A stretch of DNA of 64,000 nucleotides from Prochlorococcus sp. AG-347-J22 (GTDB lineage: Bacteria > Cyanobacteriota > Cyanobacteriia > PCC-6307 > Cyanobiaceae), in NCBI GenBank assembly GCA_003279005.1, contig QCBY01000006.1, positions 1-64,000 of the forward strand. The letters run 5' to 3'. Positions 1 to 64,000 of this stretch are shown in pieces; the first letter of the stretch is position 1; every line of letters begins with the position of its first letter. The position numbers and the translations under genes were made by a program. The notes beneath the pieces are model-generated. The model saw only the letters and a program-made list of their open reading frames with translations. It searched no databases and was not told where the DNA came from.

Positions 1-189
1 TGGCTTGCGCAATTAAATGAAAGAGAACAAAAAATTATGAAACTTAGATTCGGGTTAGATGGGGAAGAACCACTTACACTAGCCGAGATAGGAAGACAAA
101 TAAATGTTTCAAGAGAAAGGGTCAGGCAACTAGAAGCAAAAGCAATATTAAAACTCAGAGTAATGACAACTCATCAAAAAGCAGCATAA
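1..189 (+). CDS. RNA polymerase sigma-70 family factor, C-terminal part (5' truncated)
   Basis: The reading frame is open from the first base and stops with TAA at 187-189, so only the last 62 residues are present. They form sigma region 4.2. The helix-turn-helix with residues LAEIGRQINVSRERVRQLE contacts the -35 element, and the end KAILKLR is typical of RpoD-like factors. The segment just before it, LRFGLDGEEPLT, is the usual spacer of group 1 and 2 sigma factors. Cyanobacteria carry several such factors. Without regions 1 to 3 I cannot say which this is, although the short tail after LKLR suits a group 2 (non-essential) factor. The next gene begins 5 bases later, so the two may be co-transcribed. 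Confidence 0.9.
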   Translation, partial: WLAQLNEREQKIMKLRFGLDGEEPLTLAEIGRQINVSRERVRQLEAKAILKLRVMTTHQKAA

Positions 190-194
190 TAAAA

Positions 195-839
195 TTGTTA
201 AAATTTGCTTTTATTTTAGTTTATATATTTATTATTTTTTTTATATCAATAATTTATAAAAGTTTTAATCCAAAGAATAAAGAGACACTAAGAAAAATAA
301 TACATATTGGTATAGGACCTTTAATTCCTTTCGCAAAATATTTAAATATTGATCAAACTTCTGCACTGTATTTTACAGGGCTTGTTTCATTATTAACTTT
401 CATAAATTACCAATCAAAATTATTCCCAGCTATTGAAGATGTAGACAGAAAAAGTTACGGGACATCATTTTATTGTCTTAGTTTATTTCTTTTAATTTTC
501 CTTTATTGGAACAAAGATCCTACTGCGCTTGTGGCAGGGTTTTTTATAATGACTTTTGGAGATGGCTTTGCAGGATTAATAGGCAAAAACTTTCAATCAA
601 AAAGTTGGACTTTTTTGAACCAAAAAAAATCTGTATTTGGAACATTAACTATGTTCTTTACAAGCTTAATAGTAGTTTTTAGTTTAAGTTATTTCCAAAA
701 ATATACCTTTAACATAAATTTTTTTACTATTGCTTTTATTTCCACCGTTCTTGAACAATTTAGTATCTTAGGAGTAGATAACCTTATAGTTCCAATCTCT
801 GCAGCGTTTTGCTTTAATTTTTTTATTACAAGTTTATAA
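195..839 (+). CDS. Phytol/dolichol kinase-like integral membrane protein
   Basis: A 214-residue protein that is almost all membrane segments, starting at TTG only 5 bases after the sigma factor stop. It shows the pattern of the SEC59/VTE5/DGK1 family of CTP-dependent polyprenol and diacylglycerol kinases: an early RKIIHIG motif, then a central FGDGFAGLIGK motif, then KKSVFGTLTMF, which corresponds to the GKKS.EG box of the family. In cyanobacteria and plants the relatives phosphorylate phytol released from chlorophyll so that it can be reused for tocopherol or chlorophyll synthesis. The substrate here cannot be read from sequence. The protein probably sits in the thylakoid or plasma membrane. 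The stop lies 1 base from the stop of the convergent DAHP synthase gene. Confidence 0.75.
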   Translation: MLKFAFILVYIFIIFFISIIYKSFNPKNKETLRKIIHIGIGPLIPFAKYLNIDQTSALYFTGLVSLLTFINYQSKLFPAIEDVDRKSYGTSFYCLSLFLLIFLYWNKDPTALVAGFFIMTFGDGFAGLIGKNFQSKSWTFLNQKKSVFGTLTMFFTSLIVVFSLSYFQKYTFNINFFTIAFISTVLEQFSILGVDNLIVPISAAFCFNFFITSL

Positions 840-840
840 A

Positions 841-1908
841 CTATAAAATTGAATCATACAAAATACCAAGCAAAGTATTTGTGGTTTGTATATTAATGCA
901 AGCGTCAGTAATGCTTCTCCCGTACTCAAGATCTTTTCTTTTTGTGAGTTTTTGATTACCTTCCTTAAGATGACTTTCAAGCATAATGCCTAAAATATTT
1001 TTTTCGCCATCGCAAATTTGATTTGCCACATTTTTTAGTACATCAGATTGCTTCCTGTAATCTTTATTAGAATTTCCATGACTACAATCAATCATAACTT
1101 TATGAGGCAGATTGCTTGCTTTTAATTGAGACGAAATACTATTTACATGTTGATTTTCGAAATTTACTCCTTTGGAACCTCCCCTTAAAACTATATGACC
1201 ATCAGGATTACCAGTAGTATTAACAATAGAGGCATAACCTTGATCATTAACCCCTAAAAAATGATGAGACTTTGAAGCTGATTGCATAGCATTAATTGCT
1301 GTACCAAAAGAGCCATCGGTCCCATTCTTAAAACCTATTGGCATAGATAATCCTGATGCCATTTCTCTATGAGTTTGACTTTCAGTAGTCCTTGCCCCTA
1401 TTGCTGTCCAACTGATCAAATCAGCAATATATTGCGGAACAATTGGGTCTAACAACTCTGTAGCTGAAGGTATACCTCGAGTTGCTAAATAAGATAATAA
1501 ATTTCTAGCTCTTCGTAAACCAGTATTGATATCATATGAACCATCTAAATGCGGATCATTTATTAATCCTTTCCAACCGATTGTAGTTCTTGGTTTTTCA
1601 AAATATACTCGCATTACAATTTCTAATTTATCATTGTAAATTTTTCTAAATTCATGAATATATTCTGCATATTCTTTAGCTGCCTCAATATCATGTATTG
1701 AGCAAGGGCCAACTATGACTAAAAGCCTTGGATCATTCTTGTGTAAAATACTTTGTATTGATCTTCTAGCATTAGAGACAGTATCAGCAGAGGTATAATC
1801 TAAAGGAATATCATTATGAAGTTTACTTGGAGGTATTAATGGACGTGTTTCGACAACATGCAAATCAGATGTTTTTTCTAAAGATTGATTGTTGGATGAA
1901 GTCGGCAT
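841..1908 (-). CDS. aroF: 3-deoxy-7-phosphoheptulonate synthase (DAHP synthase), class I
   Basis: The first enzyme of the shikimate pathway: it condenses phosphoenolpyruvate and erythrose 4-phosphate in the cytoplasm. The 355-residue length and motifs are those of the class I, AroFGH-like type. VIVGPCSIHD is near residue 65, GARTTESQTHREMASGL near 170 (substrate and metal site), GFKNGTDG shortly after, and IDCSHGNSNKDYRKQ near 275 (metal-binding His). The N-terminal 40 residues correspond to the part that, in E. coli enzymes, carries feedback control by aromatic amino acids. Which amino acid inhibits this one cannot be read. It converges on the kinase gene with a 1-base gap and is divergent from acnB across 97 bases. 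The symbol is generic; aroG or aroH would be equally possible. Confidence 0.95.
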   Translation of the reverse strand: MPTSSNNQSLEKTSDLHVVETRPLIPPSKLHNDIPLDYTSADTVSNARRSIQSILHKNDPRLLVIVGPCSIHDIEAAKEYAEYIHEFRKIYNDKLEIVMRVYFEKPRTTIGWKGLINDPHLDGSYDINTGLRRARNLLSYLATRGIPSATELLDPIVPQYIADLISWTAIGARTTESQTHREMASGLSMPIGFKNGTDGSFGTAINAMQSASKSHHFLGVNDQGYASIVNTTGNPDGHIVLRGGSKGVNFENQHVNSISSQLKASNLPHKVMIDCSHGNSNKDYRKQSDVLKNVANQICDGEKNILGIMLESHLKEGNQKLTKRKDLEYGRSITDACINIQTTNTLLGILYDSIL

Positions 1909-2005
1909 TGAATAATTAAGAAGTTTAAATATTTAAAAAAGCATTTATGAATACTCTTCTTATTAATATTAAAAATAACAATAGATTAGGCATTAAACCT
2001 CACAA

Positions 2006-4579
2006 ATGACGAAATTGGAAACATTGCTCAAAGATTATGAAGATCACGTAGTTGAGAGAGCCTCTAAAGGTATACCTCCATTGCCACTAAATGCAGAGCA
2101 AACAAATTGTATTACGCAACTATTAGAAAAAGAAACAATTCAAGAAAGTAAATATTTACTAGATTTGCTTATCAATAGGGTACCACCAGGAGTTGATGAA
2201 GCAGCGTATGTGAAAGCAAGCTGGCTTACAGCAATTGCTCAAGGAGAAAAAAATTGTAAATATATTAATTCTGAAAAAGCAATTGAAATACTGGGAACAA
2301 TGATAGGTGGATATAATGTTAATTCTCTAGTTGAAATACTCAAAGGGAAAAATAGTTTACTAGCTAAAAAAGCAGCAGAGGTTTTAAAAAATATCATTCT
2401 TGTTTACGATTCAGCGAATGATATTTATGAATTATCTCAAAATAATATTTATGCAAAAGAGGTAGTAAATAGTTGGGCAAATGCAGAATGGTTCAAAAAT
2501 AAAAAAGTTCTTCAAAAAGAAATTACTTGTCTAGTATTCAAAATTGATGGTGAAACAAATACAGATGACCTATCTCCTGCAGTTCATGCGACAACACGTC
2601 CAGATATACCAATGCACGCATTGGCAATGCTGGAATTTAAAAAACAAGATGGATTAGAAATTCTTGAAAATCTTAAAAAACAAGAAATTCAAATTGCTTA
2701 TGTTGGAGATGTAGTAGGGACAGGAAGTTCAAGAAAATCAGCAATAAATTCTCTGATATGGCATATTGGCGAGGATATCCCTTTTGTCCCAAATAAAAAA
2801 ACAGGAGGAATAATAATTGGTAGTAAAATAGCTCCTATTTTCTTTAATACGGCACAAGATTCAGGAGCACTTCCCATAGAGGCTGATGTATCTCATATGA
2901 AGACAGGAGATTTAATAAAAATATTTCCTTATAAAGGTGTTATAAAAAAAATTGAAAAAAATTCCGATTCTGAAGTAGTAATAAGTAAATTTAACTTGAG
3001 TCCATCAACTATTACTGATGAAATTCAAGCTGGAGGAAGAATTAATCTCATGATTGGAAGATCACTCACAGACAAAATTAGAAACAAATTAAATTATAAA
3101 CCTAGTGAAATATTTATCCGGCCAGAAAATCCAAAAAAAAATAATTCTGGTTTTACTCAAGCACAAAAAATAGTTGGTAAAGCATGCGGTCTAGAGGGGG
3201 TTCGACCTGGAACGACCTGTGAACCAATTATGACGACAGTTGGGAGTCAGGATACTACTGGCCCAATGACTAGAGATGAACTTAAAGAATTAGCTTGTTT
3301 AGGATTCACTGCAGATTTAGTTATGCAAAGTTTTTGTCACACAGCTGCATATCCTAAACCAGTAGATTTGCTTACACACAAAGAATTGCCTGACTTTATA
3401 TCTCAAAGAGGTGGAGTAGCTCTAAAGCCTGGAGACGGTATAATTCATAGCTGGCTAAACAGAATGCTTCTTCCTGATACTGTTGGTACAGGTGGAGATA
3501 GTCATACTAGATTTCCTCTTGGAATTTCATTTCCAGGAGGATCAGGAATTGTTGCTTTTGCTGCTGCAATAGGATCAATGCCATTAAATATGCCAGAATC
3601 AGTACTAGTAAAATTTAAGGGCGATTTATTGCCAGGCATTACATTACGAGATTTAGTAAATGCAATCCCCCTCTTCGCTATTAAAAAAGGACTTTTAACT
3701 GTTGAAAAAGCAAATAAAAAAAATATATTTAACGGAAAAATTATGGAAATTGAGGGATTACCTAACTTAAAGCTTGAACAAGCTTTTGAACTAACTGATG
3801 CCACTGCTGAACGCTCATGCGCCGGAAGCACAATACTTTTATCAGTGGAAACTGTTCAAGAATACATTAGAAGCAATATTTGCCTTCTAGAAAAAATGAT
3901 TGAGAGCAATTATGAAGATTCAAAGTCAATATCAAGAAGAATTAATGATATGAAAAATTGGTTAAAGAAACCTGAATTAATTTATCCAGATCTTAATGCC
4001 TGTTACGAAGAAATAATTGAGATTGAATTATCACAAGTTAAACAACCTATAGTTGCTTGCCCTAACGATCCAGATAATGTGAAAGAAATTAGTGATGTCT
4101 CAAATACAAATATTGATGAGGTTTTTATAGGTTCTTGTATGACAAACATTGGTCATTATAGGGCTGCCGCAAAAGTTCTTGAAGGTGTGAAAAATTTAAA
4201 AGCAAAACTATGGATATGTCCACCTACAAAAATGGATGAGGAAACTCTAAAAAATGAAGGTTACTATGAAATATTTGAAAATTGTGGAGCAAGATTAGAA
4301 TTGCCTGGTTGCTCTTTATGCATGGGAAATCAAGCAAGAGTAGACGAGGGATCAGTAGTATTTTCTACTAGTACAAGAAATTTTGACAATAGACTTGGCA
4401 AAAATGCTCAAGTATTTTTAGGAAGTGCTGAATTAGCAGCAGTTTGCGCACTTCTAGGAAAAATCCCCGAAATAGAAGAATATCAGGATATTACTAAAAA
4501 TAAAATAAATCCATACTCAGATGAACTTTATCGCTATCTTCAATTTGATGAAATACGCGATTTCAGCTTGTCAAAGTAA
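2006..4579 (+). CDS. acnB: Aconitate hydratase B (bifunctional with 2-methylisocitrate dehydratase)
   Basis: An 857-residue protein of the AcnB type, with the domain order HEAT-like (about 1-160), swivel domain (about 170-375) and three catalytic domains. It interconverts citrate and isocitrate through a [4Fe-4S] cluster. The cluster ligands are visible as GSCMTN near residue 709 and PGCSLCMGNQ near 768. The substrate site motif GGDSHTRFP is near 495. Prochlorococcus has an incomplete TCA cycle, so the enzyme probably feeds 2-oxoglutarate for nitrogen assimilation (inference from general knowledge). The ATG start at 2006 gives the expected N-terminus LLKDYEDHVVERASKGIPPLPL seen split over the first 28 residues. 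A ClC gene follows 9 bases downstream on the same strand. Confidence 0.97.
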   Translation: MTKLETLLKDYEDHVVERASKGIPPLPLNAEQTNCITQLLEKETIQESKYLLDLLINRVPPGVDEAAYVKASWLTAIAQGEKNCKYINSEKAIEILGTMIGGYNVNSLVEILKGKNSLLAKKAAEVLKNIILVYDSANDIYELSQNNIYAKEVVNSWANAEWFKNKKVLQKEITCLVFKIDGETNTDDLSPAVHATTRPDIPMHALAMLEFKKQDGLEILENLKKQEIQIAYVGDVVGTGSSRKSAINSLIWHIGEDIPFVPNKKTGGIIIGSKIAPIFFNTAQDSGALPIEADVSHMKTGDLIKIFPYKGVIKKIEKNSDSEVVISKFNLSPSTITDEIQAGGRINLMIGRSLTDKIRNKLNYKPSEIFIRPENPKKNNSGFTQAQKIVGKACGLEGVRPGTTCEPIMTTVGSQDTTGPMTRDELKELACLGFTADLVMQSFCHTAAYPKPVDLLTHKELPDFISQRGGVALKPGDGIIHSWLNRMLLPDTVGTGGDSHTRFPLGISFPGGSGIVAFAAAIGSMPLNMPESVLVKFKGDLLPGITLRDLVNAIPLFAIKKGLLTVEKANKKNIFNGKIMEIEGLPNLKLEQAFELTDATAERSCAGSTILLSVETVQEYIRSNICLLEKMIESNYEDSKSISRRINDMKNWLKKPELIYPDLNACYEEIIEIELSQVKQPIVACPNDPDNVKEISDVSNTNIDEVFIGSCMTNIGHYRAAAKVLEGVKNLKAKLWICPPTKMDEETLKNEGYYEIFENCGARLELPGCSLCMGNQARVDEGSVVFSTSTRNFDNRLGKNAQVFLGSAELAAVCALLGKIPEIEEYQDITKNKINPYSDELYRYLQFDEIRDFSLSK

Positions 4580-4588
4580 TCATGGATT

Positions 4589-5947
4589 ATGCAGAACCTT
4601 ATAAAAGAAAATATTACAAAAACAGGTAATAACTCTTCTCGTAGCATTAAAAAATTACTTAAACAAAGATCTTTCGTAGTTGTCATATCTCTTTTATTGA
4701 CAGGTTTAGGGGCTTCCATAACGAGCATATCTTTTAAAACTGGAATTTATTTTATTAACACTTGGAGATTAGCATTATTAGAGCAATTTCCATCTATTAC
4801 AGTTCTACCAATTTTTGGTGCCATTGGAGGTGCATTAGCGGGATTTTTAATTAAAAATATTGCTCCAGCCGCCAAAGGTTCAGGAGTCAGTCAAATAATG
4901 GGATTCTTAAGGCATAAAAAAGTTCCAATGAATCTAAAAGTAGGATTAGTAAAGCTCATATCTGGCATTGTTGCAATTGGTAGTGGCTTCCCGCTGGGGC
5001 CAGAAGGTCCTTCTGTTCAAATGGGTGGCTCTGTTGCTTGGCAAATGGCAAAATGGCTCAAGGCTCCATTAGCTTTTAGAAGGGTTATTGTTGCTGCAGG
5101 AGGAGGAGCTGGAATAGCTGCCGTTTTCAGCGCCCCACTAGGAGGATTTGTCTATGCAATAGAAGAATTATTAAACTCAGCAAGACCAGTAGTTTTATTA
5201 TTAGTTATTATTACAACCTTTATAGCGGATTCTTCTGCTGATATTATTCAAGCCTTAGGTTTAGATCCTAAAGCAGGAGGATTTGATTTTGACTTAGGAT
5301 TTTTAATACAAAAAGAATATGACCCATCAGTATTTTTCTTACCTATTGATTTTTTTTATTTGGTTTTACTGGGAGTAATTATAGGAATTTTTGCAGAGCT
5401 ATACAGCAAATTTATTCTTTTAATGCAAAATCTTGGAAAACGATGGTATAAAAATAAATTTGTTTTAAAAATGTGTATTTGCGGCCTTATCTTGGGAACT
5501 ATCTATTCTTTCTTACCCAGCACTTTTCACAATTTAGATGAGTTGCAAAAAATAATAGCTGAACAAAATACCAGTATTAGAATTGCTCTTTTAGCTGTAT
5601 TAGTACTTTTTATAACAACAGGTTTAGCTGCTTCGTCAGGTGCACCCGGAGGACTGTTTTATCCTATGCTCACTTTAGGTGGAGCTATTGGACTAATAAT
5701 GGGTAGCTGGGTGGAGATAATAACAGGTCATGCACCAAGTACATATATATTTGCTGGAATGGGAGCTTTCATAGCAGGCTGCTCTAGAACACCCATCACA
5801 GCAATGTTTTTAGCTTTTGCGTTAACAAAAAATTTATTGATTATGAAGCCCGTTCTCATTAGCTGTATTGCAAGTTTCCTGGTAGCACGAGCATTTAATG
5901 AAAAATCAATTTATGAAAGGCAAATTCAGATTGAATTAGACGATTAA
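4589..5947 (+). CDS. ClC-family chloride channel / chloride-proton antiporter
   Basis: A 452-residue membrane protein with the three ClC selectivity-filter signatures: GSGVSQIMG near residue 95 (family GSGIP), GPEGPSVQMGG near 136 (family GxEGP) and GAPGGLFYPM near 350 (family GxFxP). The Glu in GPEGP is the external gate in this family, and its presence argues for coupled proton transport or gated conduction. There are about ten to twelve hydrophobic segments and no C-terminal CBS pair, as in the short bacterial forms. It follows acnB by 9 bases and may share its transcript. It converges on purU with 9 bases between stops. An upstream in-frame start is not available, so the ATG at 4589 is used. 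Confidence 0.9.
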   Translation: MQNLIKENITKTGNNSSRSIKKLLKQRSFVVVISLLLTGLGASITSISFKTGIYFINTWRLALLEQFPSITVLPIFGAIGGALAGFLIKNIAPAAKGSGVSQIMGFLRHKKVPMNLKVGLVKLISGIVAIGSGFPLGPEGPSVQMGGSVAWQMAKWLKAPLAFRRVIVAAGGGAGIAAVFSAPLGGFVYAIEELLNSARPVVLLLVIITTFIADSSADIIQALGLDPKAGGFDFDLGFLIQKEYDPSVFFLPIDFFYLVLLGVIIGIFAELYSKFILLMQNLGKRWYKNKFVLKMCICGLILGTIYSFLPSTFHNLDELQKIIAEQNTSIRIALLAVLVLFITTGLAASSGAPGGLFYPMLTLGGAIGLIMGSWVEIITGHAPSTYIFAGMGAFIAGCSRTPITAMFLAFALTKNLLIMKPVLISCIASFLVARAFNEKSIYERQIQIELDD

Positions 5948-5956
5948 GAATTATTT

Positions 5957-6811
5957 TCAGTCAAAGACAGCAGTTTTGCTCTTATAAACAAAAACTTGAT
6001 GATTTAAATGTAATCTTACAGCCCTTGCTAAAGCAACTCTCTCAATATCCCTACCTTTTCGAATCAAATCATCGACTTCATCTCTATGACTTACATTTAC
6101 AGTACATTGTTCAATAATTGGACCCTCATCAAGATCTTGGGTTACATAATGTGCTGTTGCACCTATTAATTTAACACCCCTTTTCCATGCACGATGATAT
6201 GGTTGAGCTCCTTTAAAAGCAGGTAGGAAAGAATGATGAATATTTATTATTGAAGAAAACTTTTGCAAAAAAGAGTCACTCAAAATTTGCATATATTTAG
6301 CAAGTACAACAAGATCGATATCAAATTGTTCGATCAATTTTAAAATATTATCTTCAACTTCAGATTTTGAAGAATTAACAGTATCAAAATAAACAAATTG
6401 CGAATTAAAGTCATTCGCAATACTTTCAAGATCAGGATGATTAGAAATTATTAATGGGACATTCATTTTGAGCTCACCATTTCTTACCCGCCAAAGTAAA
6501 TCAATTAAACAATGATTTTGTTTACTCACAAAAATAGCAACATTTGGAATCTCATCAGAATAATTAATATTAAATTTTCCATTTATATCAACTGCAATTT
6601 TTTGAAATTTATCATAAATCTCCTTTTTATTAATAGACGAATGGATATTATTCCATTCAATCCTACTAAGAAATAATCCCGCATCCTGATCTGTATGATG
6701 ATCTGAGTGCTTGATATTGCCGCCATAATTTGATATCCAACTTGTAAGCTGACTTACTAAGCCTGGACGATCAGGACAAACAATTTTGAATATAATTGAG
6801 GGATGTTCCAA
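5957..6811 (-). CDS. purU: Formyltetrahydrofolate deformylase
   Basis: A 284-residue protein with an N-terminal ACT domain (about 5-85, beginning FKIVCPDRPGLVSQLTSW) followed by a formyltransferase-fold hydrolase domain. The catalytic region INIHHSFLPAFKGAQPY is near residue 190, and GATAHYVTQDLDEGPI with the active-site Asp follows. It hydrolyses 10-formyl-THF to THF plus formate. This recycles one-carbon units and supplies formate to purine synthesis or prevents folate imbalance during photorespiration. It is divergent from the flavoprotein gene across 48 bases, so the two share a short promoter region. The length matches the family and nothing is missing. Confidence 0.95.
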   Translation of the reverse strand: MEHPSIIFKIVCPDRPGLVSQLTSWISNYGGNIKHSDHHTDQDAGLFLSRIEWNNIHSSINKKEIYDKFQKIAVDINGKFNINYSDEIPNVAIFVSKQNHCLIDLLWRVRNGELKMNVPLIISNHPDLESIANDFNSQFVYFDTVNSSKSEVEDNILKLIEQFDIDLVVLAKYMQILSDSFLQKFSSIINIHHSFLPAFKGAQPYHRAWKRGVKLIGATAHYVTQDLDEGPIIEQCTVNVSHRDEVDDLIRKGRDIERVALARAVRLHLNHQVFVYKSKTAVFD

Positions 6812-6859
6812 AGAAAATTTAATTGTTTAATCAAATAAGGAAGTACATCTAATATATCA

Positions 6860-7942
6860 ATGAAAAGATTAAAAGAAAATTTCCAAAAACCTCATATACT
6901 CATTGTAGGTGCTGGAATAATAGGAAAGTTTAACGCAATAGAACTCTCTGAATTAGGATATCGAATAACGATCGCAGATCCAGTATTAGATAAAAATAGT
7001 AGTAGTGCTGCATTAGGTATTCTAATGGGAAATATATATCAAAAAAGAAATGGAAGAAGTTGGATACTTAGAAAGCAAAGCCTTGAATTATGGCCAAAAT
7101 GGATCAAATTTTTAAAAAAGTTTAATGAAGAATTAGATATAGAAAAACCACTTATAAAATTAACAACAAATGATGAAAAATTTGAAAAGCTAAAGAAATT
7201 TGTTAACGACAATACAAACCAAGGACTGGAAATTCTAGAGAAAGACTCAACTGTTATTAAAAATATTAATAAGACTTTCAGAACAAAAAATATTAAAGGA
7301 GTTATTTCCCACAAAGATGGGAGAATAGATCCTCTATTATTATTAGATACATTAAATGTTTACCTTAAAAATAAAAAAATAAATTTTTTAAAAGATGAAA
7401 TAATAAAAATTAAAAGGTTAAACCAAAAGTGGATTGCCACTTCAGGTGATAATAACGAAATCAAAACTGACGCAATTATCTTATGTAATTCTCTCAATTC
7501 AATAAATTTAATAGTAGACAAACCTCATAAAATCCAATTAAAACCAGTCTTAGGTCAAGCTATAGAAGTTTGTGCAAGCTTTGATGAGGTTAATTTATTA
7601 TCCCTGCCAAAACATTTCAACATTGATAACAAAAATTTAATTCCTTTGACAAAAAATAAGATAATCATTGGTTCAACCGATGAATATCATGAAAAACCAG
7701 AAGAAAATGTCTTCGAAAAACTTACTGATTTCATTGAGAATAAACCTCAATGGCTCTCTAAAGAGAGAGTAACTAGAAAATGGTTTGGAATTAGATCAAG
7801 ACCAGAAGGAGAGCCATCGCCTATTCAAAAAAATTTAGGAAATGGATTATTCATATGTACTGGTTTCTATAAAAATGGATTTTTACTTGCTCCTTCATGT
7901 TCCTATTGGGTAGCAAATGAACTAAATAAATATTTTATTTAA
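6860..7942 (+). CDS. FAD-dependent amino-acid oxidase-like oxidoreductase (DAO family)
   Basis: A 360-residue protein. It opens with a dinucleotide-binding Rossmann motif, [17 protein letters not shown], around residues 13-29, followed by an acidic residue at the end of the second strand (TIADP). The C-terminal part contains IIGSTDE and [15 protein letters not shown], which match the FAD-contacting end of D-amino acid oxidase, glycine oxidase and DadA relatives. Substrate is unknown: glycine, sarcosine, D-amino acids or a tRNA-modification role are all possible in this family. It is read divergently from purU. Its stop overlaps the stop of dnaK on the opposite strand in the four bases TTAA (7939-7942). 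Confidence 0.75.
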
Positions 7943-9843
7943 TCTTTTGTCTCTGTGAAGTCTGCATCAATTACGTCATCATCACCACTTTTATCATTTG
8001 ATTCATTTGAATCTGGACTACCAGGTGCTGGCGGCTGATTACCTTGCTGTTGATAAACTGAGGAGCCGACTGCATAAAGTTCTTGTTGCAGTTCTTCTAA
8101 TAGTTTCTTCATAGATTCATAATCTTCTTTAGAGGTTGCCTCCTTTAATGCCTTACTTTTTTCTTCAACTTTAGCTTTGGTGGAGGCATCTACTTTATCC
8201 CCCAACTCCCCTAACTGTTTTTCCGTTTGATAAACAAGAGTTTCAGCTTGGTTCTTTAAATCAATTTTTTCTCTTTTTTCTTTATCAACAGATGCATTTG
8301 ATTCGGCATCTTTGACCATTTTCTCAACTTCATTATCTGACAAAGTTGAAGCACCTGTAATGGAGATAGATTGTTCTTTGCCACTACCTTTATCTTTGGC
8401 GGTAACACTTAAAATACCATTTGCATCAATATCAAAGGTTACTTCAATTTGAGGAACACCTCTTGGAGCAGAAGGGATACCATCTAACCTAAAAGTTCCT
8501 AAACTTTTATTATCTGAAGCCATTTCTCTTTCGCCCTGCAAGACATGAATCTCAACATTAGTTTGTCCGTCAACAGCAGTCGAATAAGTCTCAGCTTTTT
8601 TAGTTGGGACAGTTGTATTTCGAGTAATCATTTTTGTCATTACTCCACCTAAAGTCTCTACACCAAGAGATAAAGGGGTGACATCCAGCAATAATATATC
8701 TTTAACTTCTCCTGCTAAAACTCCTCCTTGAATAGCTGCACCTACAGCTACAACCTCATCTGGATTAACAGTTTGATTAGGATCCTTTCCTGTAACACGC
8801 TTAACTAACTCTTGAACGGCTGGCATTCTAGTTGAACCACCAACCATAACTATTTCATCAATTTCTCCTGTAGAAAGCTTTGCATCCTTAAGAGCCTGCT
8901 CTACGGGAACTCTACATCTATCGATTAATTTGGAAGCAAGCTCTTCAAAATTTGCCCTCGTCAGATTTAAATCAAGATGCTTTGGACCTTCAGGAGTAGC
9001 AGTTATAAAAGGTAAATTTATTTCACTTTGAGTAGCATTAGAAAGTTCAATTTTTGCCTTTTCAGCAGCTTCAGTAAGACGTTGTAAAGCCTGTTTATCT
9101 TGTCTTAGATCAATGCCTTCGTTTGTCTTAAAAGTACTTGCAAGATGATCAACAATACATCTATCAAAATCATCGCCACCTAAATGAGTATCACCTGAAG
9201 TTGATAAAACTTCAAAAACACCATCTCCAACTTCTAAAACAGAAACATCAAAAGTTCCACCACCTAAATCAAAAACAAGTATTCTTTCATTACTCTTTTT
9301 ATCTAACCCATATGCTAAAGCAGCAGCTGTAGGTTCATTTATTATTCTTAAGACTTCAAGTCCCGCAATTTTTCCTGCATCTTTTGTAGCCTGTCTTTGA
9401 GAGTCATTAAAATAAGCTGGAACTGTTATTACTGCTTGAGTAATATTTTCTCCAAGATATTTTCCGGCATCTTCAGAGAGTTTTCTTAATACCTGAGCAC
9501 TTACTTCTTCAGGAGAAAATTGTTTGTCTAGAACTGGACATTTTAATTTTACATTTGAACCAGCTTTTTCAACTCCATAACTAACTTCTTTTGATTCATC
9601 ATTAACTTCATCAACTCTTCTACCAACAAAGCGCTTAGCTGAGTAAAAAGTGTTTTCAGGATTCATAACAGCTTGGCGTTTTGCAATCTGGCCAACAAGT
9701 TGATCTTGATTCTTTGTATATGCAACAACAGATGGAGTTGTTCTGAAACCCTCTGCATTTGCTATTACAGTAGGTTTACCACCTTCCATAACAGCTACAC
9801 AACTATTAGTTGTTCCTAAATCGATTCCAACAACCTTCCCCAT
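7939..9843 (-). CDS. dnaK: Chaperone protein DnaK (Hsp70)
   Basis: A 634-residue Hsp70. The ATPase domain begins [17 protein letters not shown], with the phosphate loops [11 protein letters not shown] (near 200) and [11 protein letters not shown] (near 340). The interdomain linker [13 protein letters not shown] is followed by the substrate-binding domain and an acidic tail ending [14 protein letters not shown]. This EVD-like tail and the length are those of the housekeeping DnaK that works with GrpE and DnaJ, whose genes lie at 42647-44521, about 33 kb away. Cyanobacteria have two or three DnaK paralogues, and the canonical ends point to DnaK2. No CIRCE element (inverted repeat TTAGCACTC/GAGTGCTAA) is visible upstream, so HrcA control is not supported by the sequence. 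Confidence 0.97.
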
Positions 9844-9959
9844 GGGTAAATAATTTTTTTAATATTCTCCATAATCGGTCATCGACGTCATTATTGTTAC
9901 TCTGAAACGAGGTGTGGTTCCCGAACAGATTACAATTTTTCTTCAAAATTTCTCTAAAA

Positions 9960-10817
9960 ATGATTACTAGTAAAACATCATTTCTTGCTTTGATTGGAAA
10001 CCCAGTAAGTCACTCTTTATCTCCAATAATACAAAATGCAGCCATACAGTATTTAAACCTTGATTTAATTTACATAGCAATTCCTTGTAAAAACGAAGAC
10101 TTAGAAATAGTAATTAATTCTTTAAAGAAAATGAATTGCAAAGGTTTAAATATCACAATTCCTTTTAAGCAAAAAGTATTTGATTATTGTAGTGAAATAT
10201 GTCCTGTTGCAAAAAAAGTAAAGGCTATAAACACTCTTAAATTAGGAGAAAATAAAGATTGGAGTGGAACAAATACAGATATAGAAGGATTTATCTATCC
10301 TTTAAAAAAACTTGATTTAGTAGAAAAAACTTCCATAGTTCTTGGCTCTGGAGGCGCAGCAAGATCTGTAATTCAAGGTCTTATAAATTTAAAATTATCA
10401 AAAATAACTATTATTTCTCGTAATGCAGAATCTTTAAATGAACTGATTACTAACTTCGAAAATGATATCAAAATTAAAGGAGTAATGAATACTGATACTA
10501 AAACTGATAATTTAATTCGAGAAGCAGATTTAATAGTTAATACAACCCCGGTAGGCATGAGTAAAACTAATAATGATAATGAATTACCATTTGGCCAGAG
10601 TATTTGGAACGCTATAAATTCAAAAACAATTGTTTACGATCTTATTTACAATCCTTCTCCTACTCCTTTTTTAAAATTTTGCGATAAAAAGGGATGCATG
10701 ACTATTGATGGGTTACAAATGCTGATTGCTCAGGGAGCTAAATCATTATCATTCTGGACAAATGGGTTAGAAGTACCTTTTGAAGTTATGCATGAAGCAA
10801 TAAAAAAATACCTTTAG
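9960..10817 (+). CDS. aroE: Shikimate dehydrogenase (NADP+)
   Basis: It reduces 3-dehydroshikimate to shikimate in the aromatic pathway. The N-terminal substrate domain carries ALIGNPVSHSLSP and LNITIPFKQK (catalytic Lys). The NADP domain carries VLGSGGAARS, and the C-terminal motif GLQMLIAQGA closes the active site. A longer frame begins with GTG at 9912 and would give 301 residues. I chose the ATG at 9960 (285 residues) because the conserved core starts only ten residues after it and the extra 16 residues are not family-like. It is divergent from dnaK. The first enzyme of the same pathway lies at 841-1908. Confidence 0.94.
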   Translation: MITSKTSFLALIGNPVSHSLSPIIQNAAIQYLNLDLIYIAIPCKNEDLEIVINSLKKMNCKGLNITIPFKQKVFDYCSEICPVAKKVKAINTLKLGENKDWSGTNTDIEGFIYPLKKLDLVEKTSIVLGSGGAARSVIQGLINLKLSKITIISRNAESLNELITNFENDIKIKGVMNTDTKTDNLIREADLIVNTTPVGMSKTNNDNELPFGQSIWNAINSKTIVYDLIYNPSPTPFLKFCDKKGCMTIDGLQMLIAQGAKSLSFWTNGLEVPFEVMHEAIKKYL

Positions 10818-10854
10818 AAAAATAATTAAATTTAAATACAAGAATTTTGACCTT

Positions 10855-10860
10855 TATAAT
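10855..10860 (+). promoter_or_regulatory. Putative -10 element (TATAAT) of rpsF
   Basis: A perfect TATAAT lies in the 81-base gap between aroE and rpsF. No good -35 hexamer is seen 16-18 bases upstream, which is common for promoters in this group. Transcription would start near 10867 and leave a leader of about 30 bases to the GTG or 60 bases to the ATG of rpsF. Confidence 0.5.
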
Positions 10861-10925
10861 GTATCGTAAGTAATGAACAGACGCTCATTAAACAAATTGT
10901 GAGCCAAAGACCTTGTCTGAAAATT

Positions 10926-11387
10926 ATGACTGATCAAATCTATTACGAAACTATGTATATTCTTCGCCCAGATATCGCGGAGGATGAAGTTGCTAATCAT
11001 ATTAATAAATACAACAAGCTTCTTGAAGAGCAAGGGGGCAAAATAATAGATAGTCAAATGCGAGGGAAAAGAAGATTAGCATATCAAATATCAAAACATA
11101 GAGAAGGAATCTATGTTCAATTAAGTCATAAAGGTGATGGTCAACATATTTACAAGATTGAAAAAGCAATGCGTCTAAGTGAAGATGTTATTAGATATTT
11201 GACCGTCAAACAAGAAGGACCTCTGCCAACTCCAAGATCTTCTAGCAAAGATCCTAACCATTCAGAAAAAAAAGAAGATATCAATATTAATCCAAATACT
11301 GAATCAGAACCTAAAGCTGAAGAAACAAATAACAAAGAAAAAGGTGATTCAAAATCTCCTGCTCCTGAAATAAAAGAACCGGTTTAA
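10926..11387 (+). CDS. rpsF: 30S ribosomal protein S6
   Basis: The ferredoxin-like S6 fold runs from [17 protein letters not shown] through the conserved [14 protein letters not shown] and the [10 protein letters not shown] strand to [17 protein letters not shown]6 binds the central domain of 16S rRNA with S18 in the 30S platform. After residue 100 or so the protein has a long polar, acidic tail rich in Lys, Glu, Pro and Ser that is probably disordered; S6 often has such tails. An in-frame GTG at 10899 would add nine residues. I prefer the ATG at 10926 because the fold begins directly after it and the promoter leaves room, but the upstream start cannot be excluded. It converges on argG with a 13-base gap. 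Confidence 0.95.
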
Positions 11388-11400
11388 TCTTGAAGCTTAA

Positions 11401-12612
11401 TTATTCTTTTTTTGTATTTAATTCTGCCCATATTTTGTTAGACATCCCCCACATGTAAATAAATCCTTCGGCATACTCATGGTTAAAAATATCATCTTTA
11501 CTATAGGTTGCTAAATCTTCTCTATAAAGAGAATTATTTTCAGAAGATCTGCCAATTACTATCGCATTTCCTTTATGCAATCTTATTTTGACCCTACCAT
11601 TAACAGAAGTTTGAGTTGCATCAATAAATCCATCTAATGCTTTCTTTAGAGGACCAAACCAAAAGCCCTGGTAAACTAATTGACCCCATTTTTTATCGAC
11701 TAAATTTTTAAAATTTAGAACATCTGGATTTAATGTCAAACTTTCCAATTCTTTATGCGCTTTTATAAGAAGTAGAAGACCAGGGGTTTCATAGATTTCT
11801 CTACTCTTAATACCAACTACTCTATCTTCGATCATATCTATTCTCCCAAAACCATGCTCTCCAGCAAGATTATTAGCCTTTTGAATAATCTCCACCGGAC
11901 TTAATGATTCATTCCCTATCCCAATAGGAAATCCATTTTTAAATACAATTTCTATGTCTTTTGGGGAATTTGGCGCATTATTAATAGAGGAAGTCATAGC
12001 AAAAACGTCTTCATCTGGTTCTTGCATTGGATCTTCCAATAAACCAGCTTCAATACTTCGACCAAGAAGATTTACATCTATGGAATATGGTGACTTCTTA
12101 GAAACAGGAGCAGGAATACCAAATTTTTCTCCATACAAAATAGCTTCTTCTCTACTCATGTTCCATTCTCGAGCAGGCGTAATAATCTTTAAATCAGGTC
12201 CTAAAGCATGAATTGCCAAATCAAATCTTACTTGATCGTTTCCTTTCCCTGTACAACCATGAGCCACGGCATCAGCATTTAATTCTCTTGCTAAATTTAC
12301 AAGATTTTCAGCTATCAAAGGTCTAGCTAAAGCAGTTGATAAAGGATACTTTTCTCCATAAAGAGCATTTGCTCTAATAGCTGGGAAAGCATACTTCTCA
12401 ACAAAATTATCTACTAAATTGGCAACCACAGATTGCGTCGCACCAGAATTTAAAGCTTTTTGCCTAATACTTTCTAAATCATCTCCTTGACCAAGATCAG
12501 CTACAAAAGTTACTACTTCTGAAATTCCATAATGATTTTTTAAATAGGGTATACAAACACTAGTATCAACTCCACCTGAATAAGCAAGAACAACTTTTTT
12601 TACCTGCTGCAT
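11401..12612 (-). CDS. argG: Argininosuccinate synthase
   Basis: A 403-residue cytoplasmic enzyme that joins citrulline and aspartate with ATP in arginine synthesis. The PP-loop [11 protein letters not shown] is near residue 10. Family motifs follow: [14 protein letters not shown] near 118, and [22 protein letters not shown] near 180-200 (quoted here only as landmarks), with EIYETPGL near 270. The length fits the family. argH, the next enzyme of the pathway, is at 38978-40357, so the two are not in one operon. The small membrane gene just upstream (12644-12847) reads in the same direction, 31 bases away, and could share the transcript. Confidence 0.97.
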
Positions 12613-12643
12613 TAAAAATTACCTCCAATGAAAGTTTGAAATC

Positions 12644-12847
12644 TTAATTTTTTTCAACTTCCAAAATTTTATTAAAAACTAATATTATTGTAACTACAAG
12701 TGCTGGACCAAAAACTAGTAAAAGAACAAGATAATTATTAATTAATAAACTTTCTGGCTTTAAAAAACCATAGAATCTAAAAAAAATAGCCAGTAAAACT
12801 GAAATTAGTGATATAAAAAAATATTTTAAACTTTCTTTATCAAACAA
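12644..12847 (-). CDS. Small hypothetical membrane protein (67 aa)
   Basis: I do not recognise a family. The frame starts at TTG (12845-12847) and encodes 67 residues with two clear hydrophobic helices, about 9-27 (YFFISLISVLLAIFF) and 40-60 (YLVLLLVFGPALVVTIILVF), separated by a short polar loop with a Pro-Glu turn. The tail is charged (KILEVEKN). It is likely a two-helix inner or thylakoid membrane protein. It sits directly upstream of argG on the same strand and is divergent from the DUF3134 gene. The reading frame fills the gap neatly and the composition is typical of a membrane gene, so I believe it is real, but function is unknown. Confidence 0.6.
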   Translation of the reverse strand: MFDKESLKYFFISLISVLLAIFFRFYGFLKPESLLINNYLVLLLVFGPALVVTIILVFNKILEVEKN

Positions 12848-12900
12848 AATTTTTTAAATGCATGTTTATGTATTATGTTATATGAAGATGTGTTTTTTTA

Positions 12901-13179
12901 ATGGACTCAAATAAACTCCAACTAAGATTAAATGAAATTGCTGAAGTTAACCCAGCATTAAGTTGTTATCACCGAGAAGACCCGGCTCCTGTATTACCAT
13001 TAAGAGAAGAGCCTGATTTACTATCTTGGTTAGAAGAAACAGGAAGACTTGTGAATGAACAGGATGGAGATTCTCAAGAAATAAGCACAATTGAAGAAGA
13101 AGAGCTTTCAGCTTTAATGGGAGAGAAAGAAGATTATAAAACCGAAGAAGATACTTCAGAAGATGATTGGGAAGACTAA
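12901..13179 (+). CDS. DUF3134 family protein
   Basis: A 92-residue acidic protein that I place in the cyanobacterial DUF3134 family from the segment EDPAPVLPLREEPDLLSWLEETGRL, split here as PAPVLPLREEPDL (about 28-40) and LLSWLEETGRLV (about 39-50). The rest is a Glu/Asp-rich tail without predicted structure. There are no membrane segments and no known function; the family is found in cyanobacteria. The last 17 bases overlap the start of mraY, so the two genes are very probably co-transcribed and translationally coupled. TATTAT- and TTATAT-like -10 candidates lie at 12871-12883. Confidence 0.75.
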   Translation: MDSNKLQLRLNEIAEVNPALSCYHREDPAPVLPLREEPDLLSWLEETGRLVNEQDGDSQEISTIEEEELSALMGEKEDYKTEEDTSEDDWED

Positions 13180-14239
13180 AACACTAAATTTTTCTATATT
13201 ATTTTTTTTAATTTTATTTTCATTAACAGTAAATTCCTTTATATTTAGTAATTTATTCATTGTAAATATTTTTCTGATATTTTTTTTGATTTCTTTGTTT
13301 TTTACAAAATTTGGTATAAAAAAAATTAAAGAATTAAACCTATTACAAAACATTAGGAAAGAAGGACCCTTAATTCATTCTTCTAAAACTAACACTCCCA
13401 CAATGGGGGGAATATTCATTGTCTTACCATTTTTATTACTACTTTTAATATTAAGCAAAAAGTTTGATTCTATAGAACTATTTTTGCTGTTTATTTGTAA
13501 TTTAGGTTTCTTTATAATAGGATTTTTAGACGATTACTTAAGTATTACTAACAAAAAGAATACAGGTTTAACAGTAAATGAAAAGTTTTTATTACAAGCT
13601 TTAATTTCCATATTATTCATAGTATTAGCATTTCAAGGGAGTTACATTAACCCTTTAATCGACATATTTAATAATTGGAATATAAATACTTATGCAATTA
13701 TAATTCCAATTTGTTTTATAACTTTAATAGGTTTAAGTAATGCAGTAAATTTAACTGATGGCTTAGATGGATTAGCTGCGGGATGTAGCTCAATAGTCTT
13801 TTATGGACTTGGTACAGAAATATTTATCAAAGGGCAAAAAGAATTAATAATTTATGGTTTAATTTCTTTCGCAATGTCAGGTTTATGTATGGGATTTCTA
13901 AAATTTAATAAATATCCCGCAAAGATATTTATGGGAGATACCGGATCATTAACAATTGGCGCAACATTAGGATCTATATCAATATTAACTAATAGTTTTT
14001 TTACATTGTTTATTATCTCAGGAGTGTTTATTATTGAAGCTTTATCAGTAATTATTCAAGTAGGTTTTTTTAAAATCTCCAAAAGAATTTATAAAAGTGG
14101 GAAAAAAGTCTTTTTAATGACTCCAATTCATCATCATTTTGAACTAAAGGGTGTCAAAGAAGAAAAAATAGTTGAAAACTTTTGGAAATTAAACATATTA
14201 CTTGTTTTTTTAGGTATAGTTTTAAAAATAAAACTTTAA
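13163..14239 (+). CDS. mraY: Phospho-N-acetylmuramoyl-pentapeptide-transferase
   Basis: It transfers phospho-MurNAc-pentapeptide from UDP to undecaprenyl phosphate, making lipid I at the cytoplasmic face of the membrane. The 358-residue polytopic protein has the family sites: TPTMGG (near 69), FLDDYL with the Asp pair (near 120), NAVNLTDGLDGLAAG (near 190), MGDTGSL (near 255) and the histidine motif PIHHHFELKG (near 320). Some strands of the gene are extremely AT-rich. It is separated from the rest of the mur genes (murC/murB at 45996-48306), so there is no complete dcw cluster here. It overlaps the DUF3134 gene by 17 bases at its start. A 49-codon ORF follows 13 bases after its stop. Confidence 0.96.
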   Translation: MIGKTKTLNFSILFFLILFSLTVNSFIFSNLFIVNIFLIFFLISLFFTKFGIKKIKELNLLQNIRKEGPLIHSSKTNTPTMGGIFIVLPFLLLLLILSKKFDSIELFLLFICNLGFFIIGFLDDYLSITNKKNTGLTVNEKFLLQALISILFIVLAFQGSYINPLIDIFNNWNINTYAIIIPICFITLIGLSNAVNLTDGLDGLAAGCSSIVFYGLGTEIFIKGQKELIIYGLISFAMSGLCMGFLKFNKYPAKIFMGDTGSLTIGATLGSISILTNSFFTLFIISGVFIIEALSVIIQVGFFKISKRIYKSGKKVFLMTPIHHHFELKGVKEEKIVENFWKLNILLVFLGIVLKIKL

Positions 14240-14252
14240 ATTATTATTTAGT

Positions 14253-14402
14253 ATGAGTTTCTTTACTTGGAAAGATGATGGCTTAACCAGTGATTGCGCC
14301 AGTCTTGAGGCAATGGCTTCTCGCTTTGAAGAAACTGCAAGTTTAATAAAAAGGTTATCTCAAAAAGGATTTAAATTAAAAAAACGCAAAAAAATCAGTT
14401 GA
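14253..14402 (+). CDS. Small basic-tailed hypothetical protein (49 aa)
   Basis: An ATG at 14253 opens a 49-codon frame ending in TGA at 14400-14402, 13 bases after mraY and on the same strand. The protein begins MSFFTWKDDGLTSDCASLEA, continues with an amphipathic stretch (MASRFEETASLIKRLSQ) and ends in a strongly basic tail (KLKKRKK). It has no membrane segment. The sequence reads like a real protein: a balanced composition instead of the Ile/Asn/Lys-rich text expected from random AT-rich DNA, and three GC-richer codon blocks. I do not recognise the family. The basic tail after a helix would fit nucleic-acid or ribosome binding, which is speculation. Confidence 0.6.
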   Translation: MSFFTWKDDGLTSDCASLEAMASRFEETASLIKRLSQKGFKLKKRKKIS

Positions 14403-14430
14403 TAATTCATTCTGACCCAAAAATTTTTAA

Positions 14431-15843
14431 TCAATGGGGTTTTATTAGTGAAGAACTACCTTTCAAACAACTTTCTTTAATTCCAGATGATGAAACAATG
14501 GGGGATTTTTGATATTGACTTGTGAGGATTGATAAATAATTTCTAACATGAGTATCCCAACTAAAATGTCTATGAACGCCTTCAATTCCATTTTTACTCC
14601 ATGACCTCCATTGAGAACTATTTGAAATACCTTTTTCAAGAGCAATTTTCAATTTATTAATATCGGTTACATCCACTAATAAGCCATTGTCGCATTTTGA
14701 GTGAATTTCTTTAGGCCCCCCATCATCTGTAGCAATAATTGGCAACCCACATGAAGACGCTTCAAGTAATGTTAAACCAAAAGGTTCTGTTAATGCTGGG
14801 TTAATAAAAATCCCTCCCCTAGATGCAGCCCATCTATACAAAGGTGGAATATTTGCTGGATAATGTTTCTTTGGATATGCCACTTTCCCATATAAATTAT
14901 ATTTATCTATCATTTCAAAAATCTTTTGAAAAACATCTCTTTGTTGAGGATCAAGTTTTGAAGTATTATCTCTACAACCCAAAACTAAAACTAAATTAGC
15001 TCTTCTTTTTAATTTTTCTGATCGTCCATATGCTTCAACTAAAGAAGGAATATTTTTTCTTCTTACTGCTCTAGAAATAGCCAAAAGTGGAGGCTTTCTT
15101 AAATCTTTCAAAAAAGGATGCATCAAATTATCAATTTCAGAAGTTTCAGTTGTTGAATGGATATGATGAAATTTAATATGATCGACCCCAGGAGCAATAA
15201 CTCTAGCTTTTTGAGGTACAAAAGAGGTATATTGCGAATATTGGCATACAGATTCTTGTTTAGTGCTTGTCACAACAATATCTGCATATTTAAGAGCCTC
15301 TTCCTCTGATTTAATTCTTTTACTAATACGATACAATTTTTCAATTTGATTAAGTTGCAATCCAGCCTCAAGTAGTTTTCTTTTTTTCTCTCTTCCTAAA
15401 GAATGCCCAGTAAAAATAAAAGGTACTTTAAGTGCTTTTCCTAATCGAACTCCTACGTAGCCTGCATCAGCATAATGAGCATGTATAAAATTTGGCTTAT
15501 TTTCGCATTTTTGATAATAATTAATGAGGTTCTGAATTAATTCATCTAAATAAGGCCAAAGTAATTCCTTTCTCAAATATTTATTAGGACCAAATTGAAA
15601 TCTCAATATTTGTGCTCCAGGTTCAATAAATTCTCTCTCTTTTGAATAAGAACTATCTATTTTCCTATCATTAATAAGACGGGTTACTAAATCTACTTGG
15701 TCAACTTCACGAACATTGGCTAAACTTTTTACCAATTCCAATACATATTGCGTTTGTCCACCAGTATCTGAATCTCTACCTAGTTCAAGACTATTAGAAC
15801 GTATTAAACCATGCAAATGTAAATATAAAAATTTCAAACTCAT
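14431..15843 (-). CDS. sps: Sucrose-phosphate synthase (glycosyltransferase family 4), single domain
   Basis: A 470-residue GT-B glycosyltransferase that makes sucrose 6-phosphate from a nucleotide-glucose and fructose 6-phosphate. Sucrose is a compatible solute and sugar reserve in marine picocyanobacteria. The N-terminal domain starts FLYLHLHGLIRSNSLELGRD and contains the SPS-type DSDTGGQTQYVLEL motif. HAHYADAGYVG and FTGHSLGR follow. The C-terminal domain has AISRAVRRKN and the E-x7-E motif in EPFGLTLLEASSCGLP. There is no haloacid-dehalogenase (sucrose-phosphate phosphatase) domain after it: the protein ends about 30 residues past the glycosyltransferase fold. The phosphatase must therefore be encoded elsewhere. 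The gene converges on the 49-codon ORF. Confidence 0.9.
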   Translation of the reverse strand: MSLKFLYLHLHGLIRSNSLELGRDSDTGGQTQYVLELVKSLANVREVDQVDLVTRLINDRKIDSSYSKEREFIEPGAQILRFQFGPNKYLRKELLWPYLDELIQNLINYYQKCENKPNFIHAHYADAGYVGVRLGKALKVPFIFTGHSLGREKKRKLLEAGLQLNQIEKLYRISKRIKSEEEALKYADIVVTSTKQESVCQYSQYTSFVPQKARVIAPGVDHIKFHHIHSTTETSEIDNLMHPFLKDLRKPPLLAISRAVRRKNIPSLVEAYGRSEKLKRRANLVLVLGCRDNTSKLDPQQRDVFQKIFEMIDKYNLYGKVAYPKKHYPANIPPLYRWAASRGGIFINPALTEPFGLTLLEASSCGLPIIATDDGGPKEIHSKCDNGLLVDVTDINKLKIALEKGISNSSQWRSWSKNGIEGVHRHFSWDTHVRNYLSILTSQYQKSPIVSSSGIKESCLKGSSSLIKPH

Positions 15844-15913
15844 TTTTACTTCCTAGAATTCAATCCTCTAACAGAAATAAGCTGTATTTCACTTAGAAAT
15901 ATTAAGAAAGCAT

Positions 15914-15919
15914 TATGAT
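15914..15919 (+). promoter_or_regulatory. Putative -10 element (TATGAT) before a 23-codon ORF
   Basis: TATGAT lies in the 117-base gap between the start of sps (other strand) and a tiny plus-strand ORF at 15961. It would give a leader of roughly 35 bases. No -35 match is seen. Confidence 0.3.
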
Positions 15920-15960
15920 TTGATATTCAATAAAAAATTTAAATACGCAAAACAAAGGCT

Positions 15961-16032
15961 ATGAATACTTTTAAACAATTTTATAAAAGAATAATTTTCA
16001 CTTTACCGGATAAAGAATACGAAGAAATATAA
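15961..16032 (+). CDS. Candidate 23-codon microprotein ORF
   Basis: An ATG at 15961 opens a short frame (residues MNTFKQFYKRIIFTLPDKEY, then EEI) that ends in TAA at 16030-16032. Its stop directly abuts the uvrA stop on the other strand, which starts at 16033. Nearly all confirmed convergent gene pairs in this window are packed the same way. A TATGAT element lies 42 bases upstream. These context points favour a real microgene, but 23 codons can occur by chance and I know no family, so this stays tentative. Confidence 0.3.
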   Translation: MNTFKQFYKRIIFTLPDKEYEEI

Positions 16033-18945
16033 CTAATTAAGAGTTTGATTAAGAGCTTTCTTTAGATATTTTGCTGTATAACTCGATGAATGCTTAGCAA
16101 CATCTTCAGGTGTACCCTCAACTATAATTTCCCCACCTTTATCACCTCCATCAGGTCCTAGATCAATTATCCAATCTGAGCACCTAATAACATCTAGATT
16201 ATGTTCAATAACAACTACTGAATTACCTTTATCTACTAAACGTTGGATAACGTCCATTAATTTATGAACATCATAAAAACTTAACCCAGTTGTTGGCTCA
16301 TCAATTAAATATAAAGTTTTCCCAGTAGCTCTCTTTGACAATTCAGTTGCTAATTTTACTCTTTGTGCTTCTCCACCAGATAATGTTGGTGCTGGCTGTC
16401 CTAATTTTACGTAACCAAGTCCTACATCAACTAATGTAGATAATCTATCAGCTGCCTGAGGGATAGCAGAAAACGTCTCAGCAGCCTGCTCAACAGTCAT
16501 TTCTAAAACATCTGAAATATTAAACCCTCTATACTTTACTTGCAAGGTTTCTCTATTAAAACGAGCACCCTTACATACATCGCATTGGACATAAACATCA
16601 GGTAAAAAATTCATTTCAATAACATTAACTCCTTGCCCTCTACAGGCTTCGCATCTTCCTCCTTTTACATTAAAACTAAATTGCCCAGCTTGATAACCTC
16701 TAGCTTTAGCTTCGACAGTCGCGGTAAATAATTGTCTAATAGGGTCAAAAGCACCCGTATAAGTAGCGGGGTTAGATCTTGGTGTTCTTCCAATAGGAGA
16801 TTGATCAATAACAATTACTTTATCTATTGCTTTAATACCTTTTAACTCTTTAACCCCTTTAGGAAAAGGAACTTTCAACCCTAGAGAGTGACACAGTGCA
16901 GGATGTAATAATTCATTAACTAATGTACTTTTCCCACTTCCACTGACTCCAGTTACAGAAACTAATCTTCCTAAAGGAAATTCAACAGATATATTTTTTA
17001 GATTATTCTTATCGCAGTTACTTAAAATTATACTTTTTTTAACGGAAGATCTTCGCTTTTTAGGGGTAGGTATTGACTTCCTTCCACTAAGGTATGCTCC
17101 AGTTAATGACTTTTCCTCATTTAAAACATCTTCAAATGTACCTTTTGCAATAATCTGCCCTCCATAAACTCCTGCACCTGGCCCTATATCCACAAGGTAA
17201 TCTGCCGATTTCATAGTATCTTCATCATGTTCAACAACGACTAAAGTATTTCCTAGATCTCTAAGGTCTTTTAATGTTTCAAGTAATCTGTCGTTATCTC
17301 TTTGATGTAATCCAATACTAGGTTCATCTAATACATATAAAACACCAGTTAAACCAGCACCTATTTGTGTTGCTAATCTAATACGCTGAGCCTCTCCTCC
17401 CGAAAGAGTCATAGCTGGTCTATCTAAAGTTAAATAATCTAAACCTACATTTATAAGAAACTTTAACCGTAATCTAATTTCTTTCAAAACTAACTCGCCT
17501 ATTTGTTTTTGTTTCTCAGATAGAATAATATTTTCCTTCTTATTTTTACTTAATCCCATAACTCTCTCGATATGTAATAAAGTATCCGAAACACTTATAG
17601 AAGTTAAATCAGTAATGTTATAAGGACCTAGTTTCACAGCAAGAGCCTCTGGCTTTAATCTTTTGCCAGAACATGTTTTACAAGGAACTAACTCTAAATA
17701 TTTTTCTAATTTTTGTTTAACTAATTCTCCATTAGATTCGCTTAATTGCCTTTCTAAGATTGGCAAAATTCCTTCAAAAGGTCTTTCAAAACCGCTAGCA
17801 GTATTAAAGCGGCTATCAGCTTGAATTAAAATTGGCTTATCAGATCCTGAAAGTAAAACATTTTTTTGTAAATCAGTCAGATCTTTCCATGGAGTTTTTA
17901 ATTCAAAACCATAAGCTTGACCAACTGAATAAAGCAAAGAAAAATAATAAGTGTTATCTTTTTCACTCCAAGGAGCTATAGCAGCATAAACAGGTAAAGA
18001 AGTGTCAGGTATTACTCTATCTGCAGTAAATTTTTTTAAATAACCAATTCCATGGCAATCTGGGCATGCTCCATAAGGACTATTGAATGAAAATAATCGT
18101 GGTGAAAGTTCTTCAACAATAGATCCATGGATTGGACATGCATAATTCTCTGAATACAGCTTTTCTTTATCTAAATTAGGTGGTAAAGTTTCCCCTTTTT
18201 TAGGAACAACTTCAACAATAGTTAATCCATCACCTCTTTTAAGGCAAGTTTGTAAAGAGTCATTCAATCTTTCTTGAATTCCCTCTCTTGCAATCAATCG
18301 ATCTACTACGACTTCAATATTGTGAACATGATTTTTATCTAGGTCAATGTTATCTGCAAGTTCTCTAACCTCACCATTAATTCTTACTCGAGCAAAGCCT
18401 TCCGCCGCTAGTCCACTAAGAAGTTTTGCATGAGTTCCTTTTTTGCCTCTCACAACTGGTGCAAGTAACTGATATCTCGTTCCTTCAGGCAGCAAGACTA
18501 TTTGATCAACCATTTCATCAATTGTTTGAGGAGCGATGGGCAACCCACAATGATGACAGTGAGGTTCTCCAGCCCGCCCAAATAATAATCTTAAATAATC
18601 TTGAATTTCAGTTACTGTTCCAACCGTTGATCTAGGATTATGACTTGTTGATTTTTGATCTATTGATATAGCAGGAGATAAGCCCTCAATATTATCCACA
18701 TCTGGTTTGTCAACTTGACCTAAGAATTGTCTTGCATAAGCCGAAAGACTTTCTACGTATCGTCTTTGACCTTCAGCAAAAATAGTATCAAAAGCTAAAG
18801 AACTTTTTCCGCTTCCACTAACTCCTGTAAAAACTATAAATTTATTTCTTGGAAGAGTAAGGTCAACATTTTTTAAGTTATGCTGTCTAGCACCTCTAAT
18901 TTTTATTGAATTATCTTCACTAAAATTAATATTTTTCTTTACCAT
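16033..18945 (-). CDS. uvrA: UvrABC excision nuclease subunit A
   Basis: A 970-residue DNA-damage recognition ATPase of nucleotide excision repair, which loads UvrB at lesions such as UV photoproducts. Two ABC modules are complete. The first Walker A, GVSGSGKSSL, is at about 41-50. The first signature LSGGEAQRIRLA and Walker B LYVLDEPSIGLH are near 510-540. The second Walker A, GVSGSGKSTL, is near 660, with LSGGEAQRVKLA and YLIDEPTTGLS near 850. Zinc-finger cysteines are seen in ACPIHG...ACPDCHG and in CEACRGQG...CDVCKG. All family parts are present. Surface high-light Prochlorococcus meets strong UV, so retention is expected. recN lies 53 bases upstream in the same direction. Confidence 0.97.
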   Translation of the reverse strand: MVKKNINFSEDNSIKIRGARQHNLKNVDLTLPRNKFIVFTGVSGSGKSSLAFDTIFAEGQRRYVESLSAYARQFLGQVDKPDVDNIEGLSPAISIDQKSTSHNPRSTVGTVTEIQDYLRLLFGRAGEPHCHHCGLPIAPQTIDEMVDQIVLLPEGTRYQLLAPVVRGKKGTHAKLLSGLAAEGFARVRINGEVRELADNIDLDKNHVHNIEVVVDRLIAREGIQERLNDSLQTCLKRGDGLTIVEVVPKKGETLPPNLDKEKLYSENYACPIHGSIVEELSPRLFSFNSPYGACPDCHGIGYLKKFTADRVIPDTSLPVYAAIAPWSEKDNTYYFSLLYSVGQAYGFELKTPWKDLTDLQKNVLLSGSDKPILIQADSRFNTASGFERPFEGILPILERQLSESNGELVKQKLEKYLELVPCKTCSGKRLKPEALAVKLGPYNITDLTSISVSDTLLHIERVMGLSKNKKENIILSEKQKQIGELVLKEIRLRLKFLINVGLDYLTLDRPAMTLSGGEAQRIRLATQIGAGLTGVLYVLDEPSIGLHQRDNDRLLETLKDLRDLGNTLVVVEHDEDTMKSADYLVDIGPGAGVYGGQIIAKGTFEDVLNEEKSLTGAYLSGRKSIPTPKKRRSSVKKSIILSNCDKNNLKNISVEFPLGRLVSVTGVSGSGKSTLVNELLHPALCHSLGLKVPFPKGVKELKGIKAIDKVIVIDQSPIGRTPRSNPATYTGAFDPIRQLFTATVEAKARGYQAGQFSFNVKGGRCEACRGQGVNVIEMNFLPDVYVQCDVCKGARFNRETLQVKYRGFNISDVLEMTVEQAAETFSAIPQAADRLSTLVDVGLGYVKLGQPAPTLSGGEAQRVKLATELSKRATGKTLYLIDEPTTGLSFYDVHKLMDVIQRLVDKGNSVVVIEHNLDVIRCSDWIIDLGPDGGDKGGEIIVEGTPEDVAKHSSSYTAKYLKKALNQTLN

Positions 18946-18998
18946 GCTTAAATCTTTATGGATTTAAAGAATCCTTATTATAGTAAAAATTTTTGGAA

Positions 18999-20678
18999 TT
19001 ATGCGGCTGCTCTATCTATAAGTGTCGAAGCATAAGTATTTGCCTCACTAAAACCACCACCTATTAATTCAATTAACTCATTTTGTCTTTCTGTTTTTGT
19101 AGTTAATTTCGAAATAGAAGTAAATGTTGTCCCGCTAATTACACTTTTCTTTACTTTAAAATGACTATTTCCATTTGCGGCTAAAAAAGGCTGATGAGTA
19201 ATACACAAAACCTGCTTTTCTTGAGCAATTTCCTTTATTAAGTCGACAAGAGCATGCAAGGATTTTCCACTCAAACCAGTGTCAATTTCATCTAAGAAAA
19301 AAGTGTTAGGTTTTTTAGAAATGCTAGATTTTATTGCTAATAAAAATCTAGACATTTCTCCGCCTGAGATGACTTTGGTAAGTGGTGCCAACTTTTGATC
19401 AGGGTTTGCAGAAAACAAAAATTCTATATTGTCCTGACCTTCTGCTGAAGGAGCAACTTTTCTAAAATCAACAAGAAAATTTGCATTTTCTAAACCTAAA
19501 TTTTGTAAAATATAATTCACTTTTTCTTGAAGCTGTCTTGCTGATCGCCTTCTGTGAAAAGACTGAAGTTCGAAGAGAGAATCTAGATTATTTTGCAAAA
19601 TATTAATTTGATAATCTAACTTTTTAATCTCCTCCTCGTACGAATTTTTATCCATAAATGTTTTTAATTCATCTCTTTTGACAATCAATTGTGGTAGTTC
19701 TAGAGAAAATGTTCGTTCTAAATTTTGCAAATAAAATAATCTTTTTTGAATTTCTTCCAAAAAAGTATCTTCATTCTCGACATGTTCTAAATACTCTGTT
19801 AAAGCATAGATTAAATTTTCCACATCATTTTGAACATTAATTAATTTATCATTAAAATTCTTAATTGTTGAATCAAATTGGGCAACTTTACTTAATTGTT
19901 TAATTGATTCAGAAATTAAAGAACTAACTGATGGAGACTCGTTTTTATAGTTATTTAAATTTTCAAATGCTAGTTGTAGAGATTTACTTATTTCAAAATT
20001 ATTAGAAAGTCTGAATTCTTTAGATTTTAGTTCTTCAATTTCGTCACATGAATTTAAATTAGCTTCCTCCAACATTTTATGCATTTCTTTAATTGCAAAA
20101 TTATCCTCTTCTTTTTTTTTTAATAATTGCAGCTTATTTTCCCTTGTTTTTTTTATCATCTGAAATTCTTGCCATATAGTTTTAATCTGAATATTTATTT
20201 TCTTTAATTCTTTATGTCCAAGCTCATCTATTATTAATCTTCTATATGCAGGATCATCGTATAAAAAACTATCAGATTGACCAGCAAAATCTATTAGTAA
20301 TAATCCTAAATCTTGTAAATGCTTTTTGCTTATAGATAATTCATTTATAGTAAACTTAGATATTATTTTATTATTTTTTTTAAAGGACTTTCGTCTTATA
20401 AGAATTGCACCTGATATTTTTTGAAACCCATTTTTCAAAAGCCATTCAGCCACTTTAAGCGAATTAGAAAATTTCGCTTCAATTAAACATTCTGTTTTTC
20501 CTGGACGAATTAAGTGTTTTAAAGGTATATTGGTTCCGCCGAATAAAACGTTAAGAGAGTCAAGAATCAGAGATTTTCCTGAACCTGAATCTCCGGTAAA
20601 GATATTCAAACCTTTTTCGAAATTAATTTCTATAATCTCTATTAAGGCTATATTTTTTAAATTTAATTGTATTAACAT
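18999..20678 (-). CDS. recN: DNA repair protein RecN
   Basis: A 559-residue SMC-like ATPase that acts at double-strand breaks with RecA. The Walker A motif GDSGSGKS is at 29-36. A long Glu/Lys/Leu-rich coiled coil spans about 160-350. The ABC signature VISGGEMSRFLLAIKS and Walker B FFLDEIDTGLSG are near 450-475, followed by the His switch ITHQPFLAA. The length is close to the family's 550-560. It sits upstream of uvrA on the same strand with a 53-base gap, so the two repair genes may form one transcript. It is divergent from the UbiB-like kinase gene. Confidence 0.95.
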   Translation of the reverse strand: MLIQLNLKNIALIEIIEINFEKGLNIFTGDSGSGKSLILDSLNVLFGGTNIPLKHLIRPGKTECLIEAKFSNSLKVAEWLLKNGFQKISGAILIRRKSFKKNNKIISKFTINELSISKKHLQDLGLLLIDFAGQSDSFLYDDPAYRRLIIDELGHKELKKINIQIKTIWQEFQMIKKTRENKLQLLKKKEEDNFAIKEMHKMLEEANLNSCDEIEELKSKEFRLSNNFEISKSLQLAFENLNNYKNESPSVSSLISESIKQLSKVAQFDSTIKNFNDKLINVQNDVENLIYALTEYLEHVENEDTFLEEIQKRLFYLQNLERTFSLELPQLIVKRDELKTFMDKNSYEEEIKKLDYQINILQNNLDSLFELQSFHRRRSARQLQEKVNYILQNLGLENANFLVDFRKVAPSAEGQDNIEFLFSANPDQKLAPLTKVISGGEMSRFLLAIKSSISKKPNTFFLDEIDTGLSGKSLHALVDLIKEIAQEKQVLCITHQPFLAANGNSHFKVKKSVISGTTFTSISKLTTKTERQNELIELIGGGFSEANTYASTLIDRAAA

Positions 20679-20747
20679 GTTAGTGATTACATATAAAAAA
20701 AATAACTTCTTTTTTAAGAAAAAAAAAGGTTTTAAATTAATATAGTC

Positions 20748-22604
20748 ATGAATGAAGAGTTTACCGATTTTATTGAGGCTTCAGGATTATTAGAGTATGA
20801 TCCAAAAATAATTTCCAAGATTTATAAAAAAAACCCTAAAAGACTTTTTAGAAGGCTTTGGCAAACTCTGATTCCAATATTTGTTTATATTATTTCAGTT
20901 TTATGGGATAAATTTACAGGGCGACTGAAAAATAAATCTAATGCAAGATTCAGAGCAAAAGAATTGACTAATTTATTAGTTGAATTAGGTCCTGCATTTG
21001 TTAAAGCAGGTCAAGCTTTATCAACTAGACCCGATATTATTCCAAGTGTTCTTCTTGAGGAGTTATCCGAACTCCAAGATCAACTACCAGGATTTGATGG
21101 AGATAAAGCCATGGAACTGATAGAAGAAGATTTAAATAAAAAAATCGATGAGATTTTTTTAACTATTGACAAAGAGCCAATTTCTGCAGCTTCCTTGGGA
21201 CAAGTTCATAAAGCTATCTTAAGAAATGGAGAAGTTGTAGCTGTTAAAATTCAAAGGCCGGGTTTAAGAGAACAAATCACGCTTGATTTATACATTGTTA
21301 GAAATATTGCTAATTGGTTAAAAAATAATATTGGACTTATAAGAAGCGATCTTGTTGCTTTAATTGATGAATTGGGGAAAAGAGTTTTTGAAGAAATGGA
21401 TTATTTAAATGAAGCTGAAAATGCCGAAAGGTTTAGAGATTTTCACTCACACAACTCAAAAATAGCTGTACCAAAAATTTATAAGGAAATAACTTCGAGA
21501 AGAGTATTAACGATGGAATGGATAGATGGAATAAAGCTGACAAATCTTGAAGGTGTTAAAAAATTAGGTATTAACCCTGACAAAATGATTGAAATAGGTG
21601 TGCAATGTAGTTTAGAACAGTTACTAGAGCATGGCTTTTTTCATGCTGATCCGCATCCAGGAAATTTATTAGCCTTGAAAGATGGAAGGTTATGTTACCT
21701 AGATTTTGGTATGATGAGTGAAGTTACAAGAAACTCAAGATCAGGTTTGATACAAGCTGTAGTGCATCTTGTAAACAAAAATTTTGATAAATTGTCTCAA
21801 GATTTTGTTAAGTTAGGATTTCTTTCAGAAGAGGTAAATCTTGAGCCTATTGTTCCAGCTTTTCAAGATGTATTTATAAATGCAGTAGAGCTTGGTGTAT
21901 CAAAAATGGATTTCAAAAGTGTAACTGATGACATGTCTGGAGTTATGTACAAATTTCCCTTTAAACTCCCTCCATATTATGCTCTCATAATTAGATCTTT
22001 ATTAACTTTAGAAGGAATTGCTTTGAGCGTGGATCCTAATTTTAAAATACTTGGTGCTGCTTACCCATATTTTGCAAGAAGATTAATGGAGGACCCTGAT
22101 CCACAGTTAAGAGAAAGTTTAAAAGAAATGCTTTTTGATAACAAACGATTTAAATGGGATAGATTAGAAGATTTACTTTCGAACGCCGCGAAACAAACTA
22201 ATCTAAATTTAGAGAAACTTCTTGATGAAGTTATTAATCTTCTTTTTTCTCCTAAGGGTGGATTTCTGAGAAATGAAATTGTTGAGAGTTTAACTAATCA
22301 AATTGATTCATTGAGTTTAAACTTATTAAAAAATGTCAATAATTACCTACCAAAATCTTTAAAATTAAATATAGCTAAAGGGAATGATGATATTGATAAT
22401 CTTATTCTAAATATAGAGCCTTTCCGAAACTTTTTAGAAATCATAAAAAAAGTGCCTGGGTACTCTATTGACATTTTTTTAAAAAGAGTACCAAGGCTTA
22501 TAAACGAACCTTACACAAAAGAAATGAGTCTAAATATAGTAAAAAAAGTGACAGAAAGGAGCGTAGTCAGACTAGTTAAAATTGCTGCTGGCGCGAACAT
22601 ATAA
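20748..22604 (+). CDS. ABC1/UbiB-family atypical protein kinase
   Basis: A 618-residue member of the ABC1/ADCK/UbiB family, which supports quinone or prenyl-lipid metabolism; in cyanobacteria and chloroplasts it supports plastoquinone and tocopherol homeostasis. Family marks visible: the KxGQ motif in PAFVKAGQALSTRPD (near 84), the Ala-rich loop in ISAASLGQVHKA (near 147), VAVKIQRPG (catalytic Lys), the catalytic HADPHPGN (near 300) and DFGMMSE (near 324). There is a C-terminal region of about 200 residues without clear motifs. It probably associates with membranes. A DUF1400 protein gene begins one base after its stop, which suggests co-translation. Confidence 0.88.
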   Translation: MNEEFTDFIEASGLLEYDPKIISKIYKKNPKRLFRRLWQTLIPIFVYIISVLWDKFTGRLKNKSNARFRAKELTNLLVELGPAFVKAGQALSTRPDIIPSVLLEELSELQDQLPGFDGDKAMELIEEDLNKKIDEIFLTIDKEPISAASLGQVHKAILRNGEVVAVKIQRPGLREQITLDLYIVRNIANWLKNNIGLIRSDLVALIDELGKRVFEEMDYLNEAENAERFRDFHSHNSKIAVPKIYKEITSRRVLTMEWIDGIKLTNLEGVKKLGINPDKMIEIGVQCSLEQLLEHGFFHADPHPGNLLALKDGRLCYLDFGMMSEVTRNSRSGLIQAVVHLVNKNFDKLSQDFVKLGFLSEEVNLEPIVPAFQDVFINAVELGVSKMDFKSVTDDMSGVMYKFPFKLPPYYALIIRSLLTLEGIALSVDPNFKILGAAYPYFARRLMEDPDPQLRESLKEMLFDNKRFKWDRLEDLLSNAAKQTNLNLEKLLDEVINLLFSPKGGFLRNEIVESLTNQIDSLSLNLLKNVNNYLPKSLKLNIAKGNDDIDNLILNIEPFRNFLEIIKKVPGYSIDIFLKRVPRLINEPYTKEMSLNIVKKVTERSVVRLVKIAAGANI

Positions 22605-22605
22605 A

Positions 22606-23178
22606 ATGAATTTTTCAAAAAATTTAATCTTAAAGATATTTTTAATATTTTCTATTAACCCATTTTTTATGACTACTCCTAAAGCTAAGGGAGCAGAAAA
22701 TATTAAAATAATATATAGTATATTTTCTCGAACAATTACTGTTGAATCTTTAAAAAAATTTGCCAATGATGGATATTCATCTAATAAATTAAAAAAAATT
22801 TTAAATGCCACTGGTACTCCACATAATAAAATTCAATCAGTGTTAAATAAGAATTTTGAAATTCCCATAACTATTGCAAGCAAACTAGTATATTCCGAAA
22901 TAGGAAATGTCTTTTTAACTAGACTTTCTTCCATAATTCACACTCCTAAAACAAATGATAAGAGGACTGGAATGTTAGCCTTGAGATCAAGTGTTGTTCA
23001 AGGGATCTATTTAGGAAATGGGAGTATAAACCTCATAAAATTTTTTGAAAGTTATCCAACTGAAACTGTTATTTTAAACGTAAACGCTTTGAGTAAAGTA
23101 ATGAATAAAGTAGAATCAATATCAGAATTATTAGATTTTTTCACTAACAAACCCTTAGAAAAAATAAAAGAAAATTAA
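22606..23178 (+). CDS. Exported protein with a stand-alone DUF1400 domain
   Basis: A 190-residue protein when started at ATG 22606. A TTG at 22582 lies inside the upstream gene and is less likely. The N-terminus has a signal peptide: basic start, hydrophobic FLIFSINPFFM, then a likely cleavage near KAKGAEN. The mature part, from IIYSIFSRTITVESLKKFA onward, resembles the DUF1400 domain that in many cyanobacterial proteins precedes an alpha/beta hydrolase domain. Here the hydrolase part is missing: there is no GxSxG serine motif and the protein ends after the first domain. It is therefore wrong to expect lipase activity from it alone. The position one base after the UbiB-like gene suggests a joint transcript. 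Confidence 0.65.
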   Translation: MNFSKNLILKIFLIFSINPFFMTTPKAKGAENIKIIYSIFSRTITVESLKKFANDGYSSNKLKKILNATGTPHNKIQSVLNKNFEIPITIASKLVYSEIGNVFLTRLSSIIHTPKTNDKRTGMLALRSSVVQGIYLGNGSINLIKFFESYPTETVILNVNALSKVMNKVESISELLDFFTNKPLEKIKEN

Positions 23179-23184
23179 ATAATT

Positions 23185-24288
23185 ATGTATTTATTAAAAA
23201 AAATTAAAAATAAATTGCAACTCAATTATAAGAAAAAAAAATGGCCGGGATTAATTAATGCATATAAACAACATTTGCCCGTATCTTCAAAAACTCCAAT
23301 TATATCTTTAAAAGAAGGCAATACTCCTCTAATTTTTAGCCAATCAATAAGTGATTTAATTGGAAACGATACGAAAGTTTATTTAAAATATGATGGTCTC
23401 AATCCTACTGGCTCTTTCAAAGATAGAGGAATGACAATGGCAATCAGTAAAGCAAAAGAGTTAGGTAGTAAAGCAGTAATTTGCGCTAGTACAGGAAACA
23501 CTTCTGCTGCCGCTGCTGCTTACGCTTCCAGAGGGGGGTTAAAATCTTACGTTTTAATTCCTGACGGATATGTAGCCCAAGGTAAACTTGCTCAAGCTTT
23601 AATTTATGGAGCAGAAATAATTTCTATTAAAGGAAATTTTGATAAAGCTTTGGAAATTGTTAGAGATTTATCTGAAAAATATCCAATAACTCTTGTAAAC
23701 TCCGTAAATCCTTACCGCATACAAGGTCAAAAAACTGCCGCTTTTGAAATTGTTGATGATTTAGGTTTTGCGCCTGATTGGCTTTGTATACCAATGGGAA
23801 ATGCAGGTAACATTTCTGCATATTGGTTAGGTTTCAAAGAATACTCAAAAATAAAGAAAAATTTAAATTTACCAATCATGATGGGTTTTCAAGCTGCAGG
23901 ATCTGCACCTTTAGTTAAAAATATAATAGTTAAAGATCCTGAAACTATTGCAACTGCAATCAGAATTGGAAACCCGGTTAATAGAGATAAAGCGAAAGTA
24001 GTAAGGAAAGAAAGTAAAGGTGATTTTCAATCTGTCACGGACGAAGATATTATTGAAGCTTATAAGAAACTTGCAAAAGAAGGTATATTTTGTGAACCAG
24101 CAAGCGCAGCATCAGTAGCCGGGCTAATTAAAAATAAAAACAGAATTAAGAAAAGATCAAATATAGTTTGTGTTTTAACTGGCAATGGATTAAAAGATCC
24201 AGATTGCGCTATTAAAAATAACGATGCTGTTTTCCAAAATAATATAGAGCCTTCATTAAGAGAAATAACAAAAATTTTGGGATACTAA
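23185..24288 (+). CDS. thrC: Threonine synthase
   Basis: A PLP enzyme that converts O-phosphohomoserine to threonine. The 367-residue length is that of the class I cyanobacterial, plant-like type. The Schiff-base Lys is in [14 protein letters not shown] (near 66). The phosphate-binding loop is [14 protein letters not shown] (near 98). [13 protein letters not shown] (near 205) and [11 protein letters not shown]-like [11 protein letters not shown] (near 330) complete the PLP pocket. It begins six bases after the DUF1400 gene and closes the cluster before the replication origin. There are no internal breaks. Confidence 0.95.
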
Positions 24289-24633
24289 CTTTACAAAAAA
24301 TTTAATTAACTGTGGAAATACTTGAAAAACAATCAAAATTCTGTTGATTAGTTATTAAAAATAAAATTAGAATGTGAATAAATCTTAAAAGAAATTATTT
24401 ATATCATAAAATATTCACAAAATACAAAATTTTTCCACTAAACATTAATCTTTAAATTACAAACATACCGGATAATTTTGGCTTTTTTCCACAATTTCCA
24501 CAACAACTATTACTACTATATAAATTACTAAATAAGAAATATATTATAGAAATTAGAGGATTAAAAAGAAAAAATATTTAATTGCAATAATTAAGAAAAT
24601 AGACCTAATATATAAATAAAGTTACGTATTCAG
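24289..24633. other. Probable chromosomal replication origin (oriC) with a DnaA-box cluster
   Basis: A 345-base gene-free stretch between thrC and dnaN. It contains six 9-mers equal to, or one base from, the DnaA boxes TTTTCCACA / TTATNCACA. Plus strand: 24411-24419 (ATATTCACA), 24431-24439 (TTTTCCACT), 24485-24493 (TTTTCCACA, exact) and 24494-24502 (ATTTCCACA, directly joined to the previous one). Minus strand: 24311-24319 (reads ATTTCCACA) and 24373-24381 (reads TTATTCACA, exact). An A+T-only-like stretch at about 24515-24610 next to the boxes could be the unwinding element. Cyanobacterial origins are commonly placed beside dnaN, with dnaA elsewhere, and no dnaA is seen in this window. Confidence 0.8.
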
Positions 24634-25788
24634 ATGGAGATTGTTTGTAATCAAAATGAATTTAATTATGCTATTCAATTAGTTAGTAAGGCAGTATCTT
24701 CAAGGCCTACTCATCCAATTCTTGCAAATATACTTTTAACAGCTGACCAAGGAACTAACAAAATTAGTTTGACTGGATTTGATTTGAATTTAGGAATACA
24801 AACCTCATTTGATGCTACTGTTACAAAAAGTGGAGCAATTACTATCCCTTCAAAACTTCTATCTGAAATAGTAAATAAACTTCCAAGTGAAACCCCTGTT
24901 TTACTTAATTTTGATGATAGATCAGATAATATTTTAATTAAAAGTGATAAAGGATCGTTTAATTTAAAAGGAATTCCATCAGAAGATTATCCTAATTTGC
25001 CATTTGTTGAAAGTGGTAATTCCTTAAGTATTGATCCAAGCTCTTTTTTAAAAGCTTTAAAATTAACGATCTTTTCCAGCAGTAATGATGATTCCAAGCA
25101 ATTGTTGACTGGAGTGAATTTTAAATTTAATTTGAAATGTTTGGAGTCAGCTGCAACTGATGGACATAGATTAGCTGTTGTTTCAGTTGATAATAAGGAA
25201 AATTTTGAAGAAAATTTATCTGATGAAGAAAATTTATCAGTCACTATTCCAACAAAATCTTTAAGGGAAATTGAAAAACTAGTTAGTTTGAGTACTTCTG
25301 AAAATTCAATTAAACTTTTTTATGATAAAGGTCAATTAGTATTTATTTCTTCTAATCACATAATTACAACTAGAACTTTAGAAGGTTCTTATCCAAATTA
25401 TTCTCAATTAATTCCAGATACTTTTTCAAAACTTTTTACATTTAATACAAAGAGATTAATTGAAGCATTAGAGAGAATAGCTGTATTAGCAGACCAACAA
25501 AGTAGTGTTGTTAAGATTAAGTTAGGAGAAAAAAATTTAGCTTTAGTAAGCGCTGATGCTCAAGATATTGGCAACGCTAATGAACTTGTACCTGTATCCT
25601 ATGATTTTGATCATTTTGATATAGCCTTTAACGTAAGGTATCTCTTAGAGGGTTTAAAAGTTATTTCAAGTCAAAATGTTATTTTTAAATGTAATCTTCC
25701 TACTACGCCAGCCGTTTTAGTGCCAGAAGATAATATTAATTCTCTTACTTATACTTACTTAGTTATGCCCGTTCAAGTTCGCTCTTAA
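24634..25788 (+). CDS. dnaN: DNA polymerase III beta subunit (sliding clamp)
   Basis: A 384-residue clamp protein, slightly longer than the 366 of E. coli because of an acidic insert near residues 185-205 (NKENFEENLSDEENLS). It forms a dimeric ring that tethers the replicase to DNA. Family marks: the N-terminal MEIVCNQNEFNYAIQLVSKA, SRPTHPILANILL, SATDGHRLAVV-like AATDGHRLAVVSV in domain 2, and the C-terminal LVMPVQVRS, which lies by the peptide-binding pocket. It starts at the right edge of the probable origin. The following gene begins one base after its stop. Confidence 0.97.
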   Translation: MEIVCNQNEFNYAIQLVSKAVSSRPTHPILANILLTADQGTNKISLTGFDLNLGIQTSFDATVTKSGAITIPSKLLSEIVNKLPSETPVLLNFDDRSDNILIKSDKGSFNLKGIPSEDYPNLPFVESGNSLSIDPSSFLKALKLTIFSSSNDDSKQLLTGVNFKFNLKCLESAATDGHRLAVVSVDNKENFEENLSDEENLSVTIPTKSLREIEKLVSLSTSENSIKLFYDKGQLVFISSNHIITTRTLEGSYPNYSQLIPDTFSKLFTFNTKRLIEALERIAVLADQQSSVVKIKLGEKNLALVSADAQDIGNANELVPVSYDFDHFDIAFNVRYLLEGLKVISSQNVIFKCNLPTTPAVLVPEDNINSLTYTYLVMPVQVRS

Positions 25789-25789
25789 T

Positions 25790-26497
25790 TTGAAACTACC
25801 AAAAGAATTTTTATTAAGTGATTTATTAAGCCATAGCGTAAAAGGTAATGCGAGTCTGAATTATGGTACAGGTGAAAATGTATGGATGCACCCGCCTGTA
25901 CATAGGATTTTAGGATGGTATTCTAGACCTTCAAATTTCGATTTAAAAAGAAACGTATGGAAATTAAACCAAATTAATCAAATTATAGAAAACGATATTT
26001 TTGTAAAAGGAAATCCTGCTATTTCAGATTTAGCAACCTTAAATAGATTTCCTAACTTAATAGAGGCTAATCTAATAAACTCTAATGGTTCAAAGATTGG
26101 AGTAATAGCAGATTTTTTATTTGAAATGAAAACCGGAAATATAAAATTTTATTTAATTTCTCGTTCTAATCCAAGAATTCCAGGTTCAAGTCGATGGAAA
26201 TTAAATATTGAAGATATTATTGATCAGCAACCTGGTTTAGTTTTTTGTTCATTGTTATCTTTAGAAGATTTGTCATTAATTAAGTCAAGTCTCAAAAACA
26301 CGATTTTTAAAAAAGGAAAAAAAATTATAAATCGCTTTGATGATATGAAAAATACTGCAGCAAATAGATTAGAGGACTGGCTCGAAGAAGATGAAGATAT
26401 AAACAAAAATTCAGAATTTAGACAAAATAGTTTTTATAATGAAAATCAGAGTGATAGAACTTTCAGAAATAAAAAAGAAAATGATCCTTGGATTTGA
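25790..26497 (+). CDS. Cyanobacterial protein with PRC-barrel-like segment
   Basis: A 235-residue protein starting at TTG one base after dnaN. I recognise the type, conserved next to dnaN in picocyanobacteria, but not a proven function. Residues about 95-165 (NGSKIGVIADFLFEMKTG, then KFYLISRSNPRI and VFCSLLSLEDL) look like a PRC-barrel fold, as found in RimM and photosynthetic reaction-centre H subunits. The N-terminal half has conserved aromatic residues (VWMHPPVHRILGWYSRP). The C-terminal third is very acidic and polar and probably disordered. There are no membrane segments or signal peptide. It lies between dnaN and purL, 3 bases before the latter, so all three may share one transcript. 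Confidence 0.7.
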   Translation: MKLPKEFLLSDLLSHSVKGNASLNYGTGENVWMHPPVHRILGWYSRPSNFDLKRNVWKLNQINQIIENDIFVKGNPAISDLATLNRFPNLIEANLINSNGSKIGVIADFLFEMKTGNIKFYLISRSNPRIPGSSRWKLNIEDIIDQQPGLVFCSLLSLEDLSLIKSSLKNTIFKKGKKIINRFDDMKNTAANRLEDWLEEDEDINKNSEFRQNSFYNENQSDRTFRNKKENDPWI

Positions 26498-26500
26498 TTA

Positions 26501-28840
26501 ATGATAAATTCTTTTAATAATGCTCTTTACGATGTGAATGAATCACTCAAAGTTGAAAACTTAACTATTAATGATTATGAAGAGATATGCAAAAGACTTG
26601 GGCGACAACCAAATAGAACGGAATTAGGAATGTTTGGAGTAATGTGGTCCGAACATTGCTGTTATAGAAATTCAAAAAGATTATTAGCTAATTTCCCCAC
26701 CAAAGGAAAAAATGTATTAGTTGGACCTGGAGAGAATGCTGGTGTAATTGATGTCGGTAATAATCAGAAACTTGTTTTTAAAATAGAGAGTCATAATCAT
26801 CCCTCTGCTATTGAACCTTTTCAAGGAGCCGCAACAGGGGTCGGTGGGATATTAAGAGATATTTTTACTATGGGGGCTAGACCTATTGCAGTTTTAAATT
26901 CTTTAAGGTTTGGTAATCTCGATAAATCGTCTAATATCTCACTCCTTCGTGGAGTAGTATCTGGCATATCTCATTATGGTAATTGTGTGGGAGTTCCTAC
27001 TGTTGGTGGGGAAATAGATTTTGATGACAGTTACTCTGAGAATCCTTTAGTTAATGTTATGGCTTTAGGTTTGTTAGAAACTGATGAAATTGTATGTTCT
27101 GGGGCTAAACAGGTAGGTTCTCCTGTTCTTTATGTAGGAAACACAACAGGTAGGGATGGTGTAGGTGGCGCTAGTTTTGCAAGTTCGGAATTAACTTCTA
27201 ATTCTCTTGATAATAGACCTGCAGTACAAGTAGGAGATCCATTTATAGAAAAAAGTCTCATTGAAGCTTGTTTGGATGCTTTTAAAACGGGAGATGTAAT
27301 TGCTGCTCAGGATATGGGGGCTGCAGGTCTCACATGTAGTAGTGCGGAAATGGCAGCGAATGGAGGTTTAGGAATATCAATTAATTTAGATTTAGTCCCC
27401 GCTAGAGAAAATAATATGTCTCCTTATCAATACTTATTATCCGAATCTCAAGAGAGAATGTTACTCGTCGTAAAGGAAGAAAAATTAAATATTCTCATTC
27501 AGCAATTTAAGAAATGGGGATTGTTTGCAAATGTTATTGGTGAAGTGATATCTAGAAAAGAAGTTATCATTTCTCAAAAAAATCAAATTGTTGCTCAAAT
27601 TCCTACTTCTGCTTTATCAGATGAAACTCCAATTAATATTCACAATGTTATTAAGGAACCACCAAATTTTTTATTAAAAAAATGGCAATGGTCAGAAGAT
27701 AAATTACCATTAGTTTGTAAAAATATGATTCTTTCTCTTAAAGATCAAAAATTTTATTCAATACCAGAAATCATTTTAAATCTTTTATCAAATCCATCGA
27801 TTGCTTCAAAAAGTTGGGTTTATCGTCAATATGATTCTCAAGTACAATTAAATACTGTATTTAAGCCAGGTGAAGCAGATGCAGCATTAATAAGGCTTAG
27901 GCAGCAAGATGAAAAAAATAAAAGAAAAATTTTTACTGGTATTGCAGCTTCCGTCGATTGTAATAGTAGATGGGTTTTATTAGATCCATATAGAGGAAGT
28001 ATTGCAGCTGTTGCTGAATCTGCGAGAAATGTAAGCTGCATAGGTGCTGAACCAATTGCCATAACAAATAATTTAAATTTTTCATCGCCTGAAACGGATA
28101 TAGGATATTGGCAACTTTCGTCATCTTGCGATGGAATTTCCAAGGCATGTACTGCTTTGGAAACACCGGTTACTGGTGGGAACGTTTCCTTATATAATGA
28201 ATCTATAAACCAAAAGAATCAATTAACTCCTATCAATCCAACACCTGTCATTGGTATGGTAGGAAAGATTGAAAATGTAGATAAAGCTATTTCTTCAGGG
28301 TGGAAAAATATTAATGACCAAATTTGGATAATTGGGACCATTTCTTCTGAATCGACCCTAGGTGCAAGTTCTTATTTAGAGTATTTTCATGGTTTAGTTA
28401 CAGGTAGGCCTCCAAAAATTGATCTTCAAGATGAAAAATACTGTCAAAGTTTTTTAAGAGAAGCAATTTTAAAAAATTACATTACTTCTTCTCATGATGT
28501 TAGTGATGGCGGGTTAGCTATAGCTTTATCAGAATGTTGTATTTTGTCTTCAAAAGGAGCAACTATAGAGTTAAATGATAAAAACATTCGTGAAGATAAC
28601 TTATTATTCAGCGAAGGAGGTTCAAGAATAATTTTTTCACTTAATAAAAAAGAAGAAGATAATTTTCTGAATTTTGTTAATAGCAAAAGTAAAGATTTTT
28701 GTCAGAGTATATATGTAAAAAAAATAGGATTTGTTACTAAAGAGAATCTTAAAATATATGCTGAAAACAAAGAACTTTGTAATCTTAGGGTTGATGAGTT
28801 AACCAAAAAATTTAATAATAGTATCTCAAGTTGTTTTTAA
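26501..28840 (+). CDS. purL: Phosphoribosylformylglycinamidine synthase subunit PurL (small type)
   Basis: The fourth step of purine synthesis: FGAR plus glutamine and ATP gives FGAM. The 779-residue length is that of the small PurL, which needs separate PurQ (glutaminase) and PurS partners; neither is in this window. Motifs: MWSEHCCYRNSKRLL (catalytic His near 50), KIESHNHPSAIEPFQGAATG (near 95-114), AAQDMGAAGLTCSSAEMA (near 270) and the second-half SSHDVSDGGLAIALSE. It begins three bases after the PRC-barrel gene and is followed 47 bases later by purF, giving a purL-purF pair. Confidence 0.97.
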   Translation: MINSFNNALYDVNESLKVENLTINDYEEICKRLGRQPNRTELGMFGVMWSEHCCYRNSKRLLANFPTKGKNVLVGPGENAGVIDVGNNQKLVFKIESHNHPSAIEPFQGAATGVGGILRDIFTMGARPIAVLNSLRFGNLDKSSNISLLRGVVSGISHYGNCVGVPTVGGEIDFDDSYSENPLVNVMALGLLETDEIVCSGAKQVGSPVLYVGNTTGRDGVGGASFASSELTSNSLDNRPAVQVGDPFIEKSLIEACLDAFKTGDVIAAQDMGAAGLTCSSAEMAANGGLGISINLDLVPARENNMSPYQYLLSESQERMLLVVKEEKLNILIQQFKKWGLFANVIGEVISRKEVIISQKNQIVAQIPTSALSDETPINIHNVIKEPPNFLLKKWQWSEDKLPLVCKNMILSLKDQKFYSIPEIILNLLSNPSIASKSWVYRQYDSQVQLNTVFKPGEADAALIRLRQQDEKNKRKIFTGIAASVDCNSRWVLLDPYRGSIAAVAESARNVSCIGAEPIAITNNLNFSSPETDIGYWQLSSSCDGISKACTALETPVTGGNVSLYNESINQKNQLTPINPTPVIGMVGKIENVDKAISSGWKNINDQIWIIGTISSESTLGASSYLEYFHGLVTGRPPKIDLQDEKYCQSFLREAILKNYITSSHDVSDGGLAIALSECCILSSKGATIELNDKNIREDNLLFSEGGSRIIFSLNKKEEDNFLNFVNSKSKDFCQSIYVKKIGFVTKENLKIYAENKELCNLRVDELTKKFNNSISSCF

Positions 28841-28887
28841 TAATGAATAAATATATGCAATTTTTTAAAATTATCAGAAATTAAATT

Positions 28888-30348
28888 ATGTGTGGAATTG
28901 TAGGAATTGTCTCCTCTGATGATGTGAATCAACAAATATACGACAGTCTTTTGTTGCTTCAGCATCGAGGACAAGATTCCACGGGTATCGCTACAATGGA
29001 AGATACTATTTTTCATTTACATAAAGCTAAAGGTCATGTAAACACTGCTTATAGAACAAGAGATATGAGGAATTTAATAGGTAAGGTTGGGTTAGGACAC
29101 GTCAGATATGCTACAAAAGGTTCTGCAGACAGTGTTGAAGAAGCGCAACCATTTTATGTGAACGCACCTTATGGAATTGTTTTAATTCATAATGGAAATC
29201 TTACTAATACCAGAGATCTAGAAAAACAATTATTTAACGTAGATAAACGTCACACTAATTCTTCAAGTGATACAGAAATGTTATTAAATATATTTGCGAC
29301 TGAATTACAAGAACAAATTCATAGTAAAGACTTACAACCAGAAATCATTTTTAATGCAGTGAAAAACCTACATAAAAGAATTCAAGGGTCATATGCTTCG
29401 ATTGCGCTTATTTCTGGTCATGGTTTACTAGCCTTTAGAGATCCTTTTGGTATAAGACCTTTAGTGATAGGAAAAAGAACTTCTTCTGATACTCAAAAAG
29501 AAGAGTGGATGGTGGCAAGTGAATCATTAGTATTAGAGAATAATGATTATACAGTTGTTAGAGATGTCGACCCTGGTGAGGCAATTTTTATTACTCATAA
29601 CGGCGAATTCTATTCAAAGCAATGTTCAGAAAATCCAAGTCTATTTCCTTGTGCATTTGAATATGTTTATTTAGCCAGACCAGATTCAGTGATGAATGGA
29701 ATCTCAGTTTACAAAGCTCGCTTAAAAATGGGTGATTATTTAGCAGAAACAATTAAGCAAACAATAAACTCTGGGGATGTTGATGTCGTAATGCCTATTC
29801 CTGATTCTTCTCGTCCTGCGGCAATGCAAGTAGCAAGGCAATTGGGTATAGAGTACAGAGAAGGATTTTTTAAAAACAGATATGTTGGCAGAACTTTTAT
29901 AATGCCTGGACATCAAAAACGCAAACAATCCGTAAGGCAAAAGTTAAATGCTATGAGTACGGAGTTTAAAAACAAAAATGTATTAATAGTTGATGATTCT
30001 ATAGTTAGAGGTACAACTTCAAAACAAATAGTCCAAATGGCAAAAGATGCAGGGGCAAATAAGGTTTTTTTTACATCAGCAGCACCCCCTGTAAGATTTC
30101 CTCATGTGTATGGAATTAATATGCCTAATAGGGATGAATTAATAGCCCATAATAGAACAATTCCTCAAATAGCAGAAAAACTCGAAATTGATAATTTGGT
30201 ATATCAAAGTGTTGATGATTTGAGGAAATCTATTATTATCGATTCTCCAGTAAAAGATTTAGAGATGAGTTGTTTTACAGGATCTTACGTAACAGGAACA
30301 GTAAATCAAGAGTATTTAAAATGGGTTGAAAATGAATATAAATCTTAA
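28888..30348 (+). CDS. purF: Amidophosphoribosyltransferase (glutamine PRPP amidotransferase)
   Basis: The committed step of purine synthesis, making 5-phosphoribosylamine from PRPP and glutamine. The N-terminus [12 protein letters not shown] places the Ntn glutaminase Cys at position 2 with no propeptide. [12 protein letters not shown] follows. The C-terminal phosphoribosyltransferase part has the PRPP loop [14 protein letters not shown]. The length of 486 fits. Cys residues in the C-terminal half (for example [12 protein letters not shown]) could belong to the Fe-S type of the enzyme, which is typical when the propeptide exists, so this is uncertain. The stop overlaps the gyrA-like stop in four bases (TTAA, 30345-30348). 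Confidence 0.96.
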
Positions 30349-32789
30349 TTTACAAGATTTTCTAGACGTGAACAATTCTCAAGATACTCATCTTTGTCTA
30401 GATTCAGAAAATCAACTTTCAGGATATTTTTGCCAGGGTTAGAAGATAATTTGGTTAAATTTAATCTTGCGGATTTATTCTTATTTGTTTCACAATCAAT
30501 ATATTGATTACTAGAAAGAACTTTTATAAAATAATCATTATTAAGTTTAATTTTTTCATTTATAAACCCTAATTTTGAATTATAAGAATCATAAATTTCA
30601 TTAATTTTTAGTTTAAAAAATTTTCCTTTTTTAGAAACCAAAAATATATGATCTTTTTCTATTCCTTCACAGCAAGAAACTATTTTTTCTTTGGGTAAAA
30701 GTTTTATTAATAATATTCCTTGTGATTGTTTGGTATTTGGTTTTAAATATTTATTAGACAAATCAAACTTAAACATTCTACCAATAGAAGTTAATATGAT
30801 TATTTTATTTTCTTGGCTATAGACAAATGAATCAACAACTTTTGTAGAATTTTTTAATTTTGTTATTGAAAAAATTCTATTACTTCTAAGCATATCTTCA
30901 TCAAATAAAACTTTTTTAAATTTTCCGTCTGAAGTTAAAATGCATAAATAATTTTTTAACTTACTGTCTAGATCATGAAAATTGATAATTTCTTTTGGAT
31001 CTATATTCCCTAAAATTTTTTTATCTAACTTATAGTCAATATTATTAATATTTGATTTCCAATTTATTTGGAGAACCTTGCCCGAAGATGTTACTCCGAT
31101 AATTTTCAAACTTTTTTTAATATTGCATATAAACTTTTGAACATTTTTAGTTTCAATAAATTTATTCTCATTATCTAATAATTTTTTGTAATTGGGATAA
31201 ATTAATTTTTTCAAATACAATCTATTATCTATTGAAATTTTTGTTTCTTTAATTACAAGTTCTTCTAATATTTGATTATTAATAGTATCTAATTCTTCAG
31301 CTTGATTAACATCTTTTAAGATTTTTGTTTTTCTTTCTGTATTAAAAATTCTCTTTAAATTTTTTAGTTCTTCAATTAAAGTCTCAAGAAGTAAATTTCT
31401 GTCATTAAGTAAGTTACTGAGATATTTCTTCTTTTTACTTAGTTCTGTCATATCATCTTCTATTTGCTTTCTTTCTAAATTTGTTAACTTTTTTAGAGGC
31501 ATGCTTAAAACAGCATCTGTTTGTCTACCACTCAGAACAAGCTTTGGCATTAAAATTGATTTTGCTTCAGCGGCGTTTTCTGAGTTTTCAATAACCTCAA
31601 TAATCTTTCTTATATTTTTAGTTGCTATTGAAAAACCTTCTAATATTTCAAGTTTTTCAGATGCTATTTTTAAGGAATATTTAGTTCTTTTTCTAATTGT
31701 TTTTTCCCTAAATTCCAAAAAATAATTTAGATAATTTCTTAAAGTAAGTTGAATAGGTTTGCCGTTTACTAAAGCTAAAAATATTGCTCCAAAATTTGAT
31801 TGTAATGAGGTTTTTTTGTATAAATTTGATATCACAATTTCAGGATTAGAATCTTTTTTTAATTCAATTACGATTCTCATTCCATCTCTATCACTTTCAT
31901 CTCTAATATCTGATATCCCATAAATTTTTCCTGAATTTACTAATTCGGCGAGTTTTTCAATCCATCCAGCTTTACTTATTTGGTATGGTAGTTCCGAAAT
32001 TATTAGTGCATTTTTTTTATGTTTTCCTTTGCCTAAATTAATTTCTTCACTTTTGATAACACCTCTTATTGTCATTGATCCTCTTCCACTTTGGTAAACT
32101 TCTTTGACCGCATCATTGTGAATTAATTCTCCTCCTGTAGGAAAATCTGGACCCAATATAATTTTGGACAATTTTTTGTCACTAATTTCTTTATCTCTTA
32201 TCAAAGCAATTAAACCATCAACCATCTCACCCAAATTATGTGGAGGAATATTTGTAGCCATTCCAACGGCAATTCCTGAGGATCCATTTAAAAGCAAAAA
32301 GGGTAATTGAGCTGGTAATACGTCTGGCTCTTGTTGTGAACCGTCAAAATTATCTGAGTAAGTAACAGTATCGGATCCAATTTCCTCTAGAAAACACTCA
32401 TGAGCTATAGGTGCAAGACGAGTTTCGGTATATCTCATAGCAGCTGGAGGGTCGTTATCAACAGATCCAAAATTTCCGTGACCATCAAGAGTTGGATATT
32501 TGGTAGAAAAATCTTGAACTAATCTAACCAAGGCTTCATAGACTGCTTGATCTCCATGAGGATGATATTTTCCTAGTACATCTCCAACAACTCTGGCGCA
32601 TTTTCTAAATGGTCTATCTGGAGTAAGTCCTAATTCGTGCATTGCGAAAAGAATTCTTCTCTGAACTGGTTTTAGTCCGTCTCTAGCATCAGGCAAGGCA
32701 CGGCCAATTATCACGCTCATTGCGTATTCTAAATATGAACGTTGCATTTCTTCTTGCAGCGATATTGAAGTGAATTTTTCCTCAGTCAT
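30345..32789 (-). CDS. gyrA: Type IIA topoisomerase subunit A (gyrase/topo IV A-like), no GyrA-box seen
   Basis: An 814-residue DNA cleavage-reunion subunit. The N-terminal breakage-reunion domain is well conserved: [37 protein letters not shown] and the catalytic Tyr120 in [13 protein letters not shown] coiled coil spans about 380-490. The C-terminal third should be a beta-pinwheel, and repeats such as [30 protein letters not shown] and [10 protein letters not shown] are visible. I find no QRRGGKG-type GyrA-box in it, the motif needed for DNA wrapping and negative supercoiling. The gene could therefore encode a ParC-like decatenase or a diverged gyrase A. The symbol is a working name. It lies 5.7 kb from the origin and is very AT-rich in its second half. 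Confidence 0.85.
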
Positions 32790-32838
32790 GCAATAGGAAA
32801 TTTACTTTTTCTTTTCTTAAACTAAATTAAGATTAATA

Positions 32839-32856
32839 GGTAAATAAATATTTACC
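32839..32856. repeat. Perfect 7-base inverted repeat between TPR gene and gyrA-like gene
   Basis: GGTAAAT, a four-base loop AAAT, then ATTTACC. It lies in the 87-base gap downstream of the TPR gene and upstream of the gyrA-like gene (both on the minus strand). There is no T-run after it on the minus strand, so an operator or RNA hairpin is as likely as a terminator. Confidence 0.4.
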
Positions 32857-32876
32857 AGTATTAATATTTATTAGAA

Positions 32877-33731
32877 TTAATTTATTTTTGTTTTTGCAGA
32901 TAATATTTGTTCTTTAAGTTGAGTACTTTTAAAAAGTTGTTCAGTAGAAATTTGTAGCTTTTCACCCCAAAGCTGTTCTTTTCTATATTTACGTTCTACG
33001 TAATTAGGATTTTTGAGTAAAGCTTTTTTTGCTAGAGATATCGCTTCATTAATATCCTTATTTCTTAAACAGGTAGCAAGTGCTAAAAGTGGTTCTGCGT
33101 CCTCTTTTATAGAAATAGCTTTTTTAAAAGATACTATTGAAAGATTTATCTTATCTAGTTCATAGTACGCTAAGCCTTTGTTATTAAGTGCTTGCCAAAA
33201 ATCTTTTTTTATTTTTATCGCTTTGTCAAATTCTTTTAAAGCTCTTTCATAATTTTTTTCCATTAAATATATATTTCCTAATTGAAAAATTGCGTTAAAG
33301 TTTTTCGGTAGGATTTTAATACCTGATTCTAAAGAAATTTTGGCTTTTGTTATTTGCGATTGTTTTAAGTATATTGAACTTTTTGCAAAAAAAATTTCAC
33401 CTAATTCAGGGTTGATTTTCTGAGCTTTGTTTAAAGAAATTAATGCATCTTTATATAACTCGCTGGCGATTTGTGTTTCAGCAAGAATAGTCCATAAAGT
33501 TTCGTTTTTATTATCAATTTTTACAGCTAATTTTGCCAAATTTAGACTATCTTTTATTTGACCAAATAGTAGAAGCTGATAAGCTTGTTTCCCAATTGAT
33601 AAGGCTTCTTGTTCTAAATTTTTTATTTCTGGAAAGTAATAAAAGGGTATGATAGCTTTTAAATTTTGAGAATTAAAAATAAAGCCACTTATTATTGAAA
33701 AAAATAATAATCTTATTAGAGACTTTTTCAT
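32877..33731 (-). CDS. Exported TPR-repeat protein
   Basis: A 284-residue protein with an N-terminal signal or anchor (KKSLIRLLFFSIISGFIF) and about five tetratricopeptide repeats between residues 60 and 250, for example NETLWTILAETQIASELYKD, NFNAIFQLGNIYLMEKNYER and FWQALNNKGLAYYELDKIN. Each has the usual W/L-G-Y/A-A-P pattern at 34-residue spacing. TPR arrays bind other proteins. In cyanobacteria exported ones often help assemble photosystems or envelope complexes, but the partner cannot be deduced. It starts one base after the stop of queG on the same strand, so it is probably co-transcribed with that gene. Confidence 0.8.
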   Translation of the reverse strand: MKKSLIRLLFFSIISGFIFNSQNLKAIIPFYYFPEIKNLEQEALSIGKQAYQLLLFGQIKDSLNLAKLAVKIDNKNETLWTILAETQIASELYKDALISLNKAQKINPELGEIFFAKSSIYLKQSQITKAKISLESGIKILPKNFNAIFQLGNIYLMEKNYERALKEFDKAIKIKKDFWQALNNKGLAYYELDKINLSIVSFKKAISIKEDAEPLLALATCLRNKDINEAISLAKKALLKNPNYVERKYRKEQLWGEKLQISTEQLFKSTQLKEQILSAKTKIN

Positions 33732-33732
33732 A

Positions 33733-34680
33733 TCATAATTTTTGTTTCAGCATTGCTTTTATATTTCTTCTCCACATCCAGGGTTTAATTCTCTTTAGTG
33801 TAGTTCCTTTAAGATTCTCTTCCCATCTTTTTTCGTCCCAATTTAATGATTCAATATTTAGATTCTTAATCCATTTTTTTGGAGCAGCCTCAATACTTTT
33901 ATTAAAAGGGGCTGTTTTATTCCATGGACATACGTCCTGGCAAATATCGCAGCCAGCAATCCATCCATTTAGATTTCTTTCAATAAATTCTGGAAAAGAA
34001 TGATGCCTGCTTTCTATAGTATGGTAAGCAATACATAAATCAGAATTTATAACAAAAGGTTCTGTTATTGCATTTGTTGGGCATTTTTCAATACATTTTT
34101 CACATTTTCCACAGAGAGATAAGGATTTATTATCAGGTGTTAACTCTTTGTTAAGGATTATAAAACCTAAAGTTAGCCATGATCCATATTCTTTATTAAT
34201 AATATTGCTATTTTTTCCTATCCAGCCGAGACCAGCTTCTTCTGCCCATGCCTTTTCTAAAAGCGGAGATGTGTCAACACAAATTTTCCACTTGCAATTT
34301 GGAATTTCATTATCAATCCATTTACCTAATTTTTTTAATTTTTTAAAAATTACTTTGTGATAATCCTCTCCTTGGCCATATTTCCCAATTTTGAATTTTG
34401 AATTTTGTTTTTGCTCTTCATTTAAATAATTAAAACCAACAGTTAAAACACTTTTTGCTCCTTCTAAGAGAGATTCTATATTTTTTCTTTTTTCTGATTC
34501 CATCCATTTCATTTCACTATGATAATTATTTGCCAACCATCTTTCTAACGCTTTAGTTCTTAATTTTAAACGTGAACTTCCTGGGATCGATGCAATTCTA
34601 GACACAGCAAAACCTTCAAAGATCGCCCTTTTTTTGAGCTTATTACTGAATTCTTTATTGTTTTGAGTTATATCTTTCAT
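33733..34680 (-). CDS. queG: Epoxyqueuosine reductase
   Basis: A 315-residue cobalamin-dependent Fe-S enzyme that carries out the last step of queuosine synthesis, reducing epoxyqueuosine in the tRNA anticodon. The N-terminal B12-binding part contains LTVGFNYLNEEQ and CVDTSPLLEKAWAEEAGLGW with the conserved Asp. Two [4Fe-4S] clusters follow: CGKCEKCIEKCPTNAI (near 190) and CDICQDVCPWN (near 245). HEAT-like repeats often seen at the C-terminus are absent, giving the short form. It needs cobalamin, which agrees with cbiD at 58238-59356. It is divergent from the DUF502 gene across 147 bases that are AT-rich and otherwise featureless. Confidence 0.93.
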   Translation of the reverse strand: MKDITQNNKEFSNKLKKRAIFEGFAVSRIASIPGSSRLKLRTKALERWLANNYHSEMKWMESEKRKNIESLLEGAKSVLTVGFNYLNEEQKQNSKFKIGKYGQGEDYHKVIFKKLKKLGKWIDNEIPNCKWKICVDTSPLLEKAWAEEAGLGWIGKNSNIINKEYGSWLTLGFIILNKELTPDNKSLSLCGKCEKCIEKCPTNAITEPFVINSDLCIAYHTIESRHHSFPEFIERNLNGWIAGCDICQDVCPWNKTAPFNKSIEAAPKKWIKNLNIESLNWDEKRWEENLKGTTLKRIKPWMWRRNIKAMLKQKL

Positions 34681-34827
34681 GGCTATATTATGATTTAGAT
34701 TGGAAAAAATGTAATAAATAACATAAAAAACTAATAAATTATTTTAATTTATTAAAAATAAATATATCCCTATCAAGTAAAAGTAGTTAAATTGTTAGTA
34801 AAATGAATAAAGTTAGGAATTTTAATT

Positions 34828-35565
34828 TTGGCTGAATCAACGCAAAGTCAAGATTCGAACCTAGGTACTAGGCTTCAACAAGATTTAAAAAATGATCTCA
34901 TAGCTGGATTGTTAGTAGTCATACCATTGGCAACTACTATTTGGTTGTCTTCTATTGTTAGTAAATTTGTTCTCACCTTAGTAACTTCTGTTCCTAAACA
35001 ACTAAATCCATTTATTACATTAAATCCTCTTTTACAAGACTTAATTAATTTAACCTTGGGTTTGACAGTACCTTTACTAGCTATTTTGCTTATTGGTTTA
35101 ATGGCTAGAAATTTTGTTGGTAGGTGGTTATTAGAATTTGGTGAAGGTACTTTATCAAAGATTCCAGTCGCAGGAGCAGTTTATAAAACTCTTAAACAAT
35201 TACTAGAAACTTTTTTAAGTAATAAATCTAATAGATTCAGAAGAGTTGTTTTAGTAGAGTATCCAAGAGAAGGATTATTTAGCGTTGGTTTTGTAACTGG
35301 AGATGTTGGTCCATCACTTCAATCAGAATTAGACGAGAAACTATTAAGCGTTTTTATCCCAACAGCGCCTAATCCAACAACAGGATGGTATACATTAGTT
35401 CCAGAATCTTCTGTTAAAGATCTCAATATCTCTGTAGAAGATGCCTTTAGAACAATTATTTCCGTTGGTATTGTTAATCCAGATGATAAAGTGAACTCTA
35501 CAAATCCAACGTTTTCAAAATTGTTTTCTCAATTAAGAGCCTCTTCAAATATCTCATCTACTTAA
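34828..35565 (+). CDS. DUF502 family membrane protein
   Basis: A 245-residue protein started at TTG 34828. The nearby ATG at 34803 is out of frame and stops. Two strong membrane segments are at about 25-50 (LIAGLLVVIPLATTIWLSS) and 75-95 (LTVPLLAILLIGLMARNF). The soluble part has the family motifs SKIPVAGAVYKTLKQLLETF, VLVEYPREGLFSVGFVTG and VFIPTAPNPTTGWYTLVPE. The family is widespread in bacteria and chloroplasts (COV-like in plants) and has no agreed biochemical function. The gene runs directly into nusB (zero to three bases), so it is part of the DUF502-nusB-ftsY-rsbU group. Confidence 0.85.
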   Translation: MAESTQSQDSNLGTRLQQDLKNDLIAGLLVVIPLATTIWLSSIVSKFVLTLVTSVPKQLNPFITLNPLLQDLINLTLGLTVPLLAILLIGLMARNFVGRWLLEFGEGTLSKIPVAGAVYKTLKQLLETFLSNKSNRFRRVVLVEYPREGLFSVGFVTGDVGPSLQSELDEKLLSVFIPTAPNPTTGWYTLVPESSVKDLNISVEDAFRTIISVGIVNPDDKVNSTNPTFSKLFSQLRASSNISST

Positions 35566-35568
35566 TTG

Positions 35569-36195
35569 ATGCATAATAGATCGCTTTCTCGAGAATTATC
35601 TTTACTTTCATTAGGCCTAATCAAAGATAAAGGAAATTTAGAATTAAATAAATTTCAAATAGAAGAAGTTTTTGAATCTGCTTTAGATACTTTAATAAAT
35701 CACTTCAGAGATGAGTTAAATGATTGTGAAATGGATTTAGAAAATGTATCTCAAAATCTTTTAGAAAGTGAATTAAAGGAAGGTAGTAATTCTTCTTTTG
35801 GGATTGTTCGAGATGAACTCAAAAAAGCTTTTCATAAGATTGAATCTGTAATGAATTCTCTTTCAGTTACTTTAGATTTTCCTAAATTGTTTGTTTCAAG
35901 TAATCAAAAAGATATTAGAGAAGATGTTAATCAAAGAATTTCAAGCATAATCTTTAATTTACAAACAATTGATTCTGAAATTGATGCTGTTATGGATGGA
36001 TGGAGATTAAAAAGATTGCCAAGGATTGATCGCGATATTTTGCGCTTAGCTTATGTTGATATTCATTTTTTAGATACTCCTATTGCAGTGGCATGTGATG
36101 AAGCTGTAAATTTAGCTAATAAATATAGTGATACTCAAGGTAGAAAGATGATTAATGGTGTTTTAAGGAGATTGCAAAGAGTAAAGGTGAAATAA
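35569..36195 (+). CDS. nusB: Transcription antitermination factor NusB
   Basis: NusB binds boxA RNA with S10 (NusE) to permit antitermination of rRNA operons. The start is set at ATG 35569; a TTG three bases earlier would add one residue. The N-terminus RSLSRELSLLSLG and the C-terminal part (LPRIDRDILRLAYVDIHFL and NLANKYSDTQGRKMINGVL) match the all-helical NusB fold. At 208 residues it is about 70 longer than E. coli NusB. The extra part is a central acidic helical insert at about 40-125, as is common in cyanobacteria. It follows the DUF502 gene without a gap and precedes ftsY by 60 bases. Confidence 0.92.
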   Translation: MHNRSLSRELSLLSLGLIKDKGNLELNKFQIEEVFESALDTLINHFRDELNDCEMDLENVSQNLLESELKEGSNSSFGIVRDELKKAFHKIESVMNSLSVTLDFPKLFVSSNQKDIREDVNQRISSIIFNLQTIDSEIDAVMDGWRLKRLPRIDRDILRLAYVDIHFLDTPIAVACDEAVNLANKYSDTQGRKMINGVLRRLQRVKVK

Positions 36196-36255
36196 TTATT
36201 GGATATAAATCGATAATTTTTTATAATTAATTAAATACGATCTAACAAAATATTT

Positions 36256-37503
36256 ATGAATAATAATGAATCTGATGCTTCTCGTGAATGGGCTGCTCAA
36301 GCTTATGCTTTATTAAAACAAAAACAAGAATTAAAAAAGCAAGAAGAGCAACTAAAAGAAGAGCAACCAAAAGAAGAGCAACTAAAAGAAGAGCAACCAA
36401 AAGAAGAGCAACTAAAAGAAGAGCAACCAAAAGAAGAAGTTCATGTCCAAGATTTTTCTAGTGTCAAATATGAAACAGAAGCCAAATTAGGCGAATTTGA
36501 TGATGAATTCACTTGGTCAGCTATGGTGTTAGCTGCGCAAGGTAAAAAAGTAAATGAAATTTCAACAGACGAAATAGATTGGTTAAGTAAATTGCGAAGA
36601 GGTTTAGAAGAAACAAGAAAAGGTTTTGTAACAGAATTATTGGATAAATTAGGAGATGATCCACTTACACCAGAATCTTTAGATGATTTGGAAACTTTAT
36701 TAATACGAGCTGATGTTGGGATTAATTCAACAGATAAGGTCATTAATTCTCTTAGGAGAAAATTGAATGAAGAAGTTTTGGGAGGAGATGAAGGTATAAA
36801 ATTTTTAAAAGATGAGTTACGAGTAATAATTGATAAGCCAATAAAAAATTCTGGAAAAAATATACTTGTTCCACAAAGGGGTAAGCTAAATGTTTGGTTA
36901 ATAGTTGGTGTCAATGGAGTTGGCAAAACTACAACTCTGGGTAAACTTGCTTATTTATCATCAAAAAGCAACTATAAAACTTTAATAGCAGCAGGAGATA
37001 CTTTCAGAGCAGCAGCAGTGGAACAATTAAAAGTATGGGGCAATAGAAGTAATGTTGATGTTATTTCTAATCAATCAAAAAATGCAGATCCTGCAGCAGT
37101 GGTTTTTGATGCTATTAATGCAGCAAAAAAAAGAAAAAGTGATTTATTACTCGTAGATACTGCGGGTAGATTGCAAACCAAAAATAATCTTATGGATGAA
37201 TTATCAAAAATTAAAAAAATTATTGATAAAAAAGTACCTGATGCCATCATTGAATCATTATTAGTTTTAGATGCTAGTCAAGGACAAAATGGATTAAAGC
37301 AAGCAAAAAGTTTTGCAAAATCTGCAAACTTAAGTGGTGCAATAATTACTAAGTTAGATGGAACTTCAAGAGGTGGGGTTTCTTTAGCTATTTCTGAGGA
37401 AGTTAATTTGCCAATTAGATTTATTGGAGCTGGAGAAGGTATTAAAGATTTGAGGCCTTTTAATAGTTTTGAGTTTGTTGAGGCTCTTCTTGCTGATAGA
37501 TAA
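36256..37503 (+). CDS. ftsY: Signal recognition particle receptor FtsY
   Basis: A 415-residue SRP-GTPase that docks ribosome-SRP complexes at the membrane. The C-terminal NG domain is intact: the N-domain helices start near SKLRRGLEETRKGF (about 112), the P-loop VGVNGVGKTTTLGKLA is near 216-231, then DTFRAAAVEQL, DTAGRLQTK, TKLDGTSRGG and GAGEGIKDLRPFN. The acidic A-domain (about 1-105) contains three exact copies of the ten-residue block EEQLKEEQPK (residues 30-59), encoded by an exact 30-base tandem repeat. No membrane segment is present, as expected for FtsY. Confidence 0.95.
   Translation: MNNNESDASREWAAQAYALLKQKQELKKQEEQLKEEQPKEEQLKEEQPKEEQLKEEQPKEEVHVQDFSSVKYETEAKLGEFDDEFTWSAMVLAAQGKKVNEISTDEIDWLSKLRRGLEETRKGFVTELLDKLGDDPLTPESLDDLETLLIRADVGINSTDKVINSLRRKLNEEVLGGDEGIKFLKDELRVIIDKPIKNSGKNILVPQRGKLNVWLIVGVNGVGKTTTLGKLAYLSSKSNYKTLIAAGDTFRAAAVEQLKVWGNRSNVDVISNQSKNADPAAVVFDAINAAKKRKSDLLLVDTAGRLQTKNNLMDELSKIKKIIDKKVPDAIIESLLVLDASQGQNGLKQAKSFAKSANLSGAIITKLDGTSRGGVSLAISEEVNLPIRFIGAGEGIKDLRPFNSFEFVEALLADR
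36343..36432 (+). repeat. Exact 3 x 30-bp minisatellite inside ftsY
   Basis: Six 15-base units alternate GAAGAGCAACTAAAA and GAAGAGCAACCAAAA. They make three identical 30-base repeats in frame with ftsY and encode EEQLKEEQPK three times. A degenerate copy begins right after (GAAGAAG). Confidence 0.97.
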
Positions 37504-37560
37504 AAAAATTAGTTAATTCTTTTTAAAAAAGCTTTTTTAGTGTTAAAACATACCTAATAC

Positions 37561-38916
37561 ATGCAATTTGTTTTGTCTAATAATCAAAAAGAAAAATTAC
37601 TCTCAAATGATGTAATTCAAAAATTTTTAGAAAATGATAATAAATTGCCATTTGATGAAAATGAAAATTTTGCTGAAATAGCATCTTCGTTAGCTTATTA
37701 TTTAAAATCTTTTTCAAATATTAAGAGATTCTTAGATTATATTGCTTTAATTTTAAAACATACTTTCAACCAACAATTAAGTTTAATTATTCCTTTAAAA
37801 CAAAACGGAGAGATATGGAAAGAAAATTTTATTTTTTCTGGAGATACAAAAAATCCTAAAATTGATAATGAAATTAAAAGTTATTTAAAAAAATTTGATT
37901 TTTCAAAAAATCATAGATTAAAGGAAATTGATTTCTTTACAAAAGCTTTAAACAATAAATTTAACGAATGTGTAATAAAGTCTTATAAAATTTCCTCAAG
38001 AGGAAAATGTAGGGGATTTGTCTATACTTTTAATCAAGAAATATTCAATGAGTCTTCAATAAAAGAAAGAAATTTAAATTTTATTATTAGTTGTTTGGCG
38101 GTTGGTTTAGAAAACTATTGGTTAACTAAAACAAAAAAAAAGCATGAGAATTTAGACAGAGAAATTTCTATTGGAGCAGAAATTCAATCACAACTACTAC
38201 CTGATTATTGTCCAATTATTTTTGGGGTTGATTTAGCTTCCCATTGTAGACCCGCGCTTCAACTAGGTGGAGATTATTACGATTTTATGTCTCTGAAAAC
38301 AAATATCTCTGAGAAGAGAAAGGAAAAAGGAAGGTGGGCTTTAGTTATTGGGGATGTCATGGGTAAAGGTATTCCTGCAGGTCTTTTGATGACTATGTTA
38401 AGAGGAATGCTTAGAGCAGAGGTTTTAACAGGTTTACCTCCAGATAGAATATTGCATAATTTAAATCAGTTAGCTATTTACGATTTAGACCAGTCACATA
38501 GATTTGTAACCTTATTTTATTCAGATTATGATCCAAGAACAAAAAAATTAAGGTATGCGAATGCAGCTCACAATCCTCCTTTGCTGTGGAAAAGTTCTGA
38601 GCAAAAAATTGTAAAGTTGGATGCAGATGGCTTTGTGCTTGGTTTACAGAATGATGCTGAATATCAATGCGGGCAAATACAACTTCAAAAAAATGATGCA
38701 ATTCTTTATTATACAGATGGAGTAACTGATACTTCTAATGCTCTTGGAGAAAGATTTGATGAAGAACGTTTAATTAAATCCTTTTCAAAATTATGTAATA
38801 AATCACTCAGATCTAAAGAAATTTTAAATAAGATTTTTAAAACTTTAGATGAATTTACAGGTAAAAATAGGGAATTAAATGATGATGCTTCAATGATAGT
38901 CTTTCAGATAAATTAG
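37561..38916 (+). CDS. rsbU: PP2C-type serine/threonine phosphatase (RsbU/SpoIIE-like)
   Basis: A 451-residue protein with an N-terminal sensor-like half (about 1-195, possibly GAF-like, no clear motif) and a C-terminal PPM/SpoIIE phosphatase domain. The latter starts at the linker helix AEIQSQLLPDYCP and contains the metal-binding residues in LGGDYYDFM, VIGDVMGKGIPAGLLMTMLR, the YYTDGVTDTSN motif and the final DDASMIVFQ. In Bacillus such enzymes activate sigma factors by partner switching. In Prochlorococcus the anti-sigma partners are not known to me, and no anti-sigma or antagonist gene lies nearby. It follows ftsY by 57 bases holding an A/T-only self-complementary stretch. Confidence 0.85.
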   Translation: MQFVLSNNQKEKLLSNDVIQKFLENDNKLPFDENENFAEIASSLAYYLKSFSNIKRFLDYIALILKHTFNQQLSLIIPLKQNGEIWKENFIFSGDTKNPKIDNEIKSYLKKFDFSKNHRLKEIDFFTKALNNKFNECVIKSYKISSRGKCRGFVYTFNQEIFNESSIKERNLNFIISCLAVGLENYWLTKTKKKHENLDREISIGAEIQSQLLPDYCPIIFGVDLASHCRPALQLGGDYYDFMSLKTNISEKRKEKGRWALVIGDVMGKGIPAGLLMTMLRGMLRAEVLTGLPPDRILHNLNQLAIYDLDQSHRFVTLFYSDYDPRTKKLRYANAAHNPPLLWKSSEQKIVKLDADGFVLGLQNDAEYQCGQIQLQKNDAILYYTDGVTDTSNALGERFDEERLIKSFSKLCNKSLRSKEILNKIFKTLDEFTGKNRELNDDASMIVFQIN

Positions 38917-38977
38917 TTTTTTTTGTCACATATATAAAAAAATGCTTTATTAGAAGTAGCTAACGTTCTTGATTAAT

Positions 38978-40357
38978 ATGTCCAAAGTTTGGAGTAATAG
39001 ATTTGATAGTAGTCTTAATCCCTTTATAGAGAAGTTTAATGCCTCAATTGGTTTTGATAAGACATTAATTTTTGAAGATATAGATTGTTCTATTGCTCAT
39101 GCAAAAATGCTTGGTAAAACAAAAGTTTTGTCAAATAAAGAGTCGTTAAAAATTATTGAGGGTTTAGAGTCTATTAAACAAGATTTTATTCAAGGCAAAT
39201 TTTCTCCTGGAGCTCCATCTGAGGATATTCACTATAGTATTGAAGAAGAGCTTATTAAATTAATTGGTGAAACTGGAAAAAAATTACATACAGGTAGGAG
39301 TAGAAATGATCAAGTAGGAACAGATATCAGACTTTGGTTGCGAAAAAAAATCGATGTTATTGATTTTTTACTTGCAGAATTACAAAACTCTTTACTTTCT
39401 ATTGCTGAATCTAATATTTATACCTTGATTCCTGGTTATACTCATATGCAAAGAGCACAACCATTATCTTTGGCACACCATCTTTTAGCGTATCTTGAGA
39501 TGTTTGAAAGAGATCGCGAAAGGATGAAAGAAGTTAGAACTCGGGTCAATATTTCGCCTTTAGGTGCAGCAGCCTTAGCAGGTACAAAAATAAAAATAGA
39601 TAGATACTTTACTGCTGAAGAATTAGGATTTGAAAATATTTATAAGAATAGTATTGATGCAGTAAGTGACAGGGATTTTTGTATTGAATTTGTTTCAAGT
39701 TCAGCATTAATAATGTCACACTTAAGCAGAATTTCAGAAGAAATAATTTTATGGGTTACTGATGAATTTTCCTTTGCTAAATTAACGGATAAGTGTGCTA
39801 CTGGAAGTAGCTTGATGCCTCAGAAAAAAAATCCAGATGTTCCAGAATTAATTAGGGGTAAAACTGGCCGAGTTTATGGAAATCTTCATGCATTATTAAC
39901 GATTATTAAAGGTGTGCCTCTTTCATACAATAAGGATTTCCAAGAAGATAAAGAGCCAATTTTTGACACAGTAGATACTATCTCTGCATGCTTAAAAGCT
40001 ATGACTATTTTATTAAATGAAGGGATAGAGTTTAATGTTGAGAAATTAATGGATTCTGTGAATAATGATTTTTCTAATGCAACTGATTTAGCAGATTATT
40101 TAGTAAGTAAGAAAGTTCCTTTTAGAAATGCTTATCAAATAGCTGGTGATATTGTGAAGTATTGCATAACGAAAAATATCTTATTTAAAGATTTAAACTT
40201 GGAAGAATTTCAAAAATTCCATAGTGAATTTAAGGAGGATATTTTTGATAATCTCAATCCTATGAGTGTAGTGAAGTCTAGAAATAGTTTAGGTGGTACA
40301 GGATTTGAGCAAGTAAAAGTAGAAGTTAATGAATGGAAGAAAAAATTATTAATCTAA
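38978..40357 (+). CDS. argH: Argininosuccinate lyase
   Basis: It cleaves argininosuccinate to arginine and fumarate. The start is taken as ATG 38978 (459 residues); a TTG nine bases upstream is in frame but less likely, since the family begins MSK-WSxRF. Motifs: [29 protein letters not shown] (near 110), the helix with [19 protein letters not shown], and the flexible catalytic loop [19 protein letters not shown] (near 278). Superfamily residues are complete. The partner argG is at 11401-12612. The next gene is separated by 123 AT-rich bases. Confidence 0.96.
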
Positions 40358-40480
40358 ATATCAATTAATTTTCTACAACATAAGATTTATTGAAGTAGAC
40401 TAATATAGTATTGTATTTAGGCTGCTTAATTATTAATTAGTAGTTTTTATCTTGGTTATTATTTTAAAGTTGAGTTTCAA

Positions 40481-41047
40481 GTGAGTATTTTTGTTGGCAA
40501 CTTGCCTTTTCGTGCAGAGCGAGAAGACATTTTAGAATTATTTACACCTTTTGGTGAAGTTATGAATTGTTCTCTTCCTTTAGAGAGAGATACAGGTAGA
40601 AAAAGAGGATTTGCTTTTGTTGAAATGGCAGATGAATCAATTGAATCAACTGCTATCGATGGGTTGCAAGGAACCGAGCTTATGGGAAGACCCTTAAGAA
40701 TTAATAAAGCTGAGCCAAGAGGTAGCGGTGGCCCAAGAAGAGGCGGCGGTGGCGGTAGAGGCGGTTATGGCGGCGGTAATGGAGGTTACGGCGGCGGCAA
40801 TAGTGGCTATGGCGGTGGTAATGGAAGTTACGGTGGTGGCAATAGTGGCTATGGCGGTGGTAATGGAAGTTACGGTGGTGGCCATTCTGAACCTTCTTCA
40901 AAGTATCCTAATAAATCTTCTGGAGCAGAAGGATGGGAAGATAGAAGTTATGGGAACTCTTCTGACAATTCTGAATTTGAGAATGGAAGAAGCAGAAGAA
41001 AAAGAAGTGTTATAAGTAATTCGGAAATCTCTCAAGAAAGTAACTAG
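40481..41047 (+). CDS. Glycine-rich RNA-binding protein with one RRM domain
   Basis: A 188-residue protein with a GTG start and an RRM at residues 1-80. RNP2 is IFVGNLPF (3-10) and RNP1 is RKRGFAFVEM (about 44-53). The linker RGSGGPRRGGGGGRGG resembles RGG-box RNA-binding tails. A Gly/Tyr/Asn/Ser repeat follows (GYGGGNGGYGGG, then NSGYGGGNGSYGGG twice), and the tail is Ser/Glu/Arg-rich. Cyanobacterial Rbp proteins of this kind are often cold-induced and bind U-rich RNA or target photosystem mRNAs. The upstream 123 bases are gene-free and could hold a promoter (weak TTGAAG at 40390, TATTTA at 40414) and a 5' leader of about 55 bases. Its stop TAG overlaps the dusA stop (CTAG). Confidence 0.93.
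   Translation: MSIFVGNLPFRAEREDILELFTPFGEVMNCSLPLERDTGRKRGFAFVEMADESIESTAIDGLQGTELMGRPLRINKAEPRGSGGPRRGGGGGRGGYGGGNGGYGGGNSGYGGGNGSYGGGNSGYGGGNGSYGGGHSEPSSKYPNKSSGAEGWEDRSYGNSSDNSEFENGRSRRKRSVISNSEISQESN
40799..40882 (+). repeat. Exact 42-bp tandem duplication in the Gly-rich tail gene segment
   Basis: Two identical 42-base units (40799-40840 and 40841-40882), each encoding NSGYGGGNGSYGGG. A diverged copy lies just upstream at about 40760-40798. The units are identical even at third codon positions, which points to recent duplication or homogenisation. Confidence 0.97.
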
Positions 41048-42048
41048 TAACCTAGTTCTTTAAGTTCTGATGTCATTTTAATTAAGTAATCAATACTTAA
41101 TTCTTTTTTGATAGATTTAGCTGAAATGTTTTTTCTCCATATTTTTGCTTTCGGTATATTTTCAACTAGATTTATAAGATGTTTACAAATATCCCAAGTT
41201 CCCCCTTCATTTTTTAGATGGTTGTCAATATAAGGAATTAGCGAAAATATTATTTCCGAAGCATTTTTTATTTTCATATTTTGTTTATAAATTTTTTGAT
41301 CAATTTCAGACCATACTAAAGGATGTTTGTAAGCGGATCTTCCTATCATTACACCATCAAAATCGTTTAAAGCCTTTATGCATTGATCAATATTTGTAAA
41401 ACCACCATTCACCTCTATAAGTAGTTCAGGATTAATTTTTTTTAATTTTTGAACTACATCATATTTAAGTGGTGGAATTGTTCTATTTTGTTTAGGGTTT
41501 AAGCCTTTTAATATTGCTTTTCTTGCATGAACAGTAAATCTGTCTGCTCCAGCATTTGCAACTTCTTTTACGAAACTATTTAGTTTATCAAAACTATCTT
41601 CTTCATCAACTCCAATTCTATGTTTAATTGTGACGGGCAAAGTACAATTATTTTTTAAAGACTCTATACATCTTGCTACCTTAGTAGGTTCTTTCATAAG
41701 AGTAGCTCCAAAGTTTCCGGAACAAACTCTAGGACTTGGACATCCAACATTTAAGTTGATCTCATCATAACCCCAATCCTGAGCCATTTTTGCTGCCTCT
41801 TTAAGTATTTGAGGATTATCTCCGCCAAATTGAATTGATAATGGGTGTTCTTCTGAATTGAAGTTTAAAAATCTTTCTTTGTTTTCTGTAAAAATTAAAC
41901 TTTGGGCTACTATCATTTCAGTGTATAAAAGAGCTTTAGAGCTTATTTTTCTCATAATCATCCTAAAGTGTTTATCTGTACAATCCATCATCGGAGCAAC
42001 ACTTATTTTATGTGAATTATTTATAGAATTGGATAAATAACTTTTCAT
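41044..42048 (-). CDS. dusA: tRNA-dihydrouridine synthase
   Basis: A 334-residue flavin enzyme that reduces uridines in the D-loop of tRNA. Motifs: ISVAPMMDCTDKHFRM at the N-terminus, EMIVAQSLI, INLNVGCPSPRVCSGNFGA with the catalytic Cys (near 98-116), VTIKHRIGVDEED, FTVHARKAILKGL and the FMN-phosphate site VNGGFTN with GVMIGRSAYKHP. The HARKA and GLNP features point to the DusA type (U20/U20a). It overlaps the stop of the RNA-binding protein gene by the four bases CTAG and is divergent from msrB with 27 bases between starts. Confidence 0.94.
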   Translation of the reverse strand: MKSYLSNSINNSHKISVAPMMDCTDKHFRMIMRKISSKALLYTEMIVAQSLIFTENKERFLNFNSEEHPLSIQFGGDNPQILKEAAKMAQDWGYDEINLNVGCPSPRVCSGNFGATLMKEPTKVARCIESLKNNCTLPVTIKHRIGVDEEDSFDKLNSFVKEVANAGADRFTVHARKAILKGLNPKQNRTIPPLKYDVVQKLKKINPELLIEVNGGFTNIDQCIKALNDFDGVMIGRSAYKHPLVWSEIDQKIYKQNMKIKNASEIIFSLIPYIDNHLKNEGGTWDICKHLINLVENIPKAKIWRKNISAKSIKKELSIDYLIKMTSELKELGY

Positions 42049-42075
42049 TAATTTTTATTCAAGAAATTTGAAGAT

Positions 42076-42570
42076 ATGAAACAATTTTTATCTAGAAGAT
42101 CTTTTATTTTAATTCTAATTATGCCAATTTTAAAATTTATTATTAAACCTTATCAAGTTTTAGCTTCATCTAAAGCTTCCGATGAATCCTGGAACTTATC
42201 AAAAGAAGAATGGAAAAACAAACTGGAGCCAGAAGCTTTCTATATTTTGCGTGAAGAAGGAACCGAACGAGCATTCAGTAGTGTATTAAATAACGAGAAG
42301 AGAAAAGGGATTTTTCATTGTGCTGGTTGTAATCAGGCTCTTTTTACCTCTGAGACAAAATTTGATAGTGGTACTGGTTGGCCTAGCTTCTGGGATCCAA
42401 TTAAAGATTCTATAGAAACGAAAGTAGATTTTAAATTAATTGTTCCAAGAACAGAATATCATTGCTCTAGATGCGGAGGACATCAAGGTCATGTTTTTAA
42501 TGATGGACCTATGCCAACAGGTAAAAGATATTGCAATAATGGTCTTGCTTTGAATTTTATACCGGGATAA
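42076..42570 (+). CDS. msrB: Peptide methionine-R-sulfoxide reductase, exported form
   Basis: A 164-residue protein whose catalytic domain (about 45-164) has the MsrB signatures: zinc Cys pairs in CAGCNQ and CSRCGGHQGHVF, the TGWPSFW motif, and the redox Cys in GKRYCNNGLALNF. It reduces methionine-R-sulfoxide in oxidised proteins. The N-terminus is unusual for MsrB: LSRRSFILILIMPILKFII looks like a twin-arginine signal, followed by LASSKASDE as a possible cleavage region. That would put the enzyme in the periplasm or thylakoid lumen, where oxidative damage from photosynthesis is high (inference). It is divergent from dusA and is followed by a GC-rich hairpin. Confidence 0.92.
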   Translation: MKQFLSRRSFILILIMPILKFIIKPYQVLASSKASDESWNLSKEEWKNKLEPEAFYILREEGTERAFSSVLNNEKRKGIFHCAGCNQALFTSETKFDSGTGWPSFWDPIKDSIETKVDFKLIVPRTEYHCSRCGGHQGHVFNDGPMPTGKRYCNNGLALNFIPG

Positions 42571-42578
42571 TAAATTAG

Positions 42579-42601
42579 TGCGGCCTTCCGCAACTTGTTT
42601 T
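42579..42601 (+). terminator. Putative intrinsic terminator of msrB
   Basis: Stem TGCGG, loop CCTT, stem CCGCA (42579-42592), then AAC and the T-rich TTGTTTT (42595-42601). This is the most GC-rich short hairpin in any intergenic gap of the window. It separates msrB from grpE. The stem is short at five pairs. Confidence 0.45.
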
Positions 42602-42646
42602 GTGCGTCAATTTCATTCACAATGGTTTTAATAAATTTTTAAAGTA

Positions 42647-43366
42647 ATGATTGAAAAACAATCAGATAATATTGAAAATAAAGAAGAGAATTTTTCTGAA
42701 GAAAGGAGTAATACTGAAGATTCTTCCGTAATTGAAGATCAAACTAATGAAGATGAAGAATTACTTGAAGAAAGTAATGGAAATATTAATGCAGAAGATC
42801 TAAAAAATACGATTACTAATAATGATGCAAGATTAGAGCAATTAGAAAAAGAGCATGAAACTTTAAAAAGTCAGTATGTAAGAATTGCCGCTGATTTCGA
42901 TAACTTTAGAAAAAGGCAATCTCGAGATCAAGACGATTTGAAGATTCAACTTGTATCTAAAGCTTTAACTGCAATACTACCCATTGTCGATAATTTTGAA
43001 AGAGCTAGGCAACAACTTAAACCTGAAAATGAAGAGGCTCAAAATTTGCACAGAAGTTATCAAGGACTTTATAAGCAATTAGTGGAAGTTTTAAAACAAC
43101 AAGGAGTTGCTCCAATGAGAGTCGTTGGACAACAATTTGATCCTAATTTGCATGAAGCGGTTTTAAGGGAAGCAAGTGAAGAGTTTAATGAGGATATAAT
43201 TACAGAAGAATTACAACGTGGATATCATCTAGAAGGTAAGGTTTTAAGACATGCATTAGTAAAAGTTTCAATGGGCCCTGGCAAACAAAATTCACAAGAA
43301 CCCGAAGAAAAGGATAAAGTTGAAGAAGAAATTGATTCAGAGAGTTCTATTTCTGAAGATAATTGA
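42647..43366 (+). CDS. grpE: Co-chaperone GrpE (nucleotide exchange factor)
   Basis: A 239-residue protein with a long acidic disordered N-terminus (about 1-55), then the GrpE coiled coil ([20 protein letters not shown]) and [12 protein letters not shown]. The C-terminal beta domain carries [11 protein letters not shown]-like [12 protein letters not shown] and [17 protein letters not shown]. GrpE opens the DnaK nucleotide site to exchange ADP for ATP. It precedes dnaJ by 30 bases, forming the grpE-dnaJ pair with dnaK located elsewhere (7939-9843). The acidic extensions at both ends are longer than in E. coli (197 residues). Confidence 0.95.
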
Positions 43367-43396
43367 ATCCTTTAATGAACAGTTGAGTATTATCTA

Positions 43397-44521
43397 ATGG
43401 CTGATTTTTACCAAATACTTGGTGTTTCCAGAGATGCTGATGCTGATACTTTAAAAAGTGCCTATAGAAAGTTAGCAAGACAATATCATCCTGATGTTAA
43501 TAAAGATCCAGGAGCTGAAGATAAATTCAAAGAAATAGGAAGGGCTTATGAAGCTTTAGCAGATCCCGAAACAAGAGCTAGATATGATCAATTCGGTGAA
43601 GCTGGGATTGGTGGAGCGGCTGGTATGCCAGATATGGGGGACATGGGCGGATTTGCAGATTTGTTTGAAACTTTTTTTAATGGTTTTGGAGGACAATCTC
43701 CGCAAGGAGGTAGAACCCAAAGAAGAGGCCCTCAACAAGGTGATGATCTAAGGTACGATTTAAATGTTGATTTTAAAGACGCTATTTTTGGACAACAAAA
43801 AGAAATAAAGATACCTCATTTAGAAACTTGTGATGTATGCAGAGGAACAGGAGCAAGACCAGGAACTGGTCCAATAACATGCACAACATGTGGAGGTAGT
43901 GGTCAGGTTAGAAGAGCCACGAGAACACCTTTTGGTAATTTTACTCAAGTTGCAGAATGTCCAAATTGTAATGGGTCTGGTCAAATAATTGCAGATCCAT
44001 GCACAAGTTGTGGAGGCAATGGAGTTAAACAAGTTAGAAAAAAATTACGTATAAATATACCTGCAGGAGTTGACTCAGGAACCAAATTGAGAGTTTCTGG
44101 AGAGGGCAATGTAGGCCTAAAAGGTGGTCCACCTGGAGATCTTTATGTTTTTATTAAAGTTAAAAATGACCCAAATCTAAAAAGAGATGGTATAAATATT
44201 TATTCTGAAATATCAGTGAGTTATCTACAAGCTATTCTTGGAGATACTGTAAATATAATCACAGTTGATGGGAAGGTTAACTTAAAAATTCCAAGTGGGA
44301 CTCAACCAAATAGTACTTTATCATTAGAGAATAAAGGTGTGCCTAGATTGGGTAATCCAGTTGCTAGAGGCAATCATCAGGTTTTAGTAAAGGTTAAACT
44401 TCCAACCCGAATAACGGAAGACGAGAGAAATCTTCTTGAAAATCTAGCTTCAAAATATTCTGATCAAAATTCAAGTTCTAATAGTGGACTGTTTAGTAAA
44501 TTGTTTGGTAGGGAATCTTGA
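43397..44521 (+). CDS. dnaJ: Chaperone protein DnaJ (type I)
   Basis: A 374-residue full-length Hsp40: J-domain with HPD in [15 protein letters not shown] (near 33), a Gly/Phe-rich linker ([16 protein letters not shown]), four zinc-finger CxxCxGxG repeats ([32 protein letters not shown], about 145-215) and the C-terminal substrate-binding domains. It stimulates the DnaK ATPase and delivers substrates. All zinc ligands are present. It is co-directional with grpE upstream. The following gene starts at a TTG overlapping its stop (TTGA). Confidence 0.97.
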
Positions 44522-44751
44522 ATAAATTTTCTAGGGTATTGGATTTAGAGTCGGTCCCATGCCCTTTGAATTTAGTGAAATGTAAATTAGCATTAGAGAA
44601 ATTATCAATAGATGAAAGTTTAATTGTGCATTTAGATAAAGGTGAACCAGAAGAAATGATCAAAAGAGCTTTAAAAGAAATGAATTATTTTTTTAAAACA
44701 CTTGAAGAGGATCAAAAAACAATAAAATTAAAAATTTTAAATGATAATTGA
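44518..44751 (+). CDS. TusA/SirA-like sulfur-carrier protein
   Basis: A 77-residue protein starting at TTG 44518, which overlaps the dnaJ stop TGA. It has the TusA signature near the N-terminus, [20 protein letters not shown], with the key Cys in CPLNLVK (family CPxPxxxxK). [15 protein letters not shown] helix and a final strand follow, as in the two-layer TusA fold. TusA proteins carry persulfide sulfur for tRNA thiolation or cofactor synthesis. No TusB, C, D or E gene is near, so the partner is unknown. It overlaps rsgA by 11 bases, so dnaJ, this gene and rsgA are probably translated from one message. Confidence 0.8.
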
Positions 44752-45658
44752 CAAAAAACTTAAAGGGCTTGTTATAAAAAAATTTAGTGATTTCTATCTA
44801 GTGGAAATAAAACAACATGAAGATTTTGAGTTTAATAATAAATTTTTATGCAAAATCAGGAAGTCTGTAAATTTTAGAAAACAACTTGTTTTTGTTGGCG
44901 ATGAAGTGATTCTTAATCAAATTGATTTGAATACTAAAAGGGGAATAATAGAGAGTTTGGTAAAAAGAAATAATCTTTTAGAAAGACCATCTGTAGCTAA
45001 TATTTCTAACATATACGTTATTTGTTCTGTTGAAGAACCGAAATTAAGTTTATCTCAAGTAAATAAATTTTTAATATTTGCTGAACAAATGGGGGTAGAA
45101 GTTTCATTAGTTCTCACTAAATGTGATTTGATAACAGAAGAAAAAACACATTTTTTAGTTGATAAATTTCAAAAATGGGGATATCAAGCTATCACTTTAA
45201 ATTTAAATAAACCAGCTAATTTTAAAAAATTTTTGATTGAGTTAAAGAAAAAAAAATGTTCAATATTTACGGGACCATCTGGTGTTGGTAAAACTACTTT
45301 ATTAAATAGGATAATTCCTGGTCTTAATAATGAAACTGCACCAGTTTCGACCAAAATCAAGCGTGGAAAAAATACTACTAGAAACGTTGAGTTATTTTCT
45401 TTATCAAGTAAAAGTTATATTGTCGATACGCCTGGATTTAATATGCAAACGCTTGAAATAGATATTAGAAAATTACCTTACTTATATCCAGAAATATATC
45501 AACAAGTAGTCAATCAAGGAATCAAATGCAAATTTCGTAATTGCTTACACATAAATGATGAGGGTTGTAATTTAAATAAAAATTTTGAAAGGTATACCTT
45601 ATATAAAGAAATGATTGAATCTTTTAAGAGTCATCATTGTTTAATCCAGGGAGATTAA
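44741..45658 (+). CDS. rsgA: Ribosome small-subunit GTPase RsgA
   Basis: A 305-residue circularly permuted GTPase that helps finish the 30S subunit and releases assembly factors. An N-terminal OB fold (about 1-75) is followed by the permuted G motifs: LVLTKCDLI (G4, near 123) comes before the P-loop [15 protein letters not shown] (G1, near 180), then the TTRNVELF switch and VDTPGFN (G3). The C-terminal zinc motif has Cys/His in [14 protein letters not shown]. It overlaps the TusA-like gene by 11 bases. At its 3' end it overlaps the convergent ybaB coding sequence by 35 bases. Confidence 0.95.
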
Positions 45659-45974
45659 GATTTAATCCGCCAGTTAAGTCATTCATTCTTTCTTTCATTG
45701 TTGTAGTAGAACTTTCATGAGCTTTCTTAATAGCTTCTAAAATATTTTTTTCTATTTCTTCTTTATTGGAATTAGATATTTTTTCATTTACTTCAACTCT
45801 TAGAGGAACTTGGTTTCCGCTAATCCATACTTTTATCATTTCATCATCACTTTCACCTTTAATTTCCATATTTTCAAGTTCGTCTTGTAATTTTTGAGCG
45901 TTTTGTTGAATTTCTTTAGCTTTTTTAAAAGCTTCAGTTAGTTGTCCAAAATTTGGAAGTCCAAAACCTGCCAT
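45624..45974 (-). CDS. ybaB: YbaB/EbfC-family nucleoid-associated protein
   Basis: A 116-residue protein starting [19 protein letters not shown], then a long helix ([17 protein letters not shown]) and the family strand region [16 protein letters not shown]. YbaB/EbfC forms tweezer-like dimers that bind DNA broadly and can affect chromosome structure and gene expression. The C-terminal tail ([15 protein letters not shown]) is typical. It lies 21 bases downstream of murB on the same strand and is the last gene of a murC-murB-ybaB set. Its last 35 bases are antisense to the end of rsgA. Confidence 0.92.
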
Positions 45975-45995
45975 TTGATAAAAAAGTCTCTTTAA

Positions 45996-46898
45996 TTAAG
46001 GATAGTCAAAACCGATCATTCTTACTTCAGGTTGAAGAAAAATACCTTTTTTTTGTAGTACTTTTTGTTGAATTACTGTTATTAGATCTAAAATATCTTT
46101 TGAATTTGCTGACGAATTGTTTACTATAAAATTTCCATGCATAGTCGATATTTCTGCATCACCTATTTTTAAACCTTTTAATCCTAATTCTTCAATCAAT
46201 TTTCCTGCATAATTATTATTTGGATTTTTAAAAACGCTTCCAAAGCTTGGCAAATGATACGGTTGTGTTTCTGTTTTCTTTTTCAGATTTTTCTTTGTAG
46301 TTTCCAATAATTGTTCAATATTTCCTTTTGGTTCGAAAAATAGTTTTGAACTTAGTATCATGAGATTATTGTATTGAAAAGGGCTGAACCTATATTCAAA
46401 ATTTATATCTTTTTTTTCTATTTCATAGATTTCAAGAGTTTTAGTATCAATAACTTGAACTGATAAAAGATTTTTGGCTAGCGATAAATTTCCTGACCCT
46501 GCATTCATATAAATTGCGCCTCCTACTGTTCCTGGTATTCCTACAGTCCACTCACCGCCTTGTAATCCATTTTTTGCTAATAAATTTGACATGGTTGGCA
46601 GCATAACTCCTGCTTCTGCCTCTACAATTCCTGTGTTAGAAGTTATTTTGATAGATTTCATATTTTTGGTACATATCATTAATCCTTTTAGAAAAATATT
46701 ATTTATTAACATATTTGAGCCAGCTCCTATTATTCGACATTCCTGATTATTTGAATGTGCCCACTTTATTAAATTGATGAATTCATCTTTATTATTTGGT
46801 CTTGAAAAATATTCTGCAAATCCGCCAACTTTTATTGTTGTATAATTAGAAAGAAGTACTTTCTCTTGAAAATTAAAATTTTCCATTAATTTTTTCAT
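45996..46898 (-). CDS. murB: UDP-N-acetylenolpyruvoylglucosamine reductase
   Basis: A 300-residue FAD enzyme that reduces the enolpyruvyl group to make UDP-MurNAc. Motifs: NYTTIKVGGFAEYFSRP, the FAD loop RIIGAGSNML, GIPGTVGGAIYMNAG, YRFSPFQ and the late SFGSVFKNP with the catalytic Ser. Its C-terminus KKGIFLQPEVRMIG carries the Glu of the active site. The short form without the Tyr loop suits type II MurB. It overlaps the 3' end of murC by 26 bases, which indicates translational coupling. Confidence 0.95.
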   Translation of the reverse strand: MKKLMENFNFQEKVLLSNYTTIKVGGFAEYFSRPNNKDEFINLIKWAHSNNQECRIIGAGSNMLINNIFLKGLMICTKNMKSIKITSNTGIVEAEAGVMLPTMSNLLAKNGLQGGEWTVGIPGTVGGAIYMNAGSGNLSLAKNLLSVQVIDTKTLEIYEIEKKDINFEYRFSPFQYNNLMILSSKLFFEPKGNIEQLLETTKKNLKKKTETQPYHLPSFGSVFKNPNNNYAGKLIEELGLKGLKIGDAEISTMHGNFIVNNSSANSKDILDLITVIQQKVLQKKGIFLQPEVRMIGFDYP

Positions 46899-48306
46899 TA
46901 TCTAAAGTATTTTTTTTACTTAAGATTGACCATAAATTATGACAATCTCCTGCTCCCATATTTATTATAAAGTCATCTTTTTGCGTTAATTCGAAAAATT
47001 TTTCTTTAATTTCATAATTATTTTTTAGGTACTTAACATTTTTATTACTTTTATAAATTAAATTAGCAATTTGTTCCGAGTTAATATTATCTATATTTGT
47101 TTCTCCAGCTCCAAAAATACTTGTCAAATAAATAACATCTGCTTTTGAAAGTTCTTCTGCAAATTCATTTATAAATTGCTTTACTCTACTAAATCTGTGA
47201 GGTTGAAAAATTGCAACCAATCTACTTTCTTTTTTATTATTTTTATCCCGAATAAATAACCTTGCTAAATTAATTGTTGCTTTAATTTCATTAGGATGAT
47301 GTGCATAGTCATCATAAATAATTCTTTGATTTAGTTTGCCTCTAAATTCAAATCGTTTTTTTGGCAATGTTAAAGATTTAATATTCTTTTTGATTTTTTC
47401 AAAACTTATTCCAACCATTCTAGAAGCTGCTATGGCAGCAGTTATGTTAGATAGATTGTGTAACCCAGGGATTGGAATGTTTATCATATCAATGAATTTT
47501 CCATTTTCATAATATTTGCCAATAGTATTATGTTTATTCACATCATCAGGAATAATTGAATAAGCAATGTTATTACTTTTCTCATTGGACCATTGATTAC
47601 TTGAAGAAAAATTTTTTCTGATAATTTTACAATCGTAATTTATTAATAACTTTTCTGAATTAGAAGCAAATTTTTTAAATGAGTATAGTACTTCATTAAT
47701 ATTTTTGAAATGGTCGCAATGATCGAAATCAATATTATTTATTATTCCAATATTAGAAATATAATTATGAATTGTTCCGTCAGATTCATCAATTTCTGTT
47801 ACTAGGAATTTTGTATTTTCTATATGGGCATTTGATTCATAAATTGGAATTATACCACCAGTTATTGAAGAAGAATTATGGGTGCATAATTCTAACAGTG
47901 TGGATAGGAAAGTACTTGTGGATGTTTTTCCATGGCTCCCTGCAATAGATAATGAAATATATGATTTCATTATCATTGCAAGAATTTCTGAACGGTGTTT
48001 TATTAAAAAATTCCTTTTCTTGCAATAGAGTAATTCTTCGTTTGCATTCTTAATTGCAGAACTAACAACAAAATTGACTTTTTGATTTTGAAATTTCGAA
48101 AGTACAACATCAATATTATTTTTTATTTGAGAATCAAAAATTATTGCACCTAATTCTTTTAATTTTTGTGTCTCTTGATTTTTAACCAAGTCAGAACCAG
48201 AAACAGAGTATCCTTTTTTTATTAATGCTTTAGCGATTGCAGACATTCCAATACCACCGATACCAATTAAATGAAAATGATCTCTATTCATTAATTCTTT
48301 TTTCAA
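46873..48306 (-). CDS. murC: UDP-N-acetylmuramate-L-alanine ligase
   Basis: A 477-residue Mur ligase that adds the first amino acid of the peptidoglycan stem. The N-terminal Rossmann domain has FHLIGIGGIGMSAIAKAL. The ATP loop is AGSHGKTSTSTFLS (near 120). The central motifs are TEIDESDGT and DHCDHF, and the C-terminal domain has IYDDYAHHPNEIKAT and IFQPHRFSR. All catalytic elements are present. It is the first gene of the minus-strand murC-murB-ybaB group. It is divergent from gap2 across a 196-base gap that holds the gap2 promoter and otherwise only AT-rich sequence. Confidence 0.96.
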   Translation of the reverse strand: MKKELMNRDHFHLIGIGGIGMSAIAKALIKKGYSVSGSDLVKNQETQKLKELGAIIFDSQIKNNIDVVLSKFQNQKVNFVVSSAIKNANEELLYCKKRNFLIKHRSEILAMIMKSYISLSIAGSHGKTSTSTFLSTLLELCTHNSSSITGGIIPIYESNAHIENTKFLVTEIDESDGTIHNYISNIGIINNIDFDHCDHFKNINEVLYSFKKFASNSEKLLINYDCKIIRKNFSSSNQWSNEKSNNIAYSIIPDDVNKHNTIGKYYENGKFIDMINIPIPGLHNLSNITAAIAASRMVGISFEKIKKNIKSLTLPKKRFEFRGKLNQRIIYDDYAHHPNEIKATINLARLFIRDKNNKKESRLVAIFQPHRFSRVKQFINEFAEELSKADVIYLTSIFGAGETNIDNINSEQIANLIYKSNKNVKYLKNNYEIKEKFFELTQKDDFIINMGAGDCHNLWSILSKKNTLDNEKINGKF

Positions 48307-48461
48307 TTGCTATCAATGACTTAAATCAACATAACTTCTAAGTAATTATTTTGGTATTTATTTTTTACAAAAAAGTTGATTTTATTTCATGAATTAATAC
48401 AAAAAAAGAATTATTTGCTTAATAAATCAAAAAAATACTTACTTTATTGCACAAAATTCTG

Positions 48462-48467
48462 TATGAT
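48462..48467 (+). promoter_or_regulatory. Putative -10 element (TATGAT) of gap2
   Basis: TATGAT lies 35 bases before the gap2 ATG, giving a leader of about 28 bases. The 196-base gap upstream of gap2 (48307-48502) contains no other feature I can support; it also includes whatever drives murC on the other strand. Confidence 0.45.
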
Positions 48468-48502
48468 CAGCAACTTAGGTTAATTATTAGAAAATTTTTG
48501 TT

Positions 48503-49525
48503 ATGACTTTGCGTGTTGCTATTAATGGGTTTGGCAGGATTGGTCGAAACTTCATGCGTTGTTGGCTCAGTAGAGGAGCTTATACCAATATTGAAGTAGT
48601 TGGTATAAATGTAACTTCTGATCCTAAAACCAATGCACACCTACTTAAATATGATTCGGTATTAGGACAACTTGATGGAGTAGACATTCAATATACTGAT
48701 GACACTTTTGTTATTAATAATAAAACGATCAAGTGTTTCTCTGATAGAAATCCAATGAACTTACCCTGGAAAGACTGGGGAGTTGATTTGGTTATCGAAT
48801 CTACTGGGGTTTTCAATACTGATGTAGGAGCAGCCAAGCACCTTGAAGTTGGAGCAAAAAAAGTTATTCTTACTGCACCTGGTAAAGGTGATGGTGTTGG
48901 CACTTATGTAGTAGGAGTAAACGCCGATCAGTATAAACACAGTGATTATGACATTTTGAGTAATGCTAGTTGTACTACAAATTGCTTGGCTCCGGTAGTT
49001 AAGGTTCTTGATCAAACTTTTGGTGTTAATAAGGGATTGATGACTACAATTCATAGTTATACAGGCGATCAACGTATATTGGACAACAGTCATAGAGATT
49101 TAAGAAGGGCTAGAGCTGCAGCTACAAATATTGTTCCTACTTCAACTGGGGCTGCCAAGGCAGTTGCTCTTGTTTACCCAGAGATGAAAGGTAAACTAAC
49201 TGGAATTGCGATGAGAGTACCTACTCCTAATGTTTCTGCTGTTGATTTCGTATTTGAGTCTTCAAAATCTGTAACCAGCGATGAAGTCAATCATGCTTTG
49301 AAAGAAGCTTCTTTGGGATCAATGAAAGGAATCATCAAGTATGGTGATGAACCGCTTGTTTCTAGCGATTATGCAGGAACCAATGAATCATCAATAGTTG
49401 ATAGCGATCTTACAATGTGTATTGGCGATAATCTTGTAAAAATTCTTGCTTGGTATGACAATGAATGGGGTTATAGTCAAAGAGTAGTAGATTTAGCCGA
49501 AATAGTCGCGAAAAACTGGGAGTAA
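48503..49525 (+). CDS. gap2: Glyceraldehyde-3-phosphate dehydrogenase, photosynthetic Gap2 type
   Basis: A 340-residue [20 protein letters not shown] starts the NAD(P)-binding fold. The active-site Cys157 is in [12 protein letters not shown], and [12 protein letters not shown] and the arginine phosphate site TSTGAAKAV follow. Cyanobacterial Gap2 uses both NADPH and NADH and works in the Calvin cycle; Gap1 is glycolytic. The N-terminal coenzyme region ([19 protein letters not shown]) resembles Gap2 and chloroplast GapA/B rather than Gap1, and no CP12-like extension is present. Its codon use is visibly less AT-biased than its neighbours, as expected for a highly expressed gene. It abuts the thiL stop with no gap. 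Confidence 0.94.
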
Positions 49526-50512
49526 TTAAAAGTGGTTAAAAGATTTATACTTTTGAAAATTATCATTTTTGAGATTTATAAATTCAACAGTTGGACTTCC
49601 TTCAGTAAAATATCCTATCTCTGAAATCGTTTTATCTACATTTAAGAGATTTTTCGCCCATTTTAAAGGAAGAGAGAAAACTAGTTCATAATCTTCTCCT
49701 CCAAAAAAATAATATTCGTCCCATTCATCCCCCACTGGCCAATTTTTGTGCTTAGGAATTTTTTCATAATCAACAACAGCCTTACAATTACTTTCAATTG
49801 ATAAATCTAGTAATGCCTGAAATAGACCATCACTACTATCAGTACAACCAATTGTTTTAAGATTTTTATTAGGACGAGCGTTTAGTACTTTTTTAAGAAA
49901 TTTAGGTTTAAGTTTTGGTTTGCAAAATTGTTGTATAGATCTATCAATTAAAGTTTGTGTAATAAAAGTATTTTTATTCCAAATCTTTTTACTTTTTATC
50001 ATTAATCCTAATTTGCTAAGGCCATGAAGGCCAGTTGTCATAATAAGTTCTTTTGGCTTACAAGAGTTTCTTCGAAATTTTATTTCCCCTTGTGTTCCTA
50101 TCGCAGTCAAAGAAATAACTTTCTCTTTCCCTACAGAGCAATCTCCTCCAAGAATTGAGCCTCCGAAATATTCCAACGCTTGATTTATGCCCTTATATAG
50201 ATCTTTAATCCAATTCCAATCAGTTTTGGGTGGAACTACTAAACCTATATTAATTCCAATGATTTTGCAGCAACCACTTGAGATTAAGTCGGATACGTTG
50301 CTCGCTACAGCTTTCCATCCAACGTCTAAGGCAGAAATCGTTTCATTACTAAAATGAACATTTTCAACCAATGAATCAGTATTAATTAAAAGGTCTTTAT
50401 CTCTGGCTTTAATTAATGCACAATCATCAGAAATTTGATTTTTAGGCATAAATTCGGCAAGCCTTTTTATTAATTCTTTTTCGCCAATATTTTCTAATAA
50501 TTCCTTATGCAT
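49526..50512 (-). CDS. thiL: Thiamine-monophosphate kinase
   Basis: A 328-residue enzyme of the AIR-synthase/PurM fold that phosphorylates thiamine phosphate to the active cofactor. The N-terminal IGEKELIKRLAEF and the metal and ATP site ISDDCALIK (near 27) are followed by TDSLVENVHFS, VASNVSDLISSG, GGDCSVGK and the second-half TDSSDGLFQAL and FGGEDYELVFSLP. The start codon overlaps the end of the cyclophilin gene by eight bases, so the two are likely co-expressed even though their roles are unrelated. Confidence 0.94.
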   Translation of the reverse strand: MHKELLENIGEKELIKRLAEFMPKNQISDDCALIKARDKDLLINTDSLVENVHFSNETISALDVGWKAVASNVSDLISSGCCKIIGINIGLVVPPKTDWNWIKDLYKGINQALEYFGGSILGGDCSVGKEKVISLTAIGTQGEIKFRRNSCKPKELIMTTGLHGLSKLGLMIKSKKIWNKNTFITQTLIDRSIQQFCKPKLKPKFLKKVLNARPNKNLKTIGCTDSSDGLFQALLDLSIESNCKAVVDYEKIPKHKNWPVGDEWDEYYFFGGEDYELVFSLPLKWAKNLLNVDKTISEIGYFTEGSPTVEFINLKNDNFQKYKSFNHF

Positions 50513-51596
50513 TTAATTTCAATTTATCTATTCCACTAAGTACATCAATAGATATGATTGTGTCATCTTTTGTTAGTTCTTCTAAAACTTCAAAACCTTC
50601 TACAACATAACCAAATGCAGCATTCCTGCCATCAATTAAATTTCTCCCAGCTGGATTAAGCTCTGCTTCATACAAAAAGAAGAAAAATTGAGATGAACCA
50701 TCATCTACTTCCGTACTTGAATGGGACCATCCTAAGGTACCAAGTGTTGCAAATGGCAAAGTTGGGGTTTCTGTATAGAAACCTAATTCTTCAAAGGTTT
50801 GGTTATAAAAAGTTTCATTTTCTTCAGGTATTCTTATCTCAAGAGGGACATGTCTTTCTAAATTAGTTTTAGGATCTACGTATCCAATTTCATCACCAAT
50901 TGGATCACCAGTTTGAAGAACAAAAAACTCTTCTGCTCTATTAATCGGTAAATTACTATAAAAATTTTTTGAAGATAAGTCTATAAACGCGCCAGCAGTA
51001 AGAGGAGCATTAAATCCATCTATTACAGCTTGCATATCTCCTTTGGACGTCTTTATATTTACTTTTGCTCTGCCAAGTAATCTAGGAAGATTATCAAATT
51101 CGCTTGGAATAGAGTAAGGAAATTCAGTGGGTAAAAAATATTCTTCGAGTCCCCCTATTCTATCAAGTGCTTCTTTTCTGGTTGAGATGAATGAGTATTT
51201 ATCTTTTAATTTGGCTTGATCTTGAAGATTATCAAAATCATTTTTAATATCTAAAAAGGTTTTTTCTGCTATTTTTTGTTTTTCAATTGGTAATTCTTCA
51301 ATAATTTTATTCTTATATTTTTTAAGTAAAGATTGACATTTTGTAACAGTTTTTGAAAGGGCTGGCCATCTACCTCCTCTTACAAGGTCACTTGTTTCCT
51401 CTAATTTATGTTGTATTTCTTGGAGCTCAAATTGCTTGATAGGGAGTGCATTTCTGAGGATTGCATTAGGGTCTTTTACAGCATTCCCAGTAGGTAAATC
51501 AGCTAATACTTGAGTTGGATTTAAGAAAAATACTTGTACTAAAAGTATTATTAATAATAAATAATGTTTGTTCTGATTTGATAAGAATTTTTGCAT
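50505..51596 (-). CDS. Lumenal cyclophilin-type peptidyl-prolyl isomerase (CYP38/TLP40-like)
   Basis: A 363-residue exported protein. A signal peptide ([16 protein letters not shown], cleavage probably after VLA near 33) is followed by a helical region (about 45-160) that resembles the PsbQ-like N-domain of CYP38, and then a cyclophilin domain (about 180-360) with [47 protein letters not shown] and [13 protein letters not shown]. Plant CYP38 and its cyanobacterial relative assist photosystem II assembly in the lumen. Isomerase activity is often weak in this subgroup, and classic active-site residues such as the R-F-F trio are altered here. It is divergent from efp across 43 bases. Confidence 0.87.
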
Positions 51597-51612
51597 AGCA
51601 CTCTTACAGGTT

Positions 51613-51618
51613 TATGAT
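51613..51618 (+). promoter_or_regulatory. Putative -10 element (TATGAT) of efp
   Basis: TATGAT lies inside the 43-base gap between the divergent cyclophilin and efp genes, 27 bases before the efp ATG. Any -35 contacts would fall in or next to the cyclophilin start. Confidence 0.4.
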
Positions 51619-51639
51619 CCTTGGGGATGTAATACAGGA

Positions 51640-52200
51640 ATGATTTCCAGTAACGATTTTCGCACAGGTACCACTATCGAGTTAGATGGGCAAGTTTGGC
51701 GCGTTGTAGAATTTCTACATGTTAAACCTGGTAAAGGTTCTGCATTTGTGCGAACGAAATTAAAATCAGTTCGAAATGGCAATTTAATCGAAAAAACTTT
51801 TCGAGCTGGAGAATCAGTACAACAAGCTGTACTTGAAAAGTCTAACCTGCAACATACTTATGTGGAGTCAGGTGATTATGTTTTTATGGATATGAAGAGT
51901 TTTGAAGAAACAAGGCTGTCTTCTGATCAAATAGGCAGAGGGTCAAAGTACTTAAAAGAAGGTATGGAGGTTAACGTGATTTTTTACAATGATGAAGTTT
52001 TGGAAGTTGAACTTCCTATCTCTGTAACCTTAAAGGTTACAGAAACAGATCCTGGAGTTAAGGGAGATACTGCAAGTGGGGGTACTAAACCAGCTATCCT
52101 AGAAACAGGTGCTCAAGTTATGGTCCCTTTGTTTATCTCAGAAGGAGAAATGATTAAAGTTGATACTCGTAACGATAGTTATCTTGGACGTGAAAACTAA
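51640..52200 (+). CDS. efp: Elongation factor P
   Basis: A 186-residue three-domain translation factor that relieves ribosome stalling at polyproline stretches. The N-terminal domain begins [20 protein letters not shown]. The loop that enters the peptidyl-transferase centre is [14 protein letters not shown], with Lys32 at the tip, the residue type modified by lysylation in E. coli. The C-terminal domain has [20 protein letters not shown] and ends [17 protein letters not shown]. The length matches the family. It overlaps the ATG of accB by one base (TAATG), a typical coupled arrangement in cyanobacteria. Confidence 0.97.
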
Positions 52201-52703
52201 TGGCTATGAAATTAGATCATGATGACCTAGATCGCTTGATAGAAAAAATTTCTACTAGTGATATTCAAGAATTTTCTCTTGAAGGAGAAGATTTTAAACT
52301 TGAAATAAAAAGAAATCTGTTTGATAAGAATCATTTAAATAATAATTCAACAAACAACTCTTCAGAAAAACAGATAGCTACTGCTCAAGTAGTTCCGCCC
52401 GATAATATTTCTTTGACAAGCAACTCTGAGGTATCTCAGGTGCCTCCTCCAGGGAGCTCTGACCTTGTGGAAATTACTTCTCCTATGGTTGGGACGTTTT
52501 ATAGGGCTTCGGCCCCAGAAGAGGATCCTTTCGTGGAATTAGGTAGCAAAATAAAAGTTGGCCAAACGATTTGTATACTTGAAGCTATGAAGTTAATGAA
52601 TGAAATTGAATCAGAGTTTGATGCTGAAATTGTAGAAATACTTGTTGAGAATGGAACACCAGTAGAGTTTGGCCAAGTATTAATGCGTGTTAAATTATCT
52701 TGA
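52200..52703 (+). CDS. accB: Biotin carboxyl carrier protein of acetyl-CoA carboxylase
   Basis: A 167-residue protein. The C-terminal biotinyl domain (about 90-167) has the biotinylated Lys131 in [11 protein letters not shown], preceded by [21 protein letters not shown] with the AccB-type thumb. The N-terminal helical part ([20 protein letters not shown]) and a Ser/Asn/Pro-rich linker (about 40-88) connect to the rest of the complex. It carries CO2 between biotin carboxylase and carboxyltransferase in the first step of fatty-acid synthesis. It is coupled to efp by a one-base overlap. Its 3' end overlaps the convergent pdxA by nine bases. Confidence 0.96.
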
Positions 52704-53720
52704 GTTTTTGGTTAAATCGATCGCTGTTTTTATTGCTTCAACCATGCTTTGAGATTGTGCTAGACCTTTGCCAGCAATATCAAATCCTGTTCCATGATCA
52801 GGAGATGTTCTGATAAAAGGTAAACCTAGAGTAGTATTTACTGAATAATTAAGTGCTATAACCTTAATTGGAATTAATCCTTGATCATGGTACATAGCAA
52901 GAATCCCATCATGAGTTGGAGCTGTTTTTTCTCTCCATGCTTTTGCTGAAGAATTCCAGCAAGTGTCAGGAGAAATTGGTCCTGATAATTTAACTCCCTT
53001 ATTTTGTTTGATCCAGCTACTTACAGCATCATTGATCCAATCTTTTTCTTCGTTTCCTAATAATCCTTTTTCACCGGCATGAGGATTTAATCCAGCAATT
53101 TTAATGGAGGGTTTATTAACGTATTTCTTGCAAAATTCAAAAAGCAAATCTAATTTTGAATGAATCAGTTTTCTGGATAATCTTTTTGGTACTTCGCATA
53201 GTGGTATATGTGTCGTCGCTAATAATGTATTAAATCTCCAATTAGTTATTGGAGATTTGGCTGTAAATAACATACCAACGTTATTTGCTTGACAAGATTC
53301 AGCCAATAATTCTGTTTGTCCAGAATAATTATGACCTGCTAAAGCCCATGACTTTTTACAAATAGGTCCAGTGACTAAAGCTGAATTGGGATATCGTTGG
53401 ACAATCTCAATAGCTTTTTTTAAATAAAAAAAACTTGCATTTCCATGACTCTTTTTTGGTTTATTGATTTCAAAAGGAATTTTGATATCGTATATCAAGT
53501 AGTTACTTGGATCAACAATATCTTTAATTCCCAAAGATTTGAGATTTCTATATGTATTTTCTAAGTTTGTTTGAGATCCAACAATCAAAATATCAATATT
53601 ACTTGGAATTTCTTTTGAAAAAAGAGCTTTTAAAATAATTTCTGGTCCGATACCTGAATCATCTCCGACGCTAATGACAACTTTGAATTTATCATCATTA
53701 TTAATACATCTTTTACTCAT
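52695..53720 (-). CDS. pdxA: 4-hydroxythreonine-4-phosphate dehydrogenase
   Basis: A 341-residue enzyme of the DXP-dependent pyridoxal-phosphate pathway. The N-terminal [18 protein letters not shown] corresponds to the usual GDPAGIGPE motif, with Asp-Ser in place of Pro-Ala. Later motifs are [20 protein letters not shown], the metal-ligand histidine in [22 protein letters not shown] and [15 protein letters not shown] with a conserved His. The C-terminal [18 protein letters not shown] closes the site. The enzyme is complete apart from that conservative N-terminal change. It lies 87 bases downstream of the epimerase gene on the same strand. Confidence 0.93.
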
Positions 53721-53807
53721 AATTAAATTTTAATTGTGGAAAATTAAAGTTTTCATTTTCTTTTAAAAAGTTTGATTAAAATTTAATATTTAAGTCGATA
53801 TTATTAA

Positions 53808-54689
53808 TTATTTAAGATGAATTAGACAGTTATTTAAACCTTTTTGATAATTTTTATAAATTAGTCTATATCCTAATTTTTTACATAATAATTCATTTGA
53901 GACTCTTCTGTTTTCCAACCAAAATGATTTTGCTATGGGAGATAAATCTTTTTTAGCTTCTTCAAATAATATTTTTTTAGGCATTTTTAATCCAAGTAAT
54001 TGGTAGCCATATCTTATAACCTCAATTTGTGAGCATGGCTCATCATCAGCTATGTTAATTATTTGATGAAAATCAAACTTATTTTTATTTTGTAATAAAT
54101 AAATAATTGCATTTGCGATATCAGCAACATGTATTCTAGAAAAAACTTGATTATCTTTATGTATCACTTTAATATTTTTATTTTTAATAGCTTCTAAAGT
54201 TGACCTTCCTGGACCATAAATACCCGGCAATCTGAAAATTTGTAGTGGTAAGTTGGAATTAATCCATTCTTTCTCACAATTTAATCGTCTTTGACTCCTT
54301 GCTTGCAAAGGTTTTGGTTGATGTTGTTCAGAAACCCAATCACCATTTGTGTCACCATAAACTCCTGTGGTTGAGAGGTATCCAACCCACTTTAGAGATA
54401 TATTTTTTAATTTATTTTTCAGAATTTTTAATACTGGGTCTTTACCTTTTTTATCTGGGGGTATGCAACAAAGAATATGTGTAACTCCCTCAAATATTGA
54501 ATTTTTGGGAATTAAATTATCTTCGCTGTTGAAAGTAAAACTATTAGGATCATTATTCTCTGATCGAGTGCTTGTTAATGCTACGCAGCCCAGTTTTCTG
54601 ATTGATTTTGCAAAATAGTCTCCACTAAAACCTCCTCCAAAGATTAGGAATTTATCTTTACTTGAAAGTGGACTTGCTAAATCTTTCAT
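53808..54689 (-). CDS. NAD(P)-dependent epimerase/dehydratase-like protein (extended SDR)
   Basis: A 293-residue Rossmann protein. The nucleotide loop KFLIFGGGFSGDYFAKSI (near 14-31) follows the GxxGxxG pattern. WVGYLSTTGVYGDTNGDW (near 100) contains the active-site Ser/Thr and Tyr of extended SDRs, although the usual YxxxK is replaced here by a less clear SQRRLNCEKEW. FRLPGIYGPGRS (near 155) and FSRIHVADIANAI (near 185) are typical of sugar-nucleotide epimerases. The substrate is unknown. Relatives include YeeZ-like proteins and divinyl-reductase-like SDRs. It is divergent from the 83-residue hypothetical across 21 bases. Confidence 0.75.
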   Translation of the reverse strand: MKDLASPLSSKDKFLIFGGGFSGDYFAKSIRKLGCVALTSTRSENNDPNSFTFNSEDNLIPKNSIFEGVTHILCCIPPDKKGKDPVLKILKNKLKNISLKWVGYLSTTGVYGDTNGDWVSEQHQPKPLQARSQRRLNCEKEWINSNLPLQIFRLPGIYGPGRSTLEAIKNKNIKVIHKDNQVFSRIHVADIANAIIYLLQNKNKFDFHQIINIADDEPCSQIEVIRYGYQLLGLKMPKKILFEEAKKDLSPIAKSFWLENRRVSNELLCKKLGYRLIYKNYQKGLNNCLIHLK

Positions 54690-54710
54690 GTTGTATTAAA
54701 ACTAGTACAT

Positions 54711-54962
54711 ATGTATTATTTAGAGATGCAAGTTTTAATGAATTCTGAGCTAAAACTAAAGAAAACTAATTTTGATAATTCAACTTATCGATTTAAAGAG
54801 AAATTAAATCATTCAAAATCTTTTGTAGATCTTAAATTATATCAAAAATTACCTTTGTTAATTTTAACATTGTTTTTGTTTTTGATAATTCCTGAATCAC
54901 CACAAGATTCAGAAATTTTATGTAAAAAATATAATTCTTTAGCGGCATGTATTGTTTGGTGA
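54711..54962 (+). CDS. Small hypothetical protein with one membrane segment (83 aa)
   Basis: I do not recognise a family. The frame starts at ATG 54711; later in-frame ATGs at residues 6 and 10 are also possible. The first 45 residues are polar and basic, then one hydrophobic helix follows (LPLLILTLFLFLIIP, about 48-63). The short tail after it has two Cys (EILCKKYNSLAACIVW) that could form a disulfide outside the cytoplasm. The stop directly abuts the HNH gene stop, as in many real convergent pairs here. Function is unknown. Confidence 0.6.
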   Translation: MYYLEMQVLMNSELKLKKTNFDNSTYRFKEKLNHSKSFVDLKLYQKLPLLILTLFLFLIIPESPQDSEILCKKYNSLAACIVW

Positions 54963-55367
54963 TTAAGCTACATTATATTCATTACCATTTAATTTATACT
55001 TTGTAATTGTTTTGTTCTTAGAGTTAGGTTTTGCCCATTGTAATAATCTAATAGCTAATCTTAGATCACCATCTAACCATGCTCTAATGGCCATGGCACG
55101 TCTTGGATCATAAAATTTTTGTTTTCGGTACCAATATAAAGCATTATTGTCTGACTTATCACCATTACATGATAGGCATGCTGGTACACAATTTTCAGTT
55201 GTACTTAGTCCTCCTTGGCTTCTAGGAATTACGTGGTCAATGGATTCAGAAGTTTTTCCACAATATATGCAACTTTTTCCTGTAAATTTATGAATTGATT
55301 TTCGCCATTGTCTTAATCTGAATTTAGGACATAAATCTTCTAAAAAGATCGCATCATTAATATGCAT
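54963..55367 (-). CDS. HNH endonuclease-family protein
   Basis: A 134-residue protein with an HNH fold. A zinc-type Cys pair CIYCGK (near 34) is followed by SIDHVIPRSQGGLSTTENC with the catalytic His, and a second Cys pair ACLSCNGDKSDNN. The C-terminal part (FYDPRRAMAIRAWLDGDLRL) is specific to this cyanobacterial subgroup. Stand-alone HNH proteins of this kind are conserved in cyanobacteria. They are not obviously linked to a mobile element, and no intron, restriction or toxin partner is nearby. Nuclease activity is likely from the motif; a repair or processing role is a guess. Confidence 0.85.
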   Translation of the reverse strand: MHINDAIFLEDLCPKFRLRQWRKSIHKFTGKSCIYCGKTSESIDHVIPRSQGGLSTTENCVPACLSCNGDKSDNNALYWYRKQKFYDPRRAMAIRAWLDGDLRLAIRLLQWAKPNSKNKTITKYKLNGNEYNVA

Positions 55368-55386
55368 TCAGATTATTTAATTACAT

Positions 55387-55417
55387 ATAATATTGGCGGA
55401 ATTCTTATAAAAGTCAA
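55387..55417 (-). promoter_or_regulatory. Putative promoter of the HNH gene (TTGACT / TATTAT)
   Basis: On the minus strand TTGACT (55412-55417) precedes TATTAT (55387-55392) with 19 bases between them, just upstream of the HNH start at 55367. The spacing is longer than the optimum. The rest of the 176-base gap 55368-55543 is AT-rich with no other feature seen. Confidence 0.4.
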
Positions 55418-55543
55418 CAGGTTGTTTATTAATTTAAAATAGTATATGCATTAAATAATATATATTTTATTCGCACGATTATACATTTCTTAAGTAATAA
55501 TTAAATCATCATTTAAATGTAATTATTTATACTTTTTTTTGGA

Positions 55544-55963
55544 TTAATAACTATATCTATCAAATGTTTCTTCAGAGTAATTTTTATTTTCTTTTTCTTT
55601 CAGAAGCTCTGCTTGTTTTCTTTTCTTTTCTTTTCTTTTGTTCTCCATTTGTAGTTTTCTGTCAGGATATAGTTTATCTAAATATTCAATACAATATGAA
55701 AATTTATCTCTTTCTCTTACAACAGTTTCAACAATTTTACCGGCAGCTTGCCAAGGTGATGTTTTAAAAAGGCCTCCTTTTTGTTTTTTAATGTAACTGT
55801 ATGCCGCTTCCCAACTGCTTTCATGATCATTCCCACCGTCTCGCATAGTACAAAAAATTTCTGCTCCAAATGAACCTGCGTTTGCTTTTGGGATTAATAA
55901 TAGTGTTGGAACAAATATTGCGAATAGAGGTAAAAATAATTTTACCTTTATGTATCCTTTCAT
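55544..55963 (-). CDS. Exported hypothetical protein with charged C-terminal helix (139 aa)
   Basis: The N-terminus is a clear signal peptide: basic start, LFLPLFAIFVPTLLLIP and a cleavage site at ANAG near 30. The mature domain (about 30-95) has two Cys (IFCTMRDGG and FSYCIEYLDKLYP) and conserved-looking aromatic residues (SSWEAAYSYIKKQKGGLF). The last 40 residues form a highly charged Lys/Glu helix (RKEKKRKQAELLKEKENK). I recall similar lumen or periplasm proteins in marine picocyanobacteria but no function. It reads in the same direction as the AbrB gene upstream (57-base gap). Confidence 0.7.
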   Translation of the reverse strand: MKGYIKVKLFLPLFAIFVPTLLLIPKANAGSFGAEIFCTMRDGGNDHESSWEAAYSYIKKQKGGLFKTSPWQAAGKIVETVVRERDKFSYCIEYLDKLYPDRKLQMENKRKEKKRKQAELLKEKENKNYSEETFDRYSY

Positions 55964-56020
55964 TTTTTTATTATTATCTATATAAAAAATATCTTTTATT
56001 TTGGTTATGTCTAGAGACCC

Positions 56021-56542
56021 TTAAGATTTAATTATTCCAAATAGGTTTAGCATTTTTACAATTAAAGGCAGAATTAGCAGTACAGTAATCAACCTTACTG
56101 CATGAAGAGTTGCAACTGCTGGTCCCACTCCATATTCTGAACCAACTAAACTCATGCCACTTATTCCTCCTGGAGCAGCACCAAGAATTGTAGTAATTAT
56201 ATCCACTTTAAGTAATCGGCTTGTCCACAAACCAATTGCTAAACCAGTTAGTACCAGAGTAAAGGTTATTAGAATTGCAGGCTTCCATAAAGTTTGTAAT
56301 TCAACTAACGAGTTCTTTGTAAGGCTAGTTCCAATAACGGTTCCAATACCAATTTCTAATAAGGTTCTTGTACCGATTGGCCATGTGGCAGGTTCAATTT
56401 TCCCACTGATACTTAAAATACTTGCACCTATGAGTGCCCCTGCTAAAGGAGCGGCAGGTATTCCTGTTTTTAGAGCTAATGCTCCGAAGGTAGCACCAGC
56501 AATTAAATAATAAATAAGATTAATATTTGACATAAAATTCAT
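56021..56542 (-). CDS. AbrB-family (PF05145-type) membrane protein, single repeat
   Basis: A 173-residue membrane protein with about five hydrophobic helices. The repeated family pattern is visible: LPAAPLAGALIGAS-like GIPAAPLAGALIGASIL near 28, IGIGTVIGTSL near 66, and ILGAAPGGISGMSLVGSEYG near 118 with the AAPGG motif. HAVRLITVLLILPLI is at the end. Full-length relatives, also called putative ammonia monooxygenase or AbrB transporter-like, have two such halves in about 350 residues. This protein is one half only and may work as a dimer. Despite the name it is not the SpoVT-type AbrB transcription factor. Function is unknown. Confidence 0.8.
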   Translation of the reverse strand: MNFMSNINLIYYLIAGATFGALALKTGIPAAPLAGALIGASILSISGKIEPATWPIGTRTLLEIGIGTVIGTSLTKNSLVELQTLWKPAILITFTLVLTGLAIGLWTSRLLKVDIITTILGAAPGGISGMSLVGSEYGVGPAVATLHAVRLITVLLILPLIVKMLNLFGIIKS

Positions 56543-56769
56543 AACTGTTTGGACATAATATTAGAAACAATTCGAAAGTTTTGAGTATATGTTCAAAACA
56601 TGTTTTCATTAAAAATTTTAATGACCTCTGAGAAATTTTAAAAATTTTATCCTAAATGAAAAAATTAATTAAATATTAGTATATTTATACTACTTTATAG
56701 TATTAGAATGTTTCTAAGATTTTATAAAAAACCGATAGTTTTAAAATTAGTTTTATTTTTTGCTGCATA
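56543..56769. repeat. AT-rich divergent gap with three inverted repeats
   Basis: In the 227-base gap between the AbrB gene and the next plus-strand gene I see three inverted repeats. CATTAAAA-A-TTTTAATG is at 56607-56623. AGTATA-TT-TATACT is at 56678-56691. It overlaps ATACTA-cttta-TAGTAT at 56687-56703. The last two form alternative hairpins sharing the middle arm. A 20-codon frame opens at 56708, covered in the next entry's evidence. Confidence 0.5.
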
Positions 56770-57012
56770 ATGGGCCTCTTAGTTGGCATAATATTAAGTA
56801 AAGAACTATTTGCTATGGCTTCACAAATTTCTTATAAAAATAATAAAAACCCAATCAGAAAGAAATTATCTTTTTTTGAAGGTGGGCATCAACTGGAAAA
56901 ATTAGAATTTGCACTTGCAGTCGCTCAAACCCAAGGTGATAAAGAAAAATCAGTATCTTTAAGAAAAAAGATAGTTGAATTAGGTGGAAACGTCGAAGAA
57001 CCTGGAACTTAA
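56770..57012 (+). CDS. Small hypothetical protein, possibly N-terminally truncated (80 aa)
   Basis: The frame starts at ATG 56770 with a hydrophobic stretch GLLVGIILSKELFAM and continues as a basic, then acidic soluble part (EGGHQLEKLEFALAVAQTQG, KEKSVSLRKKIVELGGNVEE) that looks like a helical hairpin. A second frame of 20 codons (56708-56770, MFLRFYKKPIVLKLVLFFAA) ends exactly on this ATG as TAATG. Joining the frames by one extra T in the T6 run at 56756-56761 would give one continuous membrane helix. The true product may thus be a longer anchored protein, or the upstream frame may be a coupled leader. An ATG at 56815 is a third possible start. I know no family. Confidence 0.55.
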   Translation: MGLLVGIILSKELFAMASQISYKNNKNPIRKKLSFFEGGHQLEKLEFALAVAQTQGDKEKSVSLRKKIVELGGNVEEPGT

Positions 57013-57013
57013 A

Positions 57014-58177
57014 TCAAATTTCTTTTAGATGGAATGAAGCTACTTTTAATGCTTCGCCTACAAGATCAGCTGAAATTTCATTTAGCTCTACTAATGTATT
57101 TCCAATTGCCGCTATTACTGAAATAATGTCTCTATCGTTTATATAACCTAGGTGCCCTACTCTAATTATTTTGCCTTTTAGGTGATCTTGTCCTCCAGCC
57201 AACAAAATATCATATTTATTTTTTATTTTTTTTCTAAATTCTTCAGCATCAATATTATCTGTTTTTATTGCGGTAACTGAGGGACTTAAATGTTTTTCAT
57301 CAGCAAATAATTTGAGATTAAGAGCTTTAGCAGCCTCACTAACTGCTAATTTATGTTTTCTATGTCTTTTAAAAATTGAATTAAAGCCTTCATCTTTCAT
57401 CATTTTTAAAGCCTCATCTAAGGCAAAAACTAAATTGACTGCTGGAGTGTAGGGATTGCTATTGTTTATGAGATTTTTTTTATATGATTTTAAATTTAAG
57501 TAGAATTTAGGTAAATTAGATTCCTCTGATGCTTTCCATGCTTTTTGACTCATAGAAACAAAGCTTAATCCTGGAGGTATCATATATCCTTTTTGAGATC
57601 CTGATGCAACAATATCTAGGTCCCATTCATCTACCGGAACACTACAAGCACCAATACTTGTTACGCAATCAATAATTGATAAAGCTTTTTCATGATTACG
57701 AATATGAGAACTTATGCTTTTTAAATCATTAATTACTCCTGTTGAGGTTTCTGAATGTGTAAGGATAACTGCTTTTATTTCTTTTTTTTCGTCTTTTTCT
57801 AAAATTGTTTTGAAATTTTCTGGATTAAGTGGGGTGCCCCATTCCGATTCAATTTTAATAACTTCTAATCCAAATTCTTGTGCCACTTTTACCCATCTTT
57901 GTCCAAATTTTCCATTCTCGCCACAAATAACTTTGTCTCCTTTGCTTAGTGTATTGATTATTCCTGCTTCCATCGCAGCAGTTCCACTACCCGTTATTGT
58001 TAAAACATCATTTTCGGTCTGATGTAACCATTTTAGATTTTTGGTGGTGATTTCAACAAGATCTTGAAACTCTTTACTTCTATGGCCTATTGGATGTCTT
58101 CCTAATGCTTCTAAAACTCTCTCTGGAACAGGTGTCGGTCCTGGTATCATCAATGATAATTTTTGTTGTATAGCCAC
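57014..58177 (-). CDS. Class V aminotransferase (alanine-glyoxylate / serine-pyruvate type)
   Basis: A 387-residue PLP enzyme. MIPGPTPVPERVLEALGRHPIGHRS is the family N-terminus (quoted as PGPTPVPERVLEAL and HPIGHRSKEF). TGSGTAAMEAGI binds the cofactor phosphate, and HSETSTGVINDL, DCVTSIGACSVP and the Schiff-base Lys in ASGSQKGYMIPPGL (near 197) follow. Relatives convert glyoxylate to glycine with alanine or serine as donor, which fits photorespiratory glycolate recovery in a cyanobacterium. The exact amino donor cannot be read. It converges on the 80-residue gene with one base between stops and is divergent from cbiD. Confidence 0.88.
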   Translation of the reverse strand: MAIQQKLSLMIPGPTPVPERVLEALGRHPIGHRSKEFQDLVEITTKNLKWLHQTENDVLTITGSGTAAMEAGIINTLSKGDKVICGENGKFGQRWVKVAQEFGLEVIKIESEWGTPLNPENFKTILEKDEKKEIKAVILTHSETSTGVINDLKSISSHIRNHEKALSIIDCVTSIGACSVPVDEWDLDIVASGSQKGYMIPPGLSFVSMSQKAWKASEESNLPKFYLNLKSYKKNLINNSNPYTPAVNLVFALDEALKMMKDEGFNSIFKRHRKHKLAVSEAAKALNLKLFADEKHLSPSVTAIKTDNIDAEEFRKKIKNKYDILLAGGQDHLKGKIIRVGHLGYINDRDIISVIAAIGNTLVELNEISADLVGEALKVASFHLKEI

Positions 58178-58237
58178 TTTTTAATTGATAGTTCATTCTA
58201 AGATTAGTAGCCATGAGATATTTTTCAATTACTTGAT

Positions 58238-59356
58238 TTGAAAAAAGGATTTTCTTTACCTTTATGGGTAACTGTGGCTGCTAAGTCTGCAGTAAAAAAA
58301 CTAATAGGATTACCATTTGAAGATTATGAATTAATTAAAATTCCCGAAGAAAATAATCCAAAAAAAATTAAGGTTCATTCAGCTGGACTAATTCAGGGAG
58401 AGACTCATGCCCTTGGAGTTTCTTTCGTAGATTCTGGTTTAGATCTTGACATAACGCAGAATTTAGAAATATGGACAATAGTTTGTTTTGAAAAGACTTA
58501 TAAGAAAAGTAAGAAGTCATTAGATCTAATAAATATTATTCCTGGTTATGGTGTCGGTATTGATCAAAAAACATCAAAAATATGTATTTCTAATTTTGCC
58601 AAAGAAGTCTTAGTCGAAAATCTACTTGATATGATTCCGGATGGATACAAGCTTAATTTGGAGATTGTATTACCAAATGGAAAATTTTTGGCTGAGAGAA
58701 CTAGTAATCAATCATTTGGAATTGTTGAAGGATTATCAATTATAGGTACTAGTGCAGAAACTTTTTCAAGTGCCTCTCCAGATCAATTGAAAAATGCAAA
58801 AGTTCAACTAGAAAAAATAGCTTCTAGTGAATATTGTGAAACAGTCATTTTTGTGATTGGTGAAAACGGCTTACATCTTGCAAAAAGTTGTAATATAGAA
58901 TTTCCCATCATTAAAGTAGGGAATTGGATTGGACCATTATTGGTTGATGCTGCATTAAAAAAAATAAAAAGGGTAATCCTCTTTGGTTATCATGGCAAAT
59001 TAATAAAATTAGCTGGAGGAATTTTTCATACTCATAATCATTTAGCTGATGCCAGGATAGAAATTCTAGTTTATCTAGCTGTTAAAGAAGAATTACCAAT
59101 AGAGATAATAAAAAAATTGTCTCTAAAAAATACTGTTGAAGATGCATTGTTGCTTCTTGAAAGTTTTAGTCTTTCTTCTGCAAATAAATTATGGAATAGT
59201 TTGGCAGATAGCGTTGAAAATCGTTCTGTAGAATATCTGAAAAGATATATTAAAACAGATATGAAGGTTGCAGCAGTTATTTTTGATAAACAAAGAAAAA
59301 TACGTTGGTCGGGTAATAATGGAAAAAATTATATTTCTTTATTCAAAGGTTTCTAA
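58238..59356 (+). CDS. cbiD: Cobalt-precorrin-5B C1-methyltransferase
   Basis: An enzyme of the anaerobic-type cobalamin pathway that methylates C-1 of the corrin ring. The 372-residue protein starts at TTG 58238 with GFSLPLWVTVAAKSAVKKL, the usual CbiD opening. The family signature GYGVGIDQKTSK (near 107) is followed by GTSAETFSSASPDQL (near 170) and the methyl-donor region LFGYHGKLIKLAGGIFHTHNH (near 245). Prochlorococcus makes pseudocobalamin. A cobalamin user, queG, is in this window. The upstream 60 bases are too short to hold a cobalamin riboswitch and I see none. guaA follows 48 bases later. Confidence 0.92.
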   Translation: MKKGFSLPLWVTVAAKSAVKKLIGLPFEDYELIKIPEENNPKKIKVHSAGLIQGETHALGVSFVDSGLDLDITQNLEIWTIVCFEKTYKKSKKSLDLINIIPGYGVGIDQKTSKICISNFAKEVLVENLLDMIPDGYKLNLEIVLPNGKFLAERTSNQSFGIVEGLSIIGTSAETFSSASPDQLKNAKVQLEKIASSEYCETVIFVIGENGLHLAKSCNIEFPIIKVGNWIGPLLVDAALKKIKRVILFGYHGKLIKLAGGIFHTHNHLADARIEILVYLAVKEELPIEIIKKLSLKNTVEDALLLLESFSLSSANKLWNSLADSVENRSVEYLKRYIKTDMKVAAVIFDKQRKIRWSGNNGKNYISLFKGF

Positions 59357-59404
59357 TTTGAAGTGGTTTATGTTTTTGCAAATAATTTGAGGTAACTTTT
59401 ATAC

Positions 59405-60991
59405 ATGGGAAAAAAATTACTAAAAAAAGAGAGAGATCCCTCAATATTAATATTGGATTTTGGGTCTCAATATTCTGAATTGATTGCAAGAAGAATAAGA
59501 GAAGCTAATGTATTTTCTCTAGTAGTAAGTAACTTTATTTCTTTTAATGATATTCAGGACATAAATCCTCAAGGGATTATTTTAAGTGGCGGCCCAAATT
59601 CTGTATATGAAGACAATGCGCCTAAATGTGATCAGAAGATTTTTAATTCAGGTATTCCAGTTTTGGGTATATGTTACGGAATGCAATTAATGGTTAAAGA
59701 GTTAGGGGGTAACGTTATTTCAGCAATTAATAAAGCTGAATATGGCAGGGCCCCAATTAATATTGATTTCGAAAGTGAATTACTTTCTAGTGTTAAAGAT
59801 AAATCTATAATGTGGATGAGTCATGGAGATTCTATAAATAACTTACCAGAGGGTTTTATTAAAATTGCTCATACAGAAAATACACTTCATGCTGCAATAT
59901 CAAATAGAGAAAAAAAATTATATGGTGTTCAATTTCATCCCGAAGTTATTCATTCAGAATTTGGAATGACGGTAATTAAAAACTTTGTTTATTCTATTTC
60001 CAAATGTAAGGCAGATTGGACTACTGAAACTTTTTTAGAAGAAACAATTCCAAGAATTAAGGAACAAGTAGGCGATAAGAGAGTTTTACTCGCACTTTCT
60101 GGCGGAGTAGATTCATCCACTCTTGCCTTTCTTTTGAATAAATCTATAGGCAATCAGCTTACATGTATGTTTATAGATCAAGGTTTTATGAGAAAAGGTG
60201 AACCTGAATTCTTAATGGAATTTTTTGATAAAAAATTTCATATAAAAGTTGAATACATCAATGCTAGGGAAAGATTTATTCATAAATTAAAAGGAGTAAC
60301 CGATCCAGAAGAAAAACGTAAGATTATTGGTGGAGAATTTATTAGAGTTTTTGAAGAGGAGAGTAATAGATTAGGTCCTTTTCAATATTTGGCTCAAGGA
60401 ACTCTTTATCCAGATGTTATTGAAAGTGCTGGAACTAATTTAGATCCGAAGACTGGTGAGCGAATTGCTGTAAAAATAAAAAGTCATCATAATGTGGGTG
60501 GTTTGCCAAAAGATTTGCAATTTAAATTAGTTGAACCATTAAGGAAACTTTTCAAAGACGAGGTTAGAAAACTAGGAAAGGCTCTTGGATTGCCTGATGA
60601 AATTATTCAAAGACATCCATTCCCAGGTCCTGGTTTAGCAATAAGAATTTTAGGTGCAGTTTCTAATGAAAAACTAAACTGTTTGAGAGAGGCAGACTGG
60701 ATAGTAAGAGATGAAATAAAAAAAGCAGGACTTTACAATGATATTTGGCAAGCATTTGCTGTCCTTTTACCTGTAAAAACTGTTGGGGTAATGGGAGATA
60801 AAAGAACTTATGCTTGGCCAGTAGTTTTAAGATGCGTATCAAGTGAAGATGGTATGACAGCAGATTGGTCAAAAATTCCATACGAGACTTTAGAGAGAAT
60901 TTCTAACAGAATCGTTAACGAAGTAGCTCAAGTAAATAGAGTTGTTTTCGATATTACTAGTAAGCCTCCAGGAACAATTGAGTGGGAGTAA
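59405..60991 (+). CDS. guaA: GMP synthase (glutamine-hydrolysing)
   Basis: A 528-residue two-domain enzyme that turns XMP into GMP. The N-terminal class I glutaminase has the catalytic Cys in [12 protein letters not shown] (near 95) and the His-Glu in [13 protein letters not shown]. The ATP pyrophosphatase part has the P-loop [15 protein letters not shown] (near 233) and the dimerisation domain ending [13 protein letters not shown]. It is complete with no breaks. It is more GC-rich than many neighbours and marks the last clearly conserved core gene before the accessory right end. A factor-independent terminator is seen about 220 bases downstream rather than directly after the stop. Confidence 0.97.
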
Positions 60992-61263
60992 AAAATAGGT
61001 TATAAACCTTGTTATAGTTTCAAAAAGTTGGTTACACGTGAGGGTAAAATCTCATCTCTATAGAGAAATTGTAAAGAATTAAATTTCTCTACACCTTTTA
61101 TTCAAGATTTTCAATTTGTCTATGCTTCTAGTAATGTAGTGTTTCTGATTCTTCTGGAGGGAAATAGGTTTTGTCATTATTACTTTTTTTTCTTTCTAAA
61201 ATATTTTTCTGATGGATTTAATCCATCCTGTTTTTTGAAGGAGATTTCGATAACTTTAATAAA
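60992..61263. other. 272-base gene-free stretch after guaA
   Basis: No ORF of note on either strand. It holds an interrupted palindrome TCTCTATAGAGA (61055-61066), an overlapping 8-base inverted repeat GAGAAATT / AATTTCTC (61063-61070 and 61082-61089), and a terminator at 61211-61236. This could be a long guaA 3' UTR or a small plus-strand RNA ending at that terminator. Confidence 0.4.
61211..61236 (+). terminator. Rho-independent terminator
   Basis: A perfect stem GATGGAT / ATCCATC with loop TTA (61211-61227), then CTG and six T (61231-61236). This is the best intrinsic terminator in the window. It acts on the plus strand; the minus-strand flank lacks a T-run. Confidence 0.75.
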
Positions 61264-61581
61264 TTAGTTTTTTATTTTTTTAATTTTTTCTAAATTCCAT
61301 TTATCAAATATTAATTTCATTTCTCTTTCGTAGAAGCTTACTTTCTTTGAGAAAGGTAGTGCTTGAATAATTACCCCAAAGGGAAATTTAAAAAAAGAAG
61401 AAACATAAACAATATAAAACTCGATGAAGGAAGGTTTTTCAGGAAGAGGTAAATTTTTTAAATATGCCCAATCAATGCATGGTTTTAGTTGCTTATCACT
61501 AGCAGCAATATTTCTTCTACATCTCCAGTAAGAGAATAGATAAATGCCAATAAAAATCGGTAGTGGAAGGAGTCGCAACAT
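61264..61581 (-). CDS. Hypothetical membrane-associated protein (105 aa)
   Basis: I do not recognise a family. The ATG at 61581 opens a 105-residue frame with a hydrophobic N-terminus (LRLLPLPIFIGIYLFSYW, then RCRR) that is probably a membrane anchor with a positive cytoplasmic edge. A second semi-hydrophobic stretch follows (FIEFYIVYVSSFFKFPFGVI, about 53-73), and a basic tail (KWNLEKIKKIKN). Trp and Pro residues such as CIDWAYLKNLPLPEKP suggest a folded loop. It stands alone between the guaA terminator and the acyltransferase gene. Confidence 0.6.
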   Translation of the reverse strand: MLRLLPLPIFIGIYLFSYWRCRRNIAASDKQLKPCIDWAYLKNLPLPEKPSFIEFYIVYVSSFFKFPFGVIIQALPFSKKVSFYEREMKLIFDKWNLEKIKKIKN

Positions 61582-61688
61582 TAAATATCAAGGACTAATT
61601 TTCTTCTCATTGATCCATATTAAAGTGATACTTTAGATTTTATGAAAATTCTTGATGAAATTCTAAAACATCACCTTTTGACCTACTA

Positions 61689-61772
61689 TTAGTAGTATAT
61701 TTGCGCCAATATTAATGATTGAGGAAGAGGAGTGAGAATAATAAGTAATACACCGGTAATTGTTTCATTCAT
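61689..61772 (-). CDS. Candidate 27-codon hydrophobic microprotein ORF
   Basis: In the 205-base gap between the 105-residue gene and the acyltransferase, an ATG at 61772 on the minus strand opens MNETITGVLLIILTPLPQSL followed by ILAQIYY and two stops in a row. One short membrane helix would result. No ribosome-binding site is visible and the frame may be chance. The rest of the gap 61582-61786 shows no feature. Confidence 0.2.
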   Translation of the reverse strand: MNETITGVLLIILTPLPQSLILAQIYY

Positions 61773-61786
61773 ATTTTTAAAGTTTA

Positions 61787-63625
61787 TTAATTTGATTGAA
61801 TAATAGTCTCAAAAGTTTTGCTAAGTTTCATTGCACCATAAGAACTGAGATGATGGGTATCTATGAACATAAACTCATTTTGATCATGATTTTTACAGTA
61901 AGTATCTGGGCAAAGTACTGAAAAAGCATCAAGATAGTTAACTTGTGGATTTGCTAGGAGAAACTTTTCGATTTTGCGAATGGGCAGATTATAAGACGTA
62001 AACCATTCTTTCTTACTTACTTCTGCAAAACAAAGTTTAGATATAGCCCAGGAGGGACGGTACCATTCTTTTTGGCAAGTATATCCGTCTTTCACTTTTT
62101 GAAAACTTGGAGTAGGTGAAATTAGAATGAATTTTATTCCAATATTTTGCGTTTGTTGAATGAAAGTTGTATATTGTTTGGTCCAGTCCTGACCTTCTTT
62201 GAAGTACTTGTCTATATATGCTGCAAAAATGATAATGTCTCCTTTTTTGAATTTGTTTTTATATTTTCTCAGAGAAGCAAGTATATACTCTTCCCTATCT
62301 TTGTTCAATAGTTTTAGTTTGCTCCCTTGTGGGTGCATAATAAAATTGAATTTTCTTTTTTCTGCTAGATATGTCATTACTGATCCATACTGACCAGCAT
62401 GACTATCACCTATAAGATAAATTGTTGGAAGGGTTATGCTGTGGATGATTTTGGTACTCTTATATATTTTCATATTCCACTTATTGAATTGCCCTCCGAT
62501 AAATAATTTTCCTTTCAAAGGTTCTACAAGAGCAATAATACTGCTCGAAAGGATCAATATTACCCCTCCTCCAAAGACGATTGTTTTCCATCGTTTCCCA
62601 AACCAAGATCTTTTTCTTAGTGGAATCTCAATCAATCGATAAGAACCAACTGCCAAACCAAATATTAACGCTAATTGAAATGGTATTGTCCACCAATGGA
62701 CCCCAATTGTCCAGCGACTGATTGAAAGAACGCCCCAGTGCCACAGGTAAAGAGAATAAGAGATCAGACCTATATAAATGACTTTAGGATTTGTGAAAAT
62801 TTTATATGCCGCTGTTTGTTTTTTCAATGAACCAATCATAAGTAAAGTAAGAGCAACTACTGAAACTGTAGATACTGTTGCCAGAGAGATTGGTAAATGC
62901 ATTATTGTGATTATCAATGCAAGTACTAAAAGAGGAGGAACCTTTGCTAGTAGATTTTCTATAGATGGTATTTTTTGAAATCCAATAAAGAGCAAACATC
63001 CTGATGCCATCTCCCAGAATCTTGTTGGCATTAGGAAATATGCTGCTGATTGGTTAATTGGATAGAGGTACAGGAAACTAATCAATGAAGCAATAGCGAG
63101 TGATCCAACTATCAAAAAAAGGTTTCGGGCTCCTTTTTTGGTTTGTGTTCCAAATCCAGAAAACCAAATTAGAAATGGGAACAGGATGTAAAACTGTTCT
63201 TCGACTCCAAGTGACCAAGTGTGTGTGAATACATTTAGTTCTGTTGATTGGGCAAAGTAATCTGTTGATCGATCGAGGAGGTAAAGATTAGATAGGCCAA
63301 ACAAAGAAGTTAGACCTGTCCATAAAGAAAAATATGGATTTGCTTCGAATAAGCAGATAGCAATACTTGTGATAAAAACAAAAAATGATAGTGTTGGCAA
63401 TAATCGCTTTATTCTCCGTTCATAAAATCCACTTATAAAATCCTTGAAGTTTTTACTCTGTCTTTGATAAAGAGATGAAGTTATGACAAATCCTGATATA
63501 ACAAAAAAGATATCAACACCAAGGTACCCATTAGGTAGTATTTCTTTGTTGAGGTGGTTTATGATAACAACGATTACTGCAAATGCTCTTAGACCATCAA
63601 TCTCTGGACGATATCGACTTTTCAT
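61787..63625 (-). CDS. Acyltransferase-3 / SGNH-domain cell-surface acetyltransferase (OafA-like)
   Basis: A 612-residue protein of the OafA/OatA type, which moves acyl groups across the membrane onto cell-surface sugars. The N-terminal acyltransferase-3 domain (about 1-360, ten or so helices) has YRPEIDGLRAFAVIVV, IINHL with the catalytic-type His24, and FFVISGFVIT. WSLGVEEQFYILFP is near 137-150. The C-terminal extracytoplasmic SGNH domain has GDSH at 406-409 (nucleophile Ser408) and DTHH at 589-592 near the end. Likely substrates are O-antigen or other surface glycans. Base composition is richer in G+C than most of the window: 163 of 420 bases in seven hand-counted lines. Confidence 0.9.
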   Translation of the reverse strand: MKSRYRPEIDGLRAFAVIVVIINHLNKEILPNGYLGVDIFFVISGFVITSSLYQRQSKNFKDFISGFYERRIKRLLPTLSFFVFITSIAICLFEANPYFSLWTGLTSLFGLSNLYLLDRSTDYFAQSTELNVFTHTWSLGVEEQFYILFPFLIWFSGFGTQTKKGARNLFLIVGSLAIASLISFLYLYPINQSAAYFLMPTRFWEMASGCLLFIGFQKIPSIENLLAKVPPLLVLALIITIMHLPISLATVSTVSVVALTLLMIGSLKKQTAAYKIFTNPKVIYIGLISYSLYLWHWGVLSISRWTIGVHWWTIPFQLALIFGLAVGSYRLIEIPLRKRSWFGKRWKTIVFGGGVILILSSSIIALVEPLKGKLFIGGQFNKWNMKIYKSTKIIHSITLPTIYLIGDSHAGQYGSVMTYLAEKRKFNFIMHPQGSKLKLLNKDREEYILASLRKYKNKFKKGDIIIFAAYIDKYFKEGQDWTKQYTTFIQQTQNIGIKFILISPTPSFQKVKDGYTCQKEWYRPSWAISKLCFAEVSKKEWFTSYNLPIRKIEKFLLANPQVNYLDAFSVLCPDTYCKNHDQNEFMFIDTHHLSSYGAMKLSKTFETIIQSN

Positions 63626-63817
63626 TAAAAATCTACTTCCATTGGTATTTCTTAAGTTGAATTCTTTATGTTATGTTTTTTGGCGGTTTCTCGCAAGTTT
63701 ATCTTGTTAAAATTAACGTTATAACTACGATTTTTAATATCAGTTTGTCGTCAGTTTGTTTTAGTACTTTGGAAATTTTTTTATAGAGAAATCATATATT
63801 AGTTTTTGAATGTTTGT
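63626..63817. other. 192-base gene-free stretch upstream of the acyltransferase gene
   Basis: AT-rich with poly-T runs and no ORF that I can support. It lies between the acyltransferase start and the stop of the partial gene at the edge, both on the minus strand, so it should contain the acyltransferase promoter. No clear -10/-35 pair or hairpin stands out. Confidence 0.4.
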
Positions 63818-64000
63818 TTATTTAGAAATAAAATTGTTGAAAAATGTGGTTTGTTTTATTAGTTCTTCTGGAATATATTCTGACCAAATAAAATTATTAT
63901 GTTGCTCATCAAGCACGGGATTGAACATTTCTTTGACCGAAATATGAAATAATAAAGTTGGAGTGTGAGTTGCTCTTGAGTTTTGTTTATCAGGAAAAAA
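63818..64000 (-). CDS. C-terminal part of a probable GDP-mannose mannosyl hydrolase-like Nudix protein (truncated by window edge)
   Basis: The minus-strand frame is open from base 64000 and stops with TAA at 63818-63820, leaving 60 C-terminal residues. The segment HTPTLLFHISVKEMFNPVL followed by DEQHNNFIWSEYIPEELI resembles, from memory, the end of E. coli Gmm (strand, then DEQHDDYRWLTPDALL). The shared DEQH with a following aromatic-x-W is the main support. Gmm-type Nudix enzymes hydrolyse GDP-mannose and sit in exopolysaccharide gene clusters. That would fit the neighbouring surface acyltransferase. The Nudix box itself lies beyond the window, so the call is provisional; a chance resemblance is possible. 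Confidence 0.5.
   Translation of the reverse strand, partial: FFPDKQNSRATHTPTLLFHISVKEMFNPVLDEQHNNFIWSEYIPEELIKQTTFFNNFISK

Follow-up and report, generated by a model that had tools for sequence, protein, structure and literature searches.

A very probable chromosomal origin beside dnaN in a high-light-type Prochlorococcus, with the layout of a basal unwinding system

In B. subtilis, the basal unwinding system (BUS) of the chromosomal origin, oriC, is composed of DnaA boxes 6/7 and DnaA-trios (PMC8287927, PMC10721633, PMC6669920). The BUS rule given in PMC8287927 calls for at least three trios of the form 3'-NAN-5' and, no farther than 16 bp from them, a DnaA-box with no more than two mismatches; a second box is optional and may carry up to four mismatches. 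According to DoriC/Ori-Finder, cyanobacterial oriC usually adjoins dnaN and has the TTTTCCACA box (PMC6323995, PMC4674748). The oriC of S. elongatus was found near dnaN by experiment (PMC7198777), and the DnaA of this organism unwinds its own BUS in vitro, needing both boxes and trios to do so (PMC8287927). The available parts of the DoriC/Ori-Finder accounts give no trio geometry or phased reverse sites for Prochlorococcus. Nothing joining Prochlorococcus with DnaA-trios was found in the literature available to us; the origins treated here may be listed in supplementary Table S2 of PMC8287927.

The locus described here lies in a 64-kb stretch of DNA, referred to as the window, which comprises bases 1 to 64000 of contig C6 of a Prochlorococcus draft genome (36 contigs, 1.41 Mb, 86% complete). 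It occupies the intergenic gap that separates dnaN from a threonine-synthase-like gene (24289-24633, no strand assigned), and it is very probably the chromosomal origin of a high-light-type Prochlorococcus, opening by a BUS. The origin itself is an ordinary, fresh instance of an already known type; we report its anatomy, conservation, motif uniqueness, skew, and low stability as observed for this origin. A preliminary description made from the letters of the window had proposed a replication origin beside dnaN, and this proposal is supported by a box layout that is kept in 79 genus loci and by a strand skew that turns here. The same description had placed dnaA outside the window. Indeed, the only Bac_DnaA match of the draft is on contig C4 (G000:C4:80793-82184, equal to L001:964-2355; minus strand), and dnaA thus lies on another contig, unlike in B. 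subtilis.

The gap before dnaN and its DnaA boxes

The gap measures 345 bp and has 18.8% GC. It is bordered by the threonine-synthase-like gene (23185-24288, plus strand), named from sequence reading alone, and by dnaN, the sliding clamp gene (24634-25788, plus strand), named from sequence reading and position. Of 182 named DnaN relatives, the best 80 comprise 78 labeled Prochlorococcus and 2 labeled uncultured Synechococcaceae. A homologue of the threonine-synthase-like gene adjoins dnaN in 78 of 81 genus loci, 77 of them with more than 700 bp upstream. Across 79 genus loci (these 78 and the window), this gene is the neighbor and the gap length is 331 to 357 bp. Rfam gave 0 matches within 23000-26000, and a promoter scan of 24200-24700 gave 2 sites, compared with 4.4 in shuffles. 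A weak candidate dnaN promoter, TTGCAA and TAATAT separated by 18 nt (24582-24611), was spotted by eye and is unlisted by the scan; other Prochlorococcus clades have a different sequence at this place.

Six DnaA-box-like sites, two exact and four with one mismatch, had been noted before. Exactly six sites in 24289-24633 match TTWTNCACA with no more than one mismatch, and they span 192 bp; the exact ones are at 24373-24381 (minus strand) and 24485-24493 (plus strand). The pair described as fused head to tail (24485-24502) indeed consists of two 9-mers with a gap of 0, namely, the exact upstream box TTTTCCACA at 24485-24493 and the abutting downstream box ATTTCCACA at 24494-24502, both on the plus strand. 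The first of three phased reverse sites, the box ATTTCCACA at 24311-24319 (minus strand), is at -174 from the fused boxes. Its mean column conservation is 0.975, and the reverse slot at -172 to -175 (once -180) is filled in 79 of 79 genus loci. It is followed by a degenerate, conserved reverse site, TAATCAACA, at 24342-24350 (minus strand, -143; mean column conservation, 0.928), which the preliminary description had missed, and by the exact box TTATTCACA at 24373-24381 (minus strand, -112). The plus strand carries a weak DnaA-like site, ATATTCACA, at 24411-24419 (-74), with a conservation of 0.85 measured one base off, over 24412-24420, and the box TTTTCCACT at 24431-24439 (-54); the plus-strand bin from -60 to -51 is filled 72 times in the 79 genus loci.

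The reverse sites (24311-24381) lie 30 to 31 bp apart, or about three helical turns, at a fixed distance from the fused boxes. Their spacings vary by no more than 1 to 2 bases in nearly all of the 79 genus loci; all three reverse slots are filled in 68 loci, and two are filled in the remaining 11. A comparison of box order among other Prochlorococcus strains had been recommended, and order, strand, and spacing proved to be kept in the 79 loci. The region upstream of the fused pair averages 2.85 boxes per locus, compared with 0.11 in shuffles. Mean column conservation is 0.88 to 0.98 for the five main boxes and 0.73 for the non-element remainder.

When the loose consensus TTWTNCACA was used, Markov copies of the region averaged 1.5 sites, and 31 of 5000 copies had at least six. 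By this consensus, a count of six stands out only moderately from chance; another 345-bp stretch of the window, starting near 19492, has eight. The strict consensus TTWTCCACA yields 5 sites, compared with a mean of 0.23, and at least five were reached in 0 of 5000 Markov copies. By the strict consensus, the DnaA-box cluster exceeds chance, as is expected of an oriC. The position beside dnaN and the TTTTCCACA boxes are common to this origin and that of S. elongatus. The latter has eleven box repeats, of which seven are TTTTCCACA (PMC4674748), whereas most Prochlorococcus boxes have drifted from this sequence.

The putative BUS module and the probable unwinding element

Four DnaA-trios, reading CTATTACTACTA, are located 4 nt past the fused boxes and had been missed by the preliminary description. 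The trios CTA TTA CTA CTA (24507-24518, plus strand; other strand, 3'-GAT AAT GAT GAT-5') have a middle A in all four, and the first base of trio 2 differs by a G-to-A change. The spacer ahead of them (24503-24506, plus strand) is constant in length, at 4 nt, and free in sequence. With respect to the BUS rule, the two boxes differ from TTTTCCACA at 0 and 1 positions, no gap lies between them, the spacer is 4 nt, and the four trios are consecutive. The 13 nt between the end of the exact box and the trios correspond to the commonest spacer of PMC8287927. As judged from sequence, tandem boxes, spacer, and trios have the known layout of a basal unwinding system. The earlier idea that the joined boxes could favor cooperative DnaA binding can be refined accordingly, with the pair serving as the putative BUS platform ahead of the DnaA-trios. 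The 64-kb window has two good boxes with trios at this one place, and none of 5000 Markov copies has such a combination.

Like the BUS of B. subtilis, the module has co-oriented tandem boxes, a short spacer, and trios in the same strand sense, and the DnaA has hydrophobic ISM residues. Unlike in B. subtilis, the boxes are exactly abutting, and there are four trios here, compared with the six engaged in the B. subtilis structure.

The trios have a mean column conservation of 0.983, the highest among the listed elements, and the spacer has one of 0.706. Fitch changes per base amount to about 0.6 for the trios, 0.7 to 2.8 for the boxes, 5 to 11 for the spacer, and 3.7 to 10.7 for three non-element stretches. 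Abutment of the boxes was counted in 88 upstream regions from the closest relatives, window included, with one region (L079, 28 bp upstream) excluded. The boxes abut in 86 of these 87 loci, and those of L054 overlap by one base. A script found 79 of the 87 loci, and the other 8 were read by eye; L054 was misplaced by another script and likewise read by eye. The 4-nt spacer precedes the trio run across the 87 loci; the script reported spacer 4 in 74, and in the 5 scripted loci with another spacer, the trio run extends upstream or the first unit differs.

The exact BUS pattern searched was TTCCACANTTYCCACA followed by 1 to 5 nt and CTAYTACTA, written TTCCACANTTYCCACANN{0,4}CTAYTACTA. Of 200 genus genomes, 106 contain it, each a single time, and the reverse-read control gave 0 matches. 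All 106 matches are 133 to 149 bp ahead of dnaN on the same strand. The pattern is absent from 94 of the 200 genomes, and 49 of the 200 are also without a dnaN match; those loci without the exact pattern that were read show one- or two-base departures.

The AT-rich stretch that had been reported after the boxes was borne out, since 24507-24600 has 14% GC and the window has 31%. By nearest-neighbor energies, stability over 100 bp reaches its lowest value in the window at 24518-24618 (no strand assigned). This probable DNA unwinding element directly follows the trios, and such low stability is a property of oriC; when other segment sizes were used, the place ranked fifth at 50 bp and the region eighth at 200 bp. 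The proposed check by GC skew held only roughly: the GC minimum of the window is at 20501, and the cumulative keto skew (G+T minus A+C) has its minimum at 24896, within the start of dnaN. The T-A minimum is at 30342. The strand-composition switch of an oriC is therefore found on keto skew. In a relative, G015 (1,657,990 bp), the keto minimum is 1050 bp past the record start (20 kb either side examined). Its 20-kb samples are positive in 8 of 8 cases from 0 to 0.6 Mb, mixed from 0.66 to 0.85 Mb (3 samples), and negative in 10 of 10 cases from 0.91 to 1.66 Mb. GC skew alone is noisy, with a G015 minimum 3750 bp before the record start and several wrong-signed samples. Published metagenomes of Prochlorococcus ecotypes have a bidirectional coverage gradient with a single origin and a single terminus (PMC9589681); the available part of that account leaves the origin's gene unnamed.

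Trio variation and the initiator DnaA

Eighty regions from other genera (40 from the family and 40 from the rest of the class) gave 45 strict hits; gap 0 and spacer 4 were found in 41 of these. Since such hits occur in 41 of the 80 regions, the combination of fused boxes and a 4-nt spacer is common among cyanobacteria and is not peculiar to the window. In many of the other 35 regions, the module is present with drifted letters, as found by eye or by looser scans; eight of the 40 class regions have no module before dnaN (L157, L167, L169, L171, L177, L178, L184, and L187). In other members of the class, dnaN follows the start of the module by 150 to 660 bp. The same-class genomes G209 and G229 read TTTTCCACA TTTTCCACA GCCC, followed by CTATTACTA or CTACTACTA. 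Because of one high control score (27.6), the cut-off of a weight-matrix scan let through only 39 of the 80 regions from the family and class and 82 of the 87 from the genus. A loose one-box pattern occurs in 90 of 116 class genomes; read in reverse as a control, it gave 6 matches. Second matches resembling AT[TC]CCCAACCTCTACTACTA recur across many class genomes and, as judged only from reading them (Ile-Pro-Asn-Leu-Tyr-Tyr), probably reflect a conserved coding motif; because some loose matches are probably coding, 90 of 116 is an upper figure. A dnaA match is present in 114 of the 116 class genomes, and the two without one are 62% and 83% complete.

Two side observations concern the arrangement of the module in the class. 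G216, G242, and G290 (with L157, L187, and L184) have BUS-like sequence elsewhere and none before dnaN, and their sequences suggest that the origin may be separated from dnaN in these lineages. In L154, a second abutting box pair lies on the opposite strand, near base 467 with the sequence oriented towards dnaN and about 400 bp from the main one; the two pairs are possibly opposed loading platforms.

To read the trios of sister genera in the family, upstream regions were taken from 80 of 85 other-genus genomes in which dnaN was matched. Origins were placed in these family regions without use of trios 2 to 4, the frames of L217, L250, L140, and L147 were set by hand, and L145 and L231, where no site was located, were left out. 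In the 78 origins located, the middle base of trios 1 to 4 is A 235 times, C 74 times, G twice, and T once, counts that are not independent because the rows are related. The middle base of trio 1 is invariably A, and the first G is nearly always retained in the deviant trios (L112-L151, L213-L252). The 41 sister origins with at least 45% GC have a middle A 97 times, C 64 times, G twice, and T once, and C is the rarest base at frame-matched downstream positions (C 37, G 83, T 110, A 180). Deviant trios without a middle adenine have been suspected before (PMC8287927), and C, which bears an amino group like A, is a better substitute for A than G or T, both in vitro and in vivo (PMC10721633). The preference for C over G or T in sister genera is what the published amino-group rule predicts. 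In the GC-rich sister genera, which have an Asn/Arg pocket, this swap seems to have been made in nature: 74 of 77 deviants keep an amino base, and they might be taken as a natural replica of the published B. subtilis substitution experiment.

Within the genus, 24 loci with a DnaN identity of at least 86% form a clade that is monophyletic in the dnaN tree. Non-canonical trios (top strand not YTA) are found in 8 of the 24 clade origins, compared with 3 of 63 elsewhere (L030, L054, and L103). The clade deviants are ATA (L003, L011), CCA (L034), CAA (L036, L042, L043), and TAA (L049) in trio 3 and CAA in trio 1 of L044. A middle base other than A occurs in 6 of 24 clade loci, compared with 1 of 63 elsewhere (Fisher 0.0015). 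Parsimony gives a separate change for each deviant. The clade, with 34% of the tree length, takes 6 of 7 middle-base events (p 0.008) and 8 of 11 non-canonical events (p 0.010); this contrast was noticed post hoc, and the p-values of 0.001 to 0.01 are nominal. Total trio-column changes (clade 8, outside 7; background 159:312 in 24519-24560) depart less from background than the non-canonical counts do. The middle-base deviants inside the genus are T five times, G once, and C once, and the amino-group pattern therefore fails there. Seventeen extra origin regions, picked mostly for missing the exact pattern, are outside these counts; L333, L347, and L349 were too short, and L339 was read by eye. 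Two of the extras from outside the clade (L340 and L350) carry an ATA trio, in which the middle A is kept, and a middle base other than A was seen in none of those read. No origin was seen in L334, whose dnaN frame is 624 aa, perhaps from a chimeric contig.

Residues 6 to 456 of the window genome's DnaA align with the DnaA of entry 8btg. The entry listing says DnaA only, and we take it to be the B. subtilis protein from the residue numbers in PMC10721633. The equivalents of Glu183, Ile190, Ile193, Lys222, Glu223, Glu228, and Arg264 (B. subtilis numbering) are retained, and the GGxDHTTV stretch is present. In B. subtilis, Asn187 touches the amino group of the middle trio base and Arg202 touches O6 of the first G (PMC10721633). 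Unlike B. subtilis, the clade's DnaA has Ser/Lys at these positions; in the window's genome, Ser201 stands for Asn187 and Lys216 for Arg202. Asn196, the third-base contact, is replaced by Asp in 50 of 50 DnaAs aligned. Ser/Lys is carried by 21 of 21 fetched relatives with 94 to 97% identical DnaA and by G134 and G121 at 85%, and for this reason it is no sequencing slip. Asn/Arg is found in 55 of the 79 DnaAs compared, a set made of the best matches among those listed and 20 picked from GC-rich genera; two further DnaAs have Ser/Lys (G080) and Asn/Arg (G122). Since all 46 non-genus family members, down to 64% identity, have Asn/Arg, the Ser/Lys state at the trio-reading positions looks derived.

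A possible but uncertain reading, which we hold less likely true than false, is that the clade's DnaA trio pocket was rebuilt (Ser/Lys) and the origin loosened with it. This would be initiator-origin co-evolution, with a different single-strand recognition rule. The DnaA type of most clade genomes in this reading was assigned by clade rather than individually read. G134, a member of the second Ser/Lys group, has canonical trios, as do G162 and G107, whose DnaN identity is similar. The parts of the literature available to us gave no account of a Ser/Lys change in DnaA or of an A-to-C trio swap. In G094 (origin L052, dnaA L319), the DnaA is 95% identical to that of the window's genome and the DnaN just 82%, a mosaic that suggests recombination, with exchange of dnaA or dnaN between clades.

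Rival readings and proposed opening of the origin

The DnaA sites might mainly regulate dnaN, with DnaA as a transcription factor and replication beginning elsewhere. They directly precede dnaN, and the weak candidate promoter seen by eye lies between them and the gene. We consider this reading very unlikely, because the strand skew turns at dnaN, the BUS motif occurs once per genome, and the distance from module to dnaN is 150 to 660 bp elsewhere in the class. Furthermore, we know of no part played by fixed-geometry trios in promoter control. Chance assembly of DnaA-like 9-mers in AT-rich DNA is an extremely improbable account of the cluster. The stretch with eight loose-consensus sites shows that such 9-mers can gather elsewhere in the window, but neither five strict boxes nor the BUS arose in any of 5000 Markov copies, and the positional conservation in 79 loci refutes it.

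A relic origin, in a genome where, like in Synechocystis and Nostoc, replication begins at several sites independently of DnaA, has to be weighed as well. DnaA-independent multi-origin replication is found in other cyanobacteria, those with irregular skew, and some cyanobacteria retain dnaA yet replicate without it (PMC7198777), so that conserved sequence is no proof of use. The boxes and trios are under strong constraint, however, the skew of G015 is two-armed, and Prochlorococcus populations show single-origin coverage gradients (PMC9589681), which together make a relic very unlikely here.

For an origin that opens by a BUS, we infer binding, oligomer growth, unwinding, and helicase loading from B. 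subtilis and S. elongatus. DnaA would bind the abutting boxes (24485-24502) as double-stranded DNA, and from this platform its protomers would extend along one strand of the trios (24507-24518). By stretching this strand, they would open the duplex, and melting would then spread to the AT-rich stretch before dnaN and permit helicase loading. The upstream sites (three reverse sites phased at about 30 to 31 bp and the forward sites at -74 and -54) probably help to gather DnaA.

These data narrow the likely replication start in an abundant ocean phototroph to a 40-bp module. Its steady coordinates (two 9-mers, 4 nt, and four trios) are useful to growth-rate methods that need the position of the origin, and the natural variation around the module provides ready tests of single-stranded DNA recognition by DnaA.
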